DNA of 64,000 nt from Elusimicrobiaceae bacterium (GTDB lineage Bacteria > Elusimicrobiota > Elusimicrobia > Elusimicrobiales > Elusimicrobiaceae). The position numbers were made by a program, and so were the translations under genes. The notes under the pieces are model-generated. The model was not told the DNA's origin. It saw only the letters and a program-made list of their open reading frames with translations, and ran no database searches. Position 1 is the first letter of the stretch, and each line of letters opens with the position of its first letter. Shown in pieces: positions 1 through 64,000 of the stretch. The stretch covers positions 62,001-126,000 of the forward strand of contig JAGCWX010000028.1 in assembly GCA_017961585.1 (NCBI GenBank), in the 5' to 3' direction.

Positions 1-356
1 CGGGCCCGGTTGGCAAAATCATCTTCTGTCAAAAGCACTTGGGCAGCAGTAATGCCTAATTGTTTAAAACCATCTTCATAAAACTTCATTAGACCAATTT
101 GCCCCACAGCTGCGCAGGCCTGCTTAAAAGAAACGGCATCGGATAAATCCGTATTTCCTAAAATGCGCCGGCCCATCCCTACTGCCCCGGAGGTAACTAC
201 CAAAATTTCCTTCCCCTGCGCGTGCAAGGCAGCCATATCCTCCAAAAAGGAGTATAAGCGCGAAAGGGCCAATTCTCCCTCGTCCGTACTAAGGGCATTG
301 GTGCCAAATTTAAACACAATCCGTTTGGATTTTTTAAGTAAATCAATTGGTTTCAT
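1..356 (-). CDS. proB: Glutamate 5-kinase, N-terminal part (cut by window edge)
   Basis: The enzyme phosphorylates glutamate to glutamyl-5-phosphate, the first step of proline synthesis, in the cytosol. The visible 118 residues begin MKPIDLLKKSKRIVFKFGTN, matching the amino acid kinase fold with its KFGTN phosphate-binding strand. They continue through VVTSGAVGMGRR, the substrate-binding glycine loop, to AAVGQIGLMKFYE. Family members are about 260 to 380 residues, so most of the protein lies left of position 1. The ATG at 354-356 overlaps the TGA of the upstream nuclease gene (ATGA), and a GAGGAA stands about 10 nt upstream, so translation is probably coupled. It is the last visible gene of a minus-strand run that begins with the histidine kinase. 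Whether proA follows cannot be seen. Confidence 0.93.
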   Translation of the reverse strand, partial: MKPIDLLKKSKRIVFKFGTNALSTDEGELALSRLYSFLEDMAALHAQGKEILVVTSGAVGMGRRILGNTDLSDAVSFKQACAAVGQIGLMKFYEDGFKQLGITAAQVLLTEDDFANRA

Positions 357-1087
357 AGAGAAGTTTCCTCTTTACAGGCAGATTGTTCACACGTGTTACG
401 AAATGCACACTGCGCACAATATTCGCTACACGCCGGGAATTGCCCCGCTTCTATTTTTTTACCTACTTCAATAAAAGTATCTAAAATTTGTTGTTCATTA
501 AATGCTTCAAACGGCGCACTTTGCGTTTGATTAAAAGCCATAAAGTAATAAGTTACTTTGCCTTTTTGCATATTCCACGCACGCCGGGCACCCACGGAAT
601 AAATCCCCAATTGTAACGAATCGGTTACCGGGAGGGTTAAATCCACGTCCGTACCGGTTTTATAGTCAATCACTTCCCAGGAACCGTCCGGGTGCTTATC
701 AATGCGGTCAATTTTTCCACGGAATGTCCAACCATCTTGTTCAAAAATAAATTCCCGCTCGGTGCTGTCCACCGTAGTTTTGCGCTGATATTCCGCTTGT
801 TCGTAATCTTCCAGCATTTTTTTGCCCTTGAGGTACCACTCCATTTGCTCCCCGGCAGTGGCGTACCCGGCGCTGAGCCAACAATCATCATAATAGGACA
901 AAATTTCGGAGGGATCGTTGCTGTTTGCGTGATATGCCTCCAACGCCCGGTGCAATGAAACCCCCAGCGAGGAAGCGGGCACAAGCCCTTCACGCTTGCC
1001 GTCTATGTACTTGTATTTGTAAAGTAGCGGGCACTCATTATAAGTTTTAATTTTAGAGTAATTGAGTTCGTGCACGTCACTGTACAT
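353..1087 (-). CDS. PD-(D/E)XK nuclease, RecB/AddB/Cas4-like with Fe-S cysteines
   Basis: This 244-residue protein has the hallmarks of the PDDEXK_1 superfamily. The N-terminal part carries SKIKTYNECPLLYKYKY and SLHRALE (His46). It then has GKIDRID (Asp127) and EVIDYKTG (Asp141, Lys143), the metal-binding and catalytic core. The C-terminus has Cys224, Cys227 and Cys233 which, with Cys19, can form the 4Fe-4S cluster typical of AddB and Cas4 nucleases. It is a free-standing nuclease domain without helicase. It overlaps rsmD by 11 nt and proB by 4 nt, and has a strong GGGAGGA ribosome site. No cas genes or CRISPR array are present, so a Cas4 role is unsupported. A DNA repair or recombination role is inferred from fold alone. 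Confidence 0.85.
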   Translation of the reverse strand: MYSDVHELNYSKIKTYNECPLLYKYKYIDGKREGLVPASSLGVSLHRALEAYHANSNDPSEILSYYDDCWLSAGYATAGEQMEWYLKGKKMLEDYEQAEYQRKTTVDSTEREFIFEQDGWTFRGKIDRIDKHPDGSWEVIDYKTGTDVDLTLPVTDSLQLGIYSVGARRAWNMQKGKVTYYFMAFNQTQSAPFEAFNEQQILDTFIEVGKKIEAGQFPACSEYCAQCAFRNTCEQSACKEETSL

Positions 1088-1673
1088 GGGAGTCCTCCCG
1101 CGTGTGACGAATAAAACGGACTAACGTATCCCCGTATTTCTCGGTACGAAACACTTCATAACCAGCCGGGATGGCGAATTCTTCCGTTTTGTGCGTTTGA
1201 ATAACGAGCAACCCGTTCGGCGCCAACAAATCCGCATCTGCTACATTTTTAAGCGAGGGCTCAGAAAATGCAAGCATTTTATTGTTAATATCGCGGTAGG
1301 GCGGACCCATAAAAATGATATCATAACCGTCGTTATCGCTATAAGCCAGCAACCAATCAAGCGGTTTTAAAATATCTCCACGCAGCACTTTGGCACGGTC
1401 TTCAAACCCCAAATGCACCAAATTGCGGTGGATATTTTTAATACAGGCGGGCTCTTTTTCCACCATGACGGCTTTTAAAGCCCCCCGGCTCAGTGCCTCT
1501 AGCGACACATTCCCTGTACCGGCAAATAAATCCAAAAATTTAGCCCCGGTAATACGCGGACGCAAAATATCAAACAGGGATTGTTTCATCCGGTCAGAAA
1601 TCGGTTTTACGGGCAAATTTTTAGATACAGAAAATATTCGCCGCCCGCGGGCTGTTCCAGCAATGATACGCAT
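1077..1673 (-). CDS. rsmD: 16S rRNA (guanine966-N2)-methyltransferase RsmD, GPPY variant
   Basis: The protein (198 aa) has the RsmD layout. It starts with MRIIAGTARGRRI, followed by PVKPISDRMKQSLFDIL, the SAM-binding motif FLDLFAGTGNVSLEALSRGA (residues 46-65) and VEKEPACIKNI. The enzyme methylates G966 of 16S rRNA using S-adenosylmethionine. The catalytic motif IV, usually DPPY or DPPF in this family, reads GPPY here (Gly123 to Tyr126). The acidic residue that normally binds the target amino group is therefore absent, although length and the other motifs look intact. The start is supported by AAGGAG 4-5 nt upstream of the ATG. It lies 8 bp after the response regulator stop and overlaps the nuclease gene. 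Confidence 0.88.
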   Translation of the reverse strand: MRIIAGTARGRRIFSVSKNLPVKPISDRMKQSLFDILRPRITGAKFLDLFAGTGNVSLEALSRGALKAVMVEKEPACIKNIHRNLVHLGFEDRAKVLRGDILKPLDWLLAYSDNDGYDIIFMGPPYRDINNKMLAFSEPSLKNVADADLLAPNGLLVIQTHKTEEFAIPAGYEVFRTEKYGDTLVRFIRHTREDSHVQ

Positions 1674-1681
1674 AAAACTCC

Positions 1682-2326
1682 TTACAATTGGGCAATGCCT
1701 TCTTTAAGTGCATAACGCACTAATTCCGCTTGTTTATGGATACCTAATTTGCGCATGATATTGTTGCGGTGCACGTGAATGGTATTCAACGAAAGCGTAA
1801 AATGTTTAGCTATTTGTTTGCTGCTGTATCCCTCGGCAATAAGTTGTAAAATAGCTTTCTCTTTGGGGGTCAACCGACTGGTATGTTTGCGAGGAACATC
1901 TTTTTCCAAAAATCCTTGAACTAAAAATTTGGAAATTTTCCCCCCAAAGTAAAACCGCCCGGCGGCTACTTCACGTATAGCATCCAGTAATTCATCCGCC
2001 GAGGACACTTTAACCACATATCCCCGGGCACCCGCTTTAAGCGCACGTTCAACGGATATACGGTCATCATACATACTTAGCACTACCACTTTGGCCTGCG
2101 GATCTACTTTGTGCAACTTAGCAATGGCTTCCACCCCGTTTAGTACCGGCATGGAAAGATCCACTATGTACACATCCGCTTTGTGCTTTTTAGCGCATTC
2201 CAAAAGTTCTTGACCGTTGGAACACTCGGCCACTACGTCAAATTCTTTCTGGCTGGATTCTAACATCATACGCACGCCTTCACGCACGAGGGTATGATCA
2301 TCAGCTAACACAATTTTAGTTTTCAT
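1682..2326 (-). CDS. NarL/FixJ-type response regulator
   Basis: This 214-residue regulator has an N-terminal receiver domain (KIVLADDHTLVREGVRM, phospho-acceptor Asp56 in DVYIVDLSMP, Lys in the VVLSMYDD/VVKVSSADEL region). A C-terminal LuxR-type helix-turn-helix follows (LTPKEKAILQLIAEGYSSKQ and NTIHVHRNNIMRKLG). The ATG at 2324-2326 is chosen because GAGGAA precedes it by 6 nt and the receiver domain begins there. A longer reading to 2389 would lie inside the kinase gene. The start overlaps the end of the histidine kinase by 11 nt, so the two form a cognate pair. The signal and target genes are unknown. Co-transcription with rsmD, a nuclease and proB is likely because gaps are under 10 bp. 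Confidence 0.92.
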   Translation of the reverse strand: MKTKIVLADDHTLVREGVRMMLESSQKEFDVVAECSNGQELLECAKKHKADVYIVDLSMPVLNGVEAIAKLHKVDPQAKVVVLSMYDDRISVERALKAGARGYVVKVSSADELLDAIREVAAGRFYFGGKISKFLVQGFLEKDVPRKHTSRLTPKEKAILQLIAEGYSSKQIAKHFTLSLNTIHVHRNNIMRKLGIHKQAELVRYALKEGIAQL

Positions 2327-3449
2327 GGAATTCCTCATATACTGCACAAGGGCAAACCGCCGCAATTTGTGTGCCTTTGCCCGGTGCACTGGTAATGGTA
2401 ATGCGTCCCCCTAACGAGCGGACACTATCCCGCATGGATAAAAGCCCTACATGCTTGACCGAAAGGCGTTTTTCTTTCTCAAAGCCGACCCCGTTATCTT
2501 GCACCGTTAAAAACAAACGGTTTTTCCGGCGAGCCAAAGAAACAACTACTTTCGTAGCGTGGGCATGTTTAATTACGTTGCTAAGAGCTTCTTGCACCAT
2601 ACGATACAATAAAATTTTTACGCTGTCACAAACGCCTTTCTCGTGCAGGCGTGCCGCACAATCAAAACGATATTGCAACCGCCCCAATGTACACACATTT
2701 TCTATTAACTCTTCTATGCTACCGCGTAATGCTCCATCAGTCTCCAAGCTGGGAGGACGCATAGAGACAATTACCGTACGCAAGCGCTCAATACTGTCTT
2801 TCATCTGCTCGTGCAAGCGGGCCAAATCAGCCAATGCCTGGGGGTGATTCCCCTTTTCTATGCTTTGTTTGACCAAATTGACTAAAGCGGAAAGCATTAC
2901 CGACGTAGAGCCAATTTCGTCATGTAAAGTTTTTGCCACGGCGCGTTTTTCCATTTCGCGCGCGGCGAGTAAAATTTGAGAAAATGTGCGGGCAGGAACA
3001 CCCTCACGCATCAGGGAAAGATTTTCGCTTCGGCTCACCCAGCTGGAAATAGTACGAATTAGGCAAAGCACTTGCGACACTTTACCATCTTTTCCCGTTA
3101 GCGGAACCAACGTGGTTTGGCAGAGATCCTCTTGCGGTGTTTGGTCCATATTCCATTCATAATGGCACATTTGGCCACTAAACGCCTTGCGTAGCCAAGC
3201 CCCGTGAATGCCCCGGGCTTGGGTTAAATCCACAGGGATCTGTTGCGTCGTGGCGCAACACACCTCTGCCGGGCGGCCAAGCGCATGGAATAACAAAATC
3301 GTATGATACCGATCCGAAGCGGAAGCAAGTGGCGCAGCCAACCCTATATAATCCCCTGTTTTGGGGGAGAGATTGTAGCTTGTTTTGCGAGGACTGGAGC
3401 AAACTCTACCACTTCTCTCCGTTTTGGCGGAAAAAAGTTTAGCACACAT
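2316..3449 (-). CDS. Soluble sensor histidine kinase, NarL partner type (HisKA_3)
   Basis: This 377-residue kinase has no obvious membrane segment. Residues 1-140 look like a cytosolic sensory, probably PAS-like, region (CQTTLVPLTGKDGKVSQVLC). The dimerisation helix contains AVAKTLHDEIGSTS with the phospho-accepting His176. The ATPase domain follows, with an N-box (VQEALSNVIKHA), G1 (VQDNGVGF) and G2 (GLLSMRDSVRSLGG) motifs. It autophosphorylates and hands phosphate to the overlapping LuxR-type regulator. The ATG is preceded by GAGG and an upstream TATAAT on the minus strand. It is transcribed divergently from the PBP1A gene across a 100-bp gap. The six Cys residues in the sensory part might bind a cofactor, but no recognised motif is formed. 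Confidence 0.9.
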   Translation of the reverse strand: MCAKLFSAKTERSGRVCSSPRKTSYNLSPKTGDYIGLAAPLASASDRYHTILLFHALGRPAEVCCATTQQIPVDLTQARGIHGAWLRKAFSGQMCHYEWNMDQTPQEDLCQTTLVPLTGKDGKVSQVLCLIRTISSWVSRSENLSLMREGVPARTFSQILLAAREMEKRAVAKTLHDEIGSTSVMLSALVNLVKQSIEKGNHPQALADLARLHEQMKDSIERLRTVIVSMRPPSLETDGALRGSIEELIENVCTLGRLQYRFDCAARLHEKGVCDSVKILLYRMVQEALSNVIKHAHATKVVVSLARRKNRLFLTVQDNGVGFEKEKRLSVKHVGLLSMRDSVRSLGGRITITSAPGKGTQIAAVCPCAVYEEFHEN

Positions 3450-3532
3450 AAACGGCCTCTTAATTATATTGTACTACACTTTTACTAATCATAGCTAGTA
3501 TATCCGGGTTATGCACGCACACGGTTCTATTT

Positions 3533-3541
3533 TGATATAAT
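3533..3541 (+). promoter_or_regulatory. Extended -10 promoter of the PBP1A gene
   Basis: TGATATAAT fits the extended -10 consensus TGnTATAAT. Only 8 nt separate it from the ATG at 3550, so the transcript would start at or within 1-2 nt of the start codon (leaderless). No good -35 is visible. Confidence 0.55.
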
Positions 3542-3549
3542 AAAAGAGT

Positions 3550-5679
3550 ATGGCACATACTTCCCAGCGCAAATCAAAATTGCTTTGGATCATAGGGCTA
3601 GCGTTGCTGGCGGCTTTTATCTTGGCCGCGGCTATATTTATGCGTTACATTCTCTCCGGCTTGCCCCCCGTATATGAAATGGAGGAATATACCCCCTCCC
3701 TCATCACCAAAGTATATGACCGCAACAACGAACTTATTCACGAATTTTCTATTGAAAAACGTAGCATGGTCCCGCTGGAAGAAATCCCGGTAGATTTGCA
3801 AAATGCCGTGGTAGCTATGGAAGACCGCAACTTTTTTTCCCATCCGGGGTTTTCCATCCGAGGCATTGTACGCGCCGGGCTCAACGACATGATGACCGGG
3901 CGTGCCAAGCAAGGGGCTTCTACCCTAACGCAACAACTATCGCGCGGGGTGTTTTTAACGCAAGAGAAAAAACTCATCCGCAAAATCCGCGAAATTATTT
4001 TAGCTATTCAAATAGAACATCAGTTTAGCAAACGCGAGATTTTACAATTGTATTTAAACCAAATCTACTTGGGGAGCGGTTCCTACGGGGTAAAAACTGC
4101 TGCAAAAAAATACTTTAATAAAGAACTTTCCGAAATTACCACCGGCGAAGCGGCCCTGCTGGTAGGGCTCATCCCGGCCCCTGGGCGGTACAACCCCTTT
4201 GCCAACCCCGAGTTGGCCAAACAACGCCGCGACTTAGTTCTAAGCGTTATGCGCGAGCAAAATTACATAACCAAAGAGGAATTCCAAAAAGCCAAGGCCG
4301 AGCCCATGCCCCAAAAACCGGCTCAAATAGAAGAAAACAAACCTGGTCAATATTTTATTGAGCACGTGCGGCGTATTTTGGAGCCCAAATACGGCATGGA
4401 CGTATTGTGGAAAGGCGGGCTTAACATCTATACCACCTTGGATATTAAACAGCAAAAATTGGCCGAAGCAACCATGAATAAGTGGCTCTCCGAATTTGAT
4501 GAACAAGTGGCCAAAGGGTTAGGAATTGAAATTGATCCCAACGATTCAGAGGCGGAAGCCATTAAAGAAACGGATGAAGAACAAACCCCCAGGAACCCAT
4601 CGGATAACGCCCCCCGGTTACAAGGTGCCTTTATGGTGAGGGACGTAAAATCCGGCGCGGTACGGGTTATGGTAGGCGGCCGCGAATATGACGAAAGCAA
4701 ATTCAACCGTGCTACCCAGGCCAAACGGCAACCCGGTTCTTCGTTTAAACCGTATGTGTGGATGGCGGCTTTGCAAAAGGGATATACCCCGGCTACGTTG
4801 GTAAAAGATTTGCCTACTATGTTCTATTACGACGGAAAAAATTGGAACGCCTTTGATGAAACTTCCGATTTGTACTCCTTGGATTTAGCCAAACAATCGT
4901 TTATTTCCAGCAAAGACTTCAACGTATGGGTACCCCAAAACTATGGCGGTAAGAGCGAAGGATGGATCACGCTGCGCAAAGGGCTTGAAAAATCCAAAAA
5001 CTTAGTAGCGGTTAATTTAATTGATGCGGTTGGCATCCCGGAGGTAATCCGCGTGGCTCGCAAAGCCGGTATTACCGCCAATCTGCCGCGCGTGCCCGCT
5101 TTGGCCCTGGGGGTAAGTGTATTGCAAATGGATGAACATTTAGCCGCCCTTTCCACCTTCGCCAACGGTGGCATTCATACCGATAACTACTTTATTGAAC
5201 GGGTAGAAGATGCCAATGGACGTATTTTAGAACAACATATCCCCATTGAACAGGCCGAGTTTACCCCCCAACATTCTTATTTGCTGATCAATATGATGAA
5301 AGGGGTTGTACAACGCGGCAGCGGGGCTTATGTAAACCGTATAGGCCGCCCCATTGCCGGGAAAACCGGTACTACCCAAAGCCACCGCGATATGTGGTTT
5401 GTAGGCATGACCCCCTACACGGCAGCGGCCGCTTGGATGGGGTATGACGACGATACATCCTATGAAAATGCGGCCCGCTTTACCGGTAGTACTACCGCCC
5501 GTTGGTGGACCGCTATTATGGAACAAATTTTAAAAGAAGAACCTAACGAAGATTTCCCTGTACCGGAAGGAATCTCTTTTGCTTACATCAATCCCCTAAC
5601 AGGAAAACTGGCCACCCCGGCCGAACGCAACAAGATGTTAGAGGCCTTTATATCGGGCACAGAACCGCAAAGTTTCTAA
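3550..5679 (+). CDS. Penicillin-binding protein 1A, bifunctional glycosyltransferase/transpeptidase
   Basis: This class A PBP (709 aa) polymerises lipid II and cross-links peptidoglycan on the outer face of the inner membrane. A cytoplasmic basic tail precedes one membrane segment (about 11-34). The GT51 domain follows with catalytic Glu91 in AMEDRNFFSHPG, then GASTLTQQLSRG, the second Glu region KREILQLYLNQIYLG and GLIPAPGRYNP. The transpeptidase has SSFK (nucleophile Ser397), SKN (about 481) and KTGT (about 604), so both activities look intact. It ends only 6 bp before mfd. It has no clear Shine-Dalgarno sequence and probably uses a leaderless mRNA. The paralogue (mrcA, ponA or pbpC type) cannot be decided from the sequence. 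Confidence 0.95.
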   Translation: MAHTSQRKSKLLWIIGLALLAAFILAAAIFMRYILSGLPPVYEMEEYTPSLITKVYDRNNELIHEFSIEKRSMVPLEEIPVDLQNAVVAMEDRNFFSHPGFSIRGIVRAGLNDMMTGRAKQGASTLTQQLSRGVFLTQEKKLIRKIREIILAIQIEHQFSKREILQLYLNQIYLGSGSYGVKTAAKKYFNKELSEITTGEAALLVGLIPAPGRYNPFANPELAKQRRDLVLSVMREQNYITKEEFQKAKAEPMPQKPAQIEENKPGQYFIEHVRRILEPKYGMDVLWKGGLNIYTTLDIKQQKLAEATMNKWLSEFDEQVAKGLGIEIDPNDSEAEAIKETDEEQTPRNPSDNAPRLQGAFMVRDVKSGAVRVMVGGREYDESKFNRATQAKRQPGSSFKPYVWMAALQKGYTPATLVKDLPTMFYYDGKNWNAFDETSDLYSLDLAKQSFISSKDFNVWVPQNYGGKSEGWITLRKGLEKSKNLVAVNLIDAVGIPEVIRVARKAGITANLPRVPALALGVSVLQMDEHLAALSTFANGGIHTDNYFIERVEDANGRILEQHIPIEQAEFTPQHSYLLINMMKGVVQRGSGAYVNRIGRPIAGKTGTTQSHRDMWFVGMTPYTAAAAWMGYDDDTSYENAARFTGSTTARWWTAIMEQILKEEPNEDFPVPEGISFAYINPLTGKLATPAERNKMLEAFISGTEPQSF

Positions 5680-5685
5680 TGGTTT

Positions 5686-8600
5686 ATGAAAAATTTTCCC
5701 CATTATTATGGCTTGCCTAATTTAGCCGCCAAAGCTTATTTTATTTGCCGGCACATACTCCCCGCACACCCAACCACCTTGTTCGTTAGCCAACAGGAAC
5801 TGGACGACTTTGATTGTGCAGGGGAAGAATTTGCTACGCAGGGAACGCAAGTTCTTTCCTTCCCTTCAACAGACACCGGCCAAATGAATTTTTTACATCA
5901 GTTGCTTACCTCCCACAAAAATTGCTTAATCAGTGCCTCGTATGAAGATCTACTTACCCCTCTCCCGGATCCGCAAGACTTGCAAAACAAAACACGCACT
6001 CTATCCCGGGGGGACACGCTGCGCAGGCAGGACCTCTTAGACCTATTGGAAACATTAGGATATACCCGCGACGATTATGCCGAAACCCCCGGCCAATACG
6101 CCGCGCGCGGGAGCGTGGTGGATATTTTTTGCTTAAATCACCCTCAACCGATACGTTTGTATTTTGCCGGGAACCGTATTGAAGCCATTAGCTTATTTGA
6201 TGTAGATACCCATAATACTTCTTCCCATTTGGATCAGGCCTTACTTTTACCACTGGCTTTTGAACAAAAAACAGCCGTTTTGGCCGATTATCTGAAACAA
6301 GCATTTTACGTATTTGATGAACCCGAAGCGGATTTTGATATAACAGCTTTTTCCCAGGGAGCCCTTTTTACTTTATTGCCCAGCGCGCAGGGAGCCGATT
6401 GCCATTTACGCGCCAATCTTCCTACCCACGGGAACACCTCATTGTTAGCGCAAGAAGCCAAACGCTTAGAACAAAAGAAGATTCATATTACTGTATGCTG
6501 CTTAAACCGGGGAGAATTGGACCGTTTGAGCGAATTTTTACAAGAATTTGATGTATTTAGCCGGGCTGAGTTTAAAATTTCCCCCCTAACGCAAGGTTTT
6601 ATAGATGAAGAAAATAAATTGGCCTTTATTTGTTCTAACGAAATTTTTAACCGCCGTTTTAATACACATCACGCACTCAAACGGTTAGACATTGCGCAGG
6701 CCAAACGGGTACGGTTTAAAGAATTGCAAACAGGGGATTACGTGGTCCATCAAGATTACGGCATCGGCCGTTATTTAGGGCTGCAAGTAATGAATGCAAC
6801 CGAAAACCCCACCGATTGTCTAGCCCTGGAATACCGCCGCGGGAGCCGCCTCTATGTGCCAATGTATGACTTTAAAAAAGTGCAAAAATATATTTCCGCC
6901 GGGGGTAAACGCCCCACCCTAGCCGTGCTGGGTGGAACCCGGTGGAAAGAAACAAAACAACACGTAAAGGAAGAGGCACAAAAAGCCGCCAAAGAAATTT
7001 TAAAATTGGAAGCTTTACGCCAAGCTACCCCGGCTCCGGTTACCCCTGGGGATGCACGCATAGAACAAGAATTTGCCGATTCCTTTCCTTATGAACTGAC
7101 CCCGGGTCAACAGCAAGCGATTGCAGACACCCTGCACGATTTGGATTTATCAAAACCCATGGACCGCGTATTAGTGGGGGATGTGGGCTTTGGCAAAACC
7201 GAAGTAGCTATGCGTGCCGCTTTGAAAGTGGCCCTATCCGGGAAGCAAGTAATGGTATTGGTTCCCACTACTATTTTGGCGGATCAGCACTATAAAACTT
7301 TTTCCAAACGCTTGGCCGGGTTCCCCTTGCAAGTGCGTATGTTGTGCCGGTTTCAAACCGCAAAAGAACAAAAAACAGTCATCCAAGAACTTAAAAATGG
7401 CGTGTGCGATATCATCATTGGCACCCACCGATTGCTTAGCAAAGATATTGCTTTTAAAGAGTTGGGGCTCGTAATTATTGATGAAGAACACCGCTTTGGG
7501 GTGAAACAAAAAGACAAAATCCGCGCGGCCAGCTCCGGGGTACATTGCTTAATGCTCAGTGCCACCCCTATTCCCCGTACTCTTAATCAATCCCTTTCTT
7601 CATTGCGCGATATTTCCCTTATAGACACTCCCCCGCGAGGGCGCACTCCCATTAAAACCGTGGTAACGGCTTGGAGTGAAGAACTGGCCGGGGCCGCTAT
7701 CAGCCAGGAACTCGCCCGCCAAGGGCAAGTGTATTACGTCTATAATACCGTGCGCGATATGCAAGAGCGGCTGGATTTTTTGCGCAAGTTGGTTCCACAG
7801 GCGCGTATCTGCATGGCGCATGGGCAAATGAACGAAAAAGAATTGGAACAAACACTATGGGATTTTAACCAGGGGAAATACGATGTATTGTTGGCCTCCA
7901 CAATTATTGAATCCGGCATAGATATTACCAATGCCAATACACTCATTGTGGAAGACGCCCACCATTTTGGGCTCGCGCAACTTTACCAATTGCGCGGACG
8001 TATCGGCCGGGGAAGCCAAAAAGCGTATTGCTATTTGTTCCACCCGGATTGGCTGTTCAAAAATAACCCGGCAGAAGAAAATAACTATAAAGAATTAGCC
8101 GCGGTATATCTAAAAGACAAACCCACCGTAGACCCTACCGCAGAGGCCAAAGAACGCTTGGCCGCCCTCATGGAATTTGGGGAACTGGGCAGTGGGTTCC
8201 GTTTGGCCTTGCGGGATATGGAAATCCGTGGTGCAGGGGATCTATTGGGCGTTCGGCAACACGGTTATGTCAATGAAGTAGGGCTGTCTTTGTATTGTGA
8301 TCTGGTAGCCGCTGAGGTAAAAAAATTAAAAGGCCAAGCCCCCCTGCGCAAATTGCAGGCCAAAGTCAATTTGCCGCTGACTTGTTTCATTCCACCCGAT
8401 TATTTGCCGGATGAAGCCGAACGCTTAAAAACGTATAAAGAACTTATGGGGGCCGACCGCGCGCGCACCGCTGCTATTTTGGCTCGTCTTGCCGACCAAT
8501 GCGGCCCGGTTCCACCGGAAATACACAATTTGGTTCAGATAATTGAACTGGCCAATCAAGCCGGGAATTTGGGAATTTACCAATTAGACTGGATAGCCCC

Positions 8601-8811
8601 CGCTTTGGAATTAAGTTTTATCCGGCACTTTGTGATGCCGGAGGAATTACCCCAGGCCTTGCTTACTCATTATGGGGCAGACAAAGTGCAATTCTTGCGT
8701 GCCAAAAACGGGTATGGGTTGCGGCTGGAATGTTCACCCAATACAGCTCCATTGCATTTTGCCCAACAAGCTCTTACCTTTTTAGAGACGCTGCTACCGA
8801 TTCAAAAATGA
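5686..8811 (+). CDS. mfd: Transcription-repair coupling factor Mfd
   Basis: Mfd removes RNA polymerase stalled at DNA lesions and recruits UvrA. The protein has 1041 residues, somewhat shorter than the 1148 of E. coli. A UvrB-like N-terminal region comes first. The RNA polymerase interaction domain begins near residue 348 (LQTGDYVVHQDYGIGRYLGL). The RecG-like translocase carries Walker A GDVGFGKTE (about 498), the DEEH box (IIDEEHRFGVKQKDKI), SATPIPRTLNQSL and the QLRGRIGRG motif VI. The TRCF C-terminal domain follows, with PLTCFIPPDYLPDEAERL. The ATG lies 6 bp after the PBP1A stop without a strong ribosome site, so coupling is likely. Its own TGA is part of the extended -10 element of the next gene. 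Confidence 0.97.
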   Translation: MKNFPHYYGLPNLAAKAYFICRHILPAHPTTLFVSQQELDDFDCAGEEFATQGTQVLSFPSTDTGQMNFLHQLLTSHKNCLISASYEDLLTPLPDPQDLQNKTRTLSRGDTLRRQDLLDLLETLGYTRDDYAETPGQYAARGSVVDIFCLNHPQPIRLYFAGNRIEAISLFDVDTHNTSSHLDQALLLPLAFEQKTAVLADYLKQAFYVFDEPEADFDITAFSQGALFTLLPSAQGADCHLRANLPTHGNTSLLAQEAKRLEQKKIHITVCCLNRGELDRLSEFLQEFDVFSRAEFKISPLTQGFIDEENKLAFICSNEIFNRRFNTHHALKRLDIAQAKRVRFKELQTGDYVVHQDYGIGRYLGLQVMNATENPTDCLALEYRRGSRLYVPMYDFKKVQKYISAGGKRPTLAVLGGTRWKETKQHVKEEAQKAAKEILKLEALRQATPAPVTPGDARIEQEFADSFPYELTPGQQQAIADTLHDLDLSKPMDRVLVGDVGFGKTEVAMRAALKVALSGKQVMVLVPTTILADQHYKTFSKRLAGFPLQVRMLCRFQTAKEQKTVIQELKNGVCDIIIGTHRLLSKDIAFKELGLVIIDEEHRFGVKQKDKIRAASSGVHCLMLSATPIPRTLNQSLSSLRDISLIDTPPRGRTPIKTVVTAWSEELAGAAISQELARQGQVYYVYNTVRDMQERLDFLRKLVPQARICMAHGQMNEKELEQTLWDFNQGKYDVLLASTIIESGIDITNANTLIVEDAHHFGLAQLYQLRGRIGRGSQKAYCYLFHPDWLFKNNPAEENNYKELAAVYLKDKPTVDPTAEAKERLAALMEFGELGSGFRLALRDMEIRGAGDLLGVRQHGYVNEVGLSLYCDLVAAEVKKLKGQAPLRKLQAKVNLPLTCFIPPDYLPDEAERLKTYKELMGADRARTAAILARLADQCGPVPPEIHNLVQIIELANQAGNLGIYQLDWIAPALELSFIRHFVMPEELPQALLTHYGADKVQFLRAKNGYGLRLECSPNTAPLHFAQQALTFLETLLPIQK

Positions 8812-8817
8812 TATAGT
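8809..8817 (+). promoter_or_regulatory. Extended -10 promoter overlapping the mfd stop codon
   Basis: TGATATAGT lies over the mfd TGA. The ATG at 8826 is 8 nt downstream, matching the spacing of the other putative leaderless genes. This favours 8826 over the in-frame ATG at 8820. Confidence 0.45.
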
Positions 8818-8825
8818 ATATGTAT

Positions 8826-9644
8826 ATGAAATTATGGGGTTTGCTTTTATTAGGGAGTATTAGCTTGGCGGCCTGCCAAAAAGAGCCGCCGCCGGCCCCT
8901 GTTGCCCCCGAAACCGCTGCACGTATCGGCACGGTAACCATTACAGAAGCGGATATTCAGGCCGCCACGGACTTACTGGATGCCAAAGATCAACAATTTG
9001 CACAAAATCCTATTGGCAAACAAAACTTGATCCAAATCCTCACGCGCGAAAAGCTAATCGAGCAAGACGCACGGGCAACCGGATTGGATAAATCGGAAGA
9101 GTTTGAACAGCTCCTGGCTGGGAAAAAAGAAGAATTGGACCGGATTTACGAACAATTCGCCACGGAAGCGCTGGAACGTTTGTGGTATGAGCAAAAGAGC
9201 AAAGAATTTACCCCCTCTGAAAAAGAAATCAAAGCTTATTTTGACCAGTACCCTTACGAAATGACCATTAAACAAATCATTTTAGATAATGCCCAAACGG
9301 CCGACCAAATGCTACGCGCACTGAAATCTTCCCCCGGCCGGTGGAATGAAGTCTCCCGCCAATACAATATTGCCCCGCAAAGTTTGCGTACCCTTACCTT
9401 TATGCCCGGGGAATATTTGGATAATTTAGAAGTCGTAGCCGCCAATTCTTCCGTTGGCAAAGTACAAGGGTTCTTTAAAACCGCTCAAGGATTTCATATA
9501 ATAATGAAAACGAATGAAAAACGGCTTTCTTTCCAGGAAGCCAAGCCGCGTATTGAGCAAATACTCAAACATCGCAAGTTGGATCAACTGCTTGATGCGC
9601 TGAAATTAGATTATGAGGTGGTTATTTATGACAAAAACGAATAA
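8826..9644 (+). CDS. Parvulin-like peptidyl-prolyl isomerase lipoprotein (SurA/PrsA-type)
   Basis: The protein starts MKLWGLLLLGSISLAACQ, a lipoprotein signal with lipobox LAAC, and continues with a Pro-rich linker (EPPPAPVAPE). A SurA_N-like helical region follows (IGTVTITEADIQAATDLL ... LIQILTREKLIEQDARATGL). The C-terminal half resembles a reduced parvulin domain (MTIKQIILDNAQTADQMLRAL ... VGKVQGFFKTAQGFHIIMK), although several usual active-site residues are not obvious. It probably acts as a periplasmic folding chaperone for outer membrane proteins. It overlaps the next chaperone gene by 17 nt, so the two are a tandem pair. I chose the second ATG (8826) because of promoter spacing; 8820 is an alternative two codons longer. 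Confidence 0.85.
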   Translation: MKLWGLLLLGSISLAACQKEPPPAPVAPETAARIGTVTITEADIQAATDLLDAKDQQFAQNPIGKQNLIQILTREKLIEQDARATGLDKSEEFEQLLAGKKEELDRIYEQFATEALERLWYEQKSKEFTPSEKEIKAYFDQYPYEMTIKQIILDNAQTADQMLRALKSSPGRWNEVSRQYNIAPQSLRTLTFMPGEYLDNLEVVAANSSVGKVQGFFKTAQGFHIIMKTNEKRLSFQEAKPRIEQILKHRKLDQLLDALKLDYEVVIYDKNE

Positions 9645-10818
9645 ACTTTTAGTGGCCCTGTTTGCAGTGGCACTAAGTGTGGGAGCTCAAGCCAAAGTAA
9701 TGGAATCTTCCGTAGCTACTGTAAACGGAAAACCTGTGTTGGCTTCGGAATATGATGCTTACTTGCAAAGCGTAATTGAACAATATCAAGCCGCTGCCCC
9801 GCAAGTGCTCGACCGCCCGTACGCCAAAGATATACTGGGCAAAGAAGTATTGCAAGATTTAATTTCCAAAGAACTAATTTACCAGGCCGCACAAGAAGCC
9901 AAAATTACGGTAAAAGATTCTGAATTAGACGAAGGGCTTAACGAAATTAAATCCCGCTTTATCGTAGACGAAAAAACCGGCCAGCAAGATCCCAAAGGGG
10001 CCGACAAACGCTTTAACGAAGCACTTAAAAAACAAGGCATGACCTTAAAAACCTACAAAGCCAAACTCTCCAAAGAAATTGCCTCCCGCAAACTTTTGGA
10101 GCAAGAACTTCAAAAAACGATAAAACCGGTGGAAGAGGCAGATGCCAAGGCCTTGTATGACAACGTACAAGCCGTTCTTAAAAACAATACCAAAAAAATC
10201 AAAGAAATGGAAAAAGCCGACCCGCAACACCTCAAAGAAGTGCAAGCTATTGCCGCCAAACTACAGCAACTTTCGGCCGAGCAAGTGCGCGTGGGGCATA
10301 TTTATTTAGCCACCACCAAAGATATGAGCGCCGCCGACGTAGCCAAAAAGGCAGAGCTGGCCAAAAAAATCAAAAAAGAAATTGATAACGGGATGGATTT
10401 CTCCACCGCGGTTAAAAACTATACCGAAGACCAACAGGCATTGGCCTCGGGTGGGGATATGATTTTGATTAAAGGCATTGCGCCCAAAGAAATTGATGCC
10501 AAGGCGTTTACGTTGGCCGTTGGAAAGGTCAGCGATCCTATTAAGACCGACGTGGGCTACCACATCATCAAAGTAAAAGAAAAACGCGCTGCCCGCACCA
10601 TTGCCTTTGATGATATTAAAAACGACTTAGGCCAATACATTGCTCAAACCCGCGTATTGGAAGCACAAGCCAAATACCTAAGTTCTTTGGCAGACAAGGC
10701 AGACATCAAAGTAACTAAAGAATTTGAAGTGGATAAAGTACTTGCGGAAGAAGCAGCCAAACAGCAAGCTGCTACCAAAGAAGAAGTAAAACAGCCGCAA
10801 GCCAAGCAAATGAAATAA
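9628..10818 (+). CDS. Periplasmic SurA/PpiD-type peptidyl-prolyl isomerase
   Basis: The 396-residue product begins MTKTNKLLVALFAVALSVGA, a Sec signal peptide probably cleaved after AQA. The SurA_N-type helical domain (SVATVNGKPVLASEYDAYLQ, about 25-190) is followed by one complete parvulin domain, from VRVGHIYLATT through SGGDMILI to VGYHIIKVKEKR. Such proteins bind unfolded outer membrane proteins in the periplasm and isomerise prolyl bonds. The ATG at 9628 is chosen because GAGGTGG stands 5 nt upstream. The in-frame ATG at 9613 lies in the preceding gene. The C-terminus is Lys/Gln-rich and charged. With the preceding lipoprotein this forms a chaperone operon that ends at a hairpin terminator. 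Confidence 0.9.
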   Translation: MTKTNKLLVALFAVALSVGAQAKVMESSVATVNGKPVLASEYDAYLQSVIEQYQAAAPQVLDRPYAKDILGKEVLQDLISKELIYQAAQEAKITVKDSELDEGLNEIKSRFIVDEKTGQQDPKGADKRFNEALKKQGMTLKTYKAKLSKEIASRKLLEQELQKTIKPVEEADAKALYDNVQAVLKNNTKKIKEMEKADPQHLKEVQAIAAKLQQLSAEQVRVGHIYLATTKDMSAADVAKKAELAKKIKKEIDNGMDFSTAVKNYTEDQQALASGGDMILIKGIAPKEIDAKAFTLAVGKVSDPIKTDVGYHIIKVKEKRAARTIAFDDIKNDLGQYIAQTRVLEAQAKYLSSLADKADIKVTKEFEVDKVLAEEAAKQQAATKEEVKQPQAKQMK

Positions 10819-10828
10819 GTTTGATACT

Positions 10829-10854
10829 CCCCCACGCATGTGGGGGATTTTTTT
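10829..10854 (+). terminator. Intrinsic terminator after the chaperone gene, overlapping the pdxA ribosome site
   Basis: A 7-bp GC-rich stem (CCCCCAC/GTGGGGG) with a GCAT loop is followed by A and seven T. It starts 10 bp after the chaperone stop. Its right arm GGGGGA is also the only purine-rich stretch in range of the pdxA ATG at 10857. Confidence 0.8.
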
Positions 10855-10856
10855 AT

Positions 10857-11774
10857 ATGACAAAACCCCTCGTATTTATTACTGCCGGCGACCCTCTAGG
10901 CATTGGGCCAGAAATTGTAACCAAAGCGCTAAAGGACCCACGTGTCCAGCGCGCGTGCCGCCCGGTTGTAATTGGGGAACCTTATTCTTTAAAGCGGGCG
11001 GGATTTGTTCCAAACCTTGCCCCGCTTATTGAGTTGGATATTCCCATAAAATTAACCGCTACTCCGCGCCCCACTGCGATGGGCGGACGGGTAAGTTTCC
11101 AAGCAGTAGAAACGGGAATCAAACTGGCGTTACAAACCGGAGCTCCTTTAGTTACGGCCCCCATTTCCAAGCAAAGTTGGGCACTGGCTGGCGTCCCTTT
11201 TACCGGTCATACCGAGCTTTTACGTACCCGCACCGGGGCGGATGGGCTAATGATGTTTTGCGCCGGGAATATCCACTGTGCCCTAGTTACCGAACATTTT
11301 GCATTGGCAGATTTGCCTCGTTTGCTAACCAAAACGCGGGTGCAAAAATCAGCTATTCATTTTGTAGAAGCACTTCAAAGAAAGGGAATTAAAAAACCGC
11401 ACATTATGCTTTGCGCGTTAAACCCACACGCCAGCGATAACGGCCAATTCGGCACGCAGGAAAACCGCGTATTGACCCCCACCGTACGTGCTTTACAAAA
11501 GCAAGGGCTTTTAATAGAGGGCCCCGTGCCCACGGATGCCGCGTGGTTAGCCCACTTACACGGAAAATGCAACGGCCTATTATGTATGTATCACGATCAA
11601 GCCCTCCTAGGGCTTAAACTGACCGCACAAGAACCTGCCGTTCATATCACAGCCGGGTTGCCGTTTTTGCGCACTTCCCCCGCCCACGGAACCGCGTTTG
11701 ATATTGCCGGCAAAAATAAAGCCGACTCCCAAAGTATGGTATCGGCTGTGTTAACAGCTTGCACTACACTATAA
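10857..11774 (+). CDS. pdxA: 4-hydroxythreonine-4-phosphate dehydrogenase
   Basis: PdxA oxidises 4-phosphohydroxy-threonine with NAD+ in the DXP-dependent pyridoxal phosphate pathway. The 305-residue protein has the diagnostic start (FITAGDPLGIGPEIVTKAL) and VTAPISKQSWALAGVPFTGH with the metal-binding His. Further motifs are MLCALNPHASDNGQFGTQE, DAAWLAHLHGKCNGLLCMYHDQ and RTSPAHGTAFDIAGK. The start at 10857 gives the normal N-terminus; a longer frame would run through the terminator. The only possible ribosome site (GGGGGA, 9 nt upstream) is inside the terminator stem, so folding of the hairpin could also limit translation. PdxB/PdxJ partners are not in the window. Confidence 0.93.
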   Translation: MTKPLVFITAGDPLGIGPEIVTKALKDPRVQRACRPVVIGEPYSLKRAGFVPNLAPLIELDIPIKLTATPRPTAMGGRVSFQAVETGIKLALQTGAPLVTAPISKQSWALAGVPFTGHTELLRTRTGADGLMMFCAGNIHCALVTEHFALADLPRLLTKTRVQKSAIHFVEALQRKGIKKPHIMLCALNPHASDNGQFGTQENRVLTPTVRALQKQGLLIEGPVPTDAAWLAHLHGKCNGLLCMYHDQALLGLKLTAQEPAVHITAGLPFLRTSPAHGTAFDIAGKNKADSQSMVSAVLTACTTL

Positions 11775-11798
11775 GGCCCTCCATAAACCATCCAAATT

Positions 11799-11807
11799 TG
11801 GTAAAAT
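11799..11807 (+). promoter_or_regulatory. Extended -10 promoter before birA
   Basis: TGGTAAAAT matches TGnTANAAT and lies 16 nt before the birA ATG. It predicts a leader of only about 10 nt with AGG as a weak ribosome site. Confidence 0.4.
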
Positions 11808-11823
11808 GTATTTGTAGGTTTTT

Positions 11824-12528
11824 ATGAGTAATATTTTGTATTTTGAGACGCTGGATTCCACCCAAACGTACCTCAAAGAACACGTAAACGAGTTGGACGA
11901 TAAAACCGTCGTAACCACCGAAACGCAAACCGCAGGACGAGGCCGTTTTGACCGTCAATGGGTTTCCCAACCGGGCGGGTTGTATTTTTCGGTCCTGTTA
12001 AAACCTACTAAAATTGATTTTTTGGCAAATGTTACCCAGCTCATGGCCCTTTGTGTTTGCCAAGCGGCCGAGCAGTATGCCGTCCAGCCCAATTTAAAGT
12101 GGCCCAATGATGTACAAGTGGCCGGTAAAAAATTGTGCGGGATCTTAAGCGAAACCATTACGCAACAAGGTCGTATTACCGCATTGGTGGTGGGCGTGGG
12201 CGTAAATATAGCACAGCAAGATTTGTCGCACGTAGGGCAACCGGCTGTATCTTTACGTGAATTGGGCGTACATGTAGCCAAAGAAGATTTTTTGCAAGTA
12301 GTATTGAATTTGTTCTTTCAAAGTTACCCGGCCTTAGTAGCGGAAGGATTTCCTATAATCCGCTTGGCCTATAAAGAGCGGTTCCCCTTCTTAGGGAAAC
12401 AAATTGTCGTTAAAAACGGCGCTTGCGCCGTAACGGGAATCGCACGCGATTTATCCCCTGCAGGTACGCTTTTGTTGCAAACCAAAGACGGACTCCAGGA
12501 GATTTTAATAGGAGACTTACTAGTATGA
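11824..12528 (+). CDS. birA: Biotin--protein ligase (class I, no DNA-binding domain)
   Basis: BirA makes biotinyl-AMP and attaches biotin to a lysine of its client proteins. The 234-residue protein has the catalytic core only: LDSTQTYLKEH, TQTAGRGRFDRQWVS (the GRGRxxR adenylate loop), GGLYFSVLL, LKWPNDVQVAGKKLCGILSE with the catalytic Lys, and VVGVGVNIAQ. The short C-terminal SH3-like domain follows (LGKQIVVKNGACAVTGIARD). The N-terminal helix-turn-helix of bifunctional BirA is missing, so it should not act as a repressor. Its stop overlaps the oadG start (ATGA). That places the ligase in an operon with a biotin-containing decarboxylase, its probable client. Confidence 0.94.
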   Translation: MSNILYFETLDSTQTYLKEHVNELDDKTVVTTETQTAGRGRFDRQWVSQPGGLYFSVLLKPTKIDFLANVTQLMALCVCQAAEQYAVQPNLKWPNDVQVAGKKLCGILSETITQQGRITALVVGVGVNIAQQDLSHVGQPAVSLRELGVHVAKEDFLQVVLNLFFQSYPALVAEGFPIIRLAYKERFPFLGKQIVVKNGACAVTGIARDLSPAGTLLLQTKDGLQEILIGDLLV

Positions 12529-12740
12529 GTGAAAGTTTAATCGGGCAAGCCGTTAACATTACCCTGATTGGGATGTTGGTGGTTTTTGTGTTTTTGACGA
12601 TTCTAGTTTTGATGATGTGGCTGTTGGGCTTAGGGGTGCGCACCTTGGAAAAATATTTCCCGCAAACCGTACCCGCCGTGGCCGACAATGCCCTTATTGC
12701 CGTGGCCATTGCCGCTGCTAAAAAATTTCAAGGTAAATAG
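12525..12740 (+). CDS. oadG: Sodium-pumping decarboxylase gamma subunit (OadG-like)
   Basis: This 71-residue protein has a single membrane helix (ITLIGMLVVFVFLTILVLMM) near the N-terminus and a short cytosolic tail. That is the usual build of OadG/MmdC-type gamma subunits, which anchor the alpha subunit to the membrane beta subunit. The ATG overlaps the birA stop (ATGA) and an AGGAG stands upstream. A much longer in-frame reading from 12423 would lie inside birA and is rejected. Sequence conservation in this family is weak, so the identification rests on size, topology and its place just before the alpha and beta subunit genes. Confidence 0.85.
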   Translation: MSESLIGQAVNITLIGMLVVFVFLTILVLMMWLLGLGVRTLEKYFPQTVPAVADNALIAVAIAAAKKFQGK

Positions 12741-12751
12741 GAGAAAAATTT

Positions 12752-14551
12752 ATGAAAAAAATTAACTTTATGCTCACTGCGTTTCGCGACGGATTTCAAT
12801 CTGTTTACGGGGCGCGTGTATTAACCAAAGACTTTATGCCCGCCGTAGAAGCGGCCAAACACGCCGGCATTAACCATATGGAATTTGGCGGCGGAGCACG
12901 TTTTCAGGCATTGTTCTTCTATTGCAATGAAAACGCCTTTGATATGATGGATACCTTCCGCACCACCGCCGGCCCGGATGCCAACTTGCAAACCTTGGCA
13001 CGCGGGGTGAACGTGGTGGGCTTGGACAGCCAATCTTCGGACGTTATCAAAGCACATGCGCAACTCTTTAAAAAACACGGCACTACCACCATCCGCAACT
13101 TTGATGCTTTAAACGACGTAAACAATTTAATCTATTCCGGTAAATGCATCCACGAAGCCGGCCTCAAACACGAAGTGTGCGTAACCATGATGTCCTTGCC
13201 TCCGGGCTGGGATACCACCGGCAAAATCCACAACGAGATTTTTTACGAAAAAATCTTACGCCAAATTTTAGATTCCGGCGTTCCGTTTGATTCCGTGTGC
13301 TTTAAAGATGCTTCCGGCACTTCTACCCCGCACACCGTAGGCAAAACCATGGCTATGGCGCGCAAGTTGCTACCTAAAGGCACCAAAATTGTATTTCACA
13401 CACACGAAACGGCCGGCAATTCCATTGCTTGTTGTTTAGCCGCTATTGAAAACGGTGCGGACTCTTTAGACTTGTCCATGCAACCTGTTTCCGGTGGCAC
13501 CTGCCAACCTGATATTTTGACTATGTGGCACGCTTTACGCGGAACCGAATACACCTTGGATATTGACCCGCACAAAATCCAAGAAGCAGAAAATGTATTC
13601 AAAGAATGTATGGCTAAATACTTCTTACCGCCCGAAGCCACTTCCGTCAACCCGATTATTCCGTTCTCCCCGCTGCCCGGTGGTGCCTTGACCGCCAATA
13701 CGCAGATGATGCGCGACAACGGCACCTTTGACAAATTCCCCGAAGTGGTTAAAGCAATGGGCGAATGCGTAAAACTGGGTGGATTTGGGACTTCGGTAAC
13801 CCCGGTTTCACAATTCTATTTCCAACAAGCATATTCCAACGTAATGGCCGGTCCGTGGAAGAAAATTACCCCCGGTTACGGCAAAATGGTGCTGGGGTAT
13901 TTTGGTAAAACCCCCGTGGAGCCGGACCCGAAAGTCGTTAAAATTGCCAGCGAACAGTTGGGCTTGGAACCGACAAAGAAAACGGTTTTGGAAATTAACA
14001 ACGCAGACCCCAAGAAAGGTCTCAAAGTGGCGGAAGCCAAACTTAAAGAAGCCGGCTTGCCTGTTACGGATGAAAATAAATTCATCGTGGCTACCTGCGC
14101 CGACAAAGGTATTTTGTATTTGAAAGGCGAAGCCAAAGTCAACGGTATCCGCTGGGCTGCCGATGCCAAAAAAGCATCTGCCGCGGCTGATACAGGTGCT
14201 GTAAAAGTAACCGTCAACGGCCAAGCGTACGAAGTTATCTTTGATGGCGACAACGCCGCCACCGTCAACGGAAAACGCTACGATATCTCTACCGCCGCCA
14301 GTGATGCCAAGGCCCCGGCCAAAGCCGCTGCCAGTGGCAATGGTGCTACCGTAAAAGCCCCCGTTCCGGGTGCGGTACTTCGCTTTAGCGTAAAAGATGG
14401 AGACTCCGTAGCCGAAGGGCAAGAAATCATCGTTCTGGAAGCGATGAAGATGGAAACCCCGGTTGCCGCTCCGGCCGCTGGTGTCATTCACTTTAACGTT
14501 AAGCAGGGTGACCAAGTGCAAACCGGCCACACCTTGGCAGAGATTAAATAG
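12752..14551 (+). CDS. oadA: Biotin-dependent decarboxylase alpha subunit (OadA / pyruvate carboxylase B family)
   Basis: The 599-residue subunit transfers a carboxyl group from the substrate, probably oxaloacetate, to its own biotin. The carboxyltransferase domain (1-300) shows [31 protein letters not shown] with the active-site Lys and the metal-binding HTHETAG. A linking region follows ([32 protein letters not shown]), then an Ala-rich linker and a biotinyl domain with EAMKM, biotin on Lys566. The N-terminal motif is AFRD rather than the usual TLRD, and the [20 protein letters not shown] stretch differs from classical OadA. It may thus belong to a divergent clade whose substrate is untested. 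A good AGGAG precedes the ATG. Confidence 0.9.
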
Positions 14552-14559
14552 GAGGCACT

Positions 14560-15726
14560 ATGGACTTTGCACAAGCATTTAGTCAAATCTGGCAAACCAC
14601 CGGCATCCACATGATGGTGTGGCAACAAGCCGTAATGATTGTGGTGTGTTGTTTCCTCCTATGGTTAGGGATTAAAAAGCAATTTGAACCGCTTTTGTTG
14701 GTTCCGATTGCCTTTGGTGGTATCCTGGCCAACATTCCCATGCCGCCCGGTGAAATGATTGCCGAAGCTAACGGCTTCTTAGGAATCGTGTTTAATGCCG
14801 GTATCAACACGGGGTTGTTCCCGCTGTTCATCTTTATGGCCGTAGGCGCAATGACGGACTTCGGCCCGTTAATTGCCAACCCTAAAATGGCTTTGTTGGG
14901 CGGAGCTGCACAGTTTGGTATTTTTGCTACCTTGCTCGGTGCCGTTGCTCTTTCCTATATCTATATTGGCGACAAACAACTTTTTGCCTTCGGGCTTAAA
15001 GAAGCCGCATCCATTGGTATTATTGGCGGAGCGGACGGACCGACCTCCATCTATTTAACCGCGCGTTTAGCCCCACAATTATTGGGTTCTATTGCGGTAG
15101 CGGCCTATTCGTACATGGCCTTGGTACCGGTTATCCAACCGCCCATTATGAAACTATTGACCACGGATGCCGAACGCAAAATCCGTATGACGCAGTTGCG
15201 CCCTGTTTCCAAACGGGAAAAAATCTTGTTCCCACTGGTCATTCTCATTTTGTGCGCACTCTTGTTACCGTCTGCGGCTCCTTTAATCGGCTGTTTGACG
15301 TTTGGTAATTTGGTCAAAGAATCCGGCGTGGCCGAACGCTTATCCAAAACCTTGCAAAACGAATTTTGCAATATTGTGACCATTTTACTGGGATTATCGG
15401 TCGGTTCTAAATTGCAATACGATCACTTCCTCACCACAGAAACATTAGGTATTTTGGCACTAGGGATTGTGGCTTTCTCAGTAGCTACCGCGTCAGGTGT
15501 GTTACTTGCCAAGCTGATGAACGTATTTTCCAAAGAAAAAATCAACCCTCTTATTGGTTCTGCCGGCGTTTCTGCCGTGCCGATGGCTGCACGTGTATCC
15601 AATAAAGTGGGCTTGGAATACGACAAACAAAACTACCTGCTTATGCATGCTATGGGCCCCAACGTGGCCGGTGTAATTGGTAGTGCAGTAGCGGCCGGTG
15701 TGCTTTTGGCTCTATTGGGAAAATAA
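14560..15726 (+). CDS. oadB: Sodium-translocating decarboxylase beta subunit
   Basis: The 388-residue integral membrane protein decarboxylates carboxybiotin and uses the energy to export Na+. About ten hydrophobic segments are visible. The diagnostic [20 protein letters not shown] is present; Asp159 in GGADGP corresponds to the conserved Na+/proton-binding aspartate. Two further family blocks are [20 protein letters not shown] and [19 protein letters not shown]. It starts 8 bp after oadA with AGGAGG. The operon birA-oadG-oadA-oadB ends 15 bp later at a strong terminator. It suggests energy conservation from dicarboxylate or pyruvate metabolism through a sodium gradient. Confidence 0.95.
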
Positions 15727-15740
15727 TTAGTTTATAACAA

Positions 15741-15770
15741 AACGGGCAGCTACCGGCTGCCCGTTTTTTT
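15741..15770 (+). terminator. Intrinsic terminator of the oad operon
   Basis: A 10-bp perfect stem (AACGGGCAGC/GCTGCCCGTT) with a 5-nt loop is followed by a run of T. It lies between convergent oadB and the sulfatase-like gene and could act in both directions. Confidence 0.9.
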
Positions 15771-15787
15771 ATGGATATTGAGTCTTA

Positions 15788-17701
15788 TTATTTTGCCCAA
15801 TGATTGCTTTGGAATAAACTGGTTACGCTTTTATCCAGGGCTAGTACTTCTTGTTCTAAGCGTGCGTACTCTTCGCTAGTTTTATCTAAAGAACTCTCTA
15901 ACCCTTTGCTACGGTCGTGGCGCAAAAATCCTTCCGGGGTAATCAACGCCAAATTTCCCCCTTCCGTTATAAATGCACGGTGCGTAATGTGTGGGTTTAA
16001 ACCATCCACCCCCAAAGCAGAGAACGGTTCCGTTAGATTCAACAAATGGAATAAAGTGGGGATTAAATCCAATTGCGATACCGGATATTGGATTGTACGC
16101 GGTGCTAAAAACCCGGGGGCGTAAATCACAAACGGGATACGGAATTTTTGATAAATATCATCCCCTTTTTGCGCCAATCCCAACGTATGATCTGCCACAA
16201 ACATAAAGATGGTATCTTCTAGCCATCCTTCTTGGCGGGCACGTTCAATAAGTTTGCCGATGGAATAATCCGCATAAAACAATGTATTTAGATATTTATT
16301 TTCCTCACTGGTACGCGGATATTTTTCAAATTGTTTTGTCGTAGAATTAAACGGAGTGTGTGTCGTCCCGGTAAAGGTGAAAATGAAAAAGGGCTTTGAG
16401 GCCGCGTGAGCTTGGGCTGCTTTATCCGCCGCGGATTGCAATAAATCATAATCATAACCAAAATCTTGCTCCGCTTGGTAGTTCATGAGTTGAGGCAGAT
16501 CTTCCATTCCATAACTTTCTTCAAATTTAAAAATATGTTCGGCCATACTGCACATTTGGTAGGAACTGCGCAGAGAAGATTGCATAAATGCCGTATAATA
16601 TCCCCGTTGCCGCAATACGCGTGCCACGGATGTAATAGCATTCAGCTCCAACCCGTCGGAAAATTGCCCAATTCCCGGCACCAACGGCACCCCTGCAAAA
16701 CTGGCCCCAATACCAAAAATACTACGTACCCCTACGGCATACGCATTGGTGAACATTACCCCCTGGCGCGCCAAATTATCAAAGTTAGGGGTTACTCCAT
16801 ATTGATTGTTTCCATATGCATCTATGTAGCGCGGCGTCCAACTTTCCATTAGCACTACAAATACGTTACGGGGTTGAAGCGGTTTTTGCGTTTTAACCGC
16901 GCGCAACAACGGATAATCCGGGTCGGTAAACGTTTCCTGCGGGGAAGATAACAATTCTTGCGCAATAGCCCAAGCTTGTTCCTTGGGCAATGGATTTTGA
17001 ATTTGCGCTTGCCCCCGGCGCAAGGAATGATAGGCAGAAAAAACTCCGTTGCTCATAAGCACGCCTTGGGCGGTGCTGGTGGACAATTGATTAAGCGAAC
17101 GCGTGGAAAGGGCCTTGCCGTGTAACCGCCCGCGAATTCCCAGAAATACTACCGCCACCGCACACAAAATAGCTACTATACTTTTCCAGGCCGCTTGCGG
17201 AGTAGGTTTATAGAAACGGTTAATGAGCATAAATCCAAGTTTGATAAAACCTGCAGCAAACCCCGCCAAGAGTAAAAATGCCCACCAATAACCAGTTAAC
17301 GCATAACGGACTAAAAAGCCAATTTCATTTTTGATGTAAAGGAGTTCTTCTGCCATATGACGCTTGGCTTCGGGGAAATATACAAAATCAGATACCAGCA
17401 CACAAACAAAAAATACCACAAGCAAGCACCAATATACATGTAACGCTTTAAGATGCTTGGCGGAACGCACGGGTAACCACAACAATACAAATACAGGTAT
17501 TCCAAACAAAAAAATGGTAGATGTATCAAATAAAAGGCCCCAACCAAAGGCACCCATGGTTTCTGAAGTACTTAGCGTTTGAAATACGGGGTGATATACC
17601 AGCCAAATAGCCAAGCGCATCAACATAAACAAACCCAGCAAAAACAGAAAATAGCCGAACCAACAACGAAATTTAAAAGAAAAATCTTGTGATAATTTCA
17701 T
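15788..17701 (-). CDS. LtaS/MdoB-like membrane sulfatase-fold phosphoglycerol transferase
   Basis: This 637-residue protein has about five N-terminal membrane helices followed by a large periplasmic sulfatase-fold domain. Visible motifs are FVVLMESWTPRYIDAYGNN (metal-binding Glu), TPNFDNLARQGVMFTNAYAV, FIFTFTGTTHTPFN, YADYSIGKLIERAR and IFMFVADHTLG (the metal-binding Asp-His pair). Relatives such as LtaS and OpgB move phosphoglycerol or phosphoethanolamine groups onto glycans or lipids. The nucleophile region reads GVRSIFG where MdoB-like proteins usually have a Thr, suggesting Ser as nucleophile. The substrate is unknown; lipoteichoic acid is unlikely in a cell with LptD. It starts 5 bp after nth. 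Confidence 0.88.
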   Translation of the reverse strand: MKLSQDFSFKFRCWFGYFLFLLGLFMLMRLAIWLVYHPVFQTLSTSETMGAFGWGLLFDTSTIFLFGIPVFVLLWLPVRSAKHLKALHVYWCLLVVFFVCVLVSDFVYFPEAKRHMAEELLYIKNEIGFLVRYALTGYWWAFLLLAGFAAGFIKLGFMLINRFYKPTPQAAWKSIVAILCAVAVVFLGIRGRLHGKALSTRSLNQLSTSTAQGVLMSNGVFSAYHSLRRGQAQIQNPLPKEQAWAIAQELLSSPQETFTDPDYPLLRAVKTQKPLQPRNVFVVLMESWTPRYIDAYGNNQYGVTPNFDNLARQGVMFTNAYAVGVRSIFGIGASFAGVPLVPGIGQFSDGLELNAITSVARVLRQRGYYTAFMQSSLRSSYQMCSMAEHIFKFEESYGMEDLPQLMNYQAEQDFGYDYDLLQSAADKAAQAHAASKPFFIFTFTGTTHTPFNSTTKQFEKYPRTSEENKYLNTLFYADYSIGKLIERARQEGWLEDTIFMFVADHTLGLAQKGDDIYQKFRIPFVIYAPGFLAPRTIQYPVSQLDLIPTLFHLLNLTEPFSALGVDGLNPHITHRAFITEGGNLALITPEGFLRHDRSKGLESSLDKTSEEYARLEQEVLALDKSVTSLFQSNHWAK

Positions 17702-17705
17702 AGGA

Positions 17706-18341
17706 CTATTTTACTCCGTATTTAGAACATAGTTTGTTTAGCGGGCATTCCTCACACTGCGGTTTACGCGCAGAGCAGATGCCGCGGCCGTGTAAAATAA
17801 GCGCAATAGCAATCCAACCCCAATATTCGTAGGGAATAATCTTAGTAAGGTCCCGCTCTATTTTAACGGGGTCCGTATTTTTGGTAAGCCCCAAGCGAAA
17901 CGCTAGGCGCTTGACGTGCGTATCCACCACGATACCGGCAGGTTTTTTAAAATAATCACCCAGCATTACATTGGCGGTCTTGCGCGCTACACCCCGCAGG
18001 GTAAGCAAATCTTCCATCGTCCGCGGCACTTTGCCATCGTATACTTCGCAAATACGTTTGGACATTTCAATCAGAGAAAGTGCTTTACTATGATAAAACC
18101 CTGCGGAATGAATAATTTTTTCTACATCTTTAATATCCGCTTGGGCTAAATCATATACGGTAGGATATTTTTTAAATAAATGAGGGGTAATGGTGTTGAC
18201 GCGTGCGTCTGTGCATTGGGCCGATAAAATAACCGCGCATAACAACTCCCACGCGTTTTTGTGATGCAAAGGAATCACGTGCTTGGGATATTGTTTTTTA
18301 AGCGCTTTTAATAAGGGCAAAATATCTTTTTTAGCAGGCAT
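17706..18341 (-). CDS. nth: Endonuclease III
   Basis: Nth is a base-excision repair DNA glycosylase and AP lyase for oxidised pyrimidines. The 211-residue protein has the helix-hairpin-helix LLTLRGVARKTANVMLGDYF with catalytic Lys121, VVDTHVKRLAFRLG with Asp140, and the Fe-S loop CSARKPQCEECPLNKLC (spacing C-x6-C-x2-C-x5-C). The ATG at 18339-18341 is preferred because GGTGGAG lies about 8 nt upstream. A start six codons earlier would delete that site. The gene starts inside the last codons of the znuB-like permease (11-nt overlap), so it is likely co-transcribed with the metal importer. Confidence 0.95.
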   Translation of the reverse strand: MPAKKDILPLLKALKKQYPKHVIPLHHKNAWELLCAVILSAQCTDARVNTITPHLFKKYPTVYDLAQADIKDVEKIIHSAGFYHSKALSLIEMSKRICEVYDGKVPRTMEDLLTLRGVARKTANVMLGDYFKKPAGIVVDTHVKRLAFRLGLTKNTDPVKIERDLTKIIPYEYWGWIAIALILHGRGICSARKPQCEECPLNKLCSKYGVK

Positions 18342-19137
18342 GCAATTTGCTCCACCCATAACAGCCCAGCAAAATAATCAAATTGACTAAAATAACCGTA
18401 GCCCCGGAAGGAATATCAAAAATGAACGAGAAGTAAATCCCGGCCCACACACTAGTCGCACCAAAACACGCTGCCCATCCTAATACTTGCTTGAATGTGC
18501 GGGAAATAAGCAATGCAGAAACCGGTGGAATGATGAGCAATGCCGAAATAAGGAAGATCCCCACCACTTTGAAAGCCAACACAACTGCCACGGAAGTAAT
18601 CATCACCAACCCCAATTGCACCGTGTGCACGGGGATACCGCGGGTATGTGCAAAGGGCTCGTCAAAACAAGCCGAAACCAAACAGCGGTAAAACAATTTT
18701 AGCCCTACCAAAACAACCAGCAGCAAAATACCGCATAGAACGGCCTCTGACGTAGAAACAGTTAAAATGCTACCAAACAAATATCCCAACAAATCGGTAT
18801 TAAATCCACCGGCAAGTGCTGTTAGTAGAAGCCCTATGGCCAACCCGGCCGCGCTGACTATACCGATAGCAGCGTCGCCGTAAATTTTAAATTTTTGCGT
18901 AAGTTTCATGATCCCCGCACTGGCCGCCATCACAATAGGGATGGATACATACACCGGGGAAGTGGCCGTTAATAACGCAAGGGCTACCCCGGTTAAACAA
19001 ACATGGCTCATTCCGTCGCCAATCAAAGAAAGTCGTTTAAGCACCAAAAATACCCCTAGCAACGCGCAAGACACCGCCACCAATGTACCGGCCATAAGCC
19101 CGCGCTGCACAAAACCGTAGCTTAAAAACTCAAGCAT
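18331..19137 (-). CDS. znuB: Zinc/manganese ABC transporter permease
   Basis: The 268-residue protein is a polytopic ABC-3 family permease with about eight hydrophobic segments. The conserved LVLKRLSLIGDGMSHVCLTGVALALL stretch and the FKVVGIFLISALLIIPPVSALLIS block are both visible. It forms the channel of a Zn2+ or Mn2+ importer with the adjacent ATPase and binding protein. MLEFLSYGF is chosen as start because GGAGGG precedes it closely and the ATPase gene ends 8 nt inside it. A longer frame would read through the ATPase tail. The metal (Zn versus Mn) is not decidable from this subunit. Confidence 0.9.
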   Translation of the reverse strand: MLEFLSYGFVQRGLMAGTLVAVSCALLGVFLVLKRLSLIGDGMSHVCLTGVALALLTATSPVYVSIPIVMAASAGIMKLTQKFKIYGDAAIGIVSAAGLAIGLLLTALAGGFNTDLLGYLFGSILTVSTSEAVLCGILLLVVLVGLKLFYRCLVSACFDEPFAHTRGIPVHTVQLGLVMITSVAVVLAFKVVGIFLISALLIIPPVSALLISRTFKQVLGWAACFGATSVWAGIYFSFIFDIPSGATVILVNLIILLGCYGWSKLHAC

Positions 19138-19933
19138 GGTTCCCTCCGTGGGCACACTCTTGGCAATCTTCCCCCAGTGGGCAATGCCCGTGGTGATTGT
19201 GCAAATGATCAATCGTGTGTTGAGCAAACGGACCCAGCTGTTTGGCAACCGCCGCACTGTGGCAAAACTCTTGCTTGGTGCCAAAGAAAATGACCGTTTT
19301 GTCTATATACATAAATTTGGAAATATGTTTACCCACTTCGCCGGTATCGTGCGTAATGAGCAAAATGGTTACACCCTGCTGTTTGTTAAGTTCGCCCAGC
19401 AGGTCAAAAAACATTTCGCGCGATTGAGCATCCAAAGCAGTGGAGGGCTCATCTAAAATTAAAATTTCCGGGTTACTTACTAAGGCACGCGCCAACAAAA
19501 CACGTTGTTGCTGCCCGATGGACAAATCGTGAAAAATAGTGCCCGCGTATTGGCGCGTGTGGGTTTTTTGCATGGCTTCGTGTACTTGTTTCAGCTCCCC
19601 TACGCTCACCCCGCTGCCGCGTTGCGCTAGCCCCATCAGCACTACTTCTTGCGCCGATATAGGGAAACGGCTCTGCGAAACCGGGCTCTTTTGTGCCAAG
19701 TAACCGATTTTGTGCCAAGCACGAAATTGTTCTAAGGGCGTATCAAACAAAAAGATTTTCCCGCGCCCCTTTTCCAATCCTAACAAAAGTTTTAATAGCG
19801 TGGTTTTCCCCCCGCCGTTGGGGCCGATAATGCCCACGTAATCCCCGCGCTGCACGTCAAAGGAAACATTTTCCAACACGGGCACGCGGGTATAAGCAAA
19901 ATGTAAATTTTCGGCTCTTAAGGCGCTGGGCAT
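19130..19933 (-). CDS. znuC: Zinc/manganese ABC transporter ATPase with His/Cys-rich tail
   Basis: The 267-residue ATPase energises the metal importer from the cytosol. It has Walker A (GIIGPNGGGKTTLLKLLLG), a Q-loop (IGYLAQKSPV), the signature LSIGQQQRVLLARAL, Walker B (ILILDEPSTALD) and a switch His (LLITHDTGE). The last 30 residues are unusually rich in His and Cys (HTIDHLHNHHGH, then CPLGEDCQECAHGG). They could bind the transported metal and give feedback on activity, which is an inference. It overlaps the permease gene by 8 nt and the binding-protein gene by 16 nt. The gene order of the three is A-C-B. Confidence 0.92.
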   Translation of the reverse strand: MPSALRAENLHFAYTRVPVLENVSFDVQRGDYVGIIGPNGGGKTTLLKLLLGLEKGRGKIFLFDTPLEQFRAWHKIGYLAQKSPVSQSRFPISAQEVVLMGLAQRGSGVSVGELKQVHEAMQKTHTRQYAGTIFHDLSIGQQQRVLLARALVSNPEILILDEPSTALDAQSREMFFDLLGELNKQQGVTILLITHDTGEVGKHISKFMYIDKTVIFFGTKQEFCHSAAVAKQLGPFAQHTIDHLHNHHGHCPLGEDCQECAHGGNHA

Positions 19934-20808
19934 TGCAACCCCCTTTTTAAACTTTCCAAATTGCGGTGCATTAATTCCGCATACGTAACGTTATGATTAA
20001 AATCTTCTTTAGAAATATGTTCAACGGGGTAAAGCGGCAAAATTTGCGCGCCTGTTTCCTGCGCCACGGTTTGCGCCAGGCGCGGGGAAAGCGTATCCTC
20101 CGTAAAAATAGCGGAAACATTACTTTCCTTGATTTGTTTTATCAATTGCGCTAGTTTTTTGGCGGAATGTTCCCCTTCGTGGCTGGTGCCCGATAAAGCA
20201 GTAAGTTGTAAGTGATAAGCATCTGCTAAATTTTTAAAAGCCAAGTGCCCCACGTGCACCACCCGGCGGGAACGACAACGAGCAAGCGCGGTTTGGAAAG
20301 CACTGTTAAGCTGATCCATTTCCCGGTTAAACTTTGCCAAATTCTTCTCAAAAATTTCTTTGCGGGCGGGAGCTATATCTTCTAAAACCTGCGCTATTTG
20401 TGCGGCTAAAATTTTGGCATTATCAAACGTCATCCAGATGTGCGGGTCCGCCCCGGCAGGAACCGTACTGGCCAATTGAACCAAGCGCGTTTGTACACCG
20501 GCCGCTTTGGCTAAATCTGCCGCCCAGGGTTCCAGCTCATCGGAAACATAGATAAAAGCAGCCGCTTGCTTTAATGTCAAAAGTGCCCCGGGGGTGGGCT
20601 CAAACGCATGCGGTTCTGCGCCGGGTGGCAAAAGCATTTGCACCGATACGTTACCCCCGGCCAGCTGTTGGGTAATTGTATAAGGCACATAACCGGACGT
20701 AAGCACCACAGGGGTATTGGCCATTTGGGCTTTTTTAGACGGAAATAACAACACCCCTAGCACAACCGCTATCGCTAAAAATAAAATCCAAAATACGTAC
20801 TTGCGCAT
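19918..20808 (-). CDS. znuA: Metal ABC transporter substrate-binding protein (ZnuA/MntC family)
   Basis: The 296-residue protein starts MRKYVFWILFLAIAVVLGVL, an uncleaved anchor or signal without a lipobox, so it is periplasmic. Family motifs carrying the metal ligands are visible: PPGAEPHAFEPTPG, ADPHIWMTFDNAK, VVHVGHLAFKNLADAY, and IFTEDTLSPRLAQ. The central His-rich loop found in many Zn-specific ZnuA proteins is short or absent, so Mn or broader specificity is possible. The ATG at 20806-20808 lies 6 nt after a minus-strand TATAAT; an upstream ATG at 20850 is less likely. It is transcribed divergently from an EamA transporter over a palindromic intergenic region. Confidence 0.88.
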   Translation of the reverse strand: MRKYVFWILFLAIAVVLGVLLFPSKKAQMANTPVVLTSGYVPYTITQQLAGGNVSVQMLLPPGAEPHAFEPTPGALLTLKQAAAFIYVSDELEPWAADLAKAAGVQTRLVQLASTVPAGADPHIWMTFDNAKILAAQIAQVLEDIAPARKEIFEKNLAKFNREMDQLNSAFQTALARCRSRRVVHVGHLAFKNLADAYHLQLTALSGTSHEGEHSAKKLAQLIKQIKESNVSAIFTEDTLSPRLAQTVAQETGAQILPLYPVEHISKEDFNHNVTYAELMHRNLESLKRGLQCPAP

Positions 20809-20852
20809 AGGTATATTATACGATTTTAGCCCGACACGGGCAAAACCCAACC

Positions 20853-20875
20853 TTGTAATTTACTATAATTTACAA
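20853..20875. promoter_or_regulatory. Imperfect palindrome, candidate metalloregulator operator
   Basis: A 23-bp AT-rich imperfect palindrome begins TTGTAA and ends TTACAA. Its arms match in 9 of 11 symmetric positions. It lies between znuA and the divergent EamA gene and contains a plus-strand TATAAT (20864-20869) 17 nt before the EamA start. Size and symmetry resemble Fur/Zur/PerR-type boxes, but no known consensus fits exactly. Confidence 0.4.
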
Positions 20876-20886
20876 AAGGAGCTTGT

Positions 20887-21783
20887 ATGAGTTATTTTTT
20901 AGCATTCTGCTTGGCCCTGTGTTGGGGAACTGCGTTTTTGGCCTCTAAAAATATTGTGGAAGTGTTACCGCCTTGTTGGGGAACATTTTACCGTGTACTG
21001 GCCGGATTGTTGTTTTTTGTGGTACTTTTTGGGGTGCGGCGCGCGCCGTTTAAATGCCCCGTGCGTGAGCTATGGCGCCCGTGGACGATTAGTTTTTTGT
21101 TGATTTTATTACCCTTTGCGGCACTCTCTTGGGGGATTCAGTACACAGCTCCCACGGTGGCAGGCATTTTTAACGGCACCGTACCAATATGGAGTTTTTT
21201 GGCCGGAGCAATTATTTTAAAAGGAGTGGACCGCTTTACCTGGCGCCGGGCCGCCGGCGTGCTGATTGGACTTGTGGGACTACTTATTATTATGCGGCCA
21301 CAATGGCAGGCCGCGCTGCAAATACCCACCGGAAAAATGGCCCTTTACGGTTACGGGGCCCTGTTGGTAATGGCACTCTCGTACGGGCTTGGCAACGTGC
21401 TCACCAAAAAAATTATGGTGGATCATACTCGCCTGGCTTGGCAGGCCAACACCTTTCATCAATATCTTTTTGCGGCGGTTATTTTGTGTGCCTTGGCATT
21501 GCTAACCGAACCTACCCCCGCTTTGACGGTATTTAATACAAAGCTGGTACTTTCTATTATAAGTGCCGGGGTTTTTTCTTCAGCAGTAGCGTTTTTGCTG
21601 ATGATAGCTTTAATACGCAGATGGGGTGCCACGCGCATGGCCTCTGTAACGTATTTTAGCCCAATTATTGCCATGGGAACGGATATTCTATTCCGGGGGC
21701 GAACCCCCCATTTACCCGAAGTAGTGGGAATGGTTTTGATTTTTGTCAGCTTGTGGCTAATTCAAAAGAAAGTGAAAAGTTAG
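20887..21783 (+). CDS. EamA/DMT-family membrane transporter
   Basis: This 298-residue protein has ten hydrophobic segments arranged as two EamA repeats. The first starts FCLALCWGTAFLASKNIVEV. The second starts YGYGALLVMALSYGLGNVLTKKIMV and contains the typical VTYFSPIIAMGTDILF end. Members export amino acids, nucleosides or other small metabolites; the substrate cannot be read from the sequence. AGGAG stands 6 nt before the ATG. It is divergent from the znu operon and shares the palindromic control region, so metal-linked regulation is possible but unproven. It converges with a pilin gene 10 bp downstream with no visible terminator. Confidence 0.9.
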   Translation: MSYFLAFCLALCWGTAFLASKNIVEVLPPCWGTFYRVLAGLLFFVVLFGVRRAPFKCPVRELWRPWTISFLLILLPFAALSWGIQYTAPTVAGIFNGTVPIWSFLAGAIILKGVDRFTWRRAAGVLIGLVGLLIIMRPQWQAALQIPTGKMALYGYGALLVMALSYGLGNVLTKKIMVDHTRLAWQANTFHQYLFAAVILCALALLTEPTPALTVFNTKLVLSIISAGVFSSAVAFLLMIALIRRWGATRMASVTYFSPIIAMGTDILFRGRTPHLPEVVGMVLIFVSLWLIQKKVKS

Positions 21784-21793
21784 TACGCCTTGT

Positions 21794-22921
21794 TTACCAA
21801 TAACCCCCGCCTTCCGCAGGGTTTTTGGGGGATCCTTTCGGGCAATGGGTACCTATACAGTAGGAACCATTGTAATAAGTGGTACCTACACAACCTTGAG
21901 GGCCGTTTGCTTCACAAACAGATCCATTATCAAATCGAGCATAATCACAAGAAAGCTTGGTCCCTTCTGCGTGGCAAATGGATCCGTGATCGTATTTGGA
22001 GTTTCCACACCCTCCATATTTATTAGAAAAACATTCCGACTTGTTGTCATATGTGCTGCGGCCGCAACCAAATCCATTGGTATTTTCTATTTCGTTAAAA
22101 CATTTGGAATTATCATAATAACTATCTTCCGAATATTTGTCACTTCCACCGCAACTGGTAGTACTGGCAGAATTAGCGGCTGAATAAACGTGACATTCCG
22201 AATCTTTAAACTTACTCTTAAAACACCCTGCCTCAGCATCGGCGTTGCAAGTAGATTCCTCATTGAATTGCGAATGGGCACAACCGTTTTTGTCATTTCC
22301 GTTACACGTGGCTCCTTCCGCCACGATGTTTTGGCAACCACCAGTTTGCGTGGTTTCGCAAGTATCCCCTTCCGTTAGCGTAATCCCGGACTCGTTAACA
22401 TATGCTTCCGTCAGAGTGCCGTCTTTTTCACTTCCTTGCAAAATGTACGTATCATACCCTTGGGTGATACTCCCTTTTAATTTGGTACCGCCCAAAGTCT
22501 GACACAACCAAGCGGCAGTTCTATCTTTTTTCTTTGCTTCACAATGAATGTTAGCGGGGAATTGGTCGCTATGATTTTGGTACACAATATAATTGTTGTT
22601 AAGCCCTTCCTGCTGGGAGAAGAGATAACTAAACTTAGGGGTTACGTGCAGTTGAAAAGTAGCTCCGGTTGGATATGCATCCAAACCCCGCACGTCCAGC
22701 TGAGCTAGTGCATCTGCATAGTGCCCGTGCGACAAAAAATACATTTCATTACTGGCGCTAAGCGCACGCGCAATAGGGAACAAGGCAACGTAGCGGCTTT
22801 TGGAAGACGTACGTTGATATTGCACCACTCCCGCCACTGTTAAAAGTGCCAGCATTAAAACAACAACTAACAACTCTATTAAGGTAAAACCCAGGGAATC
22901 CCTTTTGCACGCGTGAAACAT
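21794..22921 (-). CDS. Pilin-like protein with C-terminal Cys-rich repeats (copy 1)
   Basis: The 375-residue protein has a short leader (MFHACKRDSLG) cleavable before FTLIELLVVVLMLALLTVAG, the type IV prepilin N-methylation and helix motif. The pilin globular region follows, with a probable disulfide between HCEAKK and AAWLC. From about residue 190 onward there are some eight tandem repeats of about 15-25 residues with the core G-C-x2-S-x-[FY]-x-[DN]-x-S-x-C, for example GCGNSKYDHGSIC. The chain ends CPKGSPKNPAEGGGYW. It is much longer than usual pilins (about 150 residues). It is probably an extracellular minor pilin or tip protein stabilised by disulfides. It is paralogous to the genes at 23092 and 27128. 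No assembly genes are nearby. Confidence 0.8.
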   Translation of the reverse strand: MFHACKRDSLGFTLIELLVVVLMLALLTVAGVVQYQRTSSKSRYVALFPIARALSASNEMYFLSHGHYADALAQLDVRGLDAYPTGATFQLHVTPKFSYLFSQQEGLNNNYIVYQNHSDQFPANIHCEAKKKDRTAAWLCQTLGGTKLKGSITQGYDTYILQGSEKDGTLTEAYVNESGITLTEGDTCETTQTGGCQNIVAEGATCNGNDKNGCAHSQFNEESTCNADAEAGCFKSKFKDSECHVYSAANSASTTSCGGSDKYSEDSYYDNSKCFNEIENTNGFGCGRSTYDNKSECFSNKYGGCGNSKYDHGSICHAEGTKLSCDYARFDNGSVCEANGPQGCVGTTYYNGSYCIGTHCPKGSPKNPAEGGGYW

Positions 22922-22972
22922 TTTAACAATATCCTGACTTTAAAACCTACTACTTAAAAATGAGTACGTGTT

Positions 22973-22981
22973 TATTCTATC
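22973..22981 (-). promoter_or_regulatory. Extended -10 promoter of pilin copy 1
   Basis: On the minus strand TGATAGAAT fits TGnTAnAAT. It lies about 50 nt before the pilin start. Confidence 0.4.
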
Positions 22982-23059
22982 AAATTTTTGCCGGCAATGG
23001 AAATACGCCCAACGGAAGTGAAATTTAAAGGGCTAGATAAGAGCATTTAAATTGGGCAA

Positions 23060-23087
23060 AAAAATCCCCGGGCTAAACCCGGGGAAT
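23060..23087 (-). terminator. Intrinsic terminator of pilin copy 2
   Basis: On the minus strand TCCCCGGG, a short loop, CCCGGGGA and a run of seven T follow the pilin stop at 23092 by a few bases. Confidence 0.88.
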
Positions 23088-23091
23088 ATTT

Positions 23092-24393
23092 TTATCCGGC
23101 ACAAGTTAGACCAGAAGTAGAAAAACCAGCTGCCTGTGCTGCTGTTTTTTCTTGTGTAGTACACGCACGCCATGTTTTTCTAGTGGCATCGTCACCTGCT
23201 TCTGCCGGTAAGCCAGAAGGGCAGTAACTAAATGAGGTGTTATTATTCTTTCCCGTACAATAGGAGGTTGAATCGTAAGTGGTTTCCGTACTTTTTGGGC
23301 ATGTGCCGGAAGCCCAAGCTTCACAAACCGATCCGTTTCTAAACGTACTTTTATCGCACGCGTTATTTCCTCTTGCTATACAACGCGAAGCATCAAAAAC
23401 AGAGTTTCCACATCCCCCTTTGGTACTTGAGGTACATGTAGAACCTTCTTGATACCAACTGCGTCCACAACCGAAAGAAGAAGTGGAGTCATTAATACAT
23501 TCGGCACCATAATATTGTGCAGAATGGTCTCCGTTGGGCGTTGTATCCACCCTGCCCCCTTTGTCATCCCCGCCACAAGCGGTATCTTTTGCTTGGGTAC
23601 CACTGTTTTCATTCACAATACATTGAGCCCCATTGGTAAAAGTATTGTATTGACATCCGGCCTTCGGTGTCCCTGCTGCATCCACATCCCCCGCTATACA
23701 AATCGCTCTGTCGTCAAAAGCGGAATTAGCACAACCCTGGTTCCCACTTAATGCGGTACACGTCGTATCTTCCCCACTGGCATCCACGTATTGGCACCCA
23801 TTGGTTACGGAAGTAGTACAAGTATCCCCTTCCTCAAGTGTTAGAGGTTCATCCGTGGTTCCTGTCTTATCGTCTTCATAGTGAACCGGTTCATGCGGTT
23901 CTTCAATAGGTCCGTTAAAAACAACGTCTCCCCCACTTAAAGAATAAGCAATATACCCCGATTGAGTAGCGCAGCCATCTACCTCAATCCCTCCAAGTGC
24001 ATTGGCACACAACCAAATGGCTCTATCGTCATCCTCTTTGGCTTCACAAAAAGTTTGAGCGGGGCACACGCCCTTGGATTGATACATTACATAACTATTG
24101 TTTAATCCCGCTTGGCTAACACGTACATAGCCCTTTACATGATCGGCCACCACGGTGGTTCCTTCTTCAACATTGGTTGATATAGGTAAGGAATTCAAAT
24201 TGTTTGTATAATGGCGGTTCATCGCGTAGAAAACCTCTTCCCCTTTATGAATGCCTTGTGCAACAGGAATCAGCGTATGATAACGACTTTTTAACACCGC
24301 CCGTTGATAAGCCGGCATGGCAAAAGCAGCCAATGTGGCGATAATGATCACTACTACCAACAATTCCGTAAGTGTAAAACCTTTACTAGTCAC
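23092..24393 (-). CDS. Pilin-like protein with C-terminal Cys-rich repeats (copy 2), GTG start
   Basis: I read translation from a GTG at 24391-24393 because AGGAGG stands exactly 7 nt upstream. It gives a normal short prepilin leader (VTSKG) before FTLTELLVVVIIIATLAAFA. A longer ATG frame would add 24 hydrophobic residues and lacks that site. The 433-residue protein then has a pilin-type domain (CEAKEDDDRAIWLCANALGG), an acidic linker with Glu/Pro/His residues, and a long Cys-repeat region from about residue 180. Repeat cores include GCANSAFDDRAIC, GCQYNTFTNGAQC, GCGNSVFDASRC and ACDKSTFRNGSVC. Near the C-terminus is YCPSGLPAEAG, similar to the two paralogues. Extracellular location and adhesin-like role are inferred. 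Confidence 0.82.
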   Translation of the reverse strand: MTSKGFTLTELLVVVIIIATLAAFAMPAYQRAVLKSRYHTLIPVAQGIHKGEEVFYAMNRHYTNNLNSLPISTNVEEGTTVVADHVKGYVRVSQAGLNNSYVMYQSKGVCPAQTFCEAKEDDDRAIWLCANALGGIEVDGCATQSGYIAYSLSGGDVVFNGPIEEPHEPVHYEDDKTGTTDEPLTLEEGDTCTTSVTNGCQYVDASGEDTTCTALSGNQGCANSAFDDRAICIAGDVDAAGTPKAGCQYNTFTNGAQCIVNENSGTQAKDTACGGDDKGGRVDTTPNGDHSAQYYGAECINDSTSSFGCGRSWYQEGSTCTSSTKGGCGNSVFDASRCIARGNNACDKSTFRNGSVCEAWASGTCPKSTETTYDSTSYCTGKNNNTSFSYCPSGLPAEAGDDATRKTWRACTTQEKTAAQAAGFSTSGLTCAG

Positions 24394-24426
24394 AATAAAA
24401 CCTCCTCTGAATTTCCTACTAAGTGT

Positions 24427-24435
24427 AGTATAGCA
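24427..24435 (-). promoter_or_regulatory. Extended -10 promoter of pilin copy 2
   Basis: On the minus strand TGCTATACT fits the TGnTATAAT pattern. It lies about 33 nt upstream of the GTG start and leaves room for the AGGAGG site. Confidence 0.5.
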
Positions 24436-24486
24436 TAAAAATAAATCAAACAAAAATTTTTTCAAAATTCTAATTAATTTTTTAAC

Positions 24487-24514
24487 TTGTGTTAGGCCAC
24501 AAATATGCTAAAAT
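24487..24514 (+). promoter_or_regulatory. Promoter of the DUF4912-GH57 pair
   Basis: TTGTGT, a 16-nt spacer ending TGC, and TAAAAT form a -35 and extended -10. The gene begins about 60 nt downstream. Confidence 0.45.
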
Positions 24515-24575
24515 GTATTTGGTAGATTTTGCATCATTTTATCGTACGTGAAATTAAAATAGGGGAAACAGGGTT

Positions 24576-25442
24576 ATGGCAAACAATTTATCATCAAGCT
24601 CGCTACTTAAACCGCTGGTGCGGGACCGCCAAACTGAAGCGGATGTTCCGTCGGGATACGGAAAAACGGAAAGCTATCTTTTACCAAAAGACCCGGCTTG
24701 GATGTTTTTATTTTGGGAAATTACATCCAGCACGCTGGAGTATATCCAAAGCCAATATGGCGCCGAAACCCTCAAACATGCACGCACCATTATCCGCTTG
24801 CACGATGTAACAAACGTGGATTATTTTACGGGGTCTAACTCGGTAAAATACTATGATATGCCGGTGCTTTTTGAAGCCAAAAGTTGGTACATCAACGCCC
24901 CGCAAGCCGGCCGCGCGTACATTGCCGATTTAGGATATTTAACAGCGGACGGACAATTTATCTTGGTCACGCGCAGCAATATGACCACGTTGCCCCCCGG
25001 AAAAATTTCCAACATCATTGACGATAAATGGATGATTGTGGAAGGCGATTTCCAAAAATTGCTTAAACTTTCCGGCGCGGACTACATTGGCATGGGTTCC
25101 AGCGAACTGATGCAAGTAGTGGGCCAACGCTGGAAATTGACCGAGTTGACTACCTCGGGTGCACCCACTTCGTGGTCTTCGTTTGCGTTGCATTTGGATA
25201 AAGTGCAAGACGAAGATATTTGGCTCAACGCCGATTGCGAAATTATCATTTACGGTTCTGCTTCCAAAAATGCCCTGGTTACCATTAACGGCAAAGAAAT
25301 TGAACTCAAAGACGGTAAATTTACCATCCACCAGCATTTAAACGCCGGGGATGTAATTGATTTGCCTATTCACGCACGCAACAACGCCGGCAACAAAACA
25401 CGCCACGTGAATATCAAAGCCGTACGGGAACAGGGGAAATAA
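24576..25442 (+). CDS. DUF4912 domain protein
   Basis: The 288-residue protein carries the DUF4912 signature PKDPAWMFLFWEITSSTLEYI (about 28-48) and its continuation IIRLHDVTNV, SWYINAPQAGRAYIADLGY and ILVTRSNMTTLPPGKIS. The central and C-terminal parts are predicted beta-rich, with a small Ig-like or glucodextranase-like end (CEIIIYGSASKNALVTINGKEIELKDGKF). The function is not established. In this genome its stop is directly followed (1 nt) by a GH57 branching-type enzyme, and DUF4912 is commonly found next to such genes. A carbohydrate-linked role, perhaps glycogen-related binding or regulation, is therefore inferred. No signal peptide is present, so it is cytosolic. Confidence 0.85.
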   Translation: MANNLSSSSLLKPLVRDRQTEADVPSGYGKTESYLLPKDPAWMFLFWEITSSTLEYIQSQYGAETLKHARTIIRLHDVTNVDYFTGSNSVKYYDMPVLFEAKSWYINAPQAGRAYIADLGYLTADGQFILVTRSNMTTLPPGKISNIIDDKWMIVEGDFQKLLKLSGADYIGMGSSELMQVVGQRWKLTELTTSGAPTSWSSFALHLDKVQDEDIWLNADCEIIIYGSASKNALVTINGKEIELKDGKFTIHQHLNAGDVIDLPIHARNNAGNKTRHVNIKAVREQGK

Positions 25443-25443
25443 C

Positions 25444-27066
25444 ATGGGACAAGAAAAGGGTTACTTGGCGCTTGTATTACATGCGCACCTACCATTTATC
25501 AAACACCCGGAATACCCGGATTTTTTAGAAGAAGATTGGTTTTACGAAGCCATGGTGGAAACGTACATCCCGCTGCTTAGCGTATTTGAAAAGCTAACGG
25601 AAGAAGGGTGTGATTTCCGGCTGACCATGTCGCTCACGCCGCCCTTGTGCAACATGATGGAAGACCCGTTACTTATTGAACGCTTCCGTCATTATTTAAA
25701 CCAACGGGCTGAACTTTCCGCCAAAGAAATAGAACGTACCCGCGGTACGGAATTTGAAGGCGTTGCGGGCATGTATTACGACAAATTCCGCCGCTACCAA
25801 GATTTATTTGAAAACCGCTATCACGGCCATGTGCTGCAAGGGTTTAAAAAATTCCAAGATATGGGCAAGCTGGAAATTATTACCTGCTGTGCCACACACG
25901 GATATTTGCCCTTGATGGTGCATAAAGAAAGTGTCAACGCACAAATTAAAATTGCCGCACACGATTACCGCAGCCGCTTTGGCAAAAATCCGCGCGGGAT
26001 TTGGTTGGCCGAGTGTGCCTACAACCCGGGCGACGATAAATTCTTGCGCGAGGAAGGCATCCGCTTTTTCTTTACCGAGGCCCACGGCATTTTGCACGGA
26101 ACTCCGCGCCCCAAATACGGCGTGTATGCCCCGGTATATTGTCCGCAAACCGGCGTAGCCGCTTTTGCGCGCGATATGGAATCGGCCCAACAAGTATGGA
26201 GTGCCCAAACCGGCTACCCCGGCGATCACCGCTACCGCGAATTCTACCGCGACTTGGGTTACGATTTGGATTACGATTATATTAGACCCTACCTCCATTC
26301 CGACGGCGTACGCCGCAACATCGGTATGAAATATCATAAAATTACCGGCAAAGTGGGGCTGAACCAAAAACAGGCCTACAACCCCTGGGAAGCGCGCGAA
26401 GTAGCCGCTCAACACGCCGGAAACTTTATGTTCAACCGCCAACAGCAAATTAAATATTTAAGCACCATTTTAGATCGCAAACCGTTGGTAGTATCCATGT
26501 ATGACGCCGAATTATACGGCCACTGGTGGTATGAAGGCATTGATTTCTTGGAATTTTTGTTCAAAAAAATCTATTACGATCAAGACGAAATCAAACTCAT
26601 TACCCCCATGGAATATTTGCAAATGTATCCGGAAAACCAAATGGTGCAACCGTCCATGTCTTCTTGGGGAGATAAGGGCTACCACGATGTGTGGCTCAAC
26701 AGCGGTAACGATTGGATTTACCGGCACCTGATTAAATCTTCCGAGCGGATGACCCAACTGGCCAACCGTTTCCCGGATGCGCAAGGTTTACTACGCCGGG
26801 CGCTCAATCAATTAGCGCGCGAGTTGGTGCTGATGCAATCGTCCGACTGGGCCTTCCTGATGACTACCGGAACCGCCAAGGAATATTCCACCAAGCGCAC
26901 GAAAGATCATATCAAACGTTTCAATGAGCTCTACGAACAAATTATCGGCAACCGTATTGATGAAGGATATGTGTATAGCTTGGAAATGCGCGATTCTATC
27001 TTCCAACAAATTGATTACCGCGCGTATTTGTCTGTTGAGAAAGACAAAATACTGGCCAAGTATTAA
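25444..27066 (+). CDS. GH57 family 1,4-alpha-glucan branching enzyme-like protein
   Basis: This 540-residue enzyme has the GH57 start (GYLALVLHAHLPFIKHPEYP) with the conserved HAHLP, then IWLAECAYNPGDDK with the likely nucleophile Glu. The general acid/base Asp lies in SMYDAELYGHWWYEGIDFL. The C-terminal DUF1957-type helical domain includes LNQLARELVLMQSSDWAFLMTTGTAKEYS. That combination is typical of GH57 branching enzymes, which make alpha-1,6 branches in glycogen. Amylopullulanase or 4-alpha-glucanotransferase activity cannot be excluded without structure-based comparison. It is cytosolic, follows the DUF4912 gene by 1 nt with GGGG upstream, and ends at a bidirectional terminator. Confidence 0.9.
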   Translation: MGQEKGYLALVLHAHLPFIKHPEYPDFLEEDWFYEAMVETYIPLLSVFEKLTEEGCDFRLTMSLTPPLCNMMEDPLLIERFRHYLNQRAELSAKEIERTRGTEFEGVAGMYYDKFRRYQDLFENRYHGHVLQGFKKFQDMGKLEIITCCATHGYLPLMVHKESVNAQIKIAAHDYRSRFGKNPRGIWLAECAYNPGDDKFLREEGIRFFFTEAHGILHGTPRPKYGVYAPVYCPQTGVAAFARDMESAQQVWSAQTGYPGDHRYREFYRDLGYDLDYDYIRPYLHSDGVRRNIGMKYHKITGKVGLNQKQAYNPWEAREVAAQHAGNFMFNRQQQIKYLSTILDRKPLVVSMYDAELYGHWWYEGIDFLEFLFKKIYYDQDEIKLITPMEYLQMYPENQMVQPSMSSWGDKGYHDVWLNSGNDWIYRHLIKSSERMTQLANRFPDAQGLLRRALNQLARELVLMQSSDWAFLMTTGTAKEYSTKRTKDHIKRFNELYEQIIGNRIDEGYVYSLEMRDSIFQQIDYRAYLSVEKDKILAKY

Positions 27067-27080
27067 ACCTTATCACAAAG

Positions 27081-27110
27081 CGCCCCCGGCATAAACCGGG
27101 GGCGTTTAAA
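27081..27110. terminator. Bidirectional terminator between GH57 and pilin copy 3
   Basis: CGCCCCCGG, a short loop and CCGGGGGCG are followed by TTTAAATTT on the plus strand and preceded by AAA on the other. The hairpin lies between two convergent genes. Confidence 0.82.
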
Positions 27111-27127
27111 TTTGAGTGAATCTTTAA

Positions 27128-28327
27128 TTAGCAAGTTTTTCCCGGTTTGTCCGTGCACTCGGCCCAAACCCCACCACCTTCTTTAGGGGTTCCTACAGGG
27201 CAGAAACCTGTTTGACTGCTGCAATAGCTGGTTCCATCATAATTGGAAGGTACACCGCAGGAATCGGCAGAGTTGGCATAGCATACAGAACCGTTTTTAA
27301 ACGTAGAATCTGTACATCCTCCAACCTCCCCATAGCAAAAAGAAGCATTAAAATCAGATCCCGTACAATTCGCGCGTGTAGAAATACAATAAGAGCCACT
27401 CCTAAATTTAGAACTATTACAGCTGTAAATTGATCCGCTGGTTTTCCCTTTTTTATTATTACAATAAGATTGGTTGGTATATGTAGCCCCGTTGCACGTA
27501 TAGGCGCCGGTTGCTTCGCAAAAAGATTTGTTATCGTACGTCGCTTGCGCTCCGCCACAAGAATAAGCATGCCCTGCATAGCACGCACTGCCATTGGAAA
27601 CTGTGGGCTTAGTACATGTGGTAGCTTGGGTAGTTTTGCAGCTATCCCCATTTGTTAAAACAAGGTTGTTATCGCCATTAAATTGCTTGGGGATCCAGCC
27701 GTCCCCGTCGCCCATCAAAGCATAAGCGGTATAGCCCGTTGTAATGGCGCGCGGCAGTTTTTCCCCGCCCAGAGCTGCTTCACAAAGCCAGTTGGCAAGC
27801 TCATTGCCTGTTTGGGCCTCACAGTGAATTTCCCCGGGGAAATTGTCGCTATGGTTTTGCCATACTACATACAAGTTGGGTAAATTTTCCTTGCCTACTA
27901 CCACATAAGCGAAATCCAAATTATCTTTTATCTGAACTTGCGTTCCATCCTCCAACGTAACAGATGCACCTGTAACGCCATCCAAATCAAGCGGCAAATC
28001 CCCAAAATTATTGCTGTAGCGATTGTTTTCTAAATAGTAAGATTCTTGCGCCTCGTGCACGCTTCTTCCCAGGGGCATCAATGCCGAAAACCGACTTTTG
28101 AGTACACTCTTTTGATATTGCGGCACCGCCACGGCGGCCAGGATGCCAATAATTAAAACTACTACTAACAGTTCAATCAGCGTGAACCCGCCGTTATGAC
28201 ATAAAGATGTCATTCCAAACTTGATTTGGAATCTTCCACGCACGTTGTTTGCAAACAGCAACGGCAAGCGTTGAAGATCCTGAATCAAGTTCAGGATGAC
28301 TTTATAAATATATTTTGTTAATTTCAT
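27128..28327 (-). CDS. Pilin-like protein with Cys-rich repeats (copy 3) and repeat-extended leader
   Basis: The ATG at 28325-28327 has GGAAGG 6 nt upstream and gives a 399-residue product. Its leader before the prepilin cleavage site (NGG before FTLIELLVVV) is 47 residues, because a 105-bp palindromic element lies in frame in it. Removing the element would leave a normal 12-residue leader (MKLTKYIYKNGG). An alternative start inside the element (28213) would give MTSLCHNGG, but it has only a poor ribosome site. The mature part matches copies 1 and 2: HCEAQTGNELANWLCEAALGG, then Cys repeats such as GCTDSTFKNGSVC and TCNGATYTNQSYC, and the ending FCPVGTPKEGGGVW. Whether the long leader is processed is unknown. 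Confidence 0.8.
   Translation of the reverse strand: MKLTKYIYKVILNLIQDLQRLPLLFANNVRGRFQIKFGMTSLCHNGGFTLIELLVVVLIIGILAAVAVPQYQKSVLKSRFSALMPLGRSVHEAQESYYLENNRYSNNFGDLPLDLDGVTGASVTLEDGTQVQIKDNLDFAYVVVGKENLPNLYVVWQNHSDNFPGEIHCEAQTGNELANWLCEAALGGEKLPRAITTGYTAYALMGDGDGWIPKQFNGDNNLVLTNGDSCKTTQATTCTKPTVSNGSACYAGHAYSCGGAQATYDNKSFCEATGAYTCNGATYTNQSYCNNKKGKTSGSIYSCNSSKFRSGSYCISTRANCTGSDFNASFCYGEVGGCTDSTFKNGSVCYANSADSCGVPSNYDGTSYCSSQTGFCPVGTPKEGGGVWAECTDKPGKTC
28196..28300. repeat. 105-bp palindromic (REP-like) element inside the pilin leader
   Basis: The element contains three nested or adjacent inverted repeats: ATGACAT/ATGTCAT, ATTCCAAA/TTTGGAAT, and ATCCTGAA/TTCAGGAT. An inner pair ATCTTCCACGC/GCGTTGAAGAT joins the two halves. 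Its outer ends (GTCATTCC/GGATGAC) are those of dispersed palindromic repeats known from many bacterial genomes. It reads VILNLIQDLQ in the pilin frame. Length 105 is 35 codons, so the frame is kept. I did not see a second copy in the window. Confidence 0.75.
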
Positions 28328-28371
28328 ACTTTACCTTCCTATATTAAAATTTTTTCAAAAGGCCTTCTCTT

Positions 28372-28380
28372 ATTATACCA
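28372..28380 (-). promoter_or_regulatory. Extended -10 promoter of pilin copy 3
   Basis: TGGTATAAT on the minus strand is a perfect TGnTATAAT, about 44 nt upstream of the ATG at 28327. Confidence 0.55.
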
Positions 28381-28444
28381 CACTCCTCCCGCAACTTGTT
28401 AAGCTTTTTTTAATTTAAGCCATTTTACTTTTGGATACCCAGGC

Positions 28445-28477
28445 CTTAAGACCTAGATGCGTTTAGGTCTTAAGACC
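28445..28477. promoter_or_regulatory. Palindromic sequence upstream of the secreted-protein promoter
   Basis: An 11-bp perfect inverted repeat (CTTAAGACCTA/TAGGTCTTAAG, 8-nt loop) overlaps a 12-bp palindrome GGTCTTAAGACC. CTTAAGACC thus occurs twice in direct orientation 24 bp apart. It sits just upstream of where the -35 of the following promoter would be, so it may be an operator. A T-run follows, so a terminator is the alternative reading. Confidence 0.4.
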
Positions 28478-28498
28478 CTCGTTTTTTTGCTACGTTAC

Positions 28499-28507
28499 TG
28501 CTATAGT
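28499..28507 (+). promoter_or_regulatory. Extended -10 promoter of the secreted Arg-rich protein gene
   Basis: TGCTATAGT ends 6 nt before the ATG at 28514, predicting a leaderless transcript. No Shine-Dalgarno sequence is present. Confidence 0.5.
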
Positions 28508-28513
28508 ATGAGT

Positions 28514-29557
28514 ATGAAAACATATATTCCACTGTTACTGACTTTATTGTTCATCGGCAGCGCGGCTAGCCCGGCGTTTGCCCAGGTAAAACCGCCTATG
28601 AAATCTATGCGGAGAATATCCCAGGAAAAACTGGATGCCCGCATAGCTGGATCTATTGCGAGACGGGAAAGACGGCAGTTAAGACAACAAAGACGGCAAG
28701 CCCATGAAATAATGGTTACCCGTCAAAAAAACCCAGCCAAACAGATCCTCAATAGAAGAGCCGCCTACGAAGCTCTGCGTGAGGCCGCCTTAAAGGAACT
28801 CGCGTCTCAACAACAAGCTTCCACGCAGATATCCAAGGTAGGAACCGCCAATACAAGTGTGGGTACAAATTTTTACTATGAACCCATTGGAGAAGCCAAC
28901 CCTCCTGTTGCCTTTGCTACAAATACACTGCAGTATTTGCATGATCATCCGCATAGACCTAATTTCTTATTAAAAGAAATTTTAAAAACAGACGGAGTGG
29001 ATGCAGCTTTGGTCACTAAAATCAAGCAGGCGTTAAATCGTCCGGAGATCTCTGTAACGGATGCTGATTTGTCGGCTGCGCTTCAAGAAGCTTATGTTCA
29101 ATATCAGGTTATTTTGGATTTGGCCAAAAGCGATCCTTTGGTGATTGAAACCGTAAACATCTACGAAAATTTAGCGCAAGAATATCAACAATTCGCCCAG
29201 AAAAATAATCGGGGCCCTGTCTTCAACAATGTATGGGAAAGAGACTTATACAACCGAGTAGAAATTATTCTCTACAACAATCCCACTAATAGATTCGGGT
29301 TGGTAATGCCGCACATCAAAAAACTGTATGATTTGACAGGCCGTTTCCCGGCGCCTAGATTGCCGGAACCAGAAACCTTGGCCGGGATTAGACATTTCTT
29401 TAGAGAGAACCATTTTCTCCCTCGCCCCGTGTGGCAACGGGATTTGCTAAACCCCGTAACCAGCGAAGAAACTTTCTTTGAAGTAATGGAATTTTGGAAA
29501 GCCCGAAGCCCTAACTTTAAACAGGAAATGGATAATTTAAATTCCACATTACCTTAG
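28514..29557 (+). CDS. Secreted protein of unknown function, Arg-rich N-terminus
   Basis: I do not recognise a family. The product (347 aa) starts MKTYIPLLLTLLFIGSAASP and has a clear signal peptide with cleavage likely after AFA. A strongly basic, helical stretch follows (SIARRERRQLRQQRRQAHEI) and then a mostly alpha-helical region with no known catalytic motif. The C-terminal half contains RLPEPETLAGIRHFFRENHF. It is probably periplasmic. The ATG at 28514 is chosen from promoter spacing (6 nt after the -10); the in-frame ATG at 28508 is two codons longer. It stands alone between a pilin gene and greA, preceded by a palindromic sequence and followed by a bidirectional terminator. Confidence 0.7.
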   Translation: MKTYIPLLLTLLFIGSAASPAFAQVKPPMKSMRRISQEKLDARIAGSIARRERRQLRQQRRQAHEIMVTRQKNPAKQILNRRAAYEALREAALKELASQQQASTQISKVGTANTSVGTNFYYEPIGEANPPVAFATNTLQYLHDHPHRPNFLLKEILKTDGVDAALVTKIKQALNRPEISVTDADLSAALQEAYVQYQVILDLAKSDPLVIETVNIYENLAQEYQQFAQKNNRGPVFNNVWERDLYNRVEIILYNNPTNRFGLVMPHIKKLYDLTGRFPAPRLPEPETLAGIRHFFRENHFLPRPVWQRDLLNPVTSEETFFEVMEFWKARSPNFKQEMDNLNSTLP

Positions 29558-29577
29558 ACTGTTGTTCCTACACACAC

Positions 29578-29607
29578 AAAAAGCCCCACTTACCAGTGGG
29601 GCTTTTT
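29578..29607. terminator. Bidirectional terminator between the secreted-protein gene and greA
   Basis: A 13-bp perfect stem (AAAAAGCCCCACT/AGTGGGGCTTTTT) with a TACC loop has A and T runs on both sides and serves two convergent genes. Confidence 0.92.
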
Positions 29608-29621
29608 ATGAGATATATTTT

Positions 29622-30095
29622 TTATTTATATTCCAATTTCACCAATTTATAGGTACGTGGACCACGTGGCAATTGGGCTTCAAAAACGTCGCCCTCTTTT
29701 TTACCCAGCACCCCATTGGCCAATGGAGATTTGACCGATAGGAGCCCTTTGTCCGGATTGGCTTCAGCCGGGCCTACCAATGTATAGGTAAATTCCAGGT
29801 CTGCCACTTCGTCTTTAATGGTAACAGTGGCCCCAATGCGGGCTTCACTCTTATCCACCGTTAGATCATCCGTAATTTGGGCGTTGCGTAAGCGGGTTTC
29901 CAACTCATTAATGCGAGAAAGGGTTTCTGCTTGTTTTTCTTTGGCGGCATGATACTCGGCATTCTCTTTCAAATCACCCTGAGCGGCGGCTGTACCGATC
30001 TCATCAGAAAGTTGGGCCTTAATTTCTTTTAAATTTTTGAGTTCTTCCAGCAATTCCTCATATTTTTTGCGGCTTACATAAAACACTTCAGACAT
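29622..30095 (-). CDS. greA: Transcription elongation factor GreA
   Basis: GreA rescues backtracked RNA polymerase by stimulating transcript cleavage. The 157-residue protein has the usual size. It begins with a coiled-coil hairpin (YVSRKKYEELLEELKNLKEI ... GDLKENAEYHAAKEKQAETL), whose GDLKENAEY tip carries the conserved acidic residues. The FKBP-like C-terminal domain follows (ARIGATVTIKDEVADLEFTY ... LSVKSPLANGVLGKKEGDVF). AAGGAG precedes the ATG by 6 nt. It is a single-gene unit, divergent from the serine protease and convergent with the secreted-protein gene. Confidence 0.97.
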   Translation of the reverse strand: MSEVFYVSRKKYEELLEELKNLKEIKAQLSDEIGTAAAQGDLKENAEYHAAKEKQAETLSRINELETRLRNAQITDDLTVDKSEARIGATVTIKDEVADLEFTYTLVGPAEANPDKGLLSVKSPLANGVLGKKEGDVFEAQLPRGPRTYKLVKLEYK

Positions 30096-30177
30096 AATCT
30101 ACTCCTTACTGCTACTGCTTTCCTACAGTGTACTATTTCAAAAGCCGGATTTCAACTATGCCGATGACCGGCATTAT

Positions 30178-30186
30178 TGCTATAAT
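30178..30186 (+). promoter_or_regulatory. Extended -10 promoter of the serine protease gene
   Basis: TGCTATAAT ends 6 nt before the ATG at 30193. The short AGGTTT between them is too close to serve as a normal ribosome site on a leadered mRNA, so a leaderless transcript is likely. Confidence 0.6.
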
Positions 30187-30192
30187 AGGTTT

Positions 30193-30951
30193 ATGAGAAA
30201 CTGGGTGGCGGGTATTTTATTAAGCAGTATCTTGTGCAATCCCGTTTTTGCACAGCATGATCACGTGCAAATTGCCCAGCAAAATATGCCCGCTGTAGTG
30301 GTGGTAAATGTACTAAAAAAAGACGGGGGCACCTTCTCCGGCACGGGCTTTATCCTCACGCAAGACGGGCTTATGGCAACCAGCCGCCACGTACTGGAAG
30401 ATGCACTCTACGTCAATGTTACCTTTAACAACGCTGTCGTTTCGGGGGAAGCCATCCCTTTGGCAGAGCAAGAAAATACCGATTTGGCCCTTTTAAAAAT
30501 CAGCGCACAGCACTTGCCCTACATTACTTTGGGGAATTCCGACACGGTCCGCCCGGGGCAAACCATTACCGTCATTGGGAATCCGCGCCGGCTGCAAAAT
30601 ACTGTTACTTCCGGCATTATCAGCCAAGTGCGCCAAAAAGAAGATCTGATTTGGCACCAAATCAGCGCGCCTATTTCCCCCAGCTCCAGCGGCAGCCCAA
30701 TCTTTGACGAAAACGGGAAAGTAATTTCTATTGCATTTGCCAGCATGGCCGGGGAAAACAACCAAAATTTGAACTTTGCTATCCCGGTAAATTATCTGCG
30801 GGAATTATTAACGGCCAATGGGTTTAGCGTGGAAGATCCCACACCCGAAGAGCCCACAAACCCGTTATGGAGACATTTGCAAAAGTCTTGGCAGATTTCA
30901 AAACGATTATTCACGCGGTGGTTTTCTAAACCGCAAACAGTTAACCCATAA
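30193..30951 (+). CDS. Trypsin-like serine protease (DegP/HtrA protease domain only)
   Basis: The 252-residue protein has a signal peptide (MRNWVAGILLSSILCNPVFA) and one trypsin-like domain. The triad is visible as His in ATSRHVLED, Asp in ENTDLALLKI and Ser in SSSGSPIFDENG. The last motif differs from the usual GNSGGP. No PDZ domain follows, only a short basic C-terminus. It is therefore shorter than DegP, DegQ or DegS and probably acts as a free periplasmic protease; substrates are unknown. It is followed 12 bp later by a large anchored protein with AGAGGAAA in the gap. It may be the first gene of an envelope cluster. Confidence 0.88.
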   Translation: MRNWVAGILLSSILCNPVFAQHDHVQIAQQNMPAVVVVNVLKKDGGTFSGTGFILTQDGLMATSRHVLEDALYVNVTFNNAVVSGEAIPLAEQENTDLALLKISAQHLPYITLGNSDTVRPGQTITVIGNPRRLQNTVTSGIISQVRQKEDLIWHQISAPISPSSSGSPIFDENGKVISIAFASMAGENNQNLNFAIPVNYLRELLTANGFSVEDPTPEEPTNPLWRHLQKSWQISKRLFTRWFSKPQTVNP

Positions 30952-30963
30952 AGAGGAAATTCT

Positions 30964-32907
30964 ATGAAAAAAACCATTCTAAAAGTTGCCTTTGTAGCTG
31001 CGTGTATTGCGGCAATTGTGTTTTTGCTGTTGCCTTTTTTGGAAACCACCCCGCCCGCTACCACGGATCTCAAATCGGTCCAACCCCAAGTGGACACTTC
31101 CGAAAATCCTTTGGCAACTATTGCCAAACGCCTCTCTTCGCTATTCGGGCGTAAAACCCGCGAAGGGAACAAAATAAATGCACCCCTTGCAAATACTTCT
31201 TCCGCCAATTCTCCGCTTCAATTGGCCTCGGCCCGCCACGCCGCTATGCCGGCTCAACGTACGGAAGCAACGGCCCAACCCGCTTCGCAAGCAGCTGCTA
31301 CCCAAACTATAGCCGTTCCCCCCGCGGATGTACAGGAAGAATATGGGAACGCCACCATTCAAACCGATGATGGCGAGTGGGTCCTCATCCGGCAAACTGC
31401 TCCGCAAAACAGCACCCCGGGCATGCATGAAGTAAACGTGCACGACAATCCTTACGATCGTTATGTAAAACAGGAACGCGCCCGCCGCTTAAGACCGGCC
31501 GCTCAACCGCAACAAGAAATACCGGACTCCAAATGGGCGCGGCTGATTCAACCGTTTAAAAATTTCTTCTTTATGCACCCGAAAGAAACTTCTAAACCTT
31601 CGCGCGAGGCCAAAGCACACTCCTTGGCACAAGACCGCGCCTTGCAATTGGCTTCGGCCAGGGACCGCCTTTCTGCCGCGCCGCGGGTGCCTACCGTGGA
31701 AAACACGCGCATCCCGCTGCCCAATATTACCTTGCAACAATGGGAAAGCATGACTGAAGAAGAACGCGAAAAAGCACGCGACCGCTATGCCGTGGAACAA
31801 TTTAAAGAAATGCTTTCGGGCGAGCATGCTGCTGATCAAGCCGCCAAAATCGCCGCGGATGCCAAATACCCAAATCCAAAAACAGAACAACAAAAACAAG
31901 AAAAAGCCACTTACACCCAAAAATTAAGTGACAAAGCCAAAGCGGAAATCAAACAACGTCTTTTTGCCGACCTGGAGGCCAAGGCCTCTCAGCAAGAAGC
32001 CGTGGACGAATTGATGGGCATGGGCTGCAAGAATACCTCCCTACCCACTCCGCCCGCGAATGATTACTGCGAGGCCCCCGGTGCCACAACCGGGACTACC
32101 CCCAAGGAAGTGATCGCCCAACAAAAAGTACTTAACGCACAACAGTTTTTTGAATTAACCCATTATAAAGTTACTGCGGAACCCCCCATCACCAATGTGT
32201 TGAGCCCTACCACCCGGCAAACCATTGAACACATCGCAGAAAATTCTTCCGACTCCCAAATGGCCGAAGTATTTCAATTTCTCTATGAGTATCAAAATTG
32301 CGAGAAGGAAACCTGCTACCCCGTGGCAAACGCCAATCCAAGATACCCCCAAATGCCCGACGCGGTAACTATGGCTAACGGCAAGCCCAACCCCGACCCA
32401 ATTGGCCTATACCCCACGCAAGAAGAACCTTTTGTTCAACACAAATTAGAACAATTTAAAGAACAAAATCCTCAAGCTACCGACGATCAACTCAAACAAG
32501 AGGAAGAAAAAGCACGGAAACAATTCCAGGAACATTCCCCAAGTTGGGTTTTTTATAGAGTTGAACACGCCAGGCAAGCATACGACGAAAACAAAACCAT
32601 TTTCTGCGGGAATGATAGGGTGGCTTATCAGCTGGGGCAAGACATTGATAGCCCTAACATCCTTGGGACAAGGCAGTCTTTAGTAGAAAGCAACGGCCCG
32701 GTGGAAGCCAGCCACCAAATGAATGAATCGGCGGCCCAAGACGTAAATGACGCCAACCGAACTAGACAAGATGTCCTCCGCCCCTTATACGTACAAGGGA
32801 CGGCCGACAACTTAAAACAAAACATCAAAGCAGCCATGAAAGGCAACGCGGTTTTGCAGGAGGCCACCCAGGATTTAAACAGCAAAGCAAATTCCGGGTC
32901 TAAATAA
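30964..32907 (+). CDS. Large anchored or secreted protein of unknown function
   Basis: I recognise no family in this 647-residue protein. The N-terminus MKKTILKVAFVAACIAAIVF is a membrane anchor or signal without a lipobox. Residues 30-230 are Ala/Pro/Gln-rich and low in complexity. The rest is charged, Lys/Gln/Glu-rich and helical (EQFKEMLSGEHAADQAAKIA). A motif is found twice: LQLASARHAAMPAQR near residue 80 and LQLASARDRLSAAPR near 223. Several Cys pairs (CKNTSL ... DYCEAPG, and NCEKETCYP) suggest disulfides and a periplasmic location. It lies between a serine protease and a lipoprotein operon, so a cell-envelope role is inferred. A ribosome site (GAGGAA) precedes the start. Confidence 0.65.
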   Translation: MKKTILKVAFVAACIAAIVFLLLPFLETTPPATTDLKSVQPQVDTSENPLATIAKRLSSLFGRKTREGNKINAPLANTSSANSPLQLASARHAAMPAQRTEATAQPASQAAATQTIAVPPADVQEEYGNATIQTDDGEWVLIRQTAPQNSTPGMHEVNVHDNPYDRYVKQERARRLRPAAQPQQEIPDSKWARLIQPFKNFFFMHPKETSKPSREAKAHSLAQDRALQLASARDRLSAAPRVPTVENTRIPLPNITLQQWESMTEEEREKARDRYAVEQFKEMLSGEHAADQAAKIAADAKYPNPKTEQQKQEKATYTQKLSDKAKAEIKQRLFADLEAKASQQEAVDELMGMGCKNTSLPTPPANDYCEAPGATTGTTPKEVIAQQKVLNAQQFFELTHYKVTAEPPITNVLSPTTRQTIEHIAENSSDSQMAEVFQFLYEYQNCEKETCYPVANANPRYPQMPDAVTMANGKPNPDPIGLYPTQEEPFVQHKLEQFKEQNPQATDDQLKQEEEKARKQFQEHSPSWVFYRVEHARQAYDENKTIFCGNDRVAYQLGQDIDSPNILGTRQSLVESNGPVEASHQMNESAAQDVNDANRTRQDVLRPLYVQGTADNLKQNIKAAMKGNAVLQEATQDLNSKANSGSK

Positions 32908-32912
32908 AGAGT

Positions 32913-32941
32913 TTGTTTTACCCACCAAAAATGGGTATAAT
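32913..32941 (+). promoter_or_regulatory. Promoter of the lipoprotein-barrel-TolC operon
   Basis: TTGTTT and TATAAT are separated by exactly 17 nt. The first gene starts 34 nt after the -10, with AGGAAGGAG as ribosome site. Confidence 0.65.
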
Positions 32942-32975
32942 GTACTAAACGCGCACGCGCAGGAAGGAGAAAAAT

Positions 32976-33530
32976 ATGAAAAAATACACCGTATGGGCAG
33001 GTTTAGTCCTTTGTATGGCATTAGCCGCCTGCCACAAACAAGTTGAATATGATCGCAACGACCCTAACCAAGATTATGAACGCTATTTAAATTCTCACGT
33101 ATTTGCCGCCTGTGAAGCCGTGGGGAAACCATATGCACGCTACTCGCTAGCAGATGTACTTAAAAAACCCTCCGGTGATAACCCCAATTATAAAATTACT
33201 TTTGTTAACGGCCCCTGCAGAGGTGCCACCGTTTGGACCACGGAAGTAATTACCAAAACTCAACCGGTAGAAGATGCTTCTTTAATTCCCACCGGCACGT
33301 TGGTGTTGCGCAATTTTGACAACCCCAAAGAACCCTTCAACAAAGAACTTACCGACCATTGGAACATTGGCGTAGTAACCAATACGGACCGCGCCAAAAA
33401 GGGCATCATTGAACTAGGTTTCCCGCGCGACCGCAACGACTTTTTCCCCGCGCGCGAAGGGGCTTACACACACAACGTACGCTACATCTTGCAACCCAAA
33501 GTAAAAGATGTTCGCCAATTTATAAATTAA
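32976..33530 (+). CDS. Lipoprotein of unknown function
   Basis: The 184-residue protein starts MKKYTVWAGLVLCMALAACH with lipobox LAAC, so it is lipidated and attached to a membrane. The mature part has two further Cys (CEAVGK and GPCRGATVW) that may be disulfide-bonded. It is predicted beta-rich toward the end (TGTLVLRNFDNP, NIGVVTNTDRAKKGIIELGF). I do not recognise a family. It is the first gene after a good promoter and is followed after 16 bp by a predicted outer membrane barrel protein, suggesting joint function. Confidence 0.7.
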   Translation: MKKYTVWAGLVLCMALAACHKQVEYDRNDPNQDYERYLNSHVFAACEAVGKPYARYSLADVLKKPSGDNPNYKITFVNGPCRGATVWTTEVITKTQPVEDASLIPTGTLVLRNFDNPKEPFNKELTDHWNIGVVTNTDRAKKGIIELGFPRDRNDFFPAREGAYTHNVRYILQPKVKDVRQFIN

Positions 33531-33546
33531 TTTGAGGAGAAACATA

Positions 33547-34287
33547 ATGAAATTTGCTCGCTTTTTACTAGTTTTATTTTCAGTTTTGTGCATCTCAACC
33601 GTAGCTTTGCACGCCGAAGAAGGAGACCCCATCTCCACCGAAACCATGATTCTTGATGTGCCCACCGCGGAGGTTTTAGACCGTTATCAGGCCTCTTTTT
33701 TGACACGCGTTTATGAACATGGCACCGTCATGGAAAGCATTGATTTTGGCGTCTATCCGCGCATCAATATCGGCGTAAGTTTGGCCGTTCATAACTGGAT
33801 TGGTTCTTCTCATTCCGTAAAAGTATTAGACCCGGATTTTCAAGCCAAATGGAAAGTGTATGACGGCAGCTTGTACTTGCCGGCTATTGCTATCGGTTAC
33901 GACGGCCGCCGCTACGGGTATGGCTATGATGAAGATACCCGCAAATATGTACGCTCCAAACATTACCTTGATCACCGCAAAGGCGGTTATGTTTCCTTAA
34001 CGCGGGAAATTTTTGTACCGGGTTTAACGCTAACCGGTGGGGCAAATATGTCCGACTTTGACTGGGAGGAATTTTATTTATTTACCGGGTTATATTACAA
34101 AATTATTCCGCAAATTAATTTACTTAGCGAGTGGGATAACATCCGCAACATCCGCGATTCTCGCTTGAACTTAGGGGCCCGTTTTTATCTGCATCCTTCG
34201 TTGGCGTTGGATGTGGCAGTCCGTCGGGTAGGGCGCGGAACTGAAAATGAACGCATTTTACAACTGCGCTACGTAACTACATTTTAA
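33547..34287 (+). CDS. Predicted outer membrane beta-barrel protein
   Basis: The 246-residue product begins MKFARFLLVLFSVLCISTVA, a signal peptide likely cleaved after HAE or ALHA. The mature chain alternates aromatic and polar residues (IDFGVYPRINIGVSLAVHNW, YLPAIAIGYDGRRYGYGYDE, ARFYLHPSLALDVAVRR). It ends with the outer membrane type C-terminal Phe (RYVTTF). This suggests a small barrel of 8-12 strands. No specific family is recognised. The start is chosen for GAGGAG 8 nt upstream; an earlier ATG five codons before lies on the ribosome site. Neighbours (lipoprotein, HAMP protein, TolC) suggest an export or envelope-sensing unit. Confidence 0.7.
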   Translation: MKFARFLLVLFSVLCISTVALHAEEGDPISTETMILDVPTAEVLDRYQASFLTRVYEHGTVMESIDFGVYPRINIGVSLAVHNWIGSSHSVKVLDPDFQAKWKVYDGSLYLPAIAIGYDGRRYGYGYDEDTRKYVRSKHYLDHRKGGYVSLTREIFVPGLTLTGGANMSDFDWEEFYLFTGLYYKIIPQINLLSEWDNIRNIRDSRLNLGARFYLHPSLALDVAVRRVGRGTENERILQLRYVTTF

Positions 34288-34295
34288 GAGGGATT

Positions 34296-34742
34296 ATGAC
34301 CCAACCAAAAACCAGTTTCCAACGTCGTACTATTTTTATTAAAAAAGGGCTACAGCTGCGTTACATGTTGCTTATTACTGTAAGCGTACTGTGCGGGCTA
34401 GCTATCATGGCGTTGGAATTGACCGCTACGCTAAACGACTTGTTTGATGCCTACCCGGTGCTGGTACAACCCATTTACGACGAATTCATCCCCATCATAT
34501 CCAGCTTTTTCTACAAAATTTCTATTTACATATTGTTTGTAATTATTATCTCAGCAATTTTGTCACACAAAATGGCGGGGCCGGTTTATCGTTTTGAACA
34601 AACCTGCAAAGCCATTGCCAAAGGGGATTTTTCCCAGCGGGTCCATTTGCGCAAAGGGGACCGCTTGCAAGAATTACAAGAAGAGTTTAATAAAATGATG
34701 GATGTGGTGGAAGAACGTATTAAAAATAAGCCCCAGTCTTAA
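34296..34742 (+). CDS. HAMP-domain membrane protein without output domain
   Basis: This 148-residue protein has two membrane helices (about 20-45 and 72-92) separated by a short periplasmic loop of some 25 residues. The second is followed by a HAMP domain (SHKMAGPVYRFEQTCKAIAK ... LQELQEEFNKMMDVVEERI). HAMP domains usually pass signals to kinase, cyclase or chemotaxis domains, but none follows here; the protein ends in KNKPQS. It may signal through an unlinked partner or serve as a scaffold. It sits between a barrel gene and a TolC-type gene, 2 bp before the latter. AGAGGG precedes the ATG. Confidence 0.85.
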   Translation: MTQPKTSFQRRTIFIKKGLQLRYMLLITVSVLCGLAIMALELTATLNDLFDAYPVLVQPIYDEFIPIISSFFYKISIYILFVIIISAILSHKMAGPVYRFEQTCKAIAKGDFSQRVHLRKGDRLQELQEEFNKMMDVVEERIKNKPQS

Positions 34743-34744
34743 TT

Positions 34745-36034
34745 ATGAAAAAAATATTTTTATTAGCCATCGTACTTAATGTTTGTGTAGTTGCCAATGC
34801 CCAAAGCAACTATGGGCTGAATTTTTCAAGTCTTAGAAATAGCAACCTCACCCTTGAAAACGCCATCCGCTTAGGGCTTGAAAACAATTCCGATTTTTTA
34901 ACCGCACGTCAAGAAATTGTAATAGCCGAACAAAAACTTAGCGAGGCCAAATTTCGCTATTTGCCTCAATTTGCTTTGCAGGGAACGGCTTCTTTATACG
35001 ATGCGGATTCTCCCATGCTCCTGCCGGATATTGCCACGAATCGTCTTCTACCCCCTACCCATACTACTGACAAAAACAGTTACTACGGGGTGGGCGTAAG
35101 TGCTACGCAATATATTTATTCCGGTGGGCGTATCAACGGGGCTCTTAAAGCCGCCCGCGCTAATTTAAAACAAGCACAAAGCCGCTACGAAGCCGTTAAA
35201 AATGCCGTAGTATTGGATATTAAAAAATCGTTTGCGCGCTTGTTGGCCGCGCAAGAAAACGTAGCTTTAACCCAACAAGTATGGGAACAAGTTTCCCGCT
35301 GGTCCATTTCCAGCGATACCTGGACCAAAATCCGTCAAAAAGCACTTCTTGCGCAATTACAGGCCCGCTATAACGAAGCCGAATATGAACTTACCAATGC
35401 ACGCTTGGCTATGCTGGTAAGCTTAAACAAAGAAACCAATGCCCCCCTTACCATTTCTGCGCAAATGCAACCGGTTGCCGTAAATGAAGATTTACCCCAT
35501 TTCCAACTTTGGGCCACGGAATTCCGCCCCGAAATTAAATCTGCTATTTATGCTTTGGAATTGGATAATATTGCCATTGATTTGGCCCTTTCTAAACGCT
35601 ATCCCGATATTTTGCTTAATGCTTCCTACGAGCGGGTAGGCGATTCGGACTTGTCCGACGAAAACAAACAAGTTTCGTTAGCCATCCGTTTGCCTATTCC
35701 GTATACGTTTTCACAACAAATCAATCAAAAAAAGGCCGAACAACGCAAAAGCACTTTGCGCCGCGCGGCCCTGGAAGACCAAATCCACACGCAGGTAACC
35801 GCCAGTTTTCAAAAAATGACTTTTTGGCAAACGGAAGTATTGCAACGCCAAAAAACTTTTGAGGACTTGGATAAATTGGTAAAACAGGCCCTTAAATATT
35901 CTTCCAAAGCGGGGATTTCCGGGCTGGAAGCTCTCCGTGATTATGTGCAAACCGGCCAAGATTACTTGCAAGCCCTGCGCGAAAATCATACCGCAAAAGC
36001 CGAGCTGGAATGGGCCATCGGCAAGGATCTATAA
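34745..36034 (+). CDS. TolC-family outer membrane efflux protein
   Basis: The 429-residue protein has a signal peptide (MKKIFLLAIVLNVCVVANA) and the two-repeat OEP structure of TolC. Repeat one has LTLENAIRLGLENNSDFLTA, SEAKFRYLPQFALQ and VSATQYIYSGGRINGALKAA. Repeat two has EFRPEIKSAIYALELDNIAI, LSKRYPDILLNASYER and LEALRDYVQTGQDYLQAL. It forms an outer membrane and periplasmic channel for efflux or secretion. No adjacent membrane fusion protein or pump is found, so the partner inner membrane exporter must be elsewhere. It is 2 bp after the HAMP gene, and its stop overlaps the patatin start (TAATG). Confidence 0.92.
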   Translation: MKKIFLLAIVLNVCVVANAQSNYGLNFSSLRNSNLTLENAIRLGLENNSDFLTARQEIVIAEQKLSEAKFRYLPQFALQGTASLYDADSPMLLPDIATNRLLPPTHTTDKNSYYGVGVSATQYIYSGGRINGALKAARANLKQAQSRYEAVKNAVVLDIKKSFARLLAAQENVALTQQVWEQVSRWSISSDTWTKIRQKALLAQLQARYNEAEYELTNARLAMLVSLNKETNAPLTISAQMQPVAVNEDLPHFQLWATEFRPEIKSAIYALELDNIAIDLALSKRYPDILLNASYERVGDSDLSDENKQVSLAIRLPIPYTFSQQINQKKAEQRKSTLRRAALEDQIHTQVTASFQKMTFWQTEVLQRQKTFEDLDKLVKQALKYSSKAGISGLEALRDYVQTGQDYLQALRENHTAKAELEWAIGKDL

Positions 36035-36990
36035 TGCCCCGCCCGTGGCGGATTTTTTCAACATTGTTATGCGGGCTGCTTACGCTGCCCGCGTTAGCCA
36101 TTACCCCCCAAAGCGAAGACGAAATGTTGCGCGATTTTATGTGGCAACGTTTCATTCAATTACCTAGAAGTGAACGCCCGCAAATTGGGCTGGCACTTTC
36201 GGCCGGCGGCGTACGCGGATTTGCGCACGTGGGTGTGTTGGAAGTGTTTGATAATGCCGGGCTACCCATTGACCGTTTGGCAGGTACATCTATGGGATCG
36301 GTGGTGGGCGGATTTTATGCAGCCGGGCTCCCCATTGAACGACTTTGGGAAATCGGGGAGCAGATTACTCTTAGCAACATCACCCCGGATTTTAACGTAA
36401 TGGGGTTGTTCCGTGTTTTATTTGAACGCAAGCTTCCTACCTCTTCCAATTTGGCTAAATTTTTTGAAGAACAACTGGGGGATATTCAATTTGAAGAATT
36501 GGAGATTCCCTTTTCCTGCTCGGCTATGGATGTAAAAACCGGCGAACAGGTGCTGTTTAATTCCGGCCCGTTGGCCATTGCCGTGCGCGCTAGCATGAAT
36601 TTGCCCGGCGTATTTGAACCGGTAGAATATCGGCATCGCGCGTTGGTGGACGGAGCCGTGGTAGATTATTTACCTGTTGATTCCGTAAGAAATATGGGGG
36701 CAGATTACGTGATTGCCTCCGTCACTCCCCTTGATTTTTCTTCCAAAACCCCCACCTCTATTTTGGGGTACGTCAACCGTGTTAACGACGTGCGCGCCGC
36801 TGCCATGATTGAAGATTCGGCAAAGCAAGCCAACTTTGTACTTACAAACCGCGTGTTGGATATAGGAACTTTGGAACTTAAAAAACTTCACCAAGCCGGT
36901 GAAGTGGGCGTAAAGGAAGCATTTAAACATTTAGGAGAATTGCAAGAAGATATCTTGTTGCAGTCAGTGCCCTATGTATTTAAAAAATAA
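36034..36990 (+). CDS. Patatin-like phospholipase, exported
   Basis: The 318-residue protein begins with a probable signal peptide (PRPWRIFSTLLCGLLTLPALA). The patatin domain has the oxyanion glycine loop (LALSAGGVRGFAHVGVLEVF), the nucleophile elbow GTSMGS with catalytic Ser, and VDGAVVDYLPVDS with the catalytic Asp (DGA). It is related to RssA/NTE-type lipases that hydrolyse phospholipid acyl esters, but the signal peptide places it in the periplasm. The ATG at 36034 shares a base with the TolC stop, implying translational coupling. It overlaps the next TPR lipoprotein gene by 17 nt. Confidence 0.9.
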   Translation: MPRPWRIFSTLLCGLLTLPALAITPQSEDEMLRDFMWQRFIQLPRSERPQIGLALSAGGVRGFAHVGVLEVFDNAGLPIDRLAGTSMGSVVGGFYAAGLPIERLWEIGEQITLSNITPDFNVMGLFRVLFERKLPTSSNLAKFFEEQLGDIQFEELEIPFSCSAMDVKTGEQVLFNSGPLAIAVRASMNLPGVFEPVEYRHRALVDGAVVDYLPVDSVRNMGADYVIASVTPLDFSSKTPTSILGYVNRVNDVRAAAMIEDSAKQANFVLTNRVLDIGTLELKKLHQAGEVGVKEAFKHLGELQEDILLQSVPYVFKK

Positions 36991-37945
36991 ACTTTTGTGC
37001 TTATTGGGATGTACCGCTTTATTTTTAAGTGGGTGTTCTACCGGTTTCCTGGGGTTAGCCCCGTTGGGCGACCGGAAAGAATATGTTCGCGCCCGCAATT
37101 TATATAACGAGCAACAATACCAACAAGCCGCCAATGAACTTACCCAGTATATTTACAAAGCGGGCAACGTGAAACGCCGCGAAGCCCGTGCTTATCGTTT
37201 ATTGGGGATGAGCTACGAACAATTAGGGCAACTAGATAAAGCACTGGAAGTATATTTGGAAGCATTAGAATTTCACCCTAAAAATGTACCGTTGTTGGTG
37301 GCCGCTGCTGAATTGTACCAAAAAGCCGGCTTGGTGGACCGTTCGCAAGAGTTGTTTGACCGCGCCCAGGAAGAGGACCCGCACAACGCAGAAGCTCTCA
37401 CCGGCCAGGCCGAGAATTACCGCTCGTTTGGGTTTTACTCCAAAGCCCGTACATACTACGATCAATTTTTTGAACTCAACCCGCAAGCCGATCCCGTTTA
37501 CCGGGCACGGTATGCTTCCACCTTCTTGAACCAACGCAATTATGAACAGGCCTTCATTCATATTACCATGGCGTTGGCGCAAGATAACTCCGTGCCAGAT
37601 TATTGGTTAATTAGCTCCAAAGCAGCTTTTGGTTTGGGCAACTACAAGCAAGCCCTGGCCGATTTAGATACCGCTTTGCACCTAGCCCCCGAACGGGCCG
37701 ATTTGCACCTCTACAAAATTATGGGCCTATATCAGCGTGGTTTATATACGCAGTCGCTACAAGAAACCCGCCAATTTTTAACTTCCCGCCCCAAAGATCC
37801 TCTCGCCTTGTTGTTTGCGGCTTTAAATGAATGGGAATTAGGGCAAAAAAAGACGGCCCGTTTTCACTTAAAACAAGCCGCCGAAATAAACCCGGATAGT
37901 TTTGTCGGCCAAGTGGCTACAAAACTGGCGCAAGAGTGGAAATAA
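36974..37945 (+). CDS. TPR-repeat lipoprotein
   Basis: The 323-residue protein starts MYLKNKLLCLLGCTALFLSG with lipobox LSGC, so it is a lipoprotein. The mature part is a chain of about seven tetratricopeptide repeats, such as REARAYRLLGMSYEQLGQLD (KALEVYLEALEFHPKN follows), PLLVAAAELYQKAGLVDRSQ, and KQALADLDTALHLAPERADL. TPR lipoproteins act as assembly scaffolds, for example PilF/PilW in type IV pili or BamD in the outer membrane; no closer assignment is possible. It starts inside the patatin gene (17-nt overlap) and ends the envelope operon, tail to tail with a short pilin gene 2 bp away. Confidence 0.85.
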   Translation: MYLKNKLLCLLGCTALFLSGCSTGFLGLAPLGDRKEYVRARNLYNEQQYQQAANELTQYIYKAGNVKRREARAYRLLGMSYEQLGQLDKALEVYLEALEFHPKNVPLLVAAAELYQKAGLVDRSQELFDRAQEEDPHNAEALTGQAENYRSFGFYSKARTYYDQFFELNPQADPVYRARYASTFLNQRNYEQAFIHITMALAQDNSVPDYWLISSKAAFGLGNYKQALADLDTALHLAPERADLHLYKIMGLYQRGLYTQSLQETRQFLTSRPKDPLALLFAALNEWELGQKKTARFHLKQAAEINPDSFVGQVATKLAQEWK

Positions 37946-37947
37946 CC

Positions 37948-38460
37948 TTATAAGGCCTCCACTTCGTATCCCTGTGTTTCTAAAATATCACAGAATTCCT
38001 TGCCCTTGCTATCAAAATAAGCACAAACTTTTGTGTTCCACCCTGTCTTGCTATCCGTTAAATAACGCAAATGATCTATATAGACTGAGGTCCCATTGCC
38101 ACCGTCTACTGCTTTGTTTGCCCGAGCGTATACATAGGGTTCTCCTTCGTTGGATTCATAACCCGAGAAAAAGCGCCAATCGTTAGATTGAGAAACAACC
38201 TCCACATTTAAATCACTGTTAGAAAACATCATATAATCAGTATTAGAAGTATCAGCAGGAATTCCTTTTTCCAGCAGATACAAGTCCACTGCCTTTTCCA
38301 AAGTGTTCAAATTTACTAGCACTTCACTAAGCCGAGCCTTTTTAACGGCTTTTTGGTATTGCGGGAGCGCCACGGCCGCCAAAATACCAATAATAAGTAC
38401 TACCACTAATAGTTCAATTAGTGTAAACGCGCTATTTCCTTTTATACTGCATTTTTCCAT
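37948..38460 (-). CDS. Type IV pilin-like protein (short)
   Basis: This 170-residue protein has a leader MEKCSIKGNSA and cleaves before FTLIELLVVV, then the hydrophobic helix IIGILAAVALPQYQKAVKKA. The -1 residue is Ala instead of Gly. The helix continues (RLSEVLVNLNTLEKAVDLYL) into a small globular domain of about 100 residues. Two Cys near the end (KVCAYFDSKGKEFCDILE) could form the pilin D-loop disulfide. Size and structure are those of a type IV pilin or type II secretion pseudopilin, without the Cys-repeat tail of the three large paralogues. GGAGGA precedes the ATG. No assembly genes are nearby. Confidence 0.9.
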   Translation of the reverse strand: MEKCSIKGNSAFTLIELLVVVLIIGILAAVALPQYQKAVKKARLSEVLVNLNTLEKAVDLYLLEKGIPADTSNTDYMMFSNSDLNVEVVSQSNDWRFFSGYESNEGEPYVYARANKAVDGGNGTSVYIDHLRYLTDSKTGWNTKVCAYFDSKGKEFCDILETQGYEVEAL

Positions 38461-38500
38461 ATTAAGGTCCTCCGACCATTCAAATTTCCCTACCCAGGTA

Positions 38501-38532
38501 GTGTATCAAAAAAAAAAAAACGATTACAACCA
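38501..38532 (-). promoter_or_regulatory. Pilin promoter with a 13-nt T tract in the spacer
   Basis: On the minus strand TTGTAA (candidate -35), an 18-nt spacer made of TCG, thirteen T and GA, and TACACT (candidate -10, extended by TGA) lie about 40 nt before the pilin ATG. The plus strand shows 13 A at 38508-38520. Confidence 0.45.
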
Positions 38533-38669
38533 TTTCGCAATTAGGCTTTCAAAACCACGGCCCTTGTTTTTGGTTTTGGTTGTATTTTTAACCCATTTTA
38601 TGTTACGATATAAGGGAAAGTATCCCGCCAAGCGGGGAACTCTATCTTTTATATGTACGAGGAATATTT

Positions 38670-39422
38670 ATGGCTAGAACACCTATCATTGCCGGAAATT
38701 GGAAAATGCACAACACAATCGCCCAGGCCACTGCCTTGGTGGAAGCGCTGACCAAAGCCGGAAATAAAAACCATGCTGAAATTATTGTAGCCCCGTCTTA
38801 TACGGCCTTAGCCGTAGCCGCTCACGGTGCCAAAGGGTCCGAAATTAAAATTGCCGCACAAGATGTCCATTGGGAAGATCAAGGCGCTTTTACCAGTGCC
38901 GTTTCCCCGGTGCAAGCCAAAGATGCCGGCGCCACCCACACCATCATCGGCCATAGTGAACGCCGCAGCGTATTTGGAGACACCAACGAAATTTTAAATA
39001 AAAAAGTAGCCGCCGCTTTGCGCCACGGATTGACGGTAATTTTCTGCGTGGGTGAAACTTTACAAGAACGCGAGGCAAACAAAACGTTGGATATTATTTC
39101 CACCCAACTTACCGAAGGGTTAAAAGGATTTACAGCCGATCAATTAAAAGGGCTTATCATTGCCTATGAACCGGTATGGGCTATCGGTACCGGTAAAACC
39201 GCTACTCCGGATCAAGCGCAAGAAGTACACGCCGCTATCCGCGCCCAATTGGCTAAAACGTACGGCGACGATTTTGCCCAAGCCACCCGTATCTTATACG
39301 GTGGAAGTGTAAAAGACACCAACGTAGACGAAATTATGGCCAAGCCGGATGTAGACGGTGCGTTGGTGGGCGGGCAATCTTTAATTGCGGAAAAATTCGC
39401 CCGGATTATTAACTTTAACTAA
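38670..39422 (+). CDS. tpiA: Triosephosphate isomerase
   Basis: TpiA interconverts dihydroxyacetone phosphate and glyceraldehyde 3-phosphate in glycolysis. The 250-residue protein has all active-site motifs: [11 protein letters not shown] (Asn and catalytic Lys), [11 protein letters not shown] (electrophile His), [20 protein letters not shown] (catalytic Glu and the flexible loop), and ILYGGSVKD with VGGQSL for phosphate binding. GAGGAA stands 7 nt upstream of the ATG. The 209-bp gap before it holds the divergent pilin promoter and a small hairpin (CCCGC/GCGGG near 38625-38637). deoC follows after 5 bp, so the two form an operon linking deoxyribose phosphate breakdown to glycolysis. Confidence 0.98.
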
Positions 39423-39427
39423 ACGCT

Positions 39428-40072
39428 ATGAATATAGCCAAACTCATTGACCACACACTTTTAAAGCCCTCTGCCACACAAGCGCAAATTAAGCACTTGT
39501 GCGACGAGGCGCGCACGTATAATTTCTGCAGCGTATGCGTAAACCCATATTGGGTGCGCTTTGCCAAAGAGCAGCTGCAAGGATCCGACGTAAAAGTGTG
39601 CACGGTCATTGGGTTTGCGCTAGGTGCCGATACGACCGCCGTAAAAGCATACGAAACCAAAGACGCTATCAAGAACGGCGCCGATGAAATTGACATGGTC
39701 ATTAACATCGGGGCGTTAAAATCGCAAGATTATGATACCGTATTGGAAGATATTTGCGCGGTACGTAAGGCGTGCAAAGGGCACATTTTAAAGGTAATTA
39801 TTGAAACCTCTCAATTAACAGATGAGGAAAAAGTGAAAGCTTGCCAATTGGCTGCACAGGCCGGGGCAGATTTCGTAAAAACTTCTACAGGGTTTAACGG
39901 CGGCGGAGCTACTGCGCAGGACGTAGCTCTGATGCGCAAGTCCATCCCCACGCATATGCAAGTAAAAGCGTCGGGCGGGGTGCGCACGCGGGCTGATTTA
40001 TTGGCCATGACCGCCGCAGGGGCTACGCGCATTGGCGCTAGCGCCGGGGTACAAATACTAGAGGGAAAATGA
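39428..40072 (+). CDS. deoC: Deoxyribose-phosphate aldolase
   Basis: DeoC cleaves 2-deoxyribose 5-phosphate to glyceraldehyde 3-phosphate and acetaldehyde. The 214-residue protein matches the family: [74 protein letters not shown] with the Schiff-base Lys, and [17 protein letters not shown] with the second Lys. It follows tpiA by 5 bp, which makes metabolic sense because its product is the TpiA product. Its stop overlaps the start of the DnaA-like gene (ATGA), so expression of that protein is coupled to it. Confidence 0.97.
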
Positions 40073-42753
40073 TTAATAACTGGGAACTAACCAGCCGCAT
40101 TGATCACAATACCGGCAACATCCACTATGCTGTAGTAACGGATGGAACGGAACATGATGCGCGCTTGATTGCCAAAAAATTAAAAGGGTTTGTGCAGCAG
40201 ATAACTCCTGCGCAGGCCCCTTACGTGTATACCTTTGAATTACCAATAGATTTAGACGAAGGCACACAAGATAAAATCCGCACCGCTGTTACAGAAGCGG
40301 TAGAACTAACGAATAAAATTAACGAATTTGTACCGGGCGGCGTATTAGGTGATCCGCTTTTCAATGCCGATACCAACCGGGAAGATAAAAATTTCCCCAC
40401 GCTTACGACGCAGGATCCCTCTGCTAGTCAATTTAATGGGGAAAAACCGCCCAAGCAACGTACCATTGATTTAGATTCTCAAACAAATGCAAACGAACCA
40501 GACATTCAGGTCCATCAAGTAAAAATGGGCGAAAATTTGGAACAAACGGTTGCACGCGAAATTTCCTCGCCGGACTCTGAACTTTCCACTACAGCGCGGG
40601 AAGTATTTTCTGCGCAACCGCCCCAAAACACCCTTACGGTTGCTAACGCTAAAGGAACAAAAGAAGATCCAAGCCCCATTTCAATTACAGACAATGACAT
40701 GCTCATCAAGGATATGGAAGGGTCTGTCTTGCAGAAAATGCCGTTGGAAGATATTTTGTCTGCCGAAACACGCTATGATATGTTTGTGGACGTAGATAAA
40801 ACCCCCGAACAAGCCCAACAGCTGCAAGCACAAAAGGGCAACAAAATGGCCTCTGCCCAGCCCCAGGCCTTTAACGTATTTGAGCAAGATTTAAAAGAAG
40901 AGACCAACGTACTGGATGTGGAAGAAGTGCGTGAGATTACCGATCGGTTACCTCAAAAAGAAGTGCCGTTTGCGCAAGCTCCCGCCCAACCAAACGAGTT
41001 GGATTCGTCCTCCCACCCGGCTGAAACAGCAACTGTTCCCACGGTGCCTTTTACATTGGGTTCTTCCGAAGAAACGGAACCTTCTGTACTAGCCGACGCA
41101 TCCCGAGAAGAATTGCCGGAAGAGGAAGTTTTGGAAGCCACCCTTCCTCCTACCCCGCAAGCCGCCCCCGCGGATGGCCTACCGGAAATTGCGGTACGCG
41201 GCGAAGAAGAACTGGATAAAACTTTTAATTTGGAAACTACTTTTAATACGGAATTATTTAAACGTCAATACGAGAAAACACACGCTATGCAAGAAACGAA
41301 CCTAGAAAACGAAAAGCCGCATACCAAAACTATTTTGCGGCTCAAAAAACAAGCCCCGGAAAAACCGGCCGCCCCACAGGAAGCTGCTTTGGGCAAAACC
41401 ACGTTGCGCTTGCGCCGCAAACCCGCAGGCCCGCAACCCAGCCCGCAAACGTTGCACGGAACCAAAACCCCGCAACGCAGCGAGGCAGAAAACCGAGGGA
41501 CCAAAACAAAAAATATTGACCACTCCATTCAAATCCCGGGTTCGGAATTGAAAAAGCATAATTGGCCCTTAGAGGTTCCGCTGATTCCTACCTATACGCT
41601 AAACAACATGATTATGTCCGTCAACCGGTTTGCGCATGCAACGGCTATTTCCGTCATAGAAAACCCGGGCAAGCTTTACAATCCGCTTGTGTTGCATGGC
41701 GGGACCGGCACCGGGAAAACGCACTTTTTAAATGCGTTGGCCTATGCTTTTAGTCAAAAGTTTGGGCAAGAACATATCTTTATGACAAACGGGGTGCGCC
41801 TATCCCGCGGGATTCAACGCTACGTAATGGAAGGCAATATTGAAAAGTTTGAAAACTTTATGGCCTCTGTTCATGTTTTGCTCATTGACGATATCCATTT
41901 GCTAGCTATCAACGAACAAAACCGGGCCTATATTTCCAAGCTGCTCAATTCGTTTGTCAAAGAACAAAAGCAAATTGTAATCACTTCCAAATATCCGCCG
42001 GAAAGCTTGGAAAAATTGGAAGAATTGATTAACTTCCGCTTGGATTCCGGTTGGATTAGCGAGCTAAAACCCGCCACTGGCAGCACACATTTCCGCATTG
42101 TTAAAAAGATGCTTATTGAAAACCATGTGGATTTGAGCGACAGCCAAATTGAATCCTTCTTCAGTGCGCCACACATGACACTGGGAACGGTAACGCGCAG
42201 TGTACGCCGCTTAAAAGTATTGGAAAATTTAATTTTCCCTAACGTACCGAAAGATCAATATTCCCAGGCCGATATCTTTGAAAAACTATTGGCCACCAAA
42301 GGGGAAGATCCCGCCAGTGCATTGCTCAACAAAGATCCTATGGATATCTCTTCCATTTCCACCGTAGGTAACGGCGAATGGGGACGGATCGGGTTCTTCT
42401 ATCCGCAAAATTGTTCTGAAATGATGAACTGGATGGTATATGCCCTCCAACAGCGGGCCAAAGAACTTAAAATTGAAGGCGGATTTGATATTGTGGTGCG
42501 GTCTTCGTATGCCACGGAAAACATCATTTCTTCCGCTTTTAAAATTGCCAACTTGTGCGACAATAAAAAACTGAAAGGTGCCGTAATTTTGGGCCCCATG
42601 CCTAATACGTGCGACCTTTCCGTTAGAGAAAACTTCTACGATATTTTGACGCACATGTTAGAAATTATGCTCATCCGCTGCGGCATCATTAACTACGAAG
42701 ATGTACGTTTGCCCAGCACGTATGTAAAAGTAATTTCCGAACTCATGAGGTAA
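40069..42753 (+). CDS. Large protein with internal DnaA-like AAA+ domain
   Basis: The 894-residue protein is not the replication initiator in the usual form. Residues 1-90 form a small unknown domain. About 90-485 is a long acidic, Pro/Glu/Gln-rich linker with two basic patches (KTILRLKKQ and KTTLRLRRK). A DnaA/Hda-type AAA+ domain follows: [20 protein letters not shown], Walker [10 protein letters not shown] (about 544), Walker B VLLIDDIH (about 605) and [14 protein letters not shown] as sensor region. The C-terminal 140 residues ([20 protein letters not shown] ...) resemble nothing I know. The DnaA domain IV DnaA-box-binding motif is not seen. It is coupled by ATGA to deoC and followed by two lipoproteins 2 bp and 3 nt apart. 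Confidence 0.8.
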
Positions 42754-42755
42754 TT

Positions 42756-43205
42756 ATGAAAAAACTAGCCGCTCTGCTATTATCCAGCGTCCTATTGGGG
42801 GCCTGCGGGCATGCTTTAAAATCGGCTGTAAAGGACGGGAAAATTGCTCCCACATTTAATGATACTCTGCTAGAAGATGATTACTTGTGGGTGCGTGGAT
42901 TTGGGGCTGCTAACCCACAGCATGCCTCCGATTCGCAGCGCCGTATTTTAAGCCGCGAAGCCGCTATCGCCCACGCTTATCAACGTGCCAGCGAAACCCT
43001 TTACGGGGCGAATTTAGATTCGCACGTACAAATTGTAGATGCGGTATCCGTTGGAAGCACGATTGATACTTCTTCCCAGGGATTGTTGCAACACATGGAA
43101 CTGGTGGAAACGCAGTACTTAGAAGACGGCGGTTGTAGCGTGATTATGCGCCTGGACCGTAACTACTTAAAACAAGCCGGCTTAGAACCGCAGGAGAAAA
43201 AATGA
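42756..43205 (+). CDS. LPP20-like lipoprotein
   Basis: The 149-residue protein has a lipoprotein signal (MKKLAALLLSSVLLGACGHA, lipobox LGAC). The mature part contains WVRGFGAANPQHASDSQRRI and SREAAIAHAYQRASETLYGA, the pattern of LPP20/FlgT-N-type lipoproteins in which an Ala-rich helix follows an SR-A-A motif. The end holds YLEDGGCSVIMRLDRNYLKQ. The role of such lipoproteins is mostly structural and poorly defined. It lies 2 bp after the DnaA-like gene and overlaps the next lipoprotein gene (ATGA), so the three are one transcription unit. Confidence 0.75.
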   Translation: MKKLAALLLSSVLLGACGHALKSAVKDGKIAPTFNDTLLEDDYLWVRGFGAANPQHASDSQRRILSREAAIAHAYQRASETLYGANLDSHVQIVDAVSVGSTIDTSSQGLLQHMELVETQYLEDGGCSVIMRLDRNYLKQAGLEPQEKK

Positions 43206-44308
43206 AAAAAATTTTATGCTTACTTAGCAGTACCTTGTTACTAGCCAGTGCCTGTACTTCCATTCGTATCGGCCCTAAAGGGGAAGGCGAATATGTAGTG
43301 GCAGAATCTTTGGTGCCTTATAACGAAAATGACATCCGCCAAACCAAGAAAGACGGCGAATTGGCCGCTCAAAAGGCAGCTGTAGAAAAAGTGGCTGGGG
43401 TTTTTATCTCTTCCGCTACTACGGTGGAACAAGCCCAATTGGTGGAAGAAAAAATCACCTCCAAAACAGCTGGTTTTATCCGCAAATCTCACGTACAAAA
43501 AGCTTATCGCAAAGGGGACGATTGGTACACTAAAATTAAAGCCATGGTGCTTGTAAAAGACATTGGAGATATCATCAAACAATCCGAATCCAATGCTTTT
43601 GCCAAAAAAACCACCCTTTTGGTAACTTCGCGCGAAACCGTAGGGGAGAATGTTTCCCTCTCGCAAGATTGTAAACAAGCGGTCTACCGTGTACTTAAAA
43701 ACCAACCTTATAACTTGGTAAATGGGGATAACCTAAGCCAAAACAACATTGAAAACCCCAATTCCACCATTGATAAAGCCCGCAGCGAAGGGGCCCGCTT
43801 TGTCATCATCGCGGATGTAGAAGCCAACCCGTTAGCCGCTCTGCCGGGGGCAGCTTCTCCGTTTAAGTCTTACCGGGCACGCGCAAAAGTAAATACTTAC
43901 GCCACCAATAACTATGCTGTAGTTGCTGAAGGGTCTCAACAACAAAGCGGCCTAGACCCACTGGATAATATTGCCGCGCAAAAAGCTATTTCGGCCGCCT
44001 GTGAAGCTGCCGCCAAGCAACTGGTGGATCCTATTAACGATGCTATCAATTCAGCTAAAATTTACAACGTAACTATTAAAAATATCAAAACTATTGAACG
44101 ACTTAAACAAGTGCAAGATATTCTGCGTACCTTACGTGAAATTGAAGATTTCAACTTAGTGCGTTATGCAAACTCATCCGCTCAATTTGAGGTGTCTGCC
44201 AACATCGCCACGCCCGAAGAATTGACCGCTAAAATTGTACGCAAATACAATATTTACTTCACCGTGCTTAACATGACGCCCAGCAGCGTTGTGCTCAGTT
44301 TCAATTAA
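43202..44308 (+). CDS. FlgT/LPP20-related lipoprotein
   Basis: The 368-residue lipoprotein (signal MKKILCLLSSTLLLASACTS, lipobox ASAC) has an N-terminal domain similar to FlgT_N/LPP20: AESLVPYNENDIRQTKKDGE, then LAAQKAAVEKVAGVFISSAT. Next come IRKSHVQKAYRKGDDWYTKI and a central domain resembling the TolB-N/CsgG-like substrate region (FVIIADVEANPL). The C-terminal part has IYNVTIKNIKTIERLKQVQD and YNIYFTVLNMTPSSVVLSFN, a fold seen in FlgT C-terminal regions. No flagellar genes are near, so a flagellar role is unsupported. GGAGAAAAA precedes the ATG. Confidence 0.7.
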   Translation: MKKILCLLSSTLLLASACTSIRIGPKGEGEYVVAESLVPYNENDIRQTKKDGELAAQKAAVEKVAGVFISSATTVEQAQLVEEKITSKTAGFIRKSHVQKAYRKGDDWYTKIKAMVLVKDIGDIIKQSESNAFAKKTTLLVTSRETVGENVSLSQDCKQAVYRVLKNQPYNLVNGDNLSQNNIENPNSTIDKARSEGARFVIIADVEANPLAALPGAASPFKSYRARAKVNTYATNNYAVVAEGSQQQSGLDPLDNIAAQKAISAACEAAAKQLVDPINDAINSAKIYNVTIKNIKTIERLKQVQDILRTLREIEDFNLVRYANSSAQFEVSANIATPEELTAKIVRKYNIYFTVLNMTPSSVVLSFN

Positions 44309-44309
44309 T

Positions 44310-45848
44310 ATGTTAGCTACGGTCTGCACAGGAACGATTAAAGGCATTGAGGGGTTTGAAGTGTCCGCCGAGGTGGACATTGCCCCCGGCATGCCTACGT
44401 TTGCTGTAGTAGGCCTACCGGATGCTGAAGTAAAAGAAAGTAAGGACCGCGTAACAGCCGCTGTGCGCAACAGTGGTTTTGACTTCCCTTCCAAACGCAT
44501 TACTGTCAATTTGAGCCCGGCCGAACTGCGCAAAAGCGGAACTCAATTTGATTTGCCAATTGCGCTAGGAATTTTGGCCGCCAGCGAGCAACTTAGTTTG
44601 CCCGCGCGCGAAAAAATAAAAGATTTTTTGGTCCTGGGTGAATTAGCATTGGACGGATCTTTGCGCCCGTGCGCCGGGGTTTTGCCAATGCTTATTTCCT
44701 GCAAAAAACTGGGCAAAACAGCCATTATCCCCCCTCAAAATGTATTGGAAGGGCAAGTATCTTGCGCCCCCTTTATTACCCCACACACGTTGCGAGAACT
44801 GGCCGATTATTTGGAAGATAAAATCCCTTTGCAAGCCGTACAATTAAGCTACGTTCCGCAAACTGAACCTACGCTGCAAAGCGACCTGGATTTTAGCGAC
44901 GTAAAAGGCCAAGCCCTAGCTAAACGGGCTTTGGAAATTGCCGCCGCGGGCGGGCATAACGTACTCATGATTGGGCTGCCCGGCACCGGCAAAAGTATGT
45001 TAGCCAAACGTTTCCCGGGGATTTTGCCTCCGCTTACGCAAGAAGAAGCGTTGGAAATTACCAAAATCTATTCCATTTGTAATTTACTGGGGAAAAGCCG
45101 CCTATTTACCAACCGCCCTTTCCGCGATCCGCACCATACCATCTCTGATGTGGCTTTGATTGGCGGGGGTTCCACTCCGCGCCCGGGGGAAGTTTCCTTG
45201 GCCCATAACGGGGTCCTGTTCTTGGATGAATTTGCTGAATTTTCCCGCTCTGCATTGGAAGTTTTGCGCGAACCGTTGGAGAATGGGCAAGTAACCATTT
45301 CTCGCGCCAAAGAGACGGTTTCCTATCCGGCCCGGTTTACCCTGGTGGCCGCCATGAACCCGTGTCCGTGCGGCAATTTAGGTAATCCTTTAAAGCCGTG
45401 CACGTGCACCCCCATGCAGGTCAACCGCTATAAAAGCCGTATTTCCGGTCCGCTTTTAGATCGTATTGATTTGACGGTTAATTTAAACCCGGTTAAATTT
45501 ACGGATTGGAACCAAAAAAGCGAAGGGGATACTTCCGCGCAAATTCGGGCCCGCGTACTTGCCGCGCGCGAAATCCAAAAAAAGCGTTTTGCAGGAACCT
45601 CTACCACCGCTAACGCCTTTATGACGTCCGCGCAAATTAAACAATTTTGCAAATTACCCCCTGGGGGAGATGCTATTTTAGAAGCCGCCATGCGTAAATT
45701 TGGCCTAAGCGCACGCAGCTTAGATAAAATCTTAAAGACCGCCCGCACCATTGCCGATTTGGAAGGAAAAGAAAATTTAGAGACCAAACACTTGGTGGAA
45801 GTCATGCAATACCGCCCGCTGGACCGTAAAGGAGTAGCCGACCTATGA
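44310..45848 (+). CDS. comM: ComM/YifB family Mg-chelatase-like AAA+ helicase
   Basis: ComM is a hexameric helicase promoting branch migration during natural transformation. The 512-residue protein has the Lon-protease-like N-terminal domain (VCTGTIKGIEGFEVSAEVDI, FPSKRITVNLSPAELRKSGT, DLPIALGILAAS). The AAA+ domain follows with Walker A GLPGTGKSMLAKRFPGILPP, Walker B GVLFLDEFAEF and the zinc-like MNPCPCGNLG motif. The C-terminal helical domain contains LSARSLDKILKTARTIADLE. The start at 44310 is chosen because it is 1 nt after the previous stop and gives the normal N-terminus. Its stop overlaps the dprA start (ATGA), a telling pairing of two transformation genes. Confidence 0.93.
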   Translation: MLATVCTGTIKGIEGFEVSAEVDIAPGMPTFAVVGLPDAEVKESKDRVTAAVRNSGFDFPSKRITVNLSPAELRKSGTQFDLPIALGILAASEQLSLPAREKIKDFLVLGELALDGSLRPCAGVLPMLISCKKLGKTAIIPPQNVLEGQVSCAPFITPHTLRELADYLEDKIPLQAVQLSYVPQTEPTLQSDLDFSDVKGQALAKRALEIAAAGGHNVLMIGLPGTGKSMLAKRFPGILPPLTQEEALEITKIYSICNLLGKSRLFTNRPFRDPHHTISDVALIGGGSTPRPGEVSLAHNGVLFLDEFAEFSRSALEVLREPLENGQVTISRAKETVSYPARFTLVAAMNPCPCGNLGNPLKPCTCTPMQVNRYKSRISGPLLDRIDLTVNLNPVKFTDWNQKSEGDTSAQIRARVLAAREIQKKRFAGTSTTANAFMTSAQIKQFCKLPPGGDAILEAAMRKFGLSARSLDKILKTARTIADLEGKENLETKHLVEVMQYRPLDRKGVADL

Positions 45849-46981
45849 ACCCAACCATTTCCACCGAGGAACGTCTAGCTCGCATCCGCTTGAATGCATT
45901 TTTATATTTTCGGGCTGATTGGCTACAACGGTTGGTGGAAATCTTTGGCTCCGCGCAAGAAATTCTAAAACAAGATGCCCAAACATTAGCCCAAGAAGCC
46001 AACTTAAACCCTTCTACAGCGGCCAACTTACTTAAAGAGGCCTTTGCTATTAACCCGCAGGAAGAATGGGACAAAACCGAGCAAATCGGCGGGCATATTT
46101 ATGTGTTAGAAGATGAAGAATATCCCCAATCTTTAAAAAATTGCAAAGAAGCCCCTATCGCTATTTATGTATTGGGAACACTCCCCGCACCGGAACAGGC
46201 CTGCGTAGGGATGGTGGGTACGCGTAAAATTACCCCCTATGGCCGCCGCGTAGCTCATAAACTGGCCGGGGAATTAGCCCAGTGCGGAGTCACTATCGTC
46301 AGCGGATTAGCTCGCGGAATTGACAGCGTTTGCCACACCGCCGCTGTAGAGCTTAAAAAACCTACCGTAGGGGTCATCGGCACAGGAATTGGGCGTTGTT
46401 ATCCCCCCGAAAACCGCGCCTTGGAAAAAGCCCTTTTGGAACAAGGCGGAGCTGTACTTAGTGAACTTCCCTTTAATAGACCTCCCAACGCTTTTCATTT
46501 TCCGCGCCGCAACCGGCTGATTGCCGCTTTATCCCAACCGGTAGTTGTAATTGAAGGGGAAGTAAAATCCGGCGCCTTGATTACCGCTAAATTGGCTTTG
46601 GAGCAAGGAAAAGACGTTTTGGCCGTCCCCGGGCCGATAGACAGCCCCCAGTCAGGTGGGCCTAATCACCTCATTAGCGAAGGGGCAGGGGTTGTCACCA
46701 ACGTCGCAGATATACTAGACTATATACCACAGGCCCAACGCTTTGGTTTGGCCCCCCAGTTCTTTGAACACCAGGTCCAAGCCGCAGCTAAGCCGGAGGA
46801 AGAGTTATCCCCGCGCCAGCAGGAAGTTATGAATGCCGTGGCCGATGGGCAGCTAAGCTTAGATCAAATTGCGTTGGCATTACAGGCCGACGTACCGGAA
46901 ACGGCTTCGCTCTTATTTGAATTGGAAGTAAAAGGATTTTTGGCCTGTGAAAACGGCTTGTATAGTAAAAGCAAATTTTAA
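45845..46981 (+). CDS. dprA: DNA processing protein DprA
   Basis: DprA loads RecA onto incoming single-stranded DNA. The 378-residue protein has an N-terminal SAM/HhH-like domain (1-95). The Rossmann-fold core follows: CVGMVGTRKITPYGRRVAHK, VTIVSGLARGIDSVCHTAAV, TVGVIGTGIGRCYPPENRAL, FHFPRRNRLIAALSQPVVVI, and GALITAKLALEQGKDVLAVP. A C-terminal winged helix (LSPRQQEVMNAVADGQLSLD ... LLFELEVKGFLACENG) completes the family architecture. It overlaps comM by 4 nt and is followed after 20 bp by topA. With ComM and the pilins it supports competence for DNA uptake. Confidence 0.95.
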   Translation: MNPTISTEERLARIRLNAFLYFRADWLQRLVEIFGSAQEILKQDAQTLAQEANLNPSTAANLLKEAFAINPQEEWDKTEQIGGHIYVLEDEEYPQSLKNCKEAPIAIYVLGTLPAPEQACVGMVGTRKITPYGRRVAHKLAGELAQCGVTIVSGLARGIDSVCHTAAVELKKPTVGVIGTGIGRCYPPENRALEKALLEQGGAVLSELPFNRPPNAFHFPRRNRLIAALSQPVVVIEGEVKSGALITAKLALEQGKDVLAVPGPIDSPQSGGPNHLISEGAGVVTNVADILDYIPQAQRFGLAPQFFEHQVQAAAKPEEELSPRQQEVMNAVADGQLSLDQIALALQADVPETASLLFELEVKGFLACENGLYSKSKF

Positions 46982-47001
46982 TTTTATAAGGAAGTGAATA
47001 T

Positions 47002-49272
47002 ATGGCAGCAACAAATAAAGGTAAAAAATTGGTGATTGTGGAGTCTCCAACCAAACAAAAAACCATTAGTAAAATTTTAGGAAGCGATTTTATTGTGCGA
47101 AGTTCCTTCGGGCACGTGCGCGATTTACCCCAGCACGATATGGGTGTAGATATTGAACACGATTTTACCCCCACCTACGAGCCGGTAGACCGTGCCAAAA
47201 AAATGCTTAAAGAACTTTCCGCCTTAGCCAAGGCCGCCCCTGAAATTTACCTGGCTACCGACCCTGACCGCGAGGGCGAAGCCATCGCGTGGCACTTGGT
47301 GGAACTATTAAAATTGCCTGCCAATCGTTATCAGCGTATTTTCTTTCACGAAATTACTCCCGCGGCCATTAAAGAATCCTTTAGTCATGCCCGTAAAATT
47401 GACGAAAACTTGGTCAATGCTCAACAAGCTCGGCGCGTGCTGGACCGCATTGTGGGCTATAAACTTTCCCCTCTCTTGTGGAAAAAGATTACCCGCGGCT
47501 TATCGGCCGGGCGGGTTCAATCCGTAGCGGTGCGCCTATTGGCCGAACGTGCCAAAGAAATTGCCCAATTTAAAGAACAAGAATATTGGACGTTACAAGC
47601 CCAATTTGAAAAACCGGGAACGGCACCCTCTTTTTGGGCACGCGTTACCAAGTATCAAGGCAAAAATGTAGAACAAACCAAAACCCACAAACTCTTTGCC
47701 GAGGATTACAAAGTTAAAACCACCGTATTTGATACTTTGGAAAAATTGGCCCCCGTATCTGAACTGCTGCGCAAAGGGCCTAACACAGTTATTAAAATAG
47801 AAAAGAAAGAAGTTAAACAACATCCTAAACCGCCCTTTATTACCAGCACTTTACAACAAGATGCTTACAATAAGCTAGGGTTTTCTTCTCAAAAAACCAT
47901 GCAAACCGCCCAGCACCTCTACGAAGGGATTGACGTAGAAGGGCAAACCGTCGGTTTGATTACGTATATGCGTACCGATTCTTTCAACGTATCCAAATTG
48001 TTGCAAGAACAAACCAAAAAATTTATTGGTCAAAAGTACGGGGAACAATTCGTCCCGGCAAAACCCAATATTTTTAAAAGCAAGGTAATGGGCGCGCAGG
48101 AAGCTCACGAAGCTATCCACCCCACGGACGTGCGCCGCACGCCGCAAAACATGAAACCGTTCTTAACGTCCGACCAGTACAAACTCTACGAGTTAATTTG
48201 GTTGCGTTTTGTAGCCAGCCAAATGGCAGATGCCGTTTTTAATACCGTTTCTATTGATATTGCTTCCGGCCCGAAACAGGAATGTTTGTTGCGGGCCACC
48301 GGGCGCACCGTCAAATTCCCGGGCTACCTCTCCATTTACAAAGATCAAGAAGATGAGGCCAATGAAGAGGAAGGATCGGCTTTGTTGCCGGTTTTAAGTG
48401 AATCAGATACCCTTAAATTGGTAGAACTTAAAACAAAAGATCACAAAACCACTCCTCCCCCGTATTATAACGAAGCCAGTTTGATTAAAACGCTGGAAAA
48501 ACACGGCATTGGCCGTCCTTCCACGTATGCCCCCACCATTAAAACAATTATTGACCGCAAATATATCGCGCGGCAACCCAAATCCAGCAAATTGGTCGCT
48601 ACCGATTTAGGCATTACCGTTACGGAAAGTTTAAAAGATTTCTTCAAAGAGATTATGGACTTATCCTATACGGCCGGCGTAGAAGAAAAGCTGGACCAAG
48701 TGGCCGAAGGCGGTCAAAAATGGGTGGAATTACTGTCGGATTTTTATGGCAACTTCAGCAAAGAATTAGCACTGGCCGATAAAGGCATGCAACGCCCCGC
48801 CGCAAAAGAAACTGACGAAAAATGCCCCGTCTGCGGGAAGATGATGCTTAAAAAACGCAGCCGATTCGGAGAATATTTAGTCTGTAGCGACGATACCTGC
48901 AAAGGCAAAATCAATCTCTCCAGCACCGGTGAAAAAGTCCAGCCGGAAAAAACAGACGAAGTGTGCGATAAATGCGGCAAGCCCATGGTAATCCGCACCG
49001 GACGGCGTGGGAAATTTTTGGCCTGTTCGGGCTACCCGGCTTGCAAAAATACCTATTCTATTGACGCACAAGGCAACAAAGTAAAATCTTCCGGCCCTTT
49101 AGTTACGGACCGCTTGTGCGAAAAATGCGGCAAACCTATGGTACTGCGCAGCTCTAAACGCGGGGAATTTTTGGGCTGTTCCGGTTACCCCAAGTGCAGA
49201 ACCATCGTAACGGTAACCCCGCAAGAAATTGAAGCAATTAAACAGGCACATGCCAAAAAGAATGCTGCCTAA
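47002..49272 (+). CDS. topA: DNA topoisomerase I
   Basis: Type IA topoisomerase, relaxing negative supercoils. The 756-residue protein starts with the Toprim domain (KLVIVESPTKQKTISKILG with catalytic Glu, YLATDPDREGEAIAWHL). The cleavage domain has GLITYMRTDSFNVS with catalytic Tyr322. Three C-terminal Cys4 zinc ribbons follow: CPVCGKMMLKK, CDKCGKPMVIRTGRRGKFLA and CEKCGKPMVLRSSKRGEFLG, each closing with a later Cys pair. Length and domain order are normal. AAGGAAG stands 7 nt before the ATG. A Tyr recombinase follows after 8 bp, a gene order (dprA-topA-xer) common in several phyla. Confidence 0.97.
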   Translation: MAATNKGKKLVIVESPTKQKTISKILGSDFIVRSSFGHVRDLPQHDMGVDIEHDFTPTYEPVDRAKKMLKELSALAKAAPEIYLATDPDREGEAIAWHLVELLKLPANRYQRIFFHEITPAAIKESFSHARKIDENLVNAQQARRVLDRIVGYKLSPLLWKKITRGLSAGRVQSVAVRLLAERAKEIAQFKEQEYWTLQAQFEKPGTAPSFWARVTKYQGKNVEQTKTHKLFAEDYKVKTTVFDTLEKLAPVSELLRKGPNTVIKIEKKEVKQHPKPPFITSTLQQDAYNKLGFSSQKTMQTAQHLYEGIDVEGQTVGLITYMRTDSFNVSKLLQEQTKKFIGQKYGEQFVPAKPNIFKSKVMGAQEAHEAIHPTDVRRTPQNMKPFLTSDQYKLYELIWLRFVASQMADAVFNTVSIDIASGPKQECLLRATGRTVKFPGYLSIYKDQEDEANEEEGSALLPVLSESDTLKLVELKTKDHKTTPPPYYNEASLIKTLEKHGIGRPSTYAPTIKTIIDRKYIARQPKSSKLVATDLGITVTESLKDFFKEIMDLSYTAGVEEKLDQVAEGGQKWVELLSDFYGNFSKELALADKGMQRPAAKETDEKCPVCGKMMLKKRSRFGEYLVCSDDTCKGKINLSSTGEKVQPEKTDEVCDKCGKPMVIRTGRRGKFLACSGYPACKNTYSIDAQGNKVKSSGPLVTDRLCEKCGKPMVLRSSKRGEFLGCSGYPKCRTIVTVTPQEIEAIKQAHAKKNAA

Positions 49273-49280
49273 ACAGATCT

Positions 49281-50159
49281 ATGCAAGAATGGATAGACGC
49301 TTTTTTGGTATATTTGGAAAATAAAAACTTTTCCCCGCAGACGGTGCGCAGTTATCGCACAGCGCTGGAAGAGTTTGTCCGCTTTTGCAAAGGACGTCGT
49401 ATCCCTCAAGAAAAAGCTTTTTCACCTGCTACCCTGCGCAATTTCCTAGCCGCTCTACAAGTAAACGATCCGGCACGCAATACGGTGCTGCGTAAAATTG
49501 CCACTCTACGTAGTTTTACTGCTTATTTGGTACGTCAAGGTAAGCTGGAGCAAAATCCTTTTAAGTTGTTGCCTTCCCCTAAAAAAGAACGGTTGCTGCC
49601 CAAATTCTTATCAGAAACGGAAACCGATCGCTTGCTAGATACGGCTTCCCACAGCAAACATTTTGCCGCGCGCGACAAAGCCCTTTTTGAACTGATGTAC
49701 TCCAGCGGGTTACGCCGTAGCGAAGTAACTCGTCTAAAAATAGGAGATATTGATTTTTTTAACGGGTTAGTAAAAGTATTGGGAAAAGGGAACAAAGAAC
49801 GTTTAGTCCCGGTAACGGATACCGCTTTGCAAGCGATTAAAACATATTTGGCGTGCCGACCCAATCCCCAGCCGCAACAAGCATTGTTTTTAAATAAAAG
49901 CGGCAAACCTCTATCGGGCGATGGGCTGGCTTATATTTTTAAAAATACAGCCATTGCTTCTGAACTGGCCCGGCGTGTTACACCCCATAGTTTGCGGCAC
50001 TCGTTTGCTACGCATTTGCTTAATCACGGTTGCGATTTACGCAGTTTGCAGGAGATGTTAGGTCACAAAAGTCTATCAACCACGCAGGTATATACGCATG
50101 TATCACTGGAGCAATTAAAAAACGTGTACAACCATGCACACCCTAAAAGTAAGGAGTGA
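49281..50159 (+). CDS. Tyrosine recombinase XerC/XerD
   Basis: The 292-residue recombinase resolves chromosome dimers at dif. The N-terminal SAM-like domain (LENKNFSPQTVRSYRTALEE) precedes the catalytic domain with Arg in YSSGLRRSEVTRLKIGDID, Lys in VLGKGNKERLVPV, HSLRHSFATHLLNHG (His-x2-Arg), LGHKSLSTTQ and the nucleophile Tyr in VYTHVSLEQL. All active-site residues are present. It is in the context of topA and dprA, fitting a housekeeping Xer rather than a phage integrase. XerC versus XerD, or a single XerH-like type, cannot be told. No clear ribosome site precedes the ATG, and no dif site was identified. Confidence 0.93.
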   Translation: MQEWIDAFLVYLENKNFSPQTVRSYRTALEEFVRFCKGRRIPQEKAFSPATLRNFLAALQVNDPARNTVLRKIATLRSFTAYLVRQGKLEQNPFKLLPSPKKERLLPKFLSETETDRLLDTASHSKHFAARDKALFELMYSSGLRRSEVTRLKIGDIDFFNGLVKVLGKGNKERLVPVTDTALQAIKTYLACRPNPQPQQALFLNKSGKPLSGDGLAYIFKNTAIASELARRVTPHSLRHSFATHLLNHGCDLRSLQEMLGHKSLSTTQVYTHVSLEQLKNVYNHAHPKSKE

Positions 50160-50161
50160 AT

Positions 50162-51133
50162 ATGATTGGTATCGGTGTAGATATTGGCGGAACCTTTGTA
50201 AAATTGTATGTCATGAATGACCACGGAGAAATTTTCCGGCAAGAAAAAATAGATACGGAATTCTCCAAGGGGGCTAGTGGTTTTATCGCTCAAATTGGGG
50301 ATTTCATCAACGCTATTAAGGCCGAATTTGCCGACCAACGCGTGGCGGTAGCGGTAGGTGCCCCCGGGGATGTGGATCCGCACACGGGCGTTTTACGTTA
50401 CAATCCAAACTTAAAATTTACCAATGTAAAAGATTGGCCTCTAGCAGACCAACTGGAAAAATATACTTCTATACGCCCTTACGTAGCCAACGATGCTACC
50501 TTGGCCGCTTGGGGAGTATATGAAACCGATCTCAAACGCCAAGGCACAAATGTACTCATTGTAACCTTAGGAACGGGCGTAGGCGGCGGGCTTATTTTAA
50601 ATAAAGAGCTCTATCAGGGCTCTAACGGTACCGCCGGAGAAATCGGGCATACCAAAATTGATGATCCGCAAACCGGCCCCCTGTGCGGCTGTGGGGCACA
50701 CGGATGTTTGGAAGCGTTTGTAGGTACCATCGGCATCAAACGGCGGGCCTTGCAAAGCGCACAAGATCATCCGCAAAGTATTTTGGCAAAAATTCTTCAA
50801 GGGCAAGATTCCTTCAAAGTAGCTCAAGTGGCTCAAGCGGCCGAGCAGGGCTGCCCCGAAGCCCTGGCTATTTGGAAAGATATTGGCCATTATTTGGGCA
50901 TTGGCATTGCCAACGCCGTGTTACTTTTGGATTTGGATACCGTGGTATTAACCGGTGGTGTATCGGGGGCTGCCCCTTACTTTATGCCGGCCTTAAAACA
51001 CGTATTGGAAAGCCAACAAATTCAAACACCTTTTAAAAAATTGAAATTATGTATTTCCAAAAATCCCAACATGGGTGGAGTAGGGGCTGCGATGTATGGC
51101 ATTTATCGCGCCCAACAAGAATTGCGTAAATGA
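50162..51133 (+). CDS. ROK family sugar kinase (glucokinase-like)
   Basis: The 323-residue kinase has the ROK signature. IGVDIGGTFVKLYVMNDHGE is the phosphate-1 loop, and GAPGDVDPHTGVLRYNPNLK and VANDATLAAWGVYE with catalytic Asp form the sugar site. VTLGTGVGGGLILN, GEIGHTKIDD and LCGCGAHGCLEAFVGT (zinc-binding Cys with His) follow. VLTGGVSGAAPYF completes the ATPase fold. It probably phosphorylates glucose in glycolysis. The ATG at 50162 is chosen because GGAG lies 5 nt upstream; the overlapping GTG at 50156 lies on that site. It starts 2 bp after the recombinase stop and overlaps lptD by 4 nt. Confidence 0.93.
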   Translation: MIGIGVDIGGTFVKLYVMNDHGEIFRQEKIDTEFSKGASGFIAQIGDFINAIKAEFADQRVAVAVGAPGDVDPHTGVLRYNPNLKFTNVKDWPLADQLEKYTSIRPYVANDATLAAWGVYETDLKRQGTNVLIVTLGTGVGGGLILNKELYQGSNGTAGEIGHTKIDDPQTGPLCGCGAHGCLEAFVGTIGIKRRALQSAQDHPQSILAKILQGQDSFKVAQVAQAAEQGCPEALAIWKDIGHYLGIGIANAVLLLDLDTVVLTGGVSGAAPYFMPALKHVLESQQIQTPFKKLKLCISKNPNMGGVGAAMYGIYRAQQELRK

Positions 51134-53325
51134 AACGATTTTGGATTCTATTGATCGGCATGGGTTGGTTGCCCATTTCGTTGGGGGCTCAGGAGCGTGT
51201 GCTCCCTGCTCCACCCGACGAAGGGTTTATCTTCTTTTCTGCCAACCAAGCCGAAATTGAACCCGAAAGTAACAAAGTCTCCCTGGAAGGGGATGTTACG
51301 CTTAAGCAACAAACTCCCGACGGATATACACGCACCATCACGGCCGAACAGCTAACTTTTGACGAATCAAACACGCAAATTTCTTCCCAAGGGCCCATAC
51401 GTATTGAAGATGGAAAGGGAGGTTTGGTAACCGGCAATAACGTCTCTTTTAATTATACCACCAACGATTTTCAAGCCGATCATCTTACTACCGATTATCC
51501 CCCCTTGCGCGTCTTATCAGCCCAGGAAATTTCCTCCAAAAACGGAAAAAAAATCCTGCGCAAAGCCACGGTAACCTGCTGCGACAAGCCCGACCCGCAC
51601 TACACCATATCCGTCGGCAAATTATCTATTTCCCCCACGCAACGTGTGTTCGGCACCAATGCGGTTTTGCGCTTAAATGATATCCCGGTCCTGTATTTGC
51701 CGGTATTTTGGCGCTCGCTTGATTCTCAAAAACCGTGGACAACGTACGTAGAATTCACGCAAAGCAACAAAATCGGCTTTGGGGTACAGACTACTACCGT
51801 CTTCCCGCGGATATGGCTCCTGCGGCCCAAATTGGACTTGGATTACTACACTAAATCCGGCTTGGGGATAGGGGCTCAACTCACCGCAGTCCCGTCTGAA
51901 AAATTACGTGGAACCGGCGAATTTTACTACATTGATGACCACGCCGATTACGAAGACTTCGCGTTGAATAGCTCTAAACGCTGGGGCATACAGGGCGGAT
52001 ATTTGTGGGAAATGTACGATTCTTCCAACCATTTCAACAATCCTTCCGGGGCGTTGTATCAGTTCCAAACGCAATTTCGTATGGTATCCGATCCGTATTT
52101 CTATGATTCGTTTTTCCGTAGCAATCCCTATATTTTTATGCCGGACCAAGATACCAACTTCTCTCTTTCGCGCCAAACTCGCCGTACCACCCTACGCGCC
52201 AGCTATCAACAAAAGGACTTGTTTGTATGGAGCAAACAAAAATACATGGCGCAACAGCGTACCTTGCCGGAAATAAAATGGTCTATTTTGCCCTTTAATG
52301 ACCCCTGGCTCAAAACAGCTAGCCGGTTTGATGTAGATTTTACCAATACCTCCACCCTGCAATACGATCAAAACCAAATCCCGGATGAAGGCCCCTATAA
52401 ACGCCAAATGCATGCCCAGTGGATTACCGAAAAATCCTTGCGTTTAAACCGATATTTCACGTTGTTACCGCGTGTATTTTATGATCAAACCGTTACTTTT
52501 GAAGACGAAAAATACGAAAATAAAGATGCGTGGGTAAGCCGTGTTGGGGGAGATGTAAACTTACAAACTCACTCCATTTTAGGCAGCACGGACATTGGCT
52601 ACGAATTTACCAAACGGCTTTCTACAGGCACCTTATCATCCGATCAAAAATCGCTTGATAAAGGCATTGAAAGAAATAGAATTTACCTCAAAAACTATTA
52701 TCTTCACTCCTCAGGCACGTATGTACGTTTTGAAACCGGGTTTAATTTGTCCGACTCTACGATCAACCTGCGTACCGGATATTTAGAAGCCCTGCCCTGG
52801 GACCATTTAAAAACCCGTATAGAACCCCTCGTGTTAGAAACGGGCTTTCATTCTTCGGATGGAAAAATCCAAGCGTTTATCCAAGACCGCTACGATATTA
52901 CCCGCAAGAACATCAATTTTATTGCGCAAAGCTATTTCCACATCAAGCAGCATTCCTTTGGTTTAGGGTTAAATAATTTTGCTGATTACATTGCGCCCGA
53001 ATCCAAATACACCACCAATGCCGACCGCTACACCTTTACCACCAGCTGGGGTATCCATCCGGCTAGCGGCGTGTGGGCGGCGGACATGGGAATTGCTTTT
53101 TCATTCTTCCGTTCCCATTTTGACAGCTTTAATAAATTTATTCGTTTCTCGCGCACCTTCCACGATGCTCGTATTGAAGCCACCGTGCGCGACCGTAACA
53201 ATAACTTGTCCTTTGCGGTGCGGTTCAACATTTTATGCGGGGCGGGCAACCGCGCTAAAACTTCCCAACAAACGCAAGATACCTACTGGTACCCCTGGCG
53301 CAAGGAAGGAGATTTAAGAGATTAA
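51130..53325 (+). CDS. lptD: LPS-assembly protein LptD (OstA)
   Basis: LptD is the outer membrane translocon that inserts lipopolysaccharide into the outer leaflet. The 731-residue protein has a signal peptide (RFWILLIGMGWLPISLGAQ) and the periplasmic OstA/LptA-like domain (FFSANQAEIEPESNKVSLEG, YTRTITAEQLTFDESNTQIS, RKATVTCCDKPDPHYTISVG). The barrel domain begins around 190 (VLYLPVFWRSLDSQKPWTTY) and contains typical strands such as YTKSGLGIGAQLTAV and ends with SFAVRFNILCG. Two adjacent Cys (TCCDKP) may form inter-domain disulfides. Together with tol-pal genes it shows a didermic envelope. ATGA overlap with the ROK kinase. Confidence 0.9.
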   Translation: MKRFWILLIGMGWLPISLGAQERVLPAPPDEGFIFFSANQAEIEPESNKVSLEGDVTLKQQTPDGYTRTITAEQLTFDESNTQISSQGPIRIEDGKGGLVTGNNVSFNYTTNDFQADHLTTDYPPLRVLSAQEISSKNGKKILRKATVTCCDKPDPHYTISVGKLSISPTQRVFGTNAVLRLNDIPVLYLPVFWRSLDSQKPWTTYVEFTQSNKIGFGVQTTTVFPRIWLLRPKLDLDYYTKSGLGIGAQLTAVPSEKLRGTGEFYYIDDHADYEDFALNSSKRWGIQGGYLWEMYDSSNHFNNPSGALYQFQTQFRMVSDPYFYDSFFRSNPYIFMPDQDTNFSLSRQTRRTTLRASYQQKDLFVWSKQKYMAQQRTLPEIKWSILPFNDPWLKTASRFDVDFTNTSTLQYDQNQIPDEGPYKRQMHAQWITEKSLRLNRYFTLLPRVFYDQTVTFEDEKYENKDAWVSRVGGDVNLQTHSILGSTDIGYEFTKRLSTGTLSSDQKSLDKGIERNRIYLKNYYLHSSGTYVRFETGFNLSDSTINLRTGYLEALPWDHLKTRIEPLVLETGFHSSDGKIQAFIQDRYDITRKNINFIAQSYFHIKQHSFGLGLNNFADYIAPESKYTTNADRYTFTTSWGIHPASGVWAADMGIAFSFFRSHFDSFNKFIRFSRTFHDARIEATVRDRNNNLSFAVRFNILCGAGNRAKTSQQTQDTYWYPWRKEGDLRD

Positions 53326-53339
53326 AAAGGAAATAAATT

Positions 53340-53918
53340 ATGACAAACCCACTTATTTACCACAAACAAGGATGGATAGAAGTTATCTGCGGATGTATGT
53401 TTTCCGGCAAGACCGAAGAACTCATCCGGCGTGTACGCACAGCCCTAATTGCCAAACAAAAAGTGCAATTGTTTAATTCAAAAATAGATACTCGCTACGG
53501 GATTGATAGCATTACCAGCCACAATCAAAATAAAGTAGCCGCCACCTGCGTAAAAAATTCCAGCGAAATTTTACCGTTAGTGGAAAAGGACACGCGCGTG
53601 ATTGCCATTGATGAAATCAACTTTTTTGACAAAGGCATTGTGGAAGTGTGCGAAAAATTAGCCGCTATGGGCAAACGCGTTATCGTAGCCGGGTTGGATA
53701 CCGATTACCGCGCCGAACCGTTTGAAGTAACCGCGGCTCTGTTGGCCAAGGCAGAATTTGTAACTAAAAATTTAGCGGTTTGTACCAAGTGCGGCAATCC
53801 CGCCAGCTTTACACAACGCATCAGTAAAGATAAAAAACGTATCGTGGTAGGAACTACCGATACCTATCAAGCGCGTTGCCGCCGCTGCTACCGAAAACCG
53901 CGTGCCGTAGCAAAATAA
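53340..53918 (+). CDS. tdk: Thymidine kinase
   Basis: Type II thymidine kinase of the salvage pathway, making dTMP with ATP. The 192-residue protein has the P-loop VICGCMFSGKTEELIRRV, the DEIN motif (VIAIDEINFFDKG) and VIVAGLDTDYRAEPF. A lasso domain follows with zinc-binding Cys pairs (CTKCGNPA and CRRCYRK) and QARCRRCY. The catalytic Glu lies in the DEINFF box. The ATG has AAGGAA 7 nt upstream. It starts 14 bp after lptD and is followed by the RDD gene 31 bp later. It is complete and of normal length. Confidence 0.97.
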   Translation: MTNPLIYHKQGWIEVICGCMFSGKTEELIRRVRTALIAKQKVQLFNSKIDTRYGIDSITSHNQNKVAATCVKNSSEILPLVEKDTRVIAIDEINFFDKGIVEVCEKLAAMGKRVIVAGLDTDYRAEPFEVTAALLAKAEFVTKNLAVCTKCGNPASFTQRISKDKKRIVVGTTDTYQARCRRCYRKPRAVAK

Positions 53919-53949
53919 AGTACAATAAAGTAAACAATAGGAGGGAAAT

Positions 53950-54774
53950 ATGCCTTACAGTGGTTTTTTTAGACGTGCCCTAGCTTTTATCCTGGATATG
54001 CTCATTGTGTTCATACCCACGGCCTTGTTCTTTGCGCCCATGACGGCTGCCCAAGCATTAATTTTTAATAACGCAGCCGATTCTTCTCTGATGCAAAAAG
54101 GATTATTTGCCGCTACCGTGTTCAGCTGGCAGATTATTTTTTTAGTTGTCTCTTGGTTGTATTTTGCCCTTTTGGAAAGCGGCAAAAAGCAATCCACTTG
54201 GGGTAAGCGGCTCCTGGGCATTAAGGTGGTGGACGAAGACGGCAAACGCATTGGCTTTGCCCACGCAACGGGACGTTTCTTTGCCAAATTGATTTCTTAC
54301 TTCATCTTTTACATTGGTTTTATTATGGCCGGTTTCACCAACCGCAAACGTGCCCTGCACGATATGATTGCCAGCACCTACGTAGTCAAAAAAGATTTTC
54401 AAGAAGGGCAAGAATTACCCCCCACCAAAAGTCATTGGATTTTATTGTTAGTAGTATGTGTGTTATGGTTGCTCTTTTTACTGGGCGGGGGCTTGTTATC
54501 TACCCGTTTGATGATGACCCCCACACAATTGGCCGCTCAAACAGCAGCCCAACGGTTGACAAATTTGGCACAGCAAGGCACCCGCCCCAACGAACCGATT
54601 CGTATAGATGGGGCTGCTTTGTATTACACGCCCGAAGGGCACCGCGCCGTGGTAACAGACCCCGTTTCCAACAATAAATTCACGCTCTTTTTACAAAACG
54701 GTTCAAACACGGTTTGTTGTCAGGCCTTCCCGTTTGGGGATTGTGCCGATACCGGCTTTGCCGAGTGTGAATAG
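53950..54774 (+). CDS. RDD family membrane protein
   Basis: The 274-residue protein has an N-terminal RDD domain. GFFRRALAFILDMLIVFIPT carries the R and D positions of the family, and STWGKRLLGIKVVDEDGKRI and FTNRKRALHDMIASTYVVKK follow. Three membrane helices are in this part and one more (WILLLVVCVLWLLFLLGGGL) follows. A C-terminal periplasmic domain of about 85 residues (TRLMMTPTQLAAQTAAQRLT ... FLQNGSNTVCCQAFPFGDCADTGFAEC) has five Cys. RDD proteins are thought to be transporters, some Na+/H+ antiporters, but most lack a proven function. AGGAGGG precedes the ATG. A terminator follows 30 bp downstream. Confidence 0.88.
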   Translation: MPYSGFFRRALAFILDMLIVFIPTALFFAPMTAAQALIFNNAADSSLMQKGLFAATVFSWQIIFLVVSWLYFALLESGKKQSTWGKRLLGIKVVDEDGKRIGFAHATGRFFAKLISYFIFYIGFIMAGFTNRKRALHDMIASTYVVKKDFQEGQELPPTKSHWILLLVVCVLWLLFLLGGGLLSTRLMMTPTQLAAQTAAQRLTNLAQQGTRPNEPIRIDGAALYYTPEGHRAVVTDPVSNNKFTLFLQNGSNTVCCQAFPFGDCADTGFAECE

Positions 54775-54805
54775 AAAGCTTTAAGTTTAGAAATTTGCCA
54801 TAACA

Positions 54806-54840
54806 AACATCCCCTGCATAAACAGGGGATGTTCCCTTTT
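54806..54840. terminator. Terminator between the RDD gene and tolB
   Basis: An 11-bp perfect stem (AACATCCCCTG/CAGGGGATGTT) with a 6-nt loop is followed by CCCTTTT. The two neighbouring genes are convergent, so it may act for both. Confidence 0.85.
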
Positions 54841-54858
54841 AAGACACAAAAAGATTTT

Positions 54859-56160
54859 TTACATGCTCCAGTGCGGGGTGAAGCTGTCGCCCTGAATGTC
54901 GGCCAGCAAGTGCGGGGCACTGCCGTCCATATCCATCATATAGAGCTGACGCCGCCCGTTACGCGTGGTAGTAAACGCAATAAAGCGGCCATCCGGGGAC
55001 CAAGTGGGGTCTTCGTTAGAACCGGCATCGCTGGTCAAGCGTTTAATTTGCGTGCCCGTTAAATCCACTAAGAAAACATCCATCGGGTGATATGCGCTTT
55101 CCCGTCCGGAAAATACAATCCATTCCCCTGTGGGCGACCATTGCGGCGTATCCGACCAGTTGAAATCTTTGGTAAGTGGACGGGTTTTGCCGGTAGCCAA
55201 TTCCATTACATAAATTTGCGGATTGCCGGCCCGGTTAGATACAAACGTGATGTATTTCCCGTCCGGCGAATAAGATGGTGAACCATCCACCGCGGTGGTT
55301 TTATTAGTAATTTGTACTTTTTGTTGGGTTTCCAAATTGTAAATAAAAATGCTAGGGTTGGCACCGCCCGTGCTAGTAAATACCAGGGCTTTCCCGTCGG
55401 GCGAAACACCGCCGATCAAGCTAAGCCCTTTTTTAATAATGATGGGCGAAATTTTCCCGGCGCGCAAATCAATGGCAAAAATATCCGGGTTGCGGTATTT
55501 ATAAGTAGTGTAGAAAATACGCCCGTCTTTACTCCAGCGCGGCAGGAGGGAAATGGATTTATCGTTGGTGAGTTTTTGCAAGTTGGCGCCGTCGTAATCC
55601 ACTACGTAAATTTCTTTGTGCTTGGTAGCATTGTTGGCGAATGCAATCTTGGTATCGGCAATACCGCGTTTTCCCAGTAAAGAAGCAATAATTTGGTCCG
55701 AGGCGATATGCGCCAAACGCCGCAAGCTGGTTTGTGTGCCCTTAAACGCTTTGGCAAACACAGCCGTGCGCGTATTCATATCATACACGTAAATTTTAAT
55801 AGTGTAATAGGGCTCGGCATAGTTTAAGGTGGCTGTTAATACATAGCTGGGTTTGGGGCTTACTTTGGCCCAAGCATTTAAAGAATCTTTTACCTTTGCC
55901 GGGTTGAAGGCCGGTCCGTCTTCGGTTACATCAAAATAACGGGCAAACAGTAAATCCGCACGCATGACATCTTGAACGGTTTGGGCGGCGGTTTGGCTGG
56001 CCTCATCCGCCGTAAAGGCCGGCATACCAATCGTCGGTAATTTTTGTTTCCCGGCGGAAGTAATCCCAATGTAAACATCGGTTTTAGGTGCAGCAAAGAG
56101 TACCGTGGCCGTTAGTGCACAACACACTACCGCCATCAATGCAAAGAGTCGTTTGGTCAT
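54859..56160 (-). CDS. tolB: Tol-Pal system protein TolB
   Basis: TolB is a periplasmic beta-propeller that binds Pal and transmits TolA pulling during outer membrane constriction. The 433-residue protein has a signal peptide (KRLFALMAVVCCALTATVLFA), the N-terminal TolB_N domain (VYIGITSAGKQKLPTIGMPA ... LLFARYFDVTEDGPAFNPAK) and then WD40-like PD40 repeats (LLPRWSKDGRIFYTTYKYRN, GSPSYSPDGKYITFVSNRAG, DTPQWSPTGEWIVFSGRESA, EDPTWSPDGRFIAFTTTRNG). It is the last gene of the pal-ybgF-tolB operon, 12 bp after ybgF. tolQ, tolR and tolA are not in the window, so the ring is split. Confidence 0.95.
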   Translation of the reverse strand: MTKRLFALMAVVCCALTATVLFAAPKTDVYIGITSAGKQKLPTIGMPAFTADEASQTAAQTVQDVMRADLLFARYFDVTEDGPAFNPAKVKDSLNAWAKVSPKPSYVLTATLNYAEPYYTIKIYVYDMNTRTAVFAKAFKGTQTSLRRLAHIASDQIIASLLGKRGIADTKIAFANNATKHKEIYVVDYDGANLQKLTNDKSISLLPRWSKDGRIFYTTYKYRNPDIFAIDLRAGKISPIIIKKGLSLIGGVSPDGKALVFTSTGGANPSIFIYNLETQQKVQITNKTTAVDGSPSYSPDGKYITFVSNRAGNPQIYVMELATGKTRPLTKDFNWSDTPQWSPTGEWIVFSGRESAYHPMDVFLVDLTGTQIKRLTSDAGSNEDPTWSPDGRFIAFTTTRNGRRQLYMMDMDGSAPHLLADIQGDSFTPHWSM

Positions 56161-56172
56161 AAATACCCCAAC

Positions 56173-56868
56173 TTATTTGGAAAGTTTGGCAAGTTCCGCT
56201 TTGGCTTGAACAGCTTCGGGCGATTTAGGGAATTCCGCCACTACTGACGACAAATAGCGTTTAGCTTCGTCGGTTTTACCAAGCGGTACAATGCTAAGCG
56301 CGTATTTTAAACGCGCGGCAGGAATCAAACTGCTTTTTGGAAATTGTTGCAACAAAGTGGCGTACGCAATAGCCCCTTTTTTGGTTTGGCCCGCTGCAAT
56401 GTATGCATCCCCTAAATACAAATAGGCCTCGTCCGCTTGAGAGCTTTCGGGGTATTTTGTAGTGTAGAGTTTAAAACCGGTAGCGGCGGCCTCGTAGGCG
56501 CCTTTATCTAAGTGGTTTTTGGCCTCGGCAAATAAATCAGACGGTAAAACCGCGTTGGTAGCGGGCTGTTCTTCGTCAGAAGAAGGGCTAGTCCGTAAAG
56601 AGGCGGTAATATCGTCAAGCTTGGTAGACAAGCCACCCAACTGTCCGCCGGTTTGGGCTAAGTTTTCATTAGAAACAGCTAAATTTTGGTTGAGCTCATC
56701 CATTTTGCTGGCGAGCTCGGCCTGATTGGCCTGGATTTGTGCCACCGTGGTGTTGAGTTCTTTAAGCTGGCTTTGCAGGGCGCTCATGTCCTGCTCGGTG
56801 GCTAAGAAACAGCCAGACAGCAAAGAGCCCGCACCCCCTATTAAAATAAGTGTAAGAATATTTTTCAT
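56173..56868 (-). CDS. ybgF: Tol-Pal system protein YbgF/CpoB, lipoprotein form
   Basis: The 231-residue protein starts MKNILTLILIGGAGSLLSGC with lipobox LSGC, so unlike the E. coli protein it is probably lipidated. A coiled coil follows (SALQSQLKELNTTVAQIQAN, QAELASKMDELNQNLAVSNE). After a spacer it has three TPR-like repeats (FAEAKNHLDKGAYEAAATGF, ADEAYLYLGDAYIAAGQTKK, LIPAARLKYALSIVPLGKTD). CpoB coordinates the PBP1B and Tol machinery in E. coli. The order pal-ybgF-tolB places it in the Tol-Pal operon. It begins 32 bp after pal with AGGAG about 11 nt before the ATG. Confidence 0.9.
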   Translation of the reverse strand: MKNILTLILIGGAGSLLSGCFLATEQDMSALQSQLKELNTTVAQIQANQAELASKMDELNQNLAVSNENLAQTGGQLGGLSTKLDDITASLRTSPSSDEEQPATNAVLPSDLFAEAKNHLDKGAYEAAATGFKLYTTKYPESSQADEAYLYLGDAYIAAGQTKKGAIAYATLLQQFPKSSLIPAARLKYALSIVPLGKTDEAKRYLSSVVAEFPKSPEAVQAKAELAKLSK

Positions 56869-56900
56869 CGGGCGTTCGGGCTCCTTGTGAAAGTAACTAA

Positions 56901-57407
56901 TTAGTTAGCTTGTAAAAGCGTATCCGCTCTGCGGTTTTGCGCATAGCAAGCTTCGGTAGCTTCGTAGCAAACCGGTTTTTCTTTGCCATAAGAAACGGTG
57001 GCAATTTTGTCAGCCGGTACGCCTAAGCGCACGTAGTAAGCTTTTACTTCGTCGGCACGTTTTTGGCCGAGGGCAATGTTGTAAGCGGTGGTACCGCGAT
57101 CGTCGCAGTTACCTTCTACCACTACTTGGTAGTTCGCTACAGAACCAGCAGCCGCTTTGATGGCTTGCGCGTTGGCTTCCACAATTTTGCGGTTGTCAGC
57201 GGTCAAGCTGGCTTTGTCCAAAGCGAAGTGTACCACGCCTAAAGCTACTTCTTGAGCGGGGATTTCCACATCATCTTCAGCCACTACCATTTCGGGCACG
57301 GCTACGACGGTGCCGTCAGCGGCGGCATCATTTTTCGTGTTTTTGCTGCAGGCGCTTAAACCGGCGGCAATGCTGAGCACTAAAACTACTTTTAGTAAGT
57401 TTTTCAT
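56901..57407 (-). CDS. pal: Peptidoglycan-associated lipoprotein Pal
   Basis: The 168-residue lipoprotein (signal MKNLLKVVLVLSIAAGLSAC, lipobox LSAC) anchors peptidoglycan to the outer membrane. It carries the OmpA C-terminal domain: VVHFALDKASLTADNRKIVE, VVVEGNCDDRGTTAYNIALG, QKRADEVKAYYVRLGVPADK and YGKEKPVCYEATEACYAQNR (the peptidoglycan DAP-binding Arg). The motif that usually reads GHTD is EGNCDDRG here. Its Cys, and two more in KPVCYEATEACY, are present. GGAGAGAG lies closely upstream of the ATG. It heads the Tol-Pal operon pal-ybgF-tolB. No promoter with a clear -35 was found in the 147-bp gap to the gatB stop, which also holds a terminator. Confidence 0.95.
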   Translation of the reverse strand: MKNLLKVVLVLSIAAGLSACSKNTKNDAAADGTVVAVPEMVVAEDDVEIPAQEVALGVVHFALDKASLTADNRKIVEANAQAIKAAAGSVANYQVVVEGNCDDRGTTAYNIALGQKRADEVKAYYVRLGVPADKIATVSYGKEKPVCYEATEACYAQNRRADTLLQAN

Positions 57408-57503
57408 TTCTCTCTCCGTGATAGATTTGAACTTCTACATATAAATGATAGCAACTTTATGAAAACGTCGTCAACTAATTTTTACAATAGCATAAAATAG
57501 ACA

Positions 57504-57536
57504 GCAAAAGGCCCCGGCAAAACCGGGGCCTTCCTT
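57504..57536 (-). terminator. Terminator after gatB
   Basis: On the minus strand AAGGCCCCGG and CCGGGGCCTT form a 10-bp stem with a 5-nt loop followed by TTTTGC. It lies just past the gatB stop at 57554 and before pal. Confidence 0.85.
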
Positions 57537-57553
57537 ATTAAGTTAAGTTTAGT

Positions 57554-58996
57554 CTATCCCAGTAATTTGGCCAACATTTGGCTGATCACGCGCGGGTTGG
57601 CTTTGCCTTTGCTCAGCTTCATCACGCCGCCCACCAGGGCACCGATAGCAGCTTTGTTGCCTTTTTGATAGTCGGCCACCGCTTTGGGGTTGGCGGCAAT
57701 TGCGGCTTTGGCCCATTCTTCCAATTGGCCTTCGTCGCTCACCTGCACCATGCCGCGTTTTTCCACAATCTCGGCCGGGTTTCCGCCGTTTTTGTAGATT
57801 TCCTCAAACACTTCGCGCGCCTGTTTGCGGTTGATTTTGCCACTTTCGGTCATTTCCAAAAGTTCGGCTAAGCGCGCCGCCGGAATAGGAGAATCTTCAA
57901 TTTCTTTATTGTCGGCATGCAAGAGCCCTAACAAATCGGTCTGAATCCAGTTAGACGCGGTTTTCAAAGACACTTTGCCACTTTGGGTAACTTCTTCAAA
58001 ATAGTCCGAAATTTCGCGCGAAGAAGTCAGCACCCCGGCATCATAGGCCGATAGCCCCGCCTTCATAAACCGGGCCTCTTTGCTGGCCGGCAGTTCGGGC
58101 ATACCTGCTTGCACTTTTTTAAGCCAATCGTCTTGCAAAATAACCGGCGGCAAATCTGGCTCTGGGAAGTAGCGATAATCCAAAGCATCTTCTTTGGAGC
58201 GCATAGGTTTGGTAACCAGTTCCACCTTATCCCATTGGCGGGTTTCCTGTTTTACTTGGCCGCCACCGTTTAAAATTTCCGTTTGGCGGTTGATTTCATA
58301 AATCAACGCTTCGCGCACGCCTTTAAAAGAGTTTAAATTCTTAATTTCCGCGCGCGTACCAAATTTTTCCTGCCCTTCCGGCCGTAAGGAAATATTTACG
58401 TCCACACGCAGTTCGCCTTTTTCCATGTCGCAATTGGACGCACCTACCCAGCGCATCAAGCGTTTAATTTCCGTCAAATAGGCATACGCTTCATCCGGGC
58501 TACGCATATCCGGCATAGACACAATCTCTAATAGTGGGCTGCCCGCGCGGTTGTAATCCACCAACGAATATTCCGCTTCGTGCGAGGATTTGGCGGCATC
58601 TTCCTCTAAGTGCGCGTGGTGAATGCCAATTTTTTTCTTTTGCAAATTGTCCTTGGGACCATAGGTAATCTCAATATATCCAGCTCCGTTGATGGGTTCG
58701 TCATATTGCGTAATCTGATAACCCTTGGGCAAATCCGGGTAGAAATAGTGCTTGCGCGAGAAAGAAGAATAGACGTTGGTTTTGCAATTCATAGCTAGCC
58801 CGGCGCGCACGGCCAATTCCAGGGCCCCTTCGGTAAGTACCGGCATCACGCCGGGGTGGCCCAAACAAATGGGGCACACGGCCGTATTGGGTTTGGTATC
58901 TTCGCCTACTCCGTTGGGGCAAGCGCAAAAAAGTTTAGTCTTACTAGCTAGCTGGACGTGTATTTCCAGCCCGATTACAGGTTCAAATTTAGTCAT
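57554..58996 (-). CDS. gatB: Asp-tRNA(Asn)/Glu-tRNA(Gln) amidotransferase subunit B
   Basis: GatB binds misacylated tRNA in the GatCAB complex and phosphorylates its Glu or Asp before amidation. The 480-residue protein is a full-length family member: VIGLEIHVQLASKTKLFCAC with the first zinc Cys, PNTAVCPICLGHPGVMPVLT with the second Cys pair, GRTHLEEDA-type HHAHLEEDAAKSSHEA, and DYNRAGSPLLEIVSMPDMRS. The tail domain binds tRNA (SGKINRKQAREVFEEIYKNG, ALVGGVMKLSKGKANPRVIS). The genome must also contain gatA and gatC, outside this window. It is transcribed divergently from the MurJ-like gene, with only 34 bp between the two start codons. AGGAG stands 9 nt before its ATG. Confidence 0.97.
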   Translation of the reverse strand: MTKFEPVIGLEIHVQLASKTKLFCACPNGVGEDTKPNTAVCPICLGHPGVMPVLTEGALELAVRAGLAMNCKTNVYSSFSRKHYFYPDLPKGYQITQYDEPINGAGYIEITYGPKDNLQKKKIGIHHAHLEEDAAKSSHEAEYSLVDYNRAGSPLLEIVSMPDMRSPDEAYAYLTEIKRLMRWVGASNCDMEKGELRVDVNISLRPEGQEKFGTRAEIKNLNSFKGVREALIYEINRQTEILNGGGQVKQETRQWDKVELVTKPMRSKEDALDYRYFPEPDLPPVILQDDWLKKVQAGMPELPASKEARFMKAGLSAYDAGVLTSSREISDYFEEVTQSGKVSLKTASNWIQTDLLGLLHADNKEIEDSPIPAARLAELLEMTESGKINRKQAREVFEEIYKNGGNPAEIVEKRGMVQVSDEGQLEEWAKAAIAANPKAVADYQKGNKAAIGALVGGVMKLSKGKANPRVISQMLAKLLG

Positions 58997-59017
58997 ATAA
59001 AAACACTCCTAAAATAA

Positions 59018-59023
59018 TATAAT
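59018..59023 (+). promoter_or_regulatory. -10 element 7 nt before the MurJ-like start
   Basis: TATAAT ends 7 nt before the ATG at 59031, and no ribosome site is present. It is one more candidate for a leaderless transcript, although without the TG extension. Confidence 0.4.
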
Positions 59024-59030
59024 ACTAAAT

Positions 59031-60545
59031 ATGAAAGCCCTTTTTAAGCCCACTTCGTACCGCCAAGGCACTGTGTTTGCCGTGGGGGCTACGTTTGTGT
59101 GGAAATTAATCTCTTTTATCAATGCACTGTTACTAGCTGCCTATTTTGGTGCTACTTACAAAACGGACATCTACTTCTATCTCTTGGTAATTATGAGCTT
59201 CGGCTCCGTTTTTACGCAACAGCTCAACAATGCCGTCCTCATACCGGAAGCTATGTTTTTACAAGCCCGTCAACCCCAACAAGCCCAACGGTTTTTAACC
59301 CTATGGCTCTACATTTATGTATTTATTGGGATACTGGTGGTACTGGCAGGGGGATTCTTCCCCGTAAAATTATGGGACCTTTTTTCCCGTTTTGAAACGC
59401 CTGAACTAGCTCAACAACGTACTCTGCTGATACTAGGGTTTGGATGGTTCTCTTTGCAGCTTATAGCCATTTACTTGCAAAGTATTGCGGAAATGTACAA
59501 ATATTTTTCCACGGCCTGGTTAGGGACATTAAACGCATTCCTGCCGTTATGTTGTTTGCTCCTTTTTGGCAAGCAACTCGGGCTGGCCAGCATGCTGTGC
59601 GGGTTTATAGCCGCTAACGTGATTCAAATTGTCGTACTTCTGGGCCTATGCAAGGTAAAATTAAATTGGGATTTTAAATTTTGCTGGACTTATTTGCCCG
59701 TACGCACACGGCAAAATATGCTAGCGCACCAAAGTCTTACGCTGCTGGGGCTGATTAACAGCTGGTTGCCTCTTTATTTGATGAGCGGTTTAAACGCAGG
59801 GGTTATCAGCGCTTTAAACTACTGCAAACAACTTACCGATTCCACCGTAGAGATTTTTTCCGCACGTGTTTCAAACGTAGCTAAAATCGCCTTGACTGAA
59901 AATGCCGCCACTGCCAACTGGGAAGATTTTGACCATACTTTTTTGCGGTGTATCCAATTTTTGGCCTTCTTGTTGGCCCCGCTGACACTGTTTTCATGTT
60001 ATTTTGCGCCTTATATCGTGGAGATGTTTTTTCAACGCGGGCAGTTTTCTGCGCAAGCCGCTCACGAAACGGTATTATTTTTGCGGCCCATGTTGATATG
60101 GGTTTTGCTTTCTATCCCCGGCTATTTACAAGGGAGTGCCATCCCTGCTCATCGCAAGATTAAAGAGAATTTCCCTTATGCGCTTGCGGCCGGAATTTTC
60201 TTTACAATAACAGCCCTTTGGTTTATCCCGCATTGCGGAGCATTTAGTTACCCTTATTTATGTATAGCCGTCCAAGTGGTAGGGTATGGGCTCAACGCTT
60301 TCTTATTCAAAAAGCACCTACCATTTATTTCATATGCTAAGCAATTTTGGAATTTGTTATCGGTAACTCTAAAAGCCGGGCTAGCCCTATTGCCTGCGGT
60401 AGGGGTTTCACTCTTGCTGCCAGCCAATTGTTGGATTCAAATTTTAGTGTGCGGAACTGTTTTTGTAGCCGTTTATGCGACGTTGATATATATGAGCAAT
60501 GACGGCAAAAAATTAATTCAGTTTTGTTTGGATAGCTTTTTTTAG
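59031..60545 (+). CDS. MurJ/MviN-family lipid flippase
   Basis: The 504-residue protein has about 14 membrane helices and the MurJ-type start (QGTVFAVGATFVWKLISFIN, ALLLAAYFGATYKTDIYFYL). Later come LMSGLNAGVISALNYCKQLT and FSCYFAPYIVEMFFQRGQFS. MurJ moves lipid II across the inner membrane for peptidoglycan synthesis. The relatives in polysaccharide clusters move other lipid-linked sugars. The neighbouring glycosyltransferases 60513 and 61725, on the opposite strand, leave both options open. It has no Shine-Dalgarno sequence, and its 3' end overlaps the GT9-like gene tail to tail by 33 bp. Confidence 0.85.
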   Translation: MKALFKPTSYRQGTVFAVGATFVWKLISFINALLLAAYFGATYKTDIYFYLLVIMSFGSVFTQQLNNAVLIPEAMFLQARQPQQAQRFLTLWLYIYVFIGILVVLAGGFFPVKLWDLFSRFETPELAQQRTLLILGFGWFSLQLIAIYLQSIAEMYKYFSTAWLGTLNAFLPLCCLLLFGKQLGLASMLCGFIAANVIQIVVLLGLCKVKLNWDFKFCWTYLPVRTRQNMLAHQSLTLLGLINSWLPLYLMSGLNAGVISALNYCKQLTDSTVEIFSARVSNVAKIALTENAATANWEDFDHTFLRCIQFLAFLLAPLTLFSCYFAPYIVEMFFQRGQFSAQAAHETVLFLRPMLIWVLLSIPGYLQGSAIPAHRKIKENFPYALAAGIFFTITALWFIPHCGAFSYPYLCIAVQVVGYGLNAFLFKKHLPFISYAKQFWNLLSVTLKAGLALLPAVGVSLLLPANCWIQILVCGTVFVAVYATLIYMSNDGKKLIQFCLDSFF

Positions 60546-61718
60546 AACATCTTCAACGCCAAGTGCTTGCATATTGGCACACATTTCTTTTCCCAGCAAA
60601 CAATCCGTATGCCAAGCGGGCCCCTGTAACCACATGCAATGCCCACATTTTTGTTCTGATAAATTAACGTTTTTAGCAAGCGCAAATAAACACGGCGCCG
60701 TAGGGCCAAAAAGAACCACCGCCCGCGTATCCAGCCAACGCGTCAGCTGCACCAGCCCACTTTCTCCGTCCAAATGAAGCTTAGCACCGTTTAAAATAGC
60801 GGGCAAATCTGCTAGCGGGGTTTTACCCACTAAATCCAAATCTGCCCCTTTAAAATGAGGGCTGTTTTTACTGCCCAATTGCACTACTTGAATTTGCGGA
60901 AATTGTTTTTTAAACAAAGCAATCAATTGTTCCCAATTTGCTTTCGGCCAACATTTAAGCGGCACTTTTCCCTTCATCTTAAAAGCGGCGTTGATCCCGC
61001 TATGCACGGTAATATAAGGGGCTTTTATCCCGTATTTGCTAACCTCTTTTTGCAAAATTGGTTCAGGCAGACGCCCTGTTTGGTTGACATCAAAGTCCAA
61101 CGCACTTAAATAGCGCACGGCTTCTAAACGGCTGGCCCCTTGATGATACAAAAAACGGCCCAAAGCATCATCTAACAAATAATTATCTGCTAGGAAAAAC
61201 CCAAGTTCTTGTTGGCGCGATAGCGATTCTTGCAACGTGGGCACAAAGTGCGCAGCCAATTTTTCAACCCGCGCTTTATTCACGTACACGGTTTTGAAAG
61301 AGATGCATAACTCGCACGCCATATCGTATGCACGGCGGTAAGGCATTTTGCCAGGGGGCAGAATTACATTTTGTGCATCCGGCACTACCAACAGGGAAAC
61401 AGCGTTTGGGGAATCACTATAATAATGAAATACCGCTTGCGGTAATTGCTTGCGTAAGGCCTCTACAGCCACCCAAAGGGCCGCGCAATCGCCTAATCCC
61501 CCCCGCAAATGCAATAAAACATTTAAGCGGGAATCTTGTAAGGTAGGGCGTCTTAAAAACCCGGCTAGTTGCTGTTGCAAACCGTAATACACCCGGTTAC
61601 GCAACCGGCGGTAGGCATACGCCAAGCGCACCACGCGGCTGCCCCGGCCATACATTTCTGTATAGGACCGGATTTCTTCAAACGCCAGTCGGGTTTGCGG
61701 GCTTTTCCAATCAATCAT
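60513..61718 (-). CDS. Glycosyltransferase family 9-like (heptosyltransferase-related) protein
   Basis: The 401-residue protein shows the two-domain GT-B pattern of LPS heptosyltransferases: VLLHLRGGLGDCAALWVAVE at the donor-facing N-domain, ITVHSGINAAFKMKGKVPLK, CWPKANWEQLIALFKKQFPQ, VQLGSKNSPHFKGADLDLVG, and LHLDGESGLVQLTRWLDTRA with the diphosphate-binding end VVLFGPTAP. It may add sugars to LPS core or a capsule. The C-terminus has a Cys cluster (KCGHCMWLQGPAWHTDCLLG) that might bind zinc and is not usual in the family. It follows the GT4 gene by 6 bp and has no strong ribosome site. Confidence 0.82.
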   Translation of the reverse strand: MIDWKSPQTRLAFEEIRSYTEMYGRGSRVVRLAYAYRRLRNRVYYGLQQQLAGFLRRPTLQDSRLNVLLHLRGGLGDCAALWVAVEALRKQLPQAVFHYYSDSPNAVSLLVVPDAQNVILPPGKMPYRRAYDMACELCISFKTVYVNKARVEKLAAHFVPTLQESLSRQQELGFFLADNYLLDDALGRFLYHQGASRLEAVRYLSALDFDVNQTGRLPEPILQKEVSKYGIKAPYITVHSGINAAFKMKGKVPLKCWPKANWEQLIALFKKQFPQIQVVQLGSKNSPHFKGADLDLVGKTPLADLPAILNGAKLHLDGESGLVQLTRWLDTRAVVLFGPTAPCLFALAKNVNLSEQKCGHCMWLQGPAWHTDCLLGKEMCANMQALGVEDVLKKAIQTKLN

Positions 61719-61724
61719 TGTGAA

Positions 61725-62723
61725 TTATTGCGTAATTAATGCGGCAAATGTTTTAAAGCAAAATTTTTCTTTGTGCTTGCTGGCTTCAATTGCCATTCCC
61801 ACACGCTTGCCCCAGTTGACCATTAGTTCATCTAACGCAACCGTTAGCGGTTCTTCTTCTCCGGGGTTTACAATAAGGCCATTAATAGCATTAGACACTA
61901 ACTGCGCCGCACCGGGAACGTCCGTAACCAACACGGGCAGTTTGCTAGCCATAGCATCCAGCACTTCTTCCAGCCCTTGCGCGGTGCGGGCCGGGGAAAC
62001 ATAAATATCGGCATTGCGCAGCAAGCTATACAAGTCCGTATCGGACGAAACCAACTCCGTGCTATCTTGCAATTTGTGCTTGGCAATTGTTTTTTGAAGG
62101 GCTGCCTTTTGAGGGCCCGCCCCCACCAAAGTTAAATGCCAAGTAGCGTGTGCCGGGGCCAAACGGGCCCACGTTTTTAACAACACATCAAAGCCACCGT
62201 CTTTGGTAAATGCACCGGCGGCTACAATGTTGTTTTCTTTCTTAAAGCAAGCGGGCTTGTTGTAGTTATAATGTTCTACCCAAATAGCCGGGTTGTTTAC
62301 GCGTTGAGCGTTGGCACCGTACATTTTTTTGTTAAGGGGCTTATCCGAAGAACCGATCACAAATACACGCTTGGCTTGAGCAAGCAATGCTTTTTTGTTT
62401 TTAACGGGTTTGGCCTCTTTTAAATTTTCCGGCTCTGCATACACAAAGGGAATATTAAGAGAAAGGGCCGCTTCACACCCGGGTAAATAAGCGAGCGAAA
62501 TTACTTTTTGCGCCCCTGCTTTTGCAAGGGTGGCCGTAAGGGTTTTAAGCGTAATACGCGGGGGCAACGGCAAGGTAGGCAGTTGCAAATAATGGGGCAA
62601 ATCTTTCTTGGCACCAACCAATAGGACTTCTTCCCCTTTAAGCGTTAAAAATGTTCCTAAGGCGGCTCCTAACCGCAACCCTGAAAAATTTGCGTGCGAA
62701 CCTACAAAAATAACTGTTTTCAT
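61725..62723 (-). CDS. Glycosyltransferase family 4 protein
   Basis: The 332-residue protein has the GT-B glycosyltransferase 1 domain. The N-domain starts TVIFVGSHANFSGLRLGAAL. The C-domain carries IVAAGAFTKDGGFDVLLKTW, LTLVGAGPQKAALQKTIAKH, LRNADIYVSPARTAQGLEEV and LDAMASKLPVLVTDVPGAAQ, the last with the typical E(x7)E-like motif near GLEEVLDAMA. It transfers a nucleotide-activated sugar to a glycan, probably for surface polysaccharide or LPS. It precedes the GT9-like gene by 6 bp, so both work in one pathway. GGGGGG stands just before the ATG. No signal peptide is seen, so it is cytosolic. Confidence 0.88.
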   Translation of the reverse strand: MKTVIFVGSHANFSGLRLGAALGTFLTLKGEEVLLVGAKKDLPHYLQLPTLPLPPRITLKTLTATLAKAGAQKVISLAYLPGCEAALSLNIPFVYAEPENLKEAKPVKNKKALLAQAKRVFVIGSSDKPLNKKMYGANAQRVNNPAIWVEHYNYNKPACFKKENNIVAAGAFTKDGGFDVLLKTWARLAPAHATWHLTLVGAGPQKAALQKTIAKHKLQDSTELVSSDTDLYSLLRNADIYVSPARTAQGLEEVLDAMASKLPVLVTDVPGAAQLVSNAINGLIVNPGEEEPLTVALDELMVNWGKRVGMAIEASKHKEKFCFKTFAALITQ

Positions 62724-62770
62724 AATCCCCCCTTTTTTGTATTGTACATAAATATTGCGCGCTGTACATT

Positions 62771-62796
62771 AAAAAGAGCCGCTGTATAGGCGGCTC
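62771..62796 (-). terminator. Terminator of the tRNA-Met gene
   Basis: On the minus strand GAGCCGC and GCGGCTC form a 7-bp stem with a 7-nt loop, followed by TTTTT. It lies 23 bp after the tRNA 3' end. Confidence 0.85.
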
Positions 62797-62818
62797 AAGG
62801 AGCGTATGATATGAAATT

Positions 62819-62892
62819 TTGCGGGGGTTGGATTTGAACCAACGATCTCAAGGTTATGGGCCTTGCGAGATACCGGGCTTCTCTACCCCGCA
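62819..62892 (-). tRNA. tRNA-Met(CAU), initiator-like, with C33
   Basis: The minus strand folds into a 74-nt cloverleaf. The acceptor stem is UGCGGGG/CCCCGCA, the D arm GAGA/UCUC with AGCCCGGUA loop, the anticodon arm CAAGG/CCUUG with loop CCCAUAA and anticodon CAU, and the T arm GUUGG/CCAAC with UUCAAAU. It resembles initiator tRNA in its A11-U24 pair and overall sequence. It lacks two initiator marks: position 1 pairs with A72 (U-A), and only two G-C pairs close the anticodon stem (A29-U41). Position 33 is C instead of the almost universal U. CCA is not encoded. An elongator tRNA-Met is the alternative. Confidence 0.85.
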
Positions 62893-62897
62893 AGTTT

Positions 62898-62906
62898 ATT
62901 ATAGCA
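62898..62906 (-). promoter_or_regulatory. Extended -10 promoter of the tRNA gene
   Basis: TGCTATAAT on the minus strand, with TTGCGC 18 nt farther up, lies 5 nt before the tRNA 5' end. Confidence 0.5.
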
Positions 62907-62940
62907 AACTTACGGGGTGAAGCGCAAACAAGAACTACGC

Positions 62941-63438
62941 TTATTCCCGATAATCTTCCGGATCAAACCCATATGTTTTTAAACTTTGGCACACTTGATA
63001 ACCTATATCCGTATATCCATCACACTCACGATATGTTTCCCAACCCGGTTCCGGGGGAACTTGAATATTGATGTCGTAGATGATATCCCCATAACTGGAA
63101 CAATTTGCTGCTACATTATTAACGCGAGTGGCATAAATATCCGGTTCTGCAAACTCTATGAAAAAATTTTTAGTACAAAAATTTCGTCCATTTTCACTCC
63201 ACACACCCCCGGATAATTCCACCATATCCCGTGGGGTTACATCATCATAATCATCTCCCGATTCCAAATATGCCACAATATGTGCATTTTGGATGTGTTT
63301 AAGTAACGTAAGTGCTTCAGCCGCGCGGGCCTTTTCCACCGCTTTTTGATATTGCGGCAACGCTACCGCCGCCAAAATCCCAATGATTAAAACTACTACC
63401 AATAATTCTATAAGCGTAAACGCTTGCTTGTTTTTCAT
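62941..63438 (-). CDS. Type IV pilin-like protein (short)
   Basis: The 165-residue protein has a very short leader (MKNKQA) and cleaves before FTLIELLVVV, followed by IIGILAAVALPQYQKAVEKA. A helix with RAAEALTLLKHIQNAHIVAY continues into a small globular domain. Four Cys are present (NFCTKNF, NCSSYGDI, YRECDGYTDI, QVCQSLKT) and may form two disulfides. It is a type IV pilin or pseudopilin without a Cys-repeat tail. GGGGAA precedes the ATG by about 8 nt. It starts 37 bp after the stop of the oligopeptide-binding protein gene and might be read from the same mRNA. No pilus assembly genes are near. Confidence 0.9.
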   Translation of the reverse strand: MKNKQAFTLIELLVVVLIIGILAAVALPQYQKAVEKARAAEALTLLKHIQNAHIVAYLESGDDYDDVTPRDMVELSGGVWSENGRNFCTKNFFIEFAEPDIYATRVNNVAANCSSYGDIIYDINIQVPPEPGWETYRECDGYTDIGYQVCQSLKTYGFDPEDYRE

Positions 63439-63475
63439 AGTTAATTCCCCTGCAGATTAATTTTTTGCAAATTTT

Positions 63476-64000
63476 CTATTCCTTATACATCGGATAATAA
63501 TAAATACCCATGTACACGGGGTTATCGGTAAATCCTTTTACGTTGCTGCGCATCGCCCACAACCCGGTGGGATGCACCGTATAGAGTTGCATAGCATCTT
63601 CGTGCGCTAAGTTGTGCAACTCTCTATATAAGCGGTTGCGTTTGGCCTGGTTGGTTTCGCTTACGGCTTTTTCTACCAATTGATCTACCTGCGGGTTTTT
63701 GTACCCCTGTGAAAGCGCATAACGCCCTTGGCTATGCAAGAAAGGAAAATAGAAATTGTGTGCGTCAGCATAGTCGGCCACCCAGCCGCGGGCCCACATA
63801 GGCATTTGGCGCTTGGCTGTTTTTTCCAAGAAGGCCGGCCAAGTCACGCCGCGTAAATCAATATGGAATTTGGGGTTTAATTTTTCCACGTTGCGTTTTA
63901 AAATTTCGCTGGCAATTTGACGCATTTCGCCGCCTGTGTTATACGTGATGGTAAACTTAAATCCTTTTTCCCACACTTGGCCACCCCACGCTTTTTTGAA
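63476..64000 (-). CDS. Extracellular solute-binding protein family 5, C-terminal part (cut by window edge)
   Basis: The 174 visible residues belong to the C-terminal part of an OppA/DppA-type periplasmic binding protein. Typical elements are IASEILKRNVEKLNPKFHID, MPMWARGWVADYADAHNFYF (the aromatic W-x-AD-x-D region contacting the peptide), ALSQGYKNPQVDQLVEKAVS, and DAMQLYTVHPTGLWAMRSNV. The reading frame stays open to position 64000, so the gene begins to the right of the window. It likely imports oligopeptides or dipeptides with an ABC transporter encoded beyond the window. It is followed by a short pilin gene in the same direction. Confidence 0.85.
   Translation of the reverse strand, partial: FKKAWGGQVWEKGFKFTITYNTGGEMRQIASEILKRNVEKLNPKFHIDLRGVTWPAFLEKTAKRQMPMWARGWVADYADAHNFYFPFLHSQGRYALSQGYKNPQVDQLVEKAVSETNQAKRNRLYRELHNLAHEDAMQLYTVHPTGLWAMRSNVKGFTDNPVYMGIYYYPMYKE

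What the first reader, a model, noticed from the sequence alone, without database searches (positions are those of the whole stretch)
30193..37945. Possible uncharacterised envelope system: protease, anchored protein, lipoproteins, barrel, HAMP, TolC, patatin, TPR
Eight same-strand genes lie with small gaps or overlaps: a PDZ-less serine protease, an unknown 647-residue anchored protein, a lipoprotein, a small barrel, a HAMP-only protein, TolC, an exported patatin and a TPR lipoprotein. The last six follow one good promoter (32913-32941). TolC with a patatin whose start overlaps its stop suggests a secretion or lipid-handling unit, but no exporter ATPase or fusion protein is included.
Basis: inference. 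Interest (0 to 1): 0.55.

Follow-up and report, generated by a model that had tools for sequence, protein, structure and literature searches.

The report
Pump-less TolC paired with phospholipase
A gut bacterium of the phylum Elusimicrobiota carries, side by side and as do most of its relatives in the phylum, an outer-membrane tube protein of the drug-pump type that has no pump beside it and an exported fat-cutting enzyme, which points to an undescribed way of maintaining the outer membrane.

Summary
The eight genes are real and in the stated order, but they are not one system. The last six genes form one tight unit with its own conserved promoter; the protease has another. Wider comparison shrinks the unit to its heart: TolC, then patatin, then TPR.

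Over 198 Elusimicrobiota genomes this TolC matched in 153 and a patatin in 162; all 153 TolC genomes also have a patatin match. In 139 of 141 genomes with both rows listed, TolC lies directly before patatin on the same strand. In more distant families and classes the pair sits elsewhere, usually beside arginine and lysine/DAP genes, and a TPR gene follows in 15 of 16 loci read. One sister genus lacks all three at the locus.

Of five TolC genes in the genome, this is the only one without a pump beside it. As a group, the patatin-linked TolCs have shortened pump-facing hairpins; the window's protein is only mildly altered. The patatin resembles PlpD, whose lipase domain stays in the periplasm and affects membrane lipids. 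I propose a two-protein counterpart of PlpD for outer-membrane lipid upkeep. The pairing is well shown; docking and function are inferred.

The parts
30193..30951 (+). exported trypsin-like (HtrA-type) serine protease without PDZ domain; upstream neighbour with its own conserved -10 box, not core
   Evidence: Trypsin_2 E 9.5e-28; present in 20 of 20 genus loci, not found at the 20 sister-family loci; box before it in 20 of 20
30964..32907 (+). 647-aa N-terminally anchored protein of unknown family, fast-evolving (19-29% identity to 20 genus relatives); not core
   Evidence: no Pfam family; alignment A7; one match in own genome
32913..32941 (+). promoter of the six-gene unit (TTGTTT-17-TATAAT)
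   Evidence: sequence; -10 box before the lipoprotein gene in 20 of 20 genus loci, with controls
32976..33530 (+). lipoprotein predicted to fold as a tandem Tudor/Agenet-like protein; family-level addition
   Evidence: lipobox; model pLDDT 90.7; Foldseek top hits tandem Agenet/Tudor, TM about 0.4-0.56; found in genera g1, g12, g13, g14
33547..34287 (+). small outer-membrane beta-barrel, phylum-wide, separate from TolC-patatin in other classes
   Evidence: 183 of 198 phylum genomes; model pLDDT 68.9, about 12 strands, VIA-align Z about 18 to KdgM and FapF
34296..34742 (+). two-helix membrane protein with HAMP domain and no output domain; class-level neighbour of TolC
   Evidence: HAMP 23.4 bits, cut-off 25; alignment A2; family matched in 153 of 198 genomes, up to 10 matches each
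34745..36034 (+). TolC-family outer-membrane protein without a linked pump; first half of the conserved pair
   Evidence: OEP E 2.6e-35, two stretches; compared with pump-linked paralogues
36034..36990 (+). exported patatin-like phospholipase (Ser-Asp dyad), PlpD-like domain without Omp85 barrel; second half of the conserved pair
   Evidence: Patatin E 2e-31; PlpD 5fqu E 2e-53; GTSMG and DG invariant in 14 of 14 aligned
36974..37945 (+). exported TPR protein (lipoprotein in the window), third member of the conserved unit
   Evidence: TPR_2 E 2.3e-22; overlaps patatin by 17 bases; follows patatin in 40 of 40 genus and sister-family loci and 15 of 16 distant loci

Best explanation
The functional core is a three-gene unit, TolC-patatin-TPR, found in most families of the phylum and here in one unit with a lipoprotein, a small barrel and a HAMP protein. 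The patatin is exported by Sec into the periplasm and hydrolyses membrane phospholipids or lysophospholipids with its Ser-Asp dyad. The TolC-like trimer sits in the outer membrane; in this branch its periplasmic hairpins are shortened and the first-repeat tip that canonical TolCs share is lost. Instead of serving a drug pump it would hold the patatin against the inner leaflet of the outer membrane, or offer an exit for released acyl chains. The TPR protein would act as adaptor. This would be a two-chain counterpart of PlpD, whose patatin domain is fused to an outer-membrane barrel and affects membrane lipids. Shown: gene linkage, joint absence, no linked pump found, group-wide hairpin change, conserved catalytic residues, hydrophobic export-type N-termini. 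Inferred: lipid substrate, physical docking, role of TPR, exit of products.
For: Linkage: 139 of 141 genomes with both rows listed have TolC directly upstream of patatin, same strand, gap -4 to 391 bases. Co-occurrence over 198 genomes: 153 both, 9 patatin only, 0 TolC only, 36 neither (genomes are related, so these are not independent). Linkage survives relocation: at 16 loci from other families and classes (chosen because the pair is there) argG or argH stands nearby in 15, dapF in 11 and lysA in 9, instead of barrel-HAMP; TPR follows in 15. In both genomes of sister genus g3 no patatin and no orthologous TolC were found and TPR is not at the locus, while barrel, phosphofructokinase, HAMP and dapF stay. 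The other four TolC genes of the genome each sit beside a fusion protein and an RND or MacB pump. Hairpins: repeat 2 is 107-111 residues in 29 of 29 control TolCs against 79-108 (median 103.5) in 26 patatin-linked ones; repeat 1 median 144 against 137. First-repeat tip glycine column: 29 of 29 against 0 of 26. Patatin closest to PlpD by far (E 2e-53, next 6.6e-7); hydrophobic N-terminus in 39 of 40. PlpD: periplasmic lipase domain, lipids altered in the mutant (PMC11116518, sections read). No PldA (PLA1) match in the own genome.
Against: No enzymatic or binding data. The window's own TolC is only mildly shortened (135 against a control median of 144; 105 against 108) and keeps a recognisable second-repeat tip, GISGLEAL. 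A looser tip pattern is found in 5 (repeat 1) and 6 (repeat 2) of 26 patatin-linked proteins and is missing from 3 and 7 of 29 controls, so the tip test is not clean; the glycine column depends on where the alignment puts gaps. Only 5 of the 29 controls are known here to be pump-linked (4 own, E. coli); the other 24 are the best PF02321 matches of 12 genomes, which favours canonical proteins, and their neighbours were not checked. One review says mutagenesis of the TolC turn region did not disrupt pumping severely (PMC4446572, passages), so tip loss need not end pump use. No TPR was found after patatin in L212. Nine genomes have a patatin match without this TolC. Two MlaD-family places exist, so other lipid-transport routes are present.
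Confidence: 0.5

Rival explanations
1. The TolC is an ordinary outer-membrane factor that serves pumps or a type I exporter encoded elsewhere; the patatin beside it does an unrelated lipid job and is linked only by shared regulation.
For: Both OEP repeats are recognisable and E. coli TolC structures match the profile, weakly (E 2e-7). E. coli TolC itself is encoded away from most of its pumps (recalled). The window protein keeps a recognisable second-repeat tip.
Against: The other four TolC genes of this genome already have linked pumps. Hairpins are shortened, by up to about 29 residues in repeat 2 in distant orthologs. Pairing with patatin persists through relocation, and where one is missing the other usually is too.
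Confidence: 0.2
2. A secretion unit: the patatin leaves the cell through this TolC as a secreted lipase.
For: Tight coupling of a channel gene and an exported enzyme gene.
Against: Patatin has a hydrophobic Sec-type N-terminus (39 of 40), whereas TolC-dependent type I export uses no such signal (recalled). The own genome's fusion proteins, RND pumps and MacB permeases find no relative at 68 loci holding the pair or its flanks; its ABC ATPases find one in L048 and L050 only, on the other strand more than 6 kb from TolC. The nearest studied relative, PlpD, keeps its lipase domain in the periplasm (PMC11116518).
Confidence: 0.1
3. One reading: all eight genes form one dedicated envelope machine.
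For: Order kept in 20 of 20 genus loci.
Against: Separate conserved -10 boxes before gene one and gene three; protease and 647-aa protein not found at sister-family loci; barrel, HAMP and lipoprotein each have a different range.
Confidence: 0.08
4. Neutral linkage: the pair is simply stuck inside a slowly rearranging block of housekeeping genes (arg genes-TolC-patatin-TPR-lysA-dapF-dapA).
For: The distant block includes unrelated amino-acid genes that are also kept in order.
Against: In the window's genus dapF and dapA are not at the locus while TolC-patatin-TPR stays intact; 139 of 141 adjacency; in genus g3 the three are missing although dapF remains at the spot.
Confidence: 0.1

Closest known systems
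PlpD / FplA patatin-Omp85 proteins (PL-Omp85, formerly type Vd)
   Same: Patatin domain nearest to PlpD among solved structures (5fqu, E 2e-53), Ser-Asp dyad, exported, associated with an outer-membrane protein; PlpD's lipase domain is periplasmic and its loss alters lipids (PMC11116518).
   Different: Here the patatin is a separate 318-aa chain in which Pfam finds no POTRA or Omp85 barrel; the linked outer-membrane protein is TolC-like; a TPR protein is added.
TolC / outer-membrane factors of tripartite pumps and type I secretion
   Same: Two OEP repeats, export-type N-terminus, recognisable strand segments.
   Different: No linked fusion protein or pump found; helical hairpins shortened as a group; first-repeat tip lost.
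OMPLA (PldA) outer-membrane phospholipase
   Same: Proposed role, removal of phospholipids at the outer membrane.
   Different: Unrelated family; no PLA1 match in this genome.
RssA and NTE-type bacterial patatins
   Same: Patatin domain (RssA model E 9.3e-31, 107 bits against a cut-off of 272).
   Different: Exported, paired with TolC. Long patatins with a cyclic-nucleotide domain exist separately in relatives (two tested).
Af1503-type HAMP receptors without output domain (recalled)
   Same: Membrane helices plus HAMP and nothing after it.
   Different: Short family of its own in Elusimicrobiota, 1 to 10 matches per genome.

Membership tests
Tripartite-pump / type I outer-membrane factor (TolC) | two OEP repeats | tested here: met
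   PF02321 two stretches, 2.6e-35
Tripartite-pump / type I outer-membrane factor (TolC) | fusion protein and inner-membrane pump encoded alongside (not universal: E. coli tolC lacks it, recalled) | tested here: not met
   none among the ten window genes searched; no fusion-protein, RND or MacB relative at 68 relatives' loci; met for the other four TolC genes of the genome
Tripartite-pump / type I outer-membrane factor (TolC) | canonical helical hairpin length and glycine tips that face the fusion protein | tested here: inconclusive
   lengths differ clearly as groups and first-repeat tip glycine is 0 of 26 against 29 of 29, but looser tip patterns occur in 5 and 6 of 26, the window's second tip included
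PL-Omp85 (PlpD) | patatin domain of PlpD type with Ser-Asp dyad | tested here: met
   5fqu E 2e-53; GTSMG and DG invariant in 14 of 14
PL-Omp85 (PlpD) | POTRA and 16-stranded Omp85 barrel in the same chain | tested here: not met
   318-aa protein, only PF01734 found at E <= 0.01
PL-Omp85 (PlpD) | patatin domain in the periplasm, acting on cell phospholipids | not testable with these tools
   only a hydrophobic export-type N-terminus
OMPLA / PldA | PLA1 domain | tested here: not met
   no PF02253 match in the own genome
HAMP signal transducer | output domain after HAMP | tested here: not met
   148 aa, HAMP at 89-138, nothing recognised after it
KdgM/NanC-type 12-strand porin (barrel protein) | membership of the family beyond a shared barrel fold | tested here: inconclusive
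   fold similar, Z about 16-18, 6-11% identity, model pLDDT 68.9; no Pfam family reached its cut-off for the window protein

The most novel reading that the evidence does not exclude
A branch of the TolC family has left pumping and become the outer-membrane half of a phospholipase complex: patatin docks on the open periplasmic end of the shortened TolC trimer through the TPR protein and strips phospholipids from the outer membrane, sending products out through the tube. It would be a phylum-wide lipid-maintenance machine of Elusimicrobiota that does the job of PldA and PlpD.
Probability: 0.25. Interest if true: 0.75.

Novelty: new variant of a known kind. Interest (0 to 1): 0.55.

Why it matters
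TolC proteins are known as the exit ducts of drug pumps and toxin exporters. A TolC lineage kept through most of a phylum, without a linked pump and tied to an exported phospholipase, would show a second use of that fold and give a concrete, testable answer to how a little-studied outer-membrane phylum keeps its membrane lipids in order. It also gives a marker unit that was not found in at least five of the smallest genomes searched (0.6-0.8 Mb) and is kept in many others.

Tried and rejected
Rejected: one eight-gene unit (conserved boxes before gene one and gene three, larger gaps before gene three). Rejected: HAMP protein as a fixed partner of TolC-patatin (kept without them in genus g3, multi-copy elsewhere). 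Rejected: barrel as a fixed partner (apart from the pair in other classes). Rejected: the about 680-aa patatins of relatives as PlpD-type fusions; the two tested carry a cyclic-nucleotide-binding domain. Mended on checking: a first gene call missed the TPR gene in L203, L213 and L214; it is there.

Led nowhere: Pfam for the 647-aa protein and the lipoprotein; a first, too narrow tip pattern (found in 22 of 29 controls for repeat 1 and 6 of 29 for repeat 2). Paper searches for patatin+TolC+operon+outer membrane+phospholipase (13 papers), patatin+Elusimicrobi (2) and Elusimicrobi+TolC+outer membrane (4): by title and start of abstract none describes this pair; none of these was opened.

Selection to keep in mind: the 20 genus and 20 sister-family loci were fetched because they have the patatin (20 of 36 genus relatives and 20 of 22 sister-family genomes with a hit). 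The 16 distant loci were fetched because both genes had been found. The 24 control TolCs are the distinct ones of 30 loci of best PF02321 matches. In one search I used 150 patatin and 150 TolC rows copied from the listings, which the tool had cut.
Full report
What is there. The eight genes exist as described. From the lipoprotein to the TPR gene, gaps are 16, 8 and 2 bases, then a 1-base TAATG overlap between TolC and patatin and a 17-base overlap between patatin and TPR. The window lies in a 1.49-Mb genome in 36 contigs.

Gene order in the genus. In 20 of 20 genus loci the order protease, 647-aa protein, lipoprotein, barrel, HAMP, TolC, patatin, TPR is kept (L054 has a second copy of the 647-aa family). 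The patatin was found in 37 of 37 genus genomes, own included. Median gaps in the 20 loci are 15.5, 9, 2.5, -25 and -17 bases from lipoprotein to TPR, against 122 and 158 upstream (starts were chosen by median length, so single values are approximate). A TATAAT or TATACT box starts 38-73 bases before the lipoprotein gene in 20 of 20 (two loci had further partial matches). It also stands within 90 bases before the protease gene in 20 of 20, before the 647-aa gene in 1, barrel 2, HAMP 0, TolC 0, patatin 1 and TPR 0 of 20, and in 176 of 4068 blocks of 90 bases of these loci. The loci are related, so they are not independent trials.

Gene order in the sister family. At 20 loci of family f2 the order is dnaE, response regulator, barrel, phosphofructokinase, HAMP, TolC, patatin, TPR, dapF, dapA (names of the added genes recognised by eye). 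Not found: dnaE and barrel in L060 (contig end), response regulator in L060, L061, L071 and L077, phosphofructokinase in L060 and L077, dapA in L062 and L074. Protease, 647-aa protein and lipoprotein were not found at any of the 20. The two f2 genomes of genus g3 (G038, G053) have no patatin match, no TolC match at 1e-25 and no TPR gene between HAMP and dapF, but keep barrel, phosphofructokinase, HAMP and dapF. I read this as joint loss.

The phylum. The barrel matched in 183 of 198 genomes, once in each but one. At 18 loci of other same-family and same-class genomes outside f2 (L158-L175), HAMP, TolC and patatin accompany the barrel in 12 (7 of family f1, 4 of f7, 1 of f8; in L163 the patatin is cut by the contig end) and in none of the 6 from f3, f4, f5, f6 and f9. 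At 20 loci of other classes (L178-L197) no patatin stands near it and only one weak TolC match, on the other strand (L195, 23 bits). In 20 genomes searched for both genes, 17 have TolC next to patatin and 3 do not have the pair (G038, G053, and G105, which has a long patatin only). At the 16 distant loci read around the pair, argG was found in 14, argH in 11 (one or other in 15), argB and argD in 7 each, lysA in 9, dapF in 11 and dapA in 10 (clusters named from representatives, dapF and dapA by similarity to the f2 genes). A TPR gene follows patatin in 15 of 16: 12 and three more found on checking; L212 is the exception. Over 198 genomes patatin matched in 162 (E <= 1e-30) and TolC in 153 (E <= 1e-25). 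The nine with patatin only are G104, G105, G131, G146, G159, G175, G176, G199 and G211; none has TolC only. Of 141 genomes with both rows listed, 139 are adjacent. Of the two others, G170 is a contig break (a patatin fragment lies beside TolC in L163) and G068 has them on different contigs.

TolC without a pump. PF02321 finds five TolC genes in the genome, plus a match inside a fusion protein. Four stand in complete sets: fusion protein with MacB-type ABC transporter (contigs 7 and 23) or with AcrB-type RND pump (contigs 11 and 25). The window's is the only one without. When the fusion proteins, RND pumps, ABC ATPases and MacB permeases of this genome are compared with 68 relatives' loci, only an ABC ATPase on the other strand in L048 and L050, more than 6 kb from TolC, is found. 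An alignment of 29 controls (E. coli TolC, the four paralogues, 24 further TolCs from 12 genomes whose neighbours were not checked) against 26 patatin-linked proteins shows repeat-2 hairpins of 107-111 residues in the controls and 79-108 in the patatin-linked set, and repeat-1 of 138-163 against 118-140. At the aligned column the first-repeat tip glycine is present in 29 of 29 controls and 0 of 26, the second in 27 of 29 and 0 of 26; within two columns 1 and 4 of the 26 have a glycine, and the window's second tip still reads GISGLEAL. By a looser pattern the contrast is 26 and 22 of 29 against 5 and 6 of 26. So the change of the pump end is clear as a group trend, strong in distant orthologs and mild in the window. 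The tip of TolC is where fusion proteins such as MacA, AcrA and HlyD bind in the tip-to-tip model (PMC3391258, passages); how strictly is debated (PMC4446572, passages).

The patatin. GTSMG and the DG of the dyad are invariant in 14 of 14 aligned. The nearest solved structure is PlpD. The PlpD paper (abstract, and sections 9 and 10 read) reports that its lipase domain is periplasmic and that many phospholipids are raised in the deletion strain, and proposes outer-membrane lipid homeostasis. The own genome shows one match to the patatin profile, no PldA and two MlaD-family places.

Other members. The lipoprotein model (pLDDT 90.7) resembles tandem Tudor/Agenet domains, with modest TM-scores. 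The barrel model (pLDDT 68.9) is a generic barrel of about 12 strands. The 647-aa protein keeps conserved motifs, among them four invariant or nearly invariant Cys, but no family was found.

Judgement. Pairing of TolC and patatin as a functional unit: about 0.9. Lipid maintenance as its role: about 0.5. Physical docking: about 0.35. These are my estimates. Nothing on this pair turned up in the held papers by the searches named.

Noticed in passing
30179-30195: The protease gene has an extended -10-like TGCTATAAT ending six bases before its ATG, which would give a leaderless transcript; a TATAAT or TATACT box lies within 90 bases before this gene in 20 of 20 genus loci.
   Followed up: partly
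32976-33530: The lipoprotein is predicted with high confidence to fold like tandem Tudor/Agenet domains, a fold best known from chromatin readers, here on a lipoprotein.
   Followed up: partly
   Followed up: no
L203-L218: In other families and classes TolC-patatin-TPR usually sits between arginine (argB, argD, argG, argH) and lysine/DAP (lysA, dapF, dapA) genes.
   Followed up: yes
34296-34742: Short HAMP-only membrane proteins look like a multi-copy family in Elusimicrobiota (matches in 153 of 198 genomes, up to 10 per genome); their neighbours elsewhere were not read.
   Followed up: partly
33547-34287: The small barrel is a phylum-wide outer-membrane protein (183 of 198 genomes), with dnaE nearby in 15 of the 40 loci; it could serve as a phylum marker.
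   Followed up: partly
L169:15181-17226: Relatives of families f7 and f8 (L169, L170) carry a long patatin with a cyclic-nucleotide-binding domain, on the strand opposite to dnaE and near it.
   Followed up: partly
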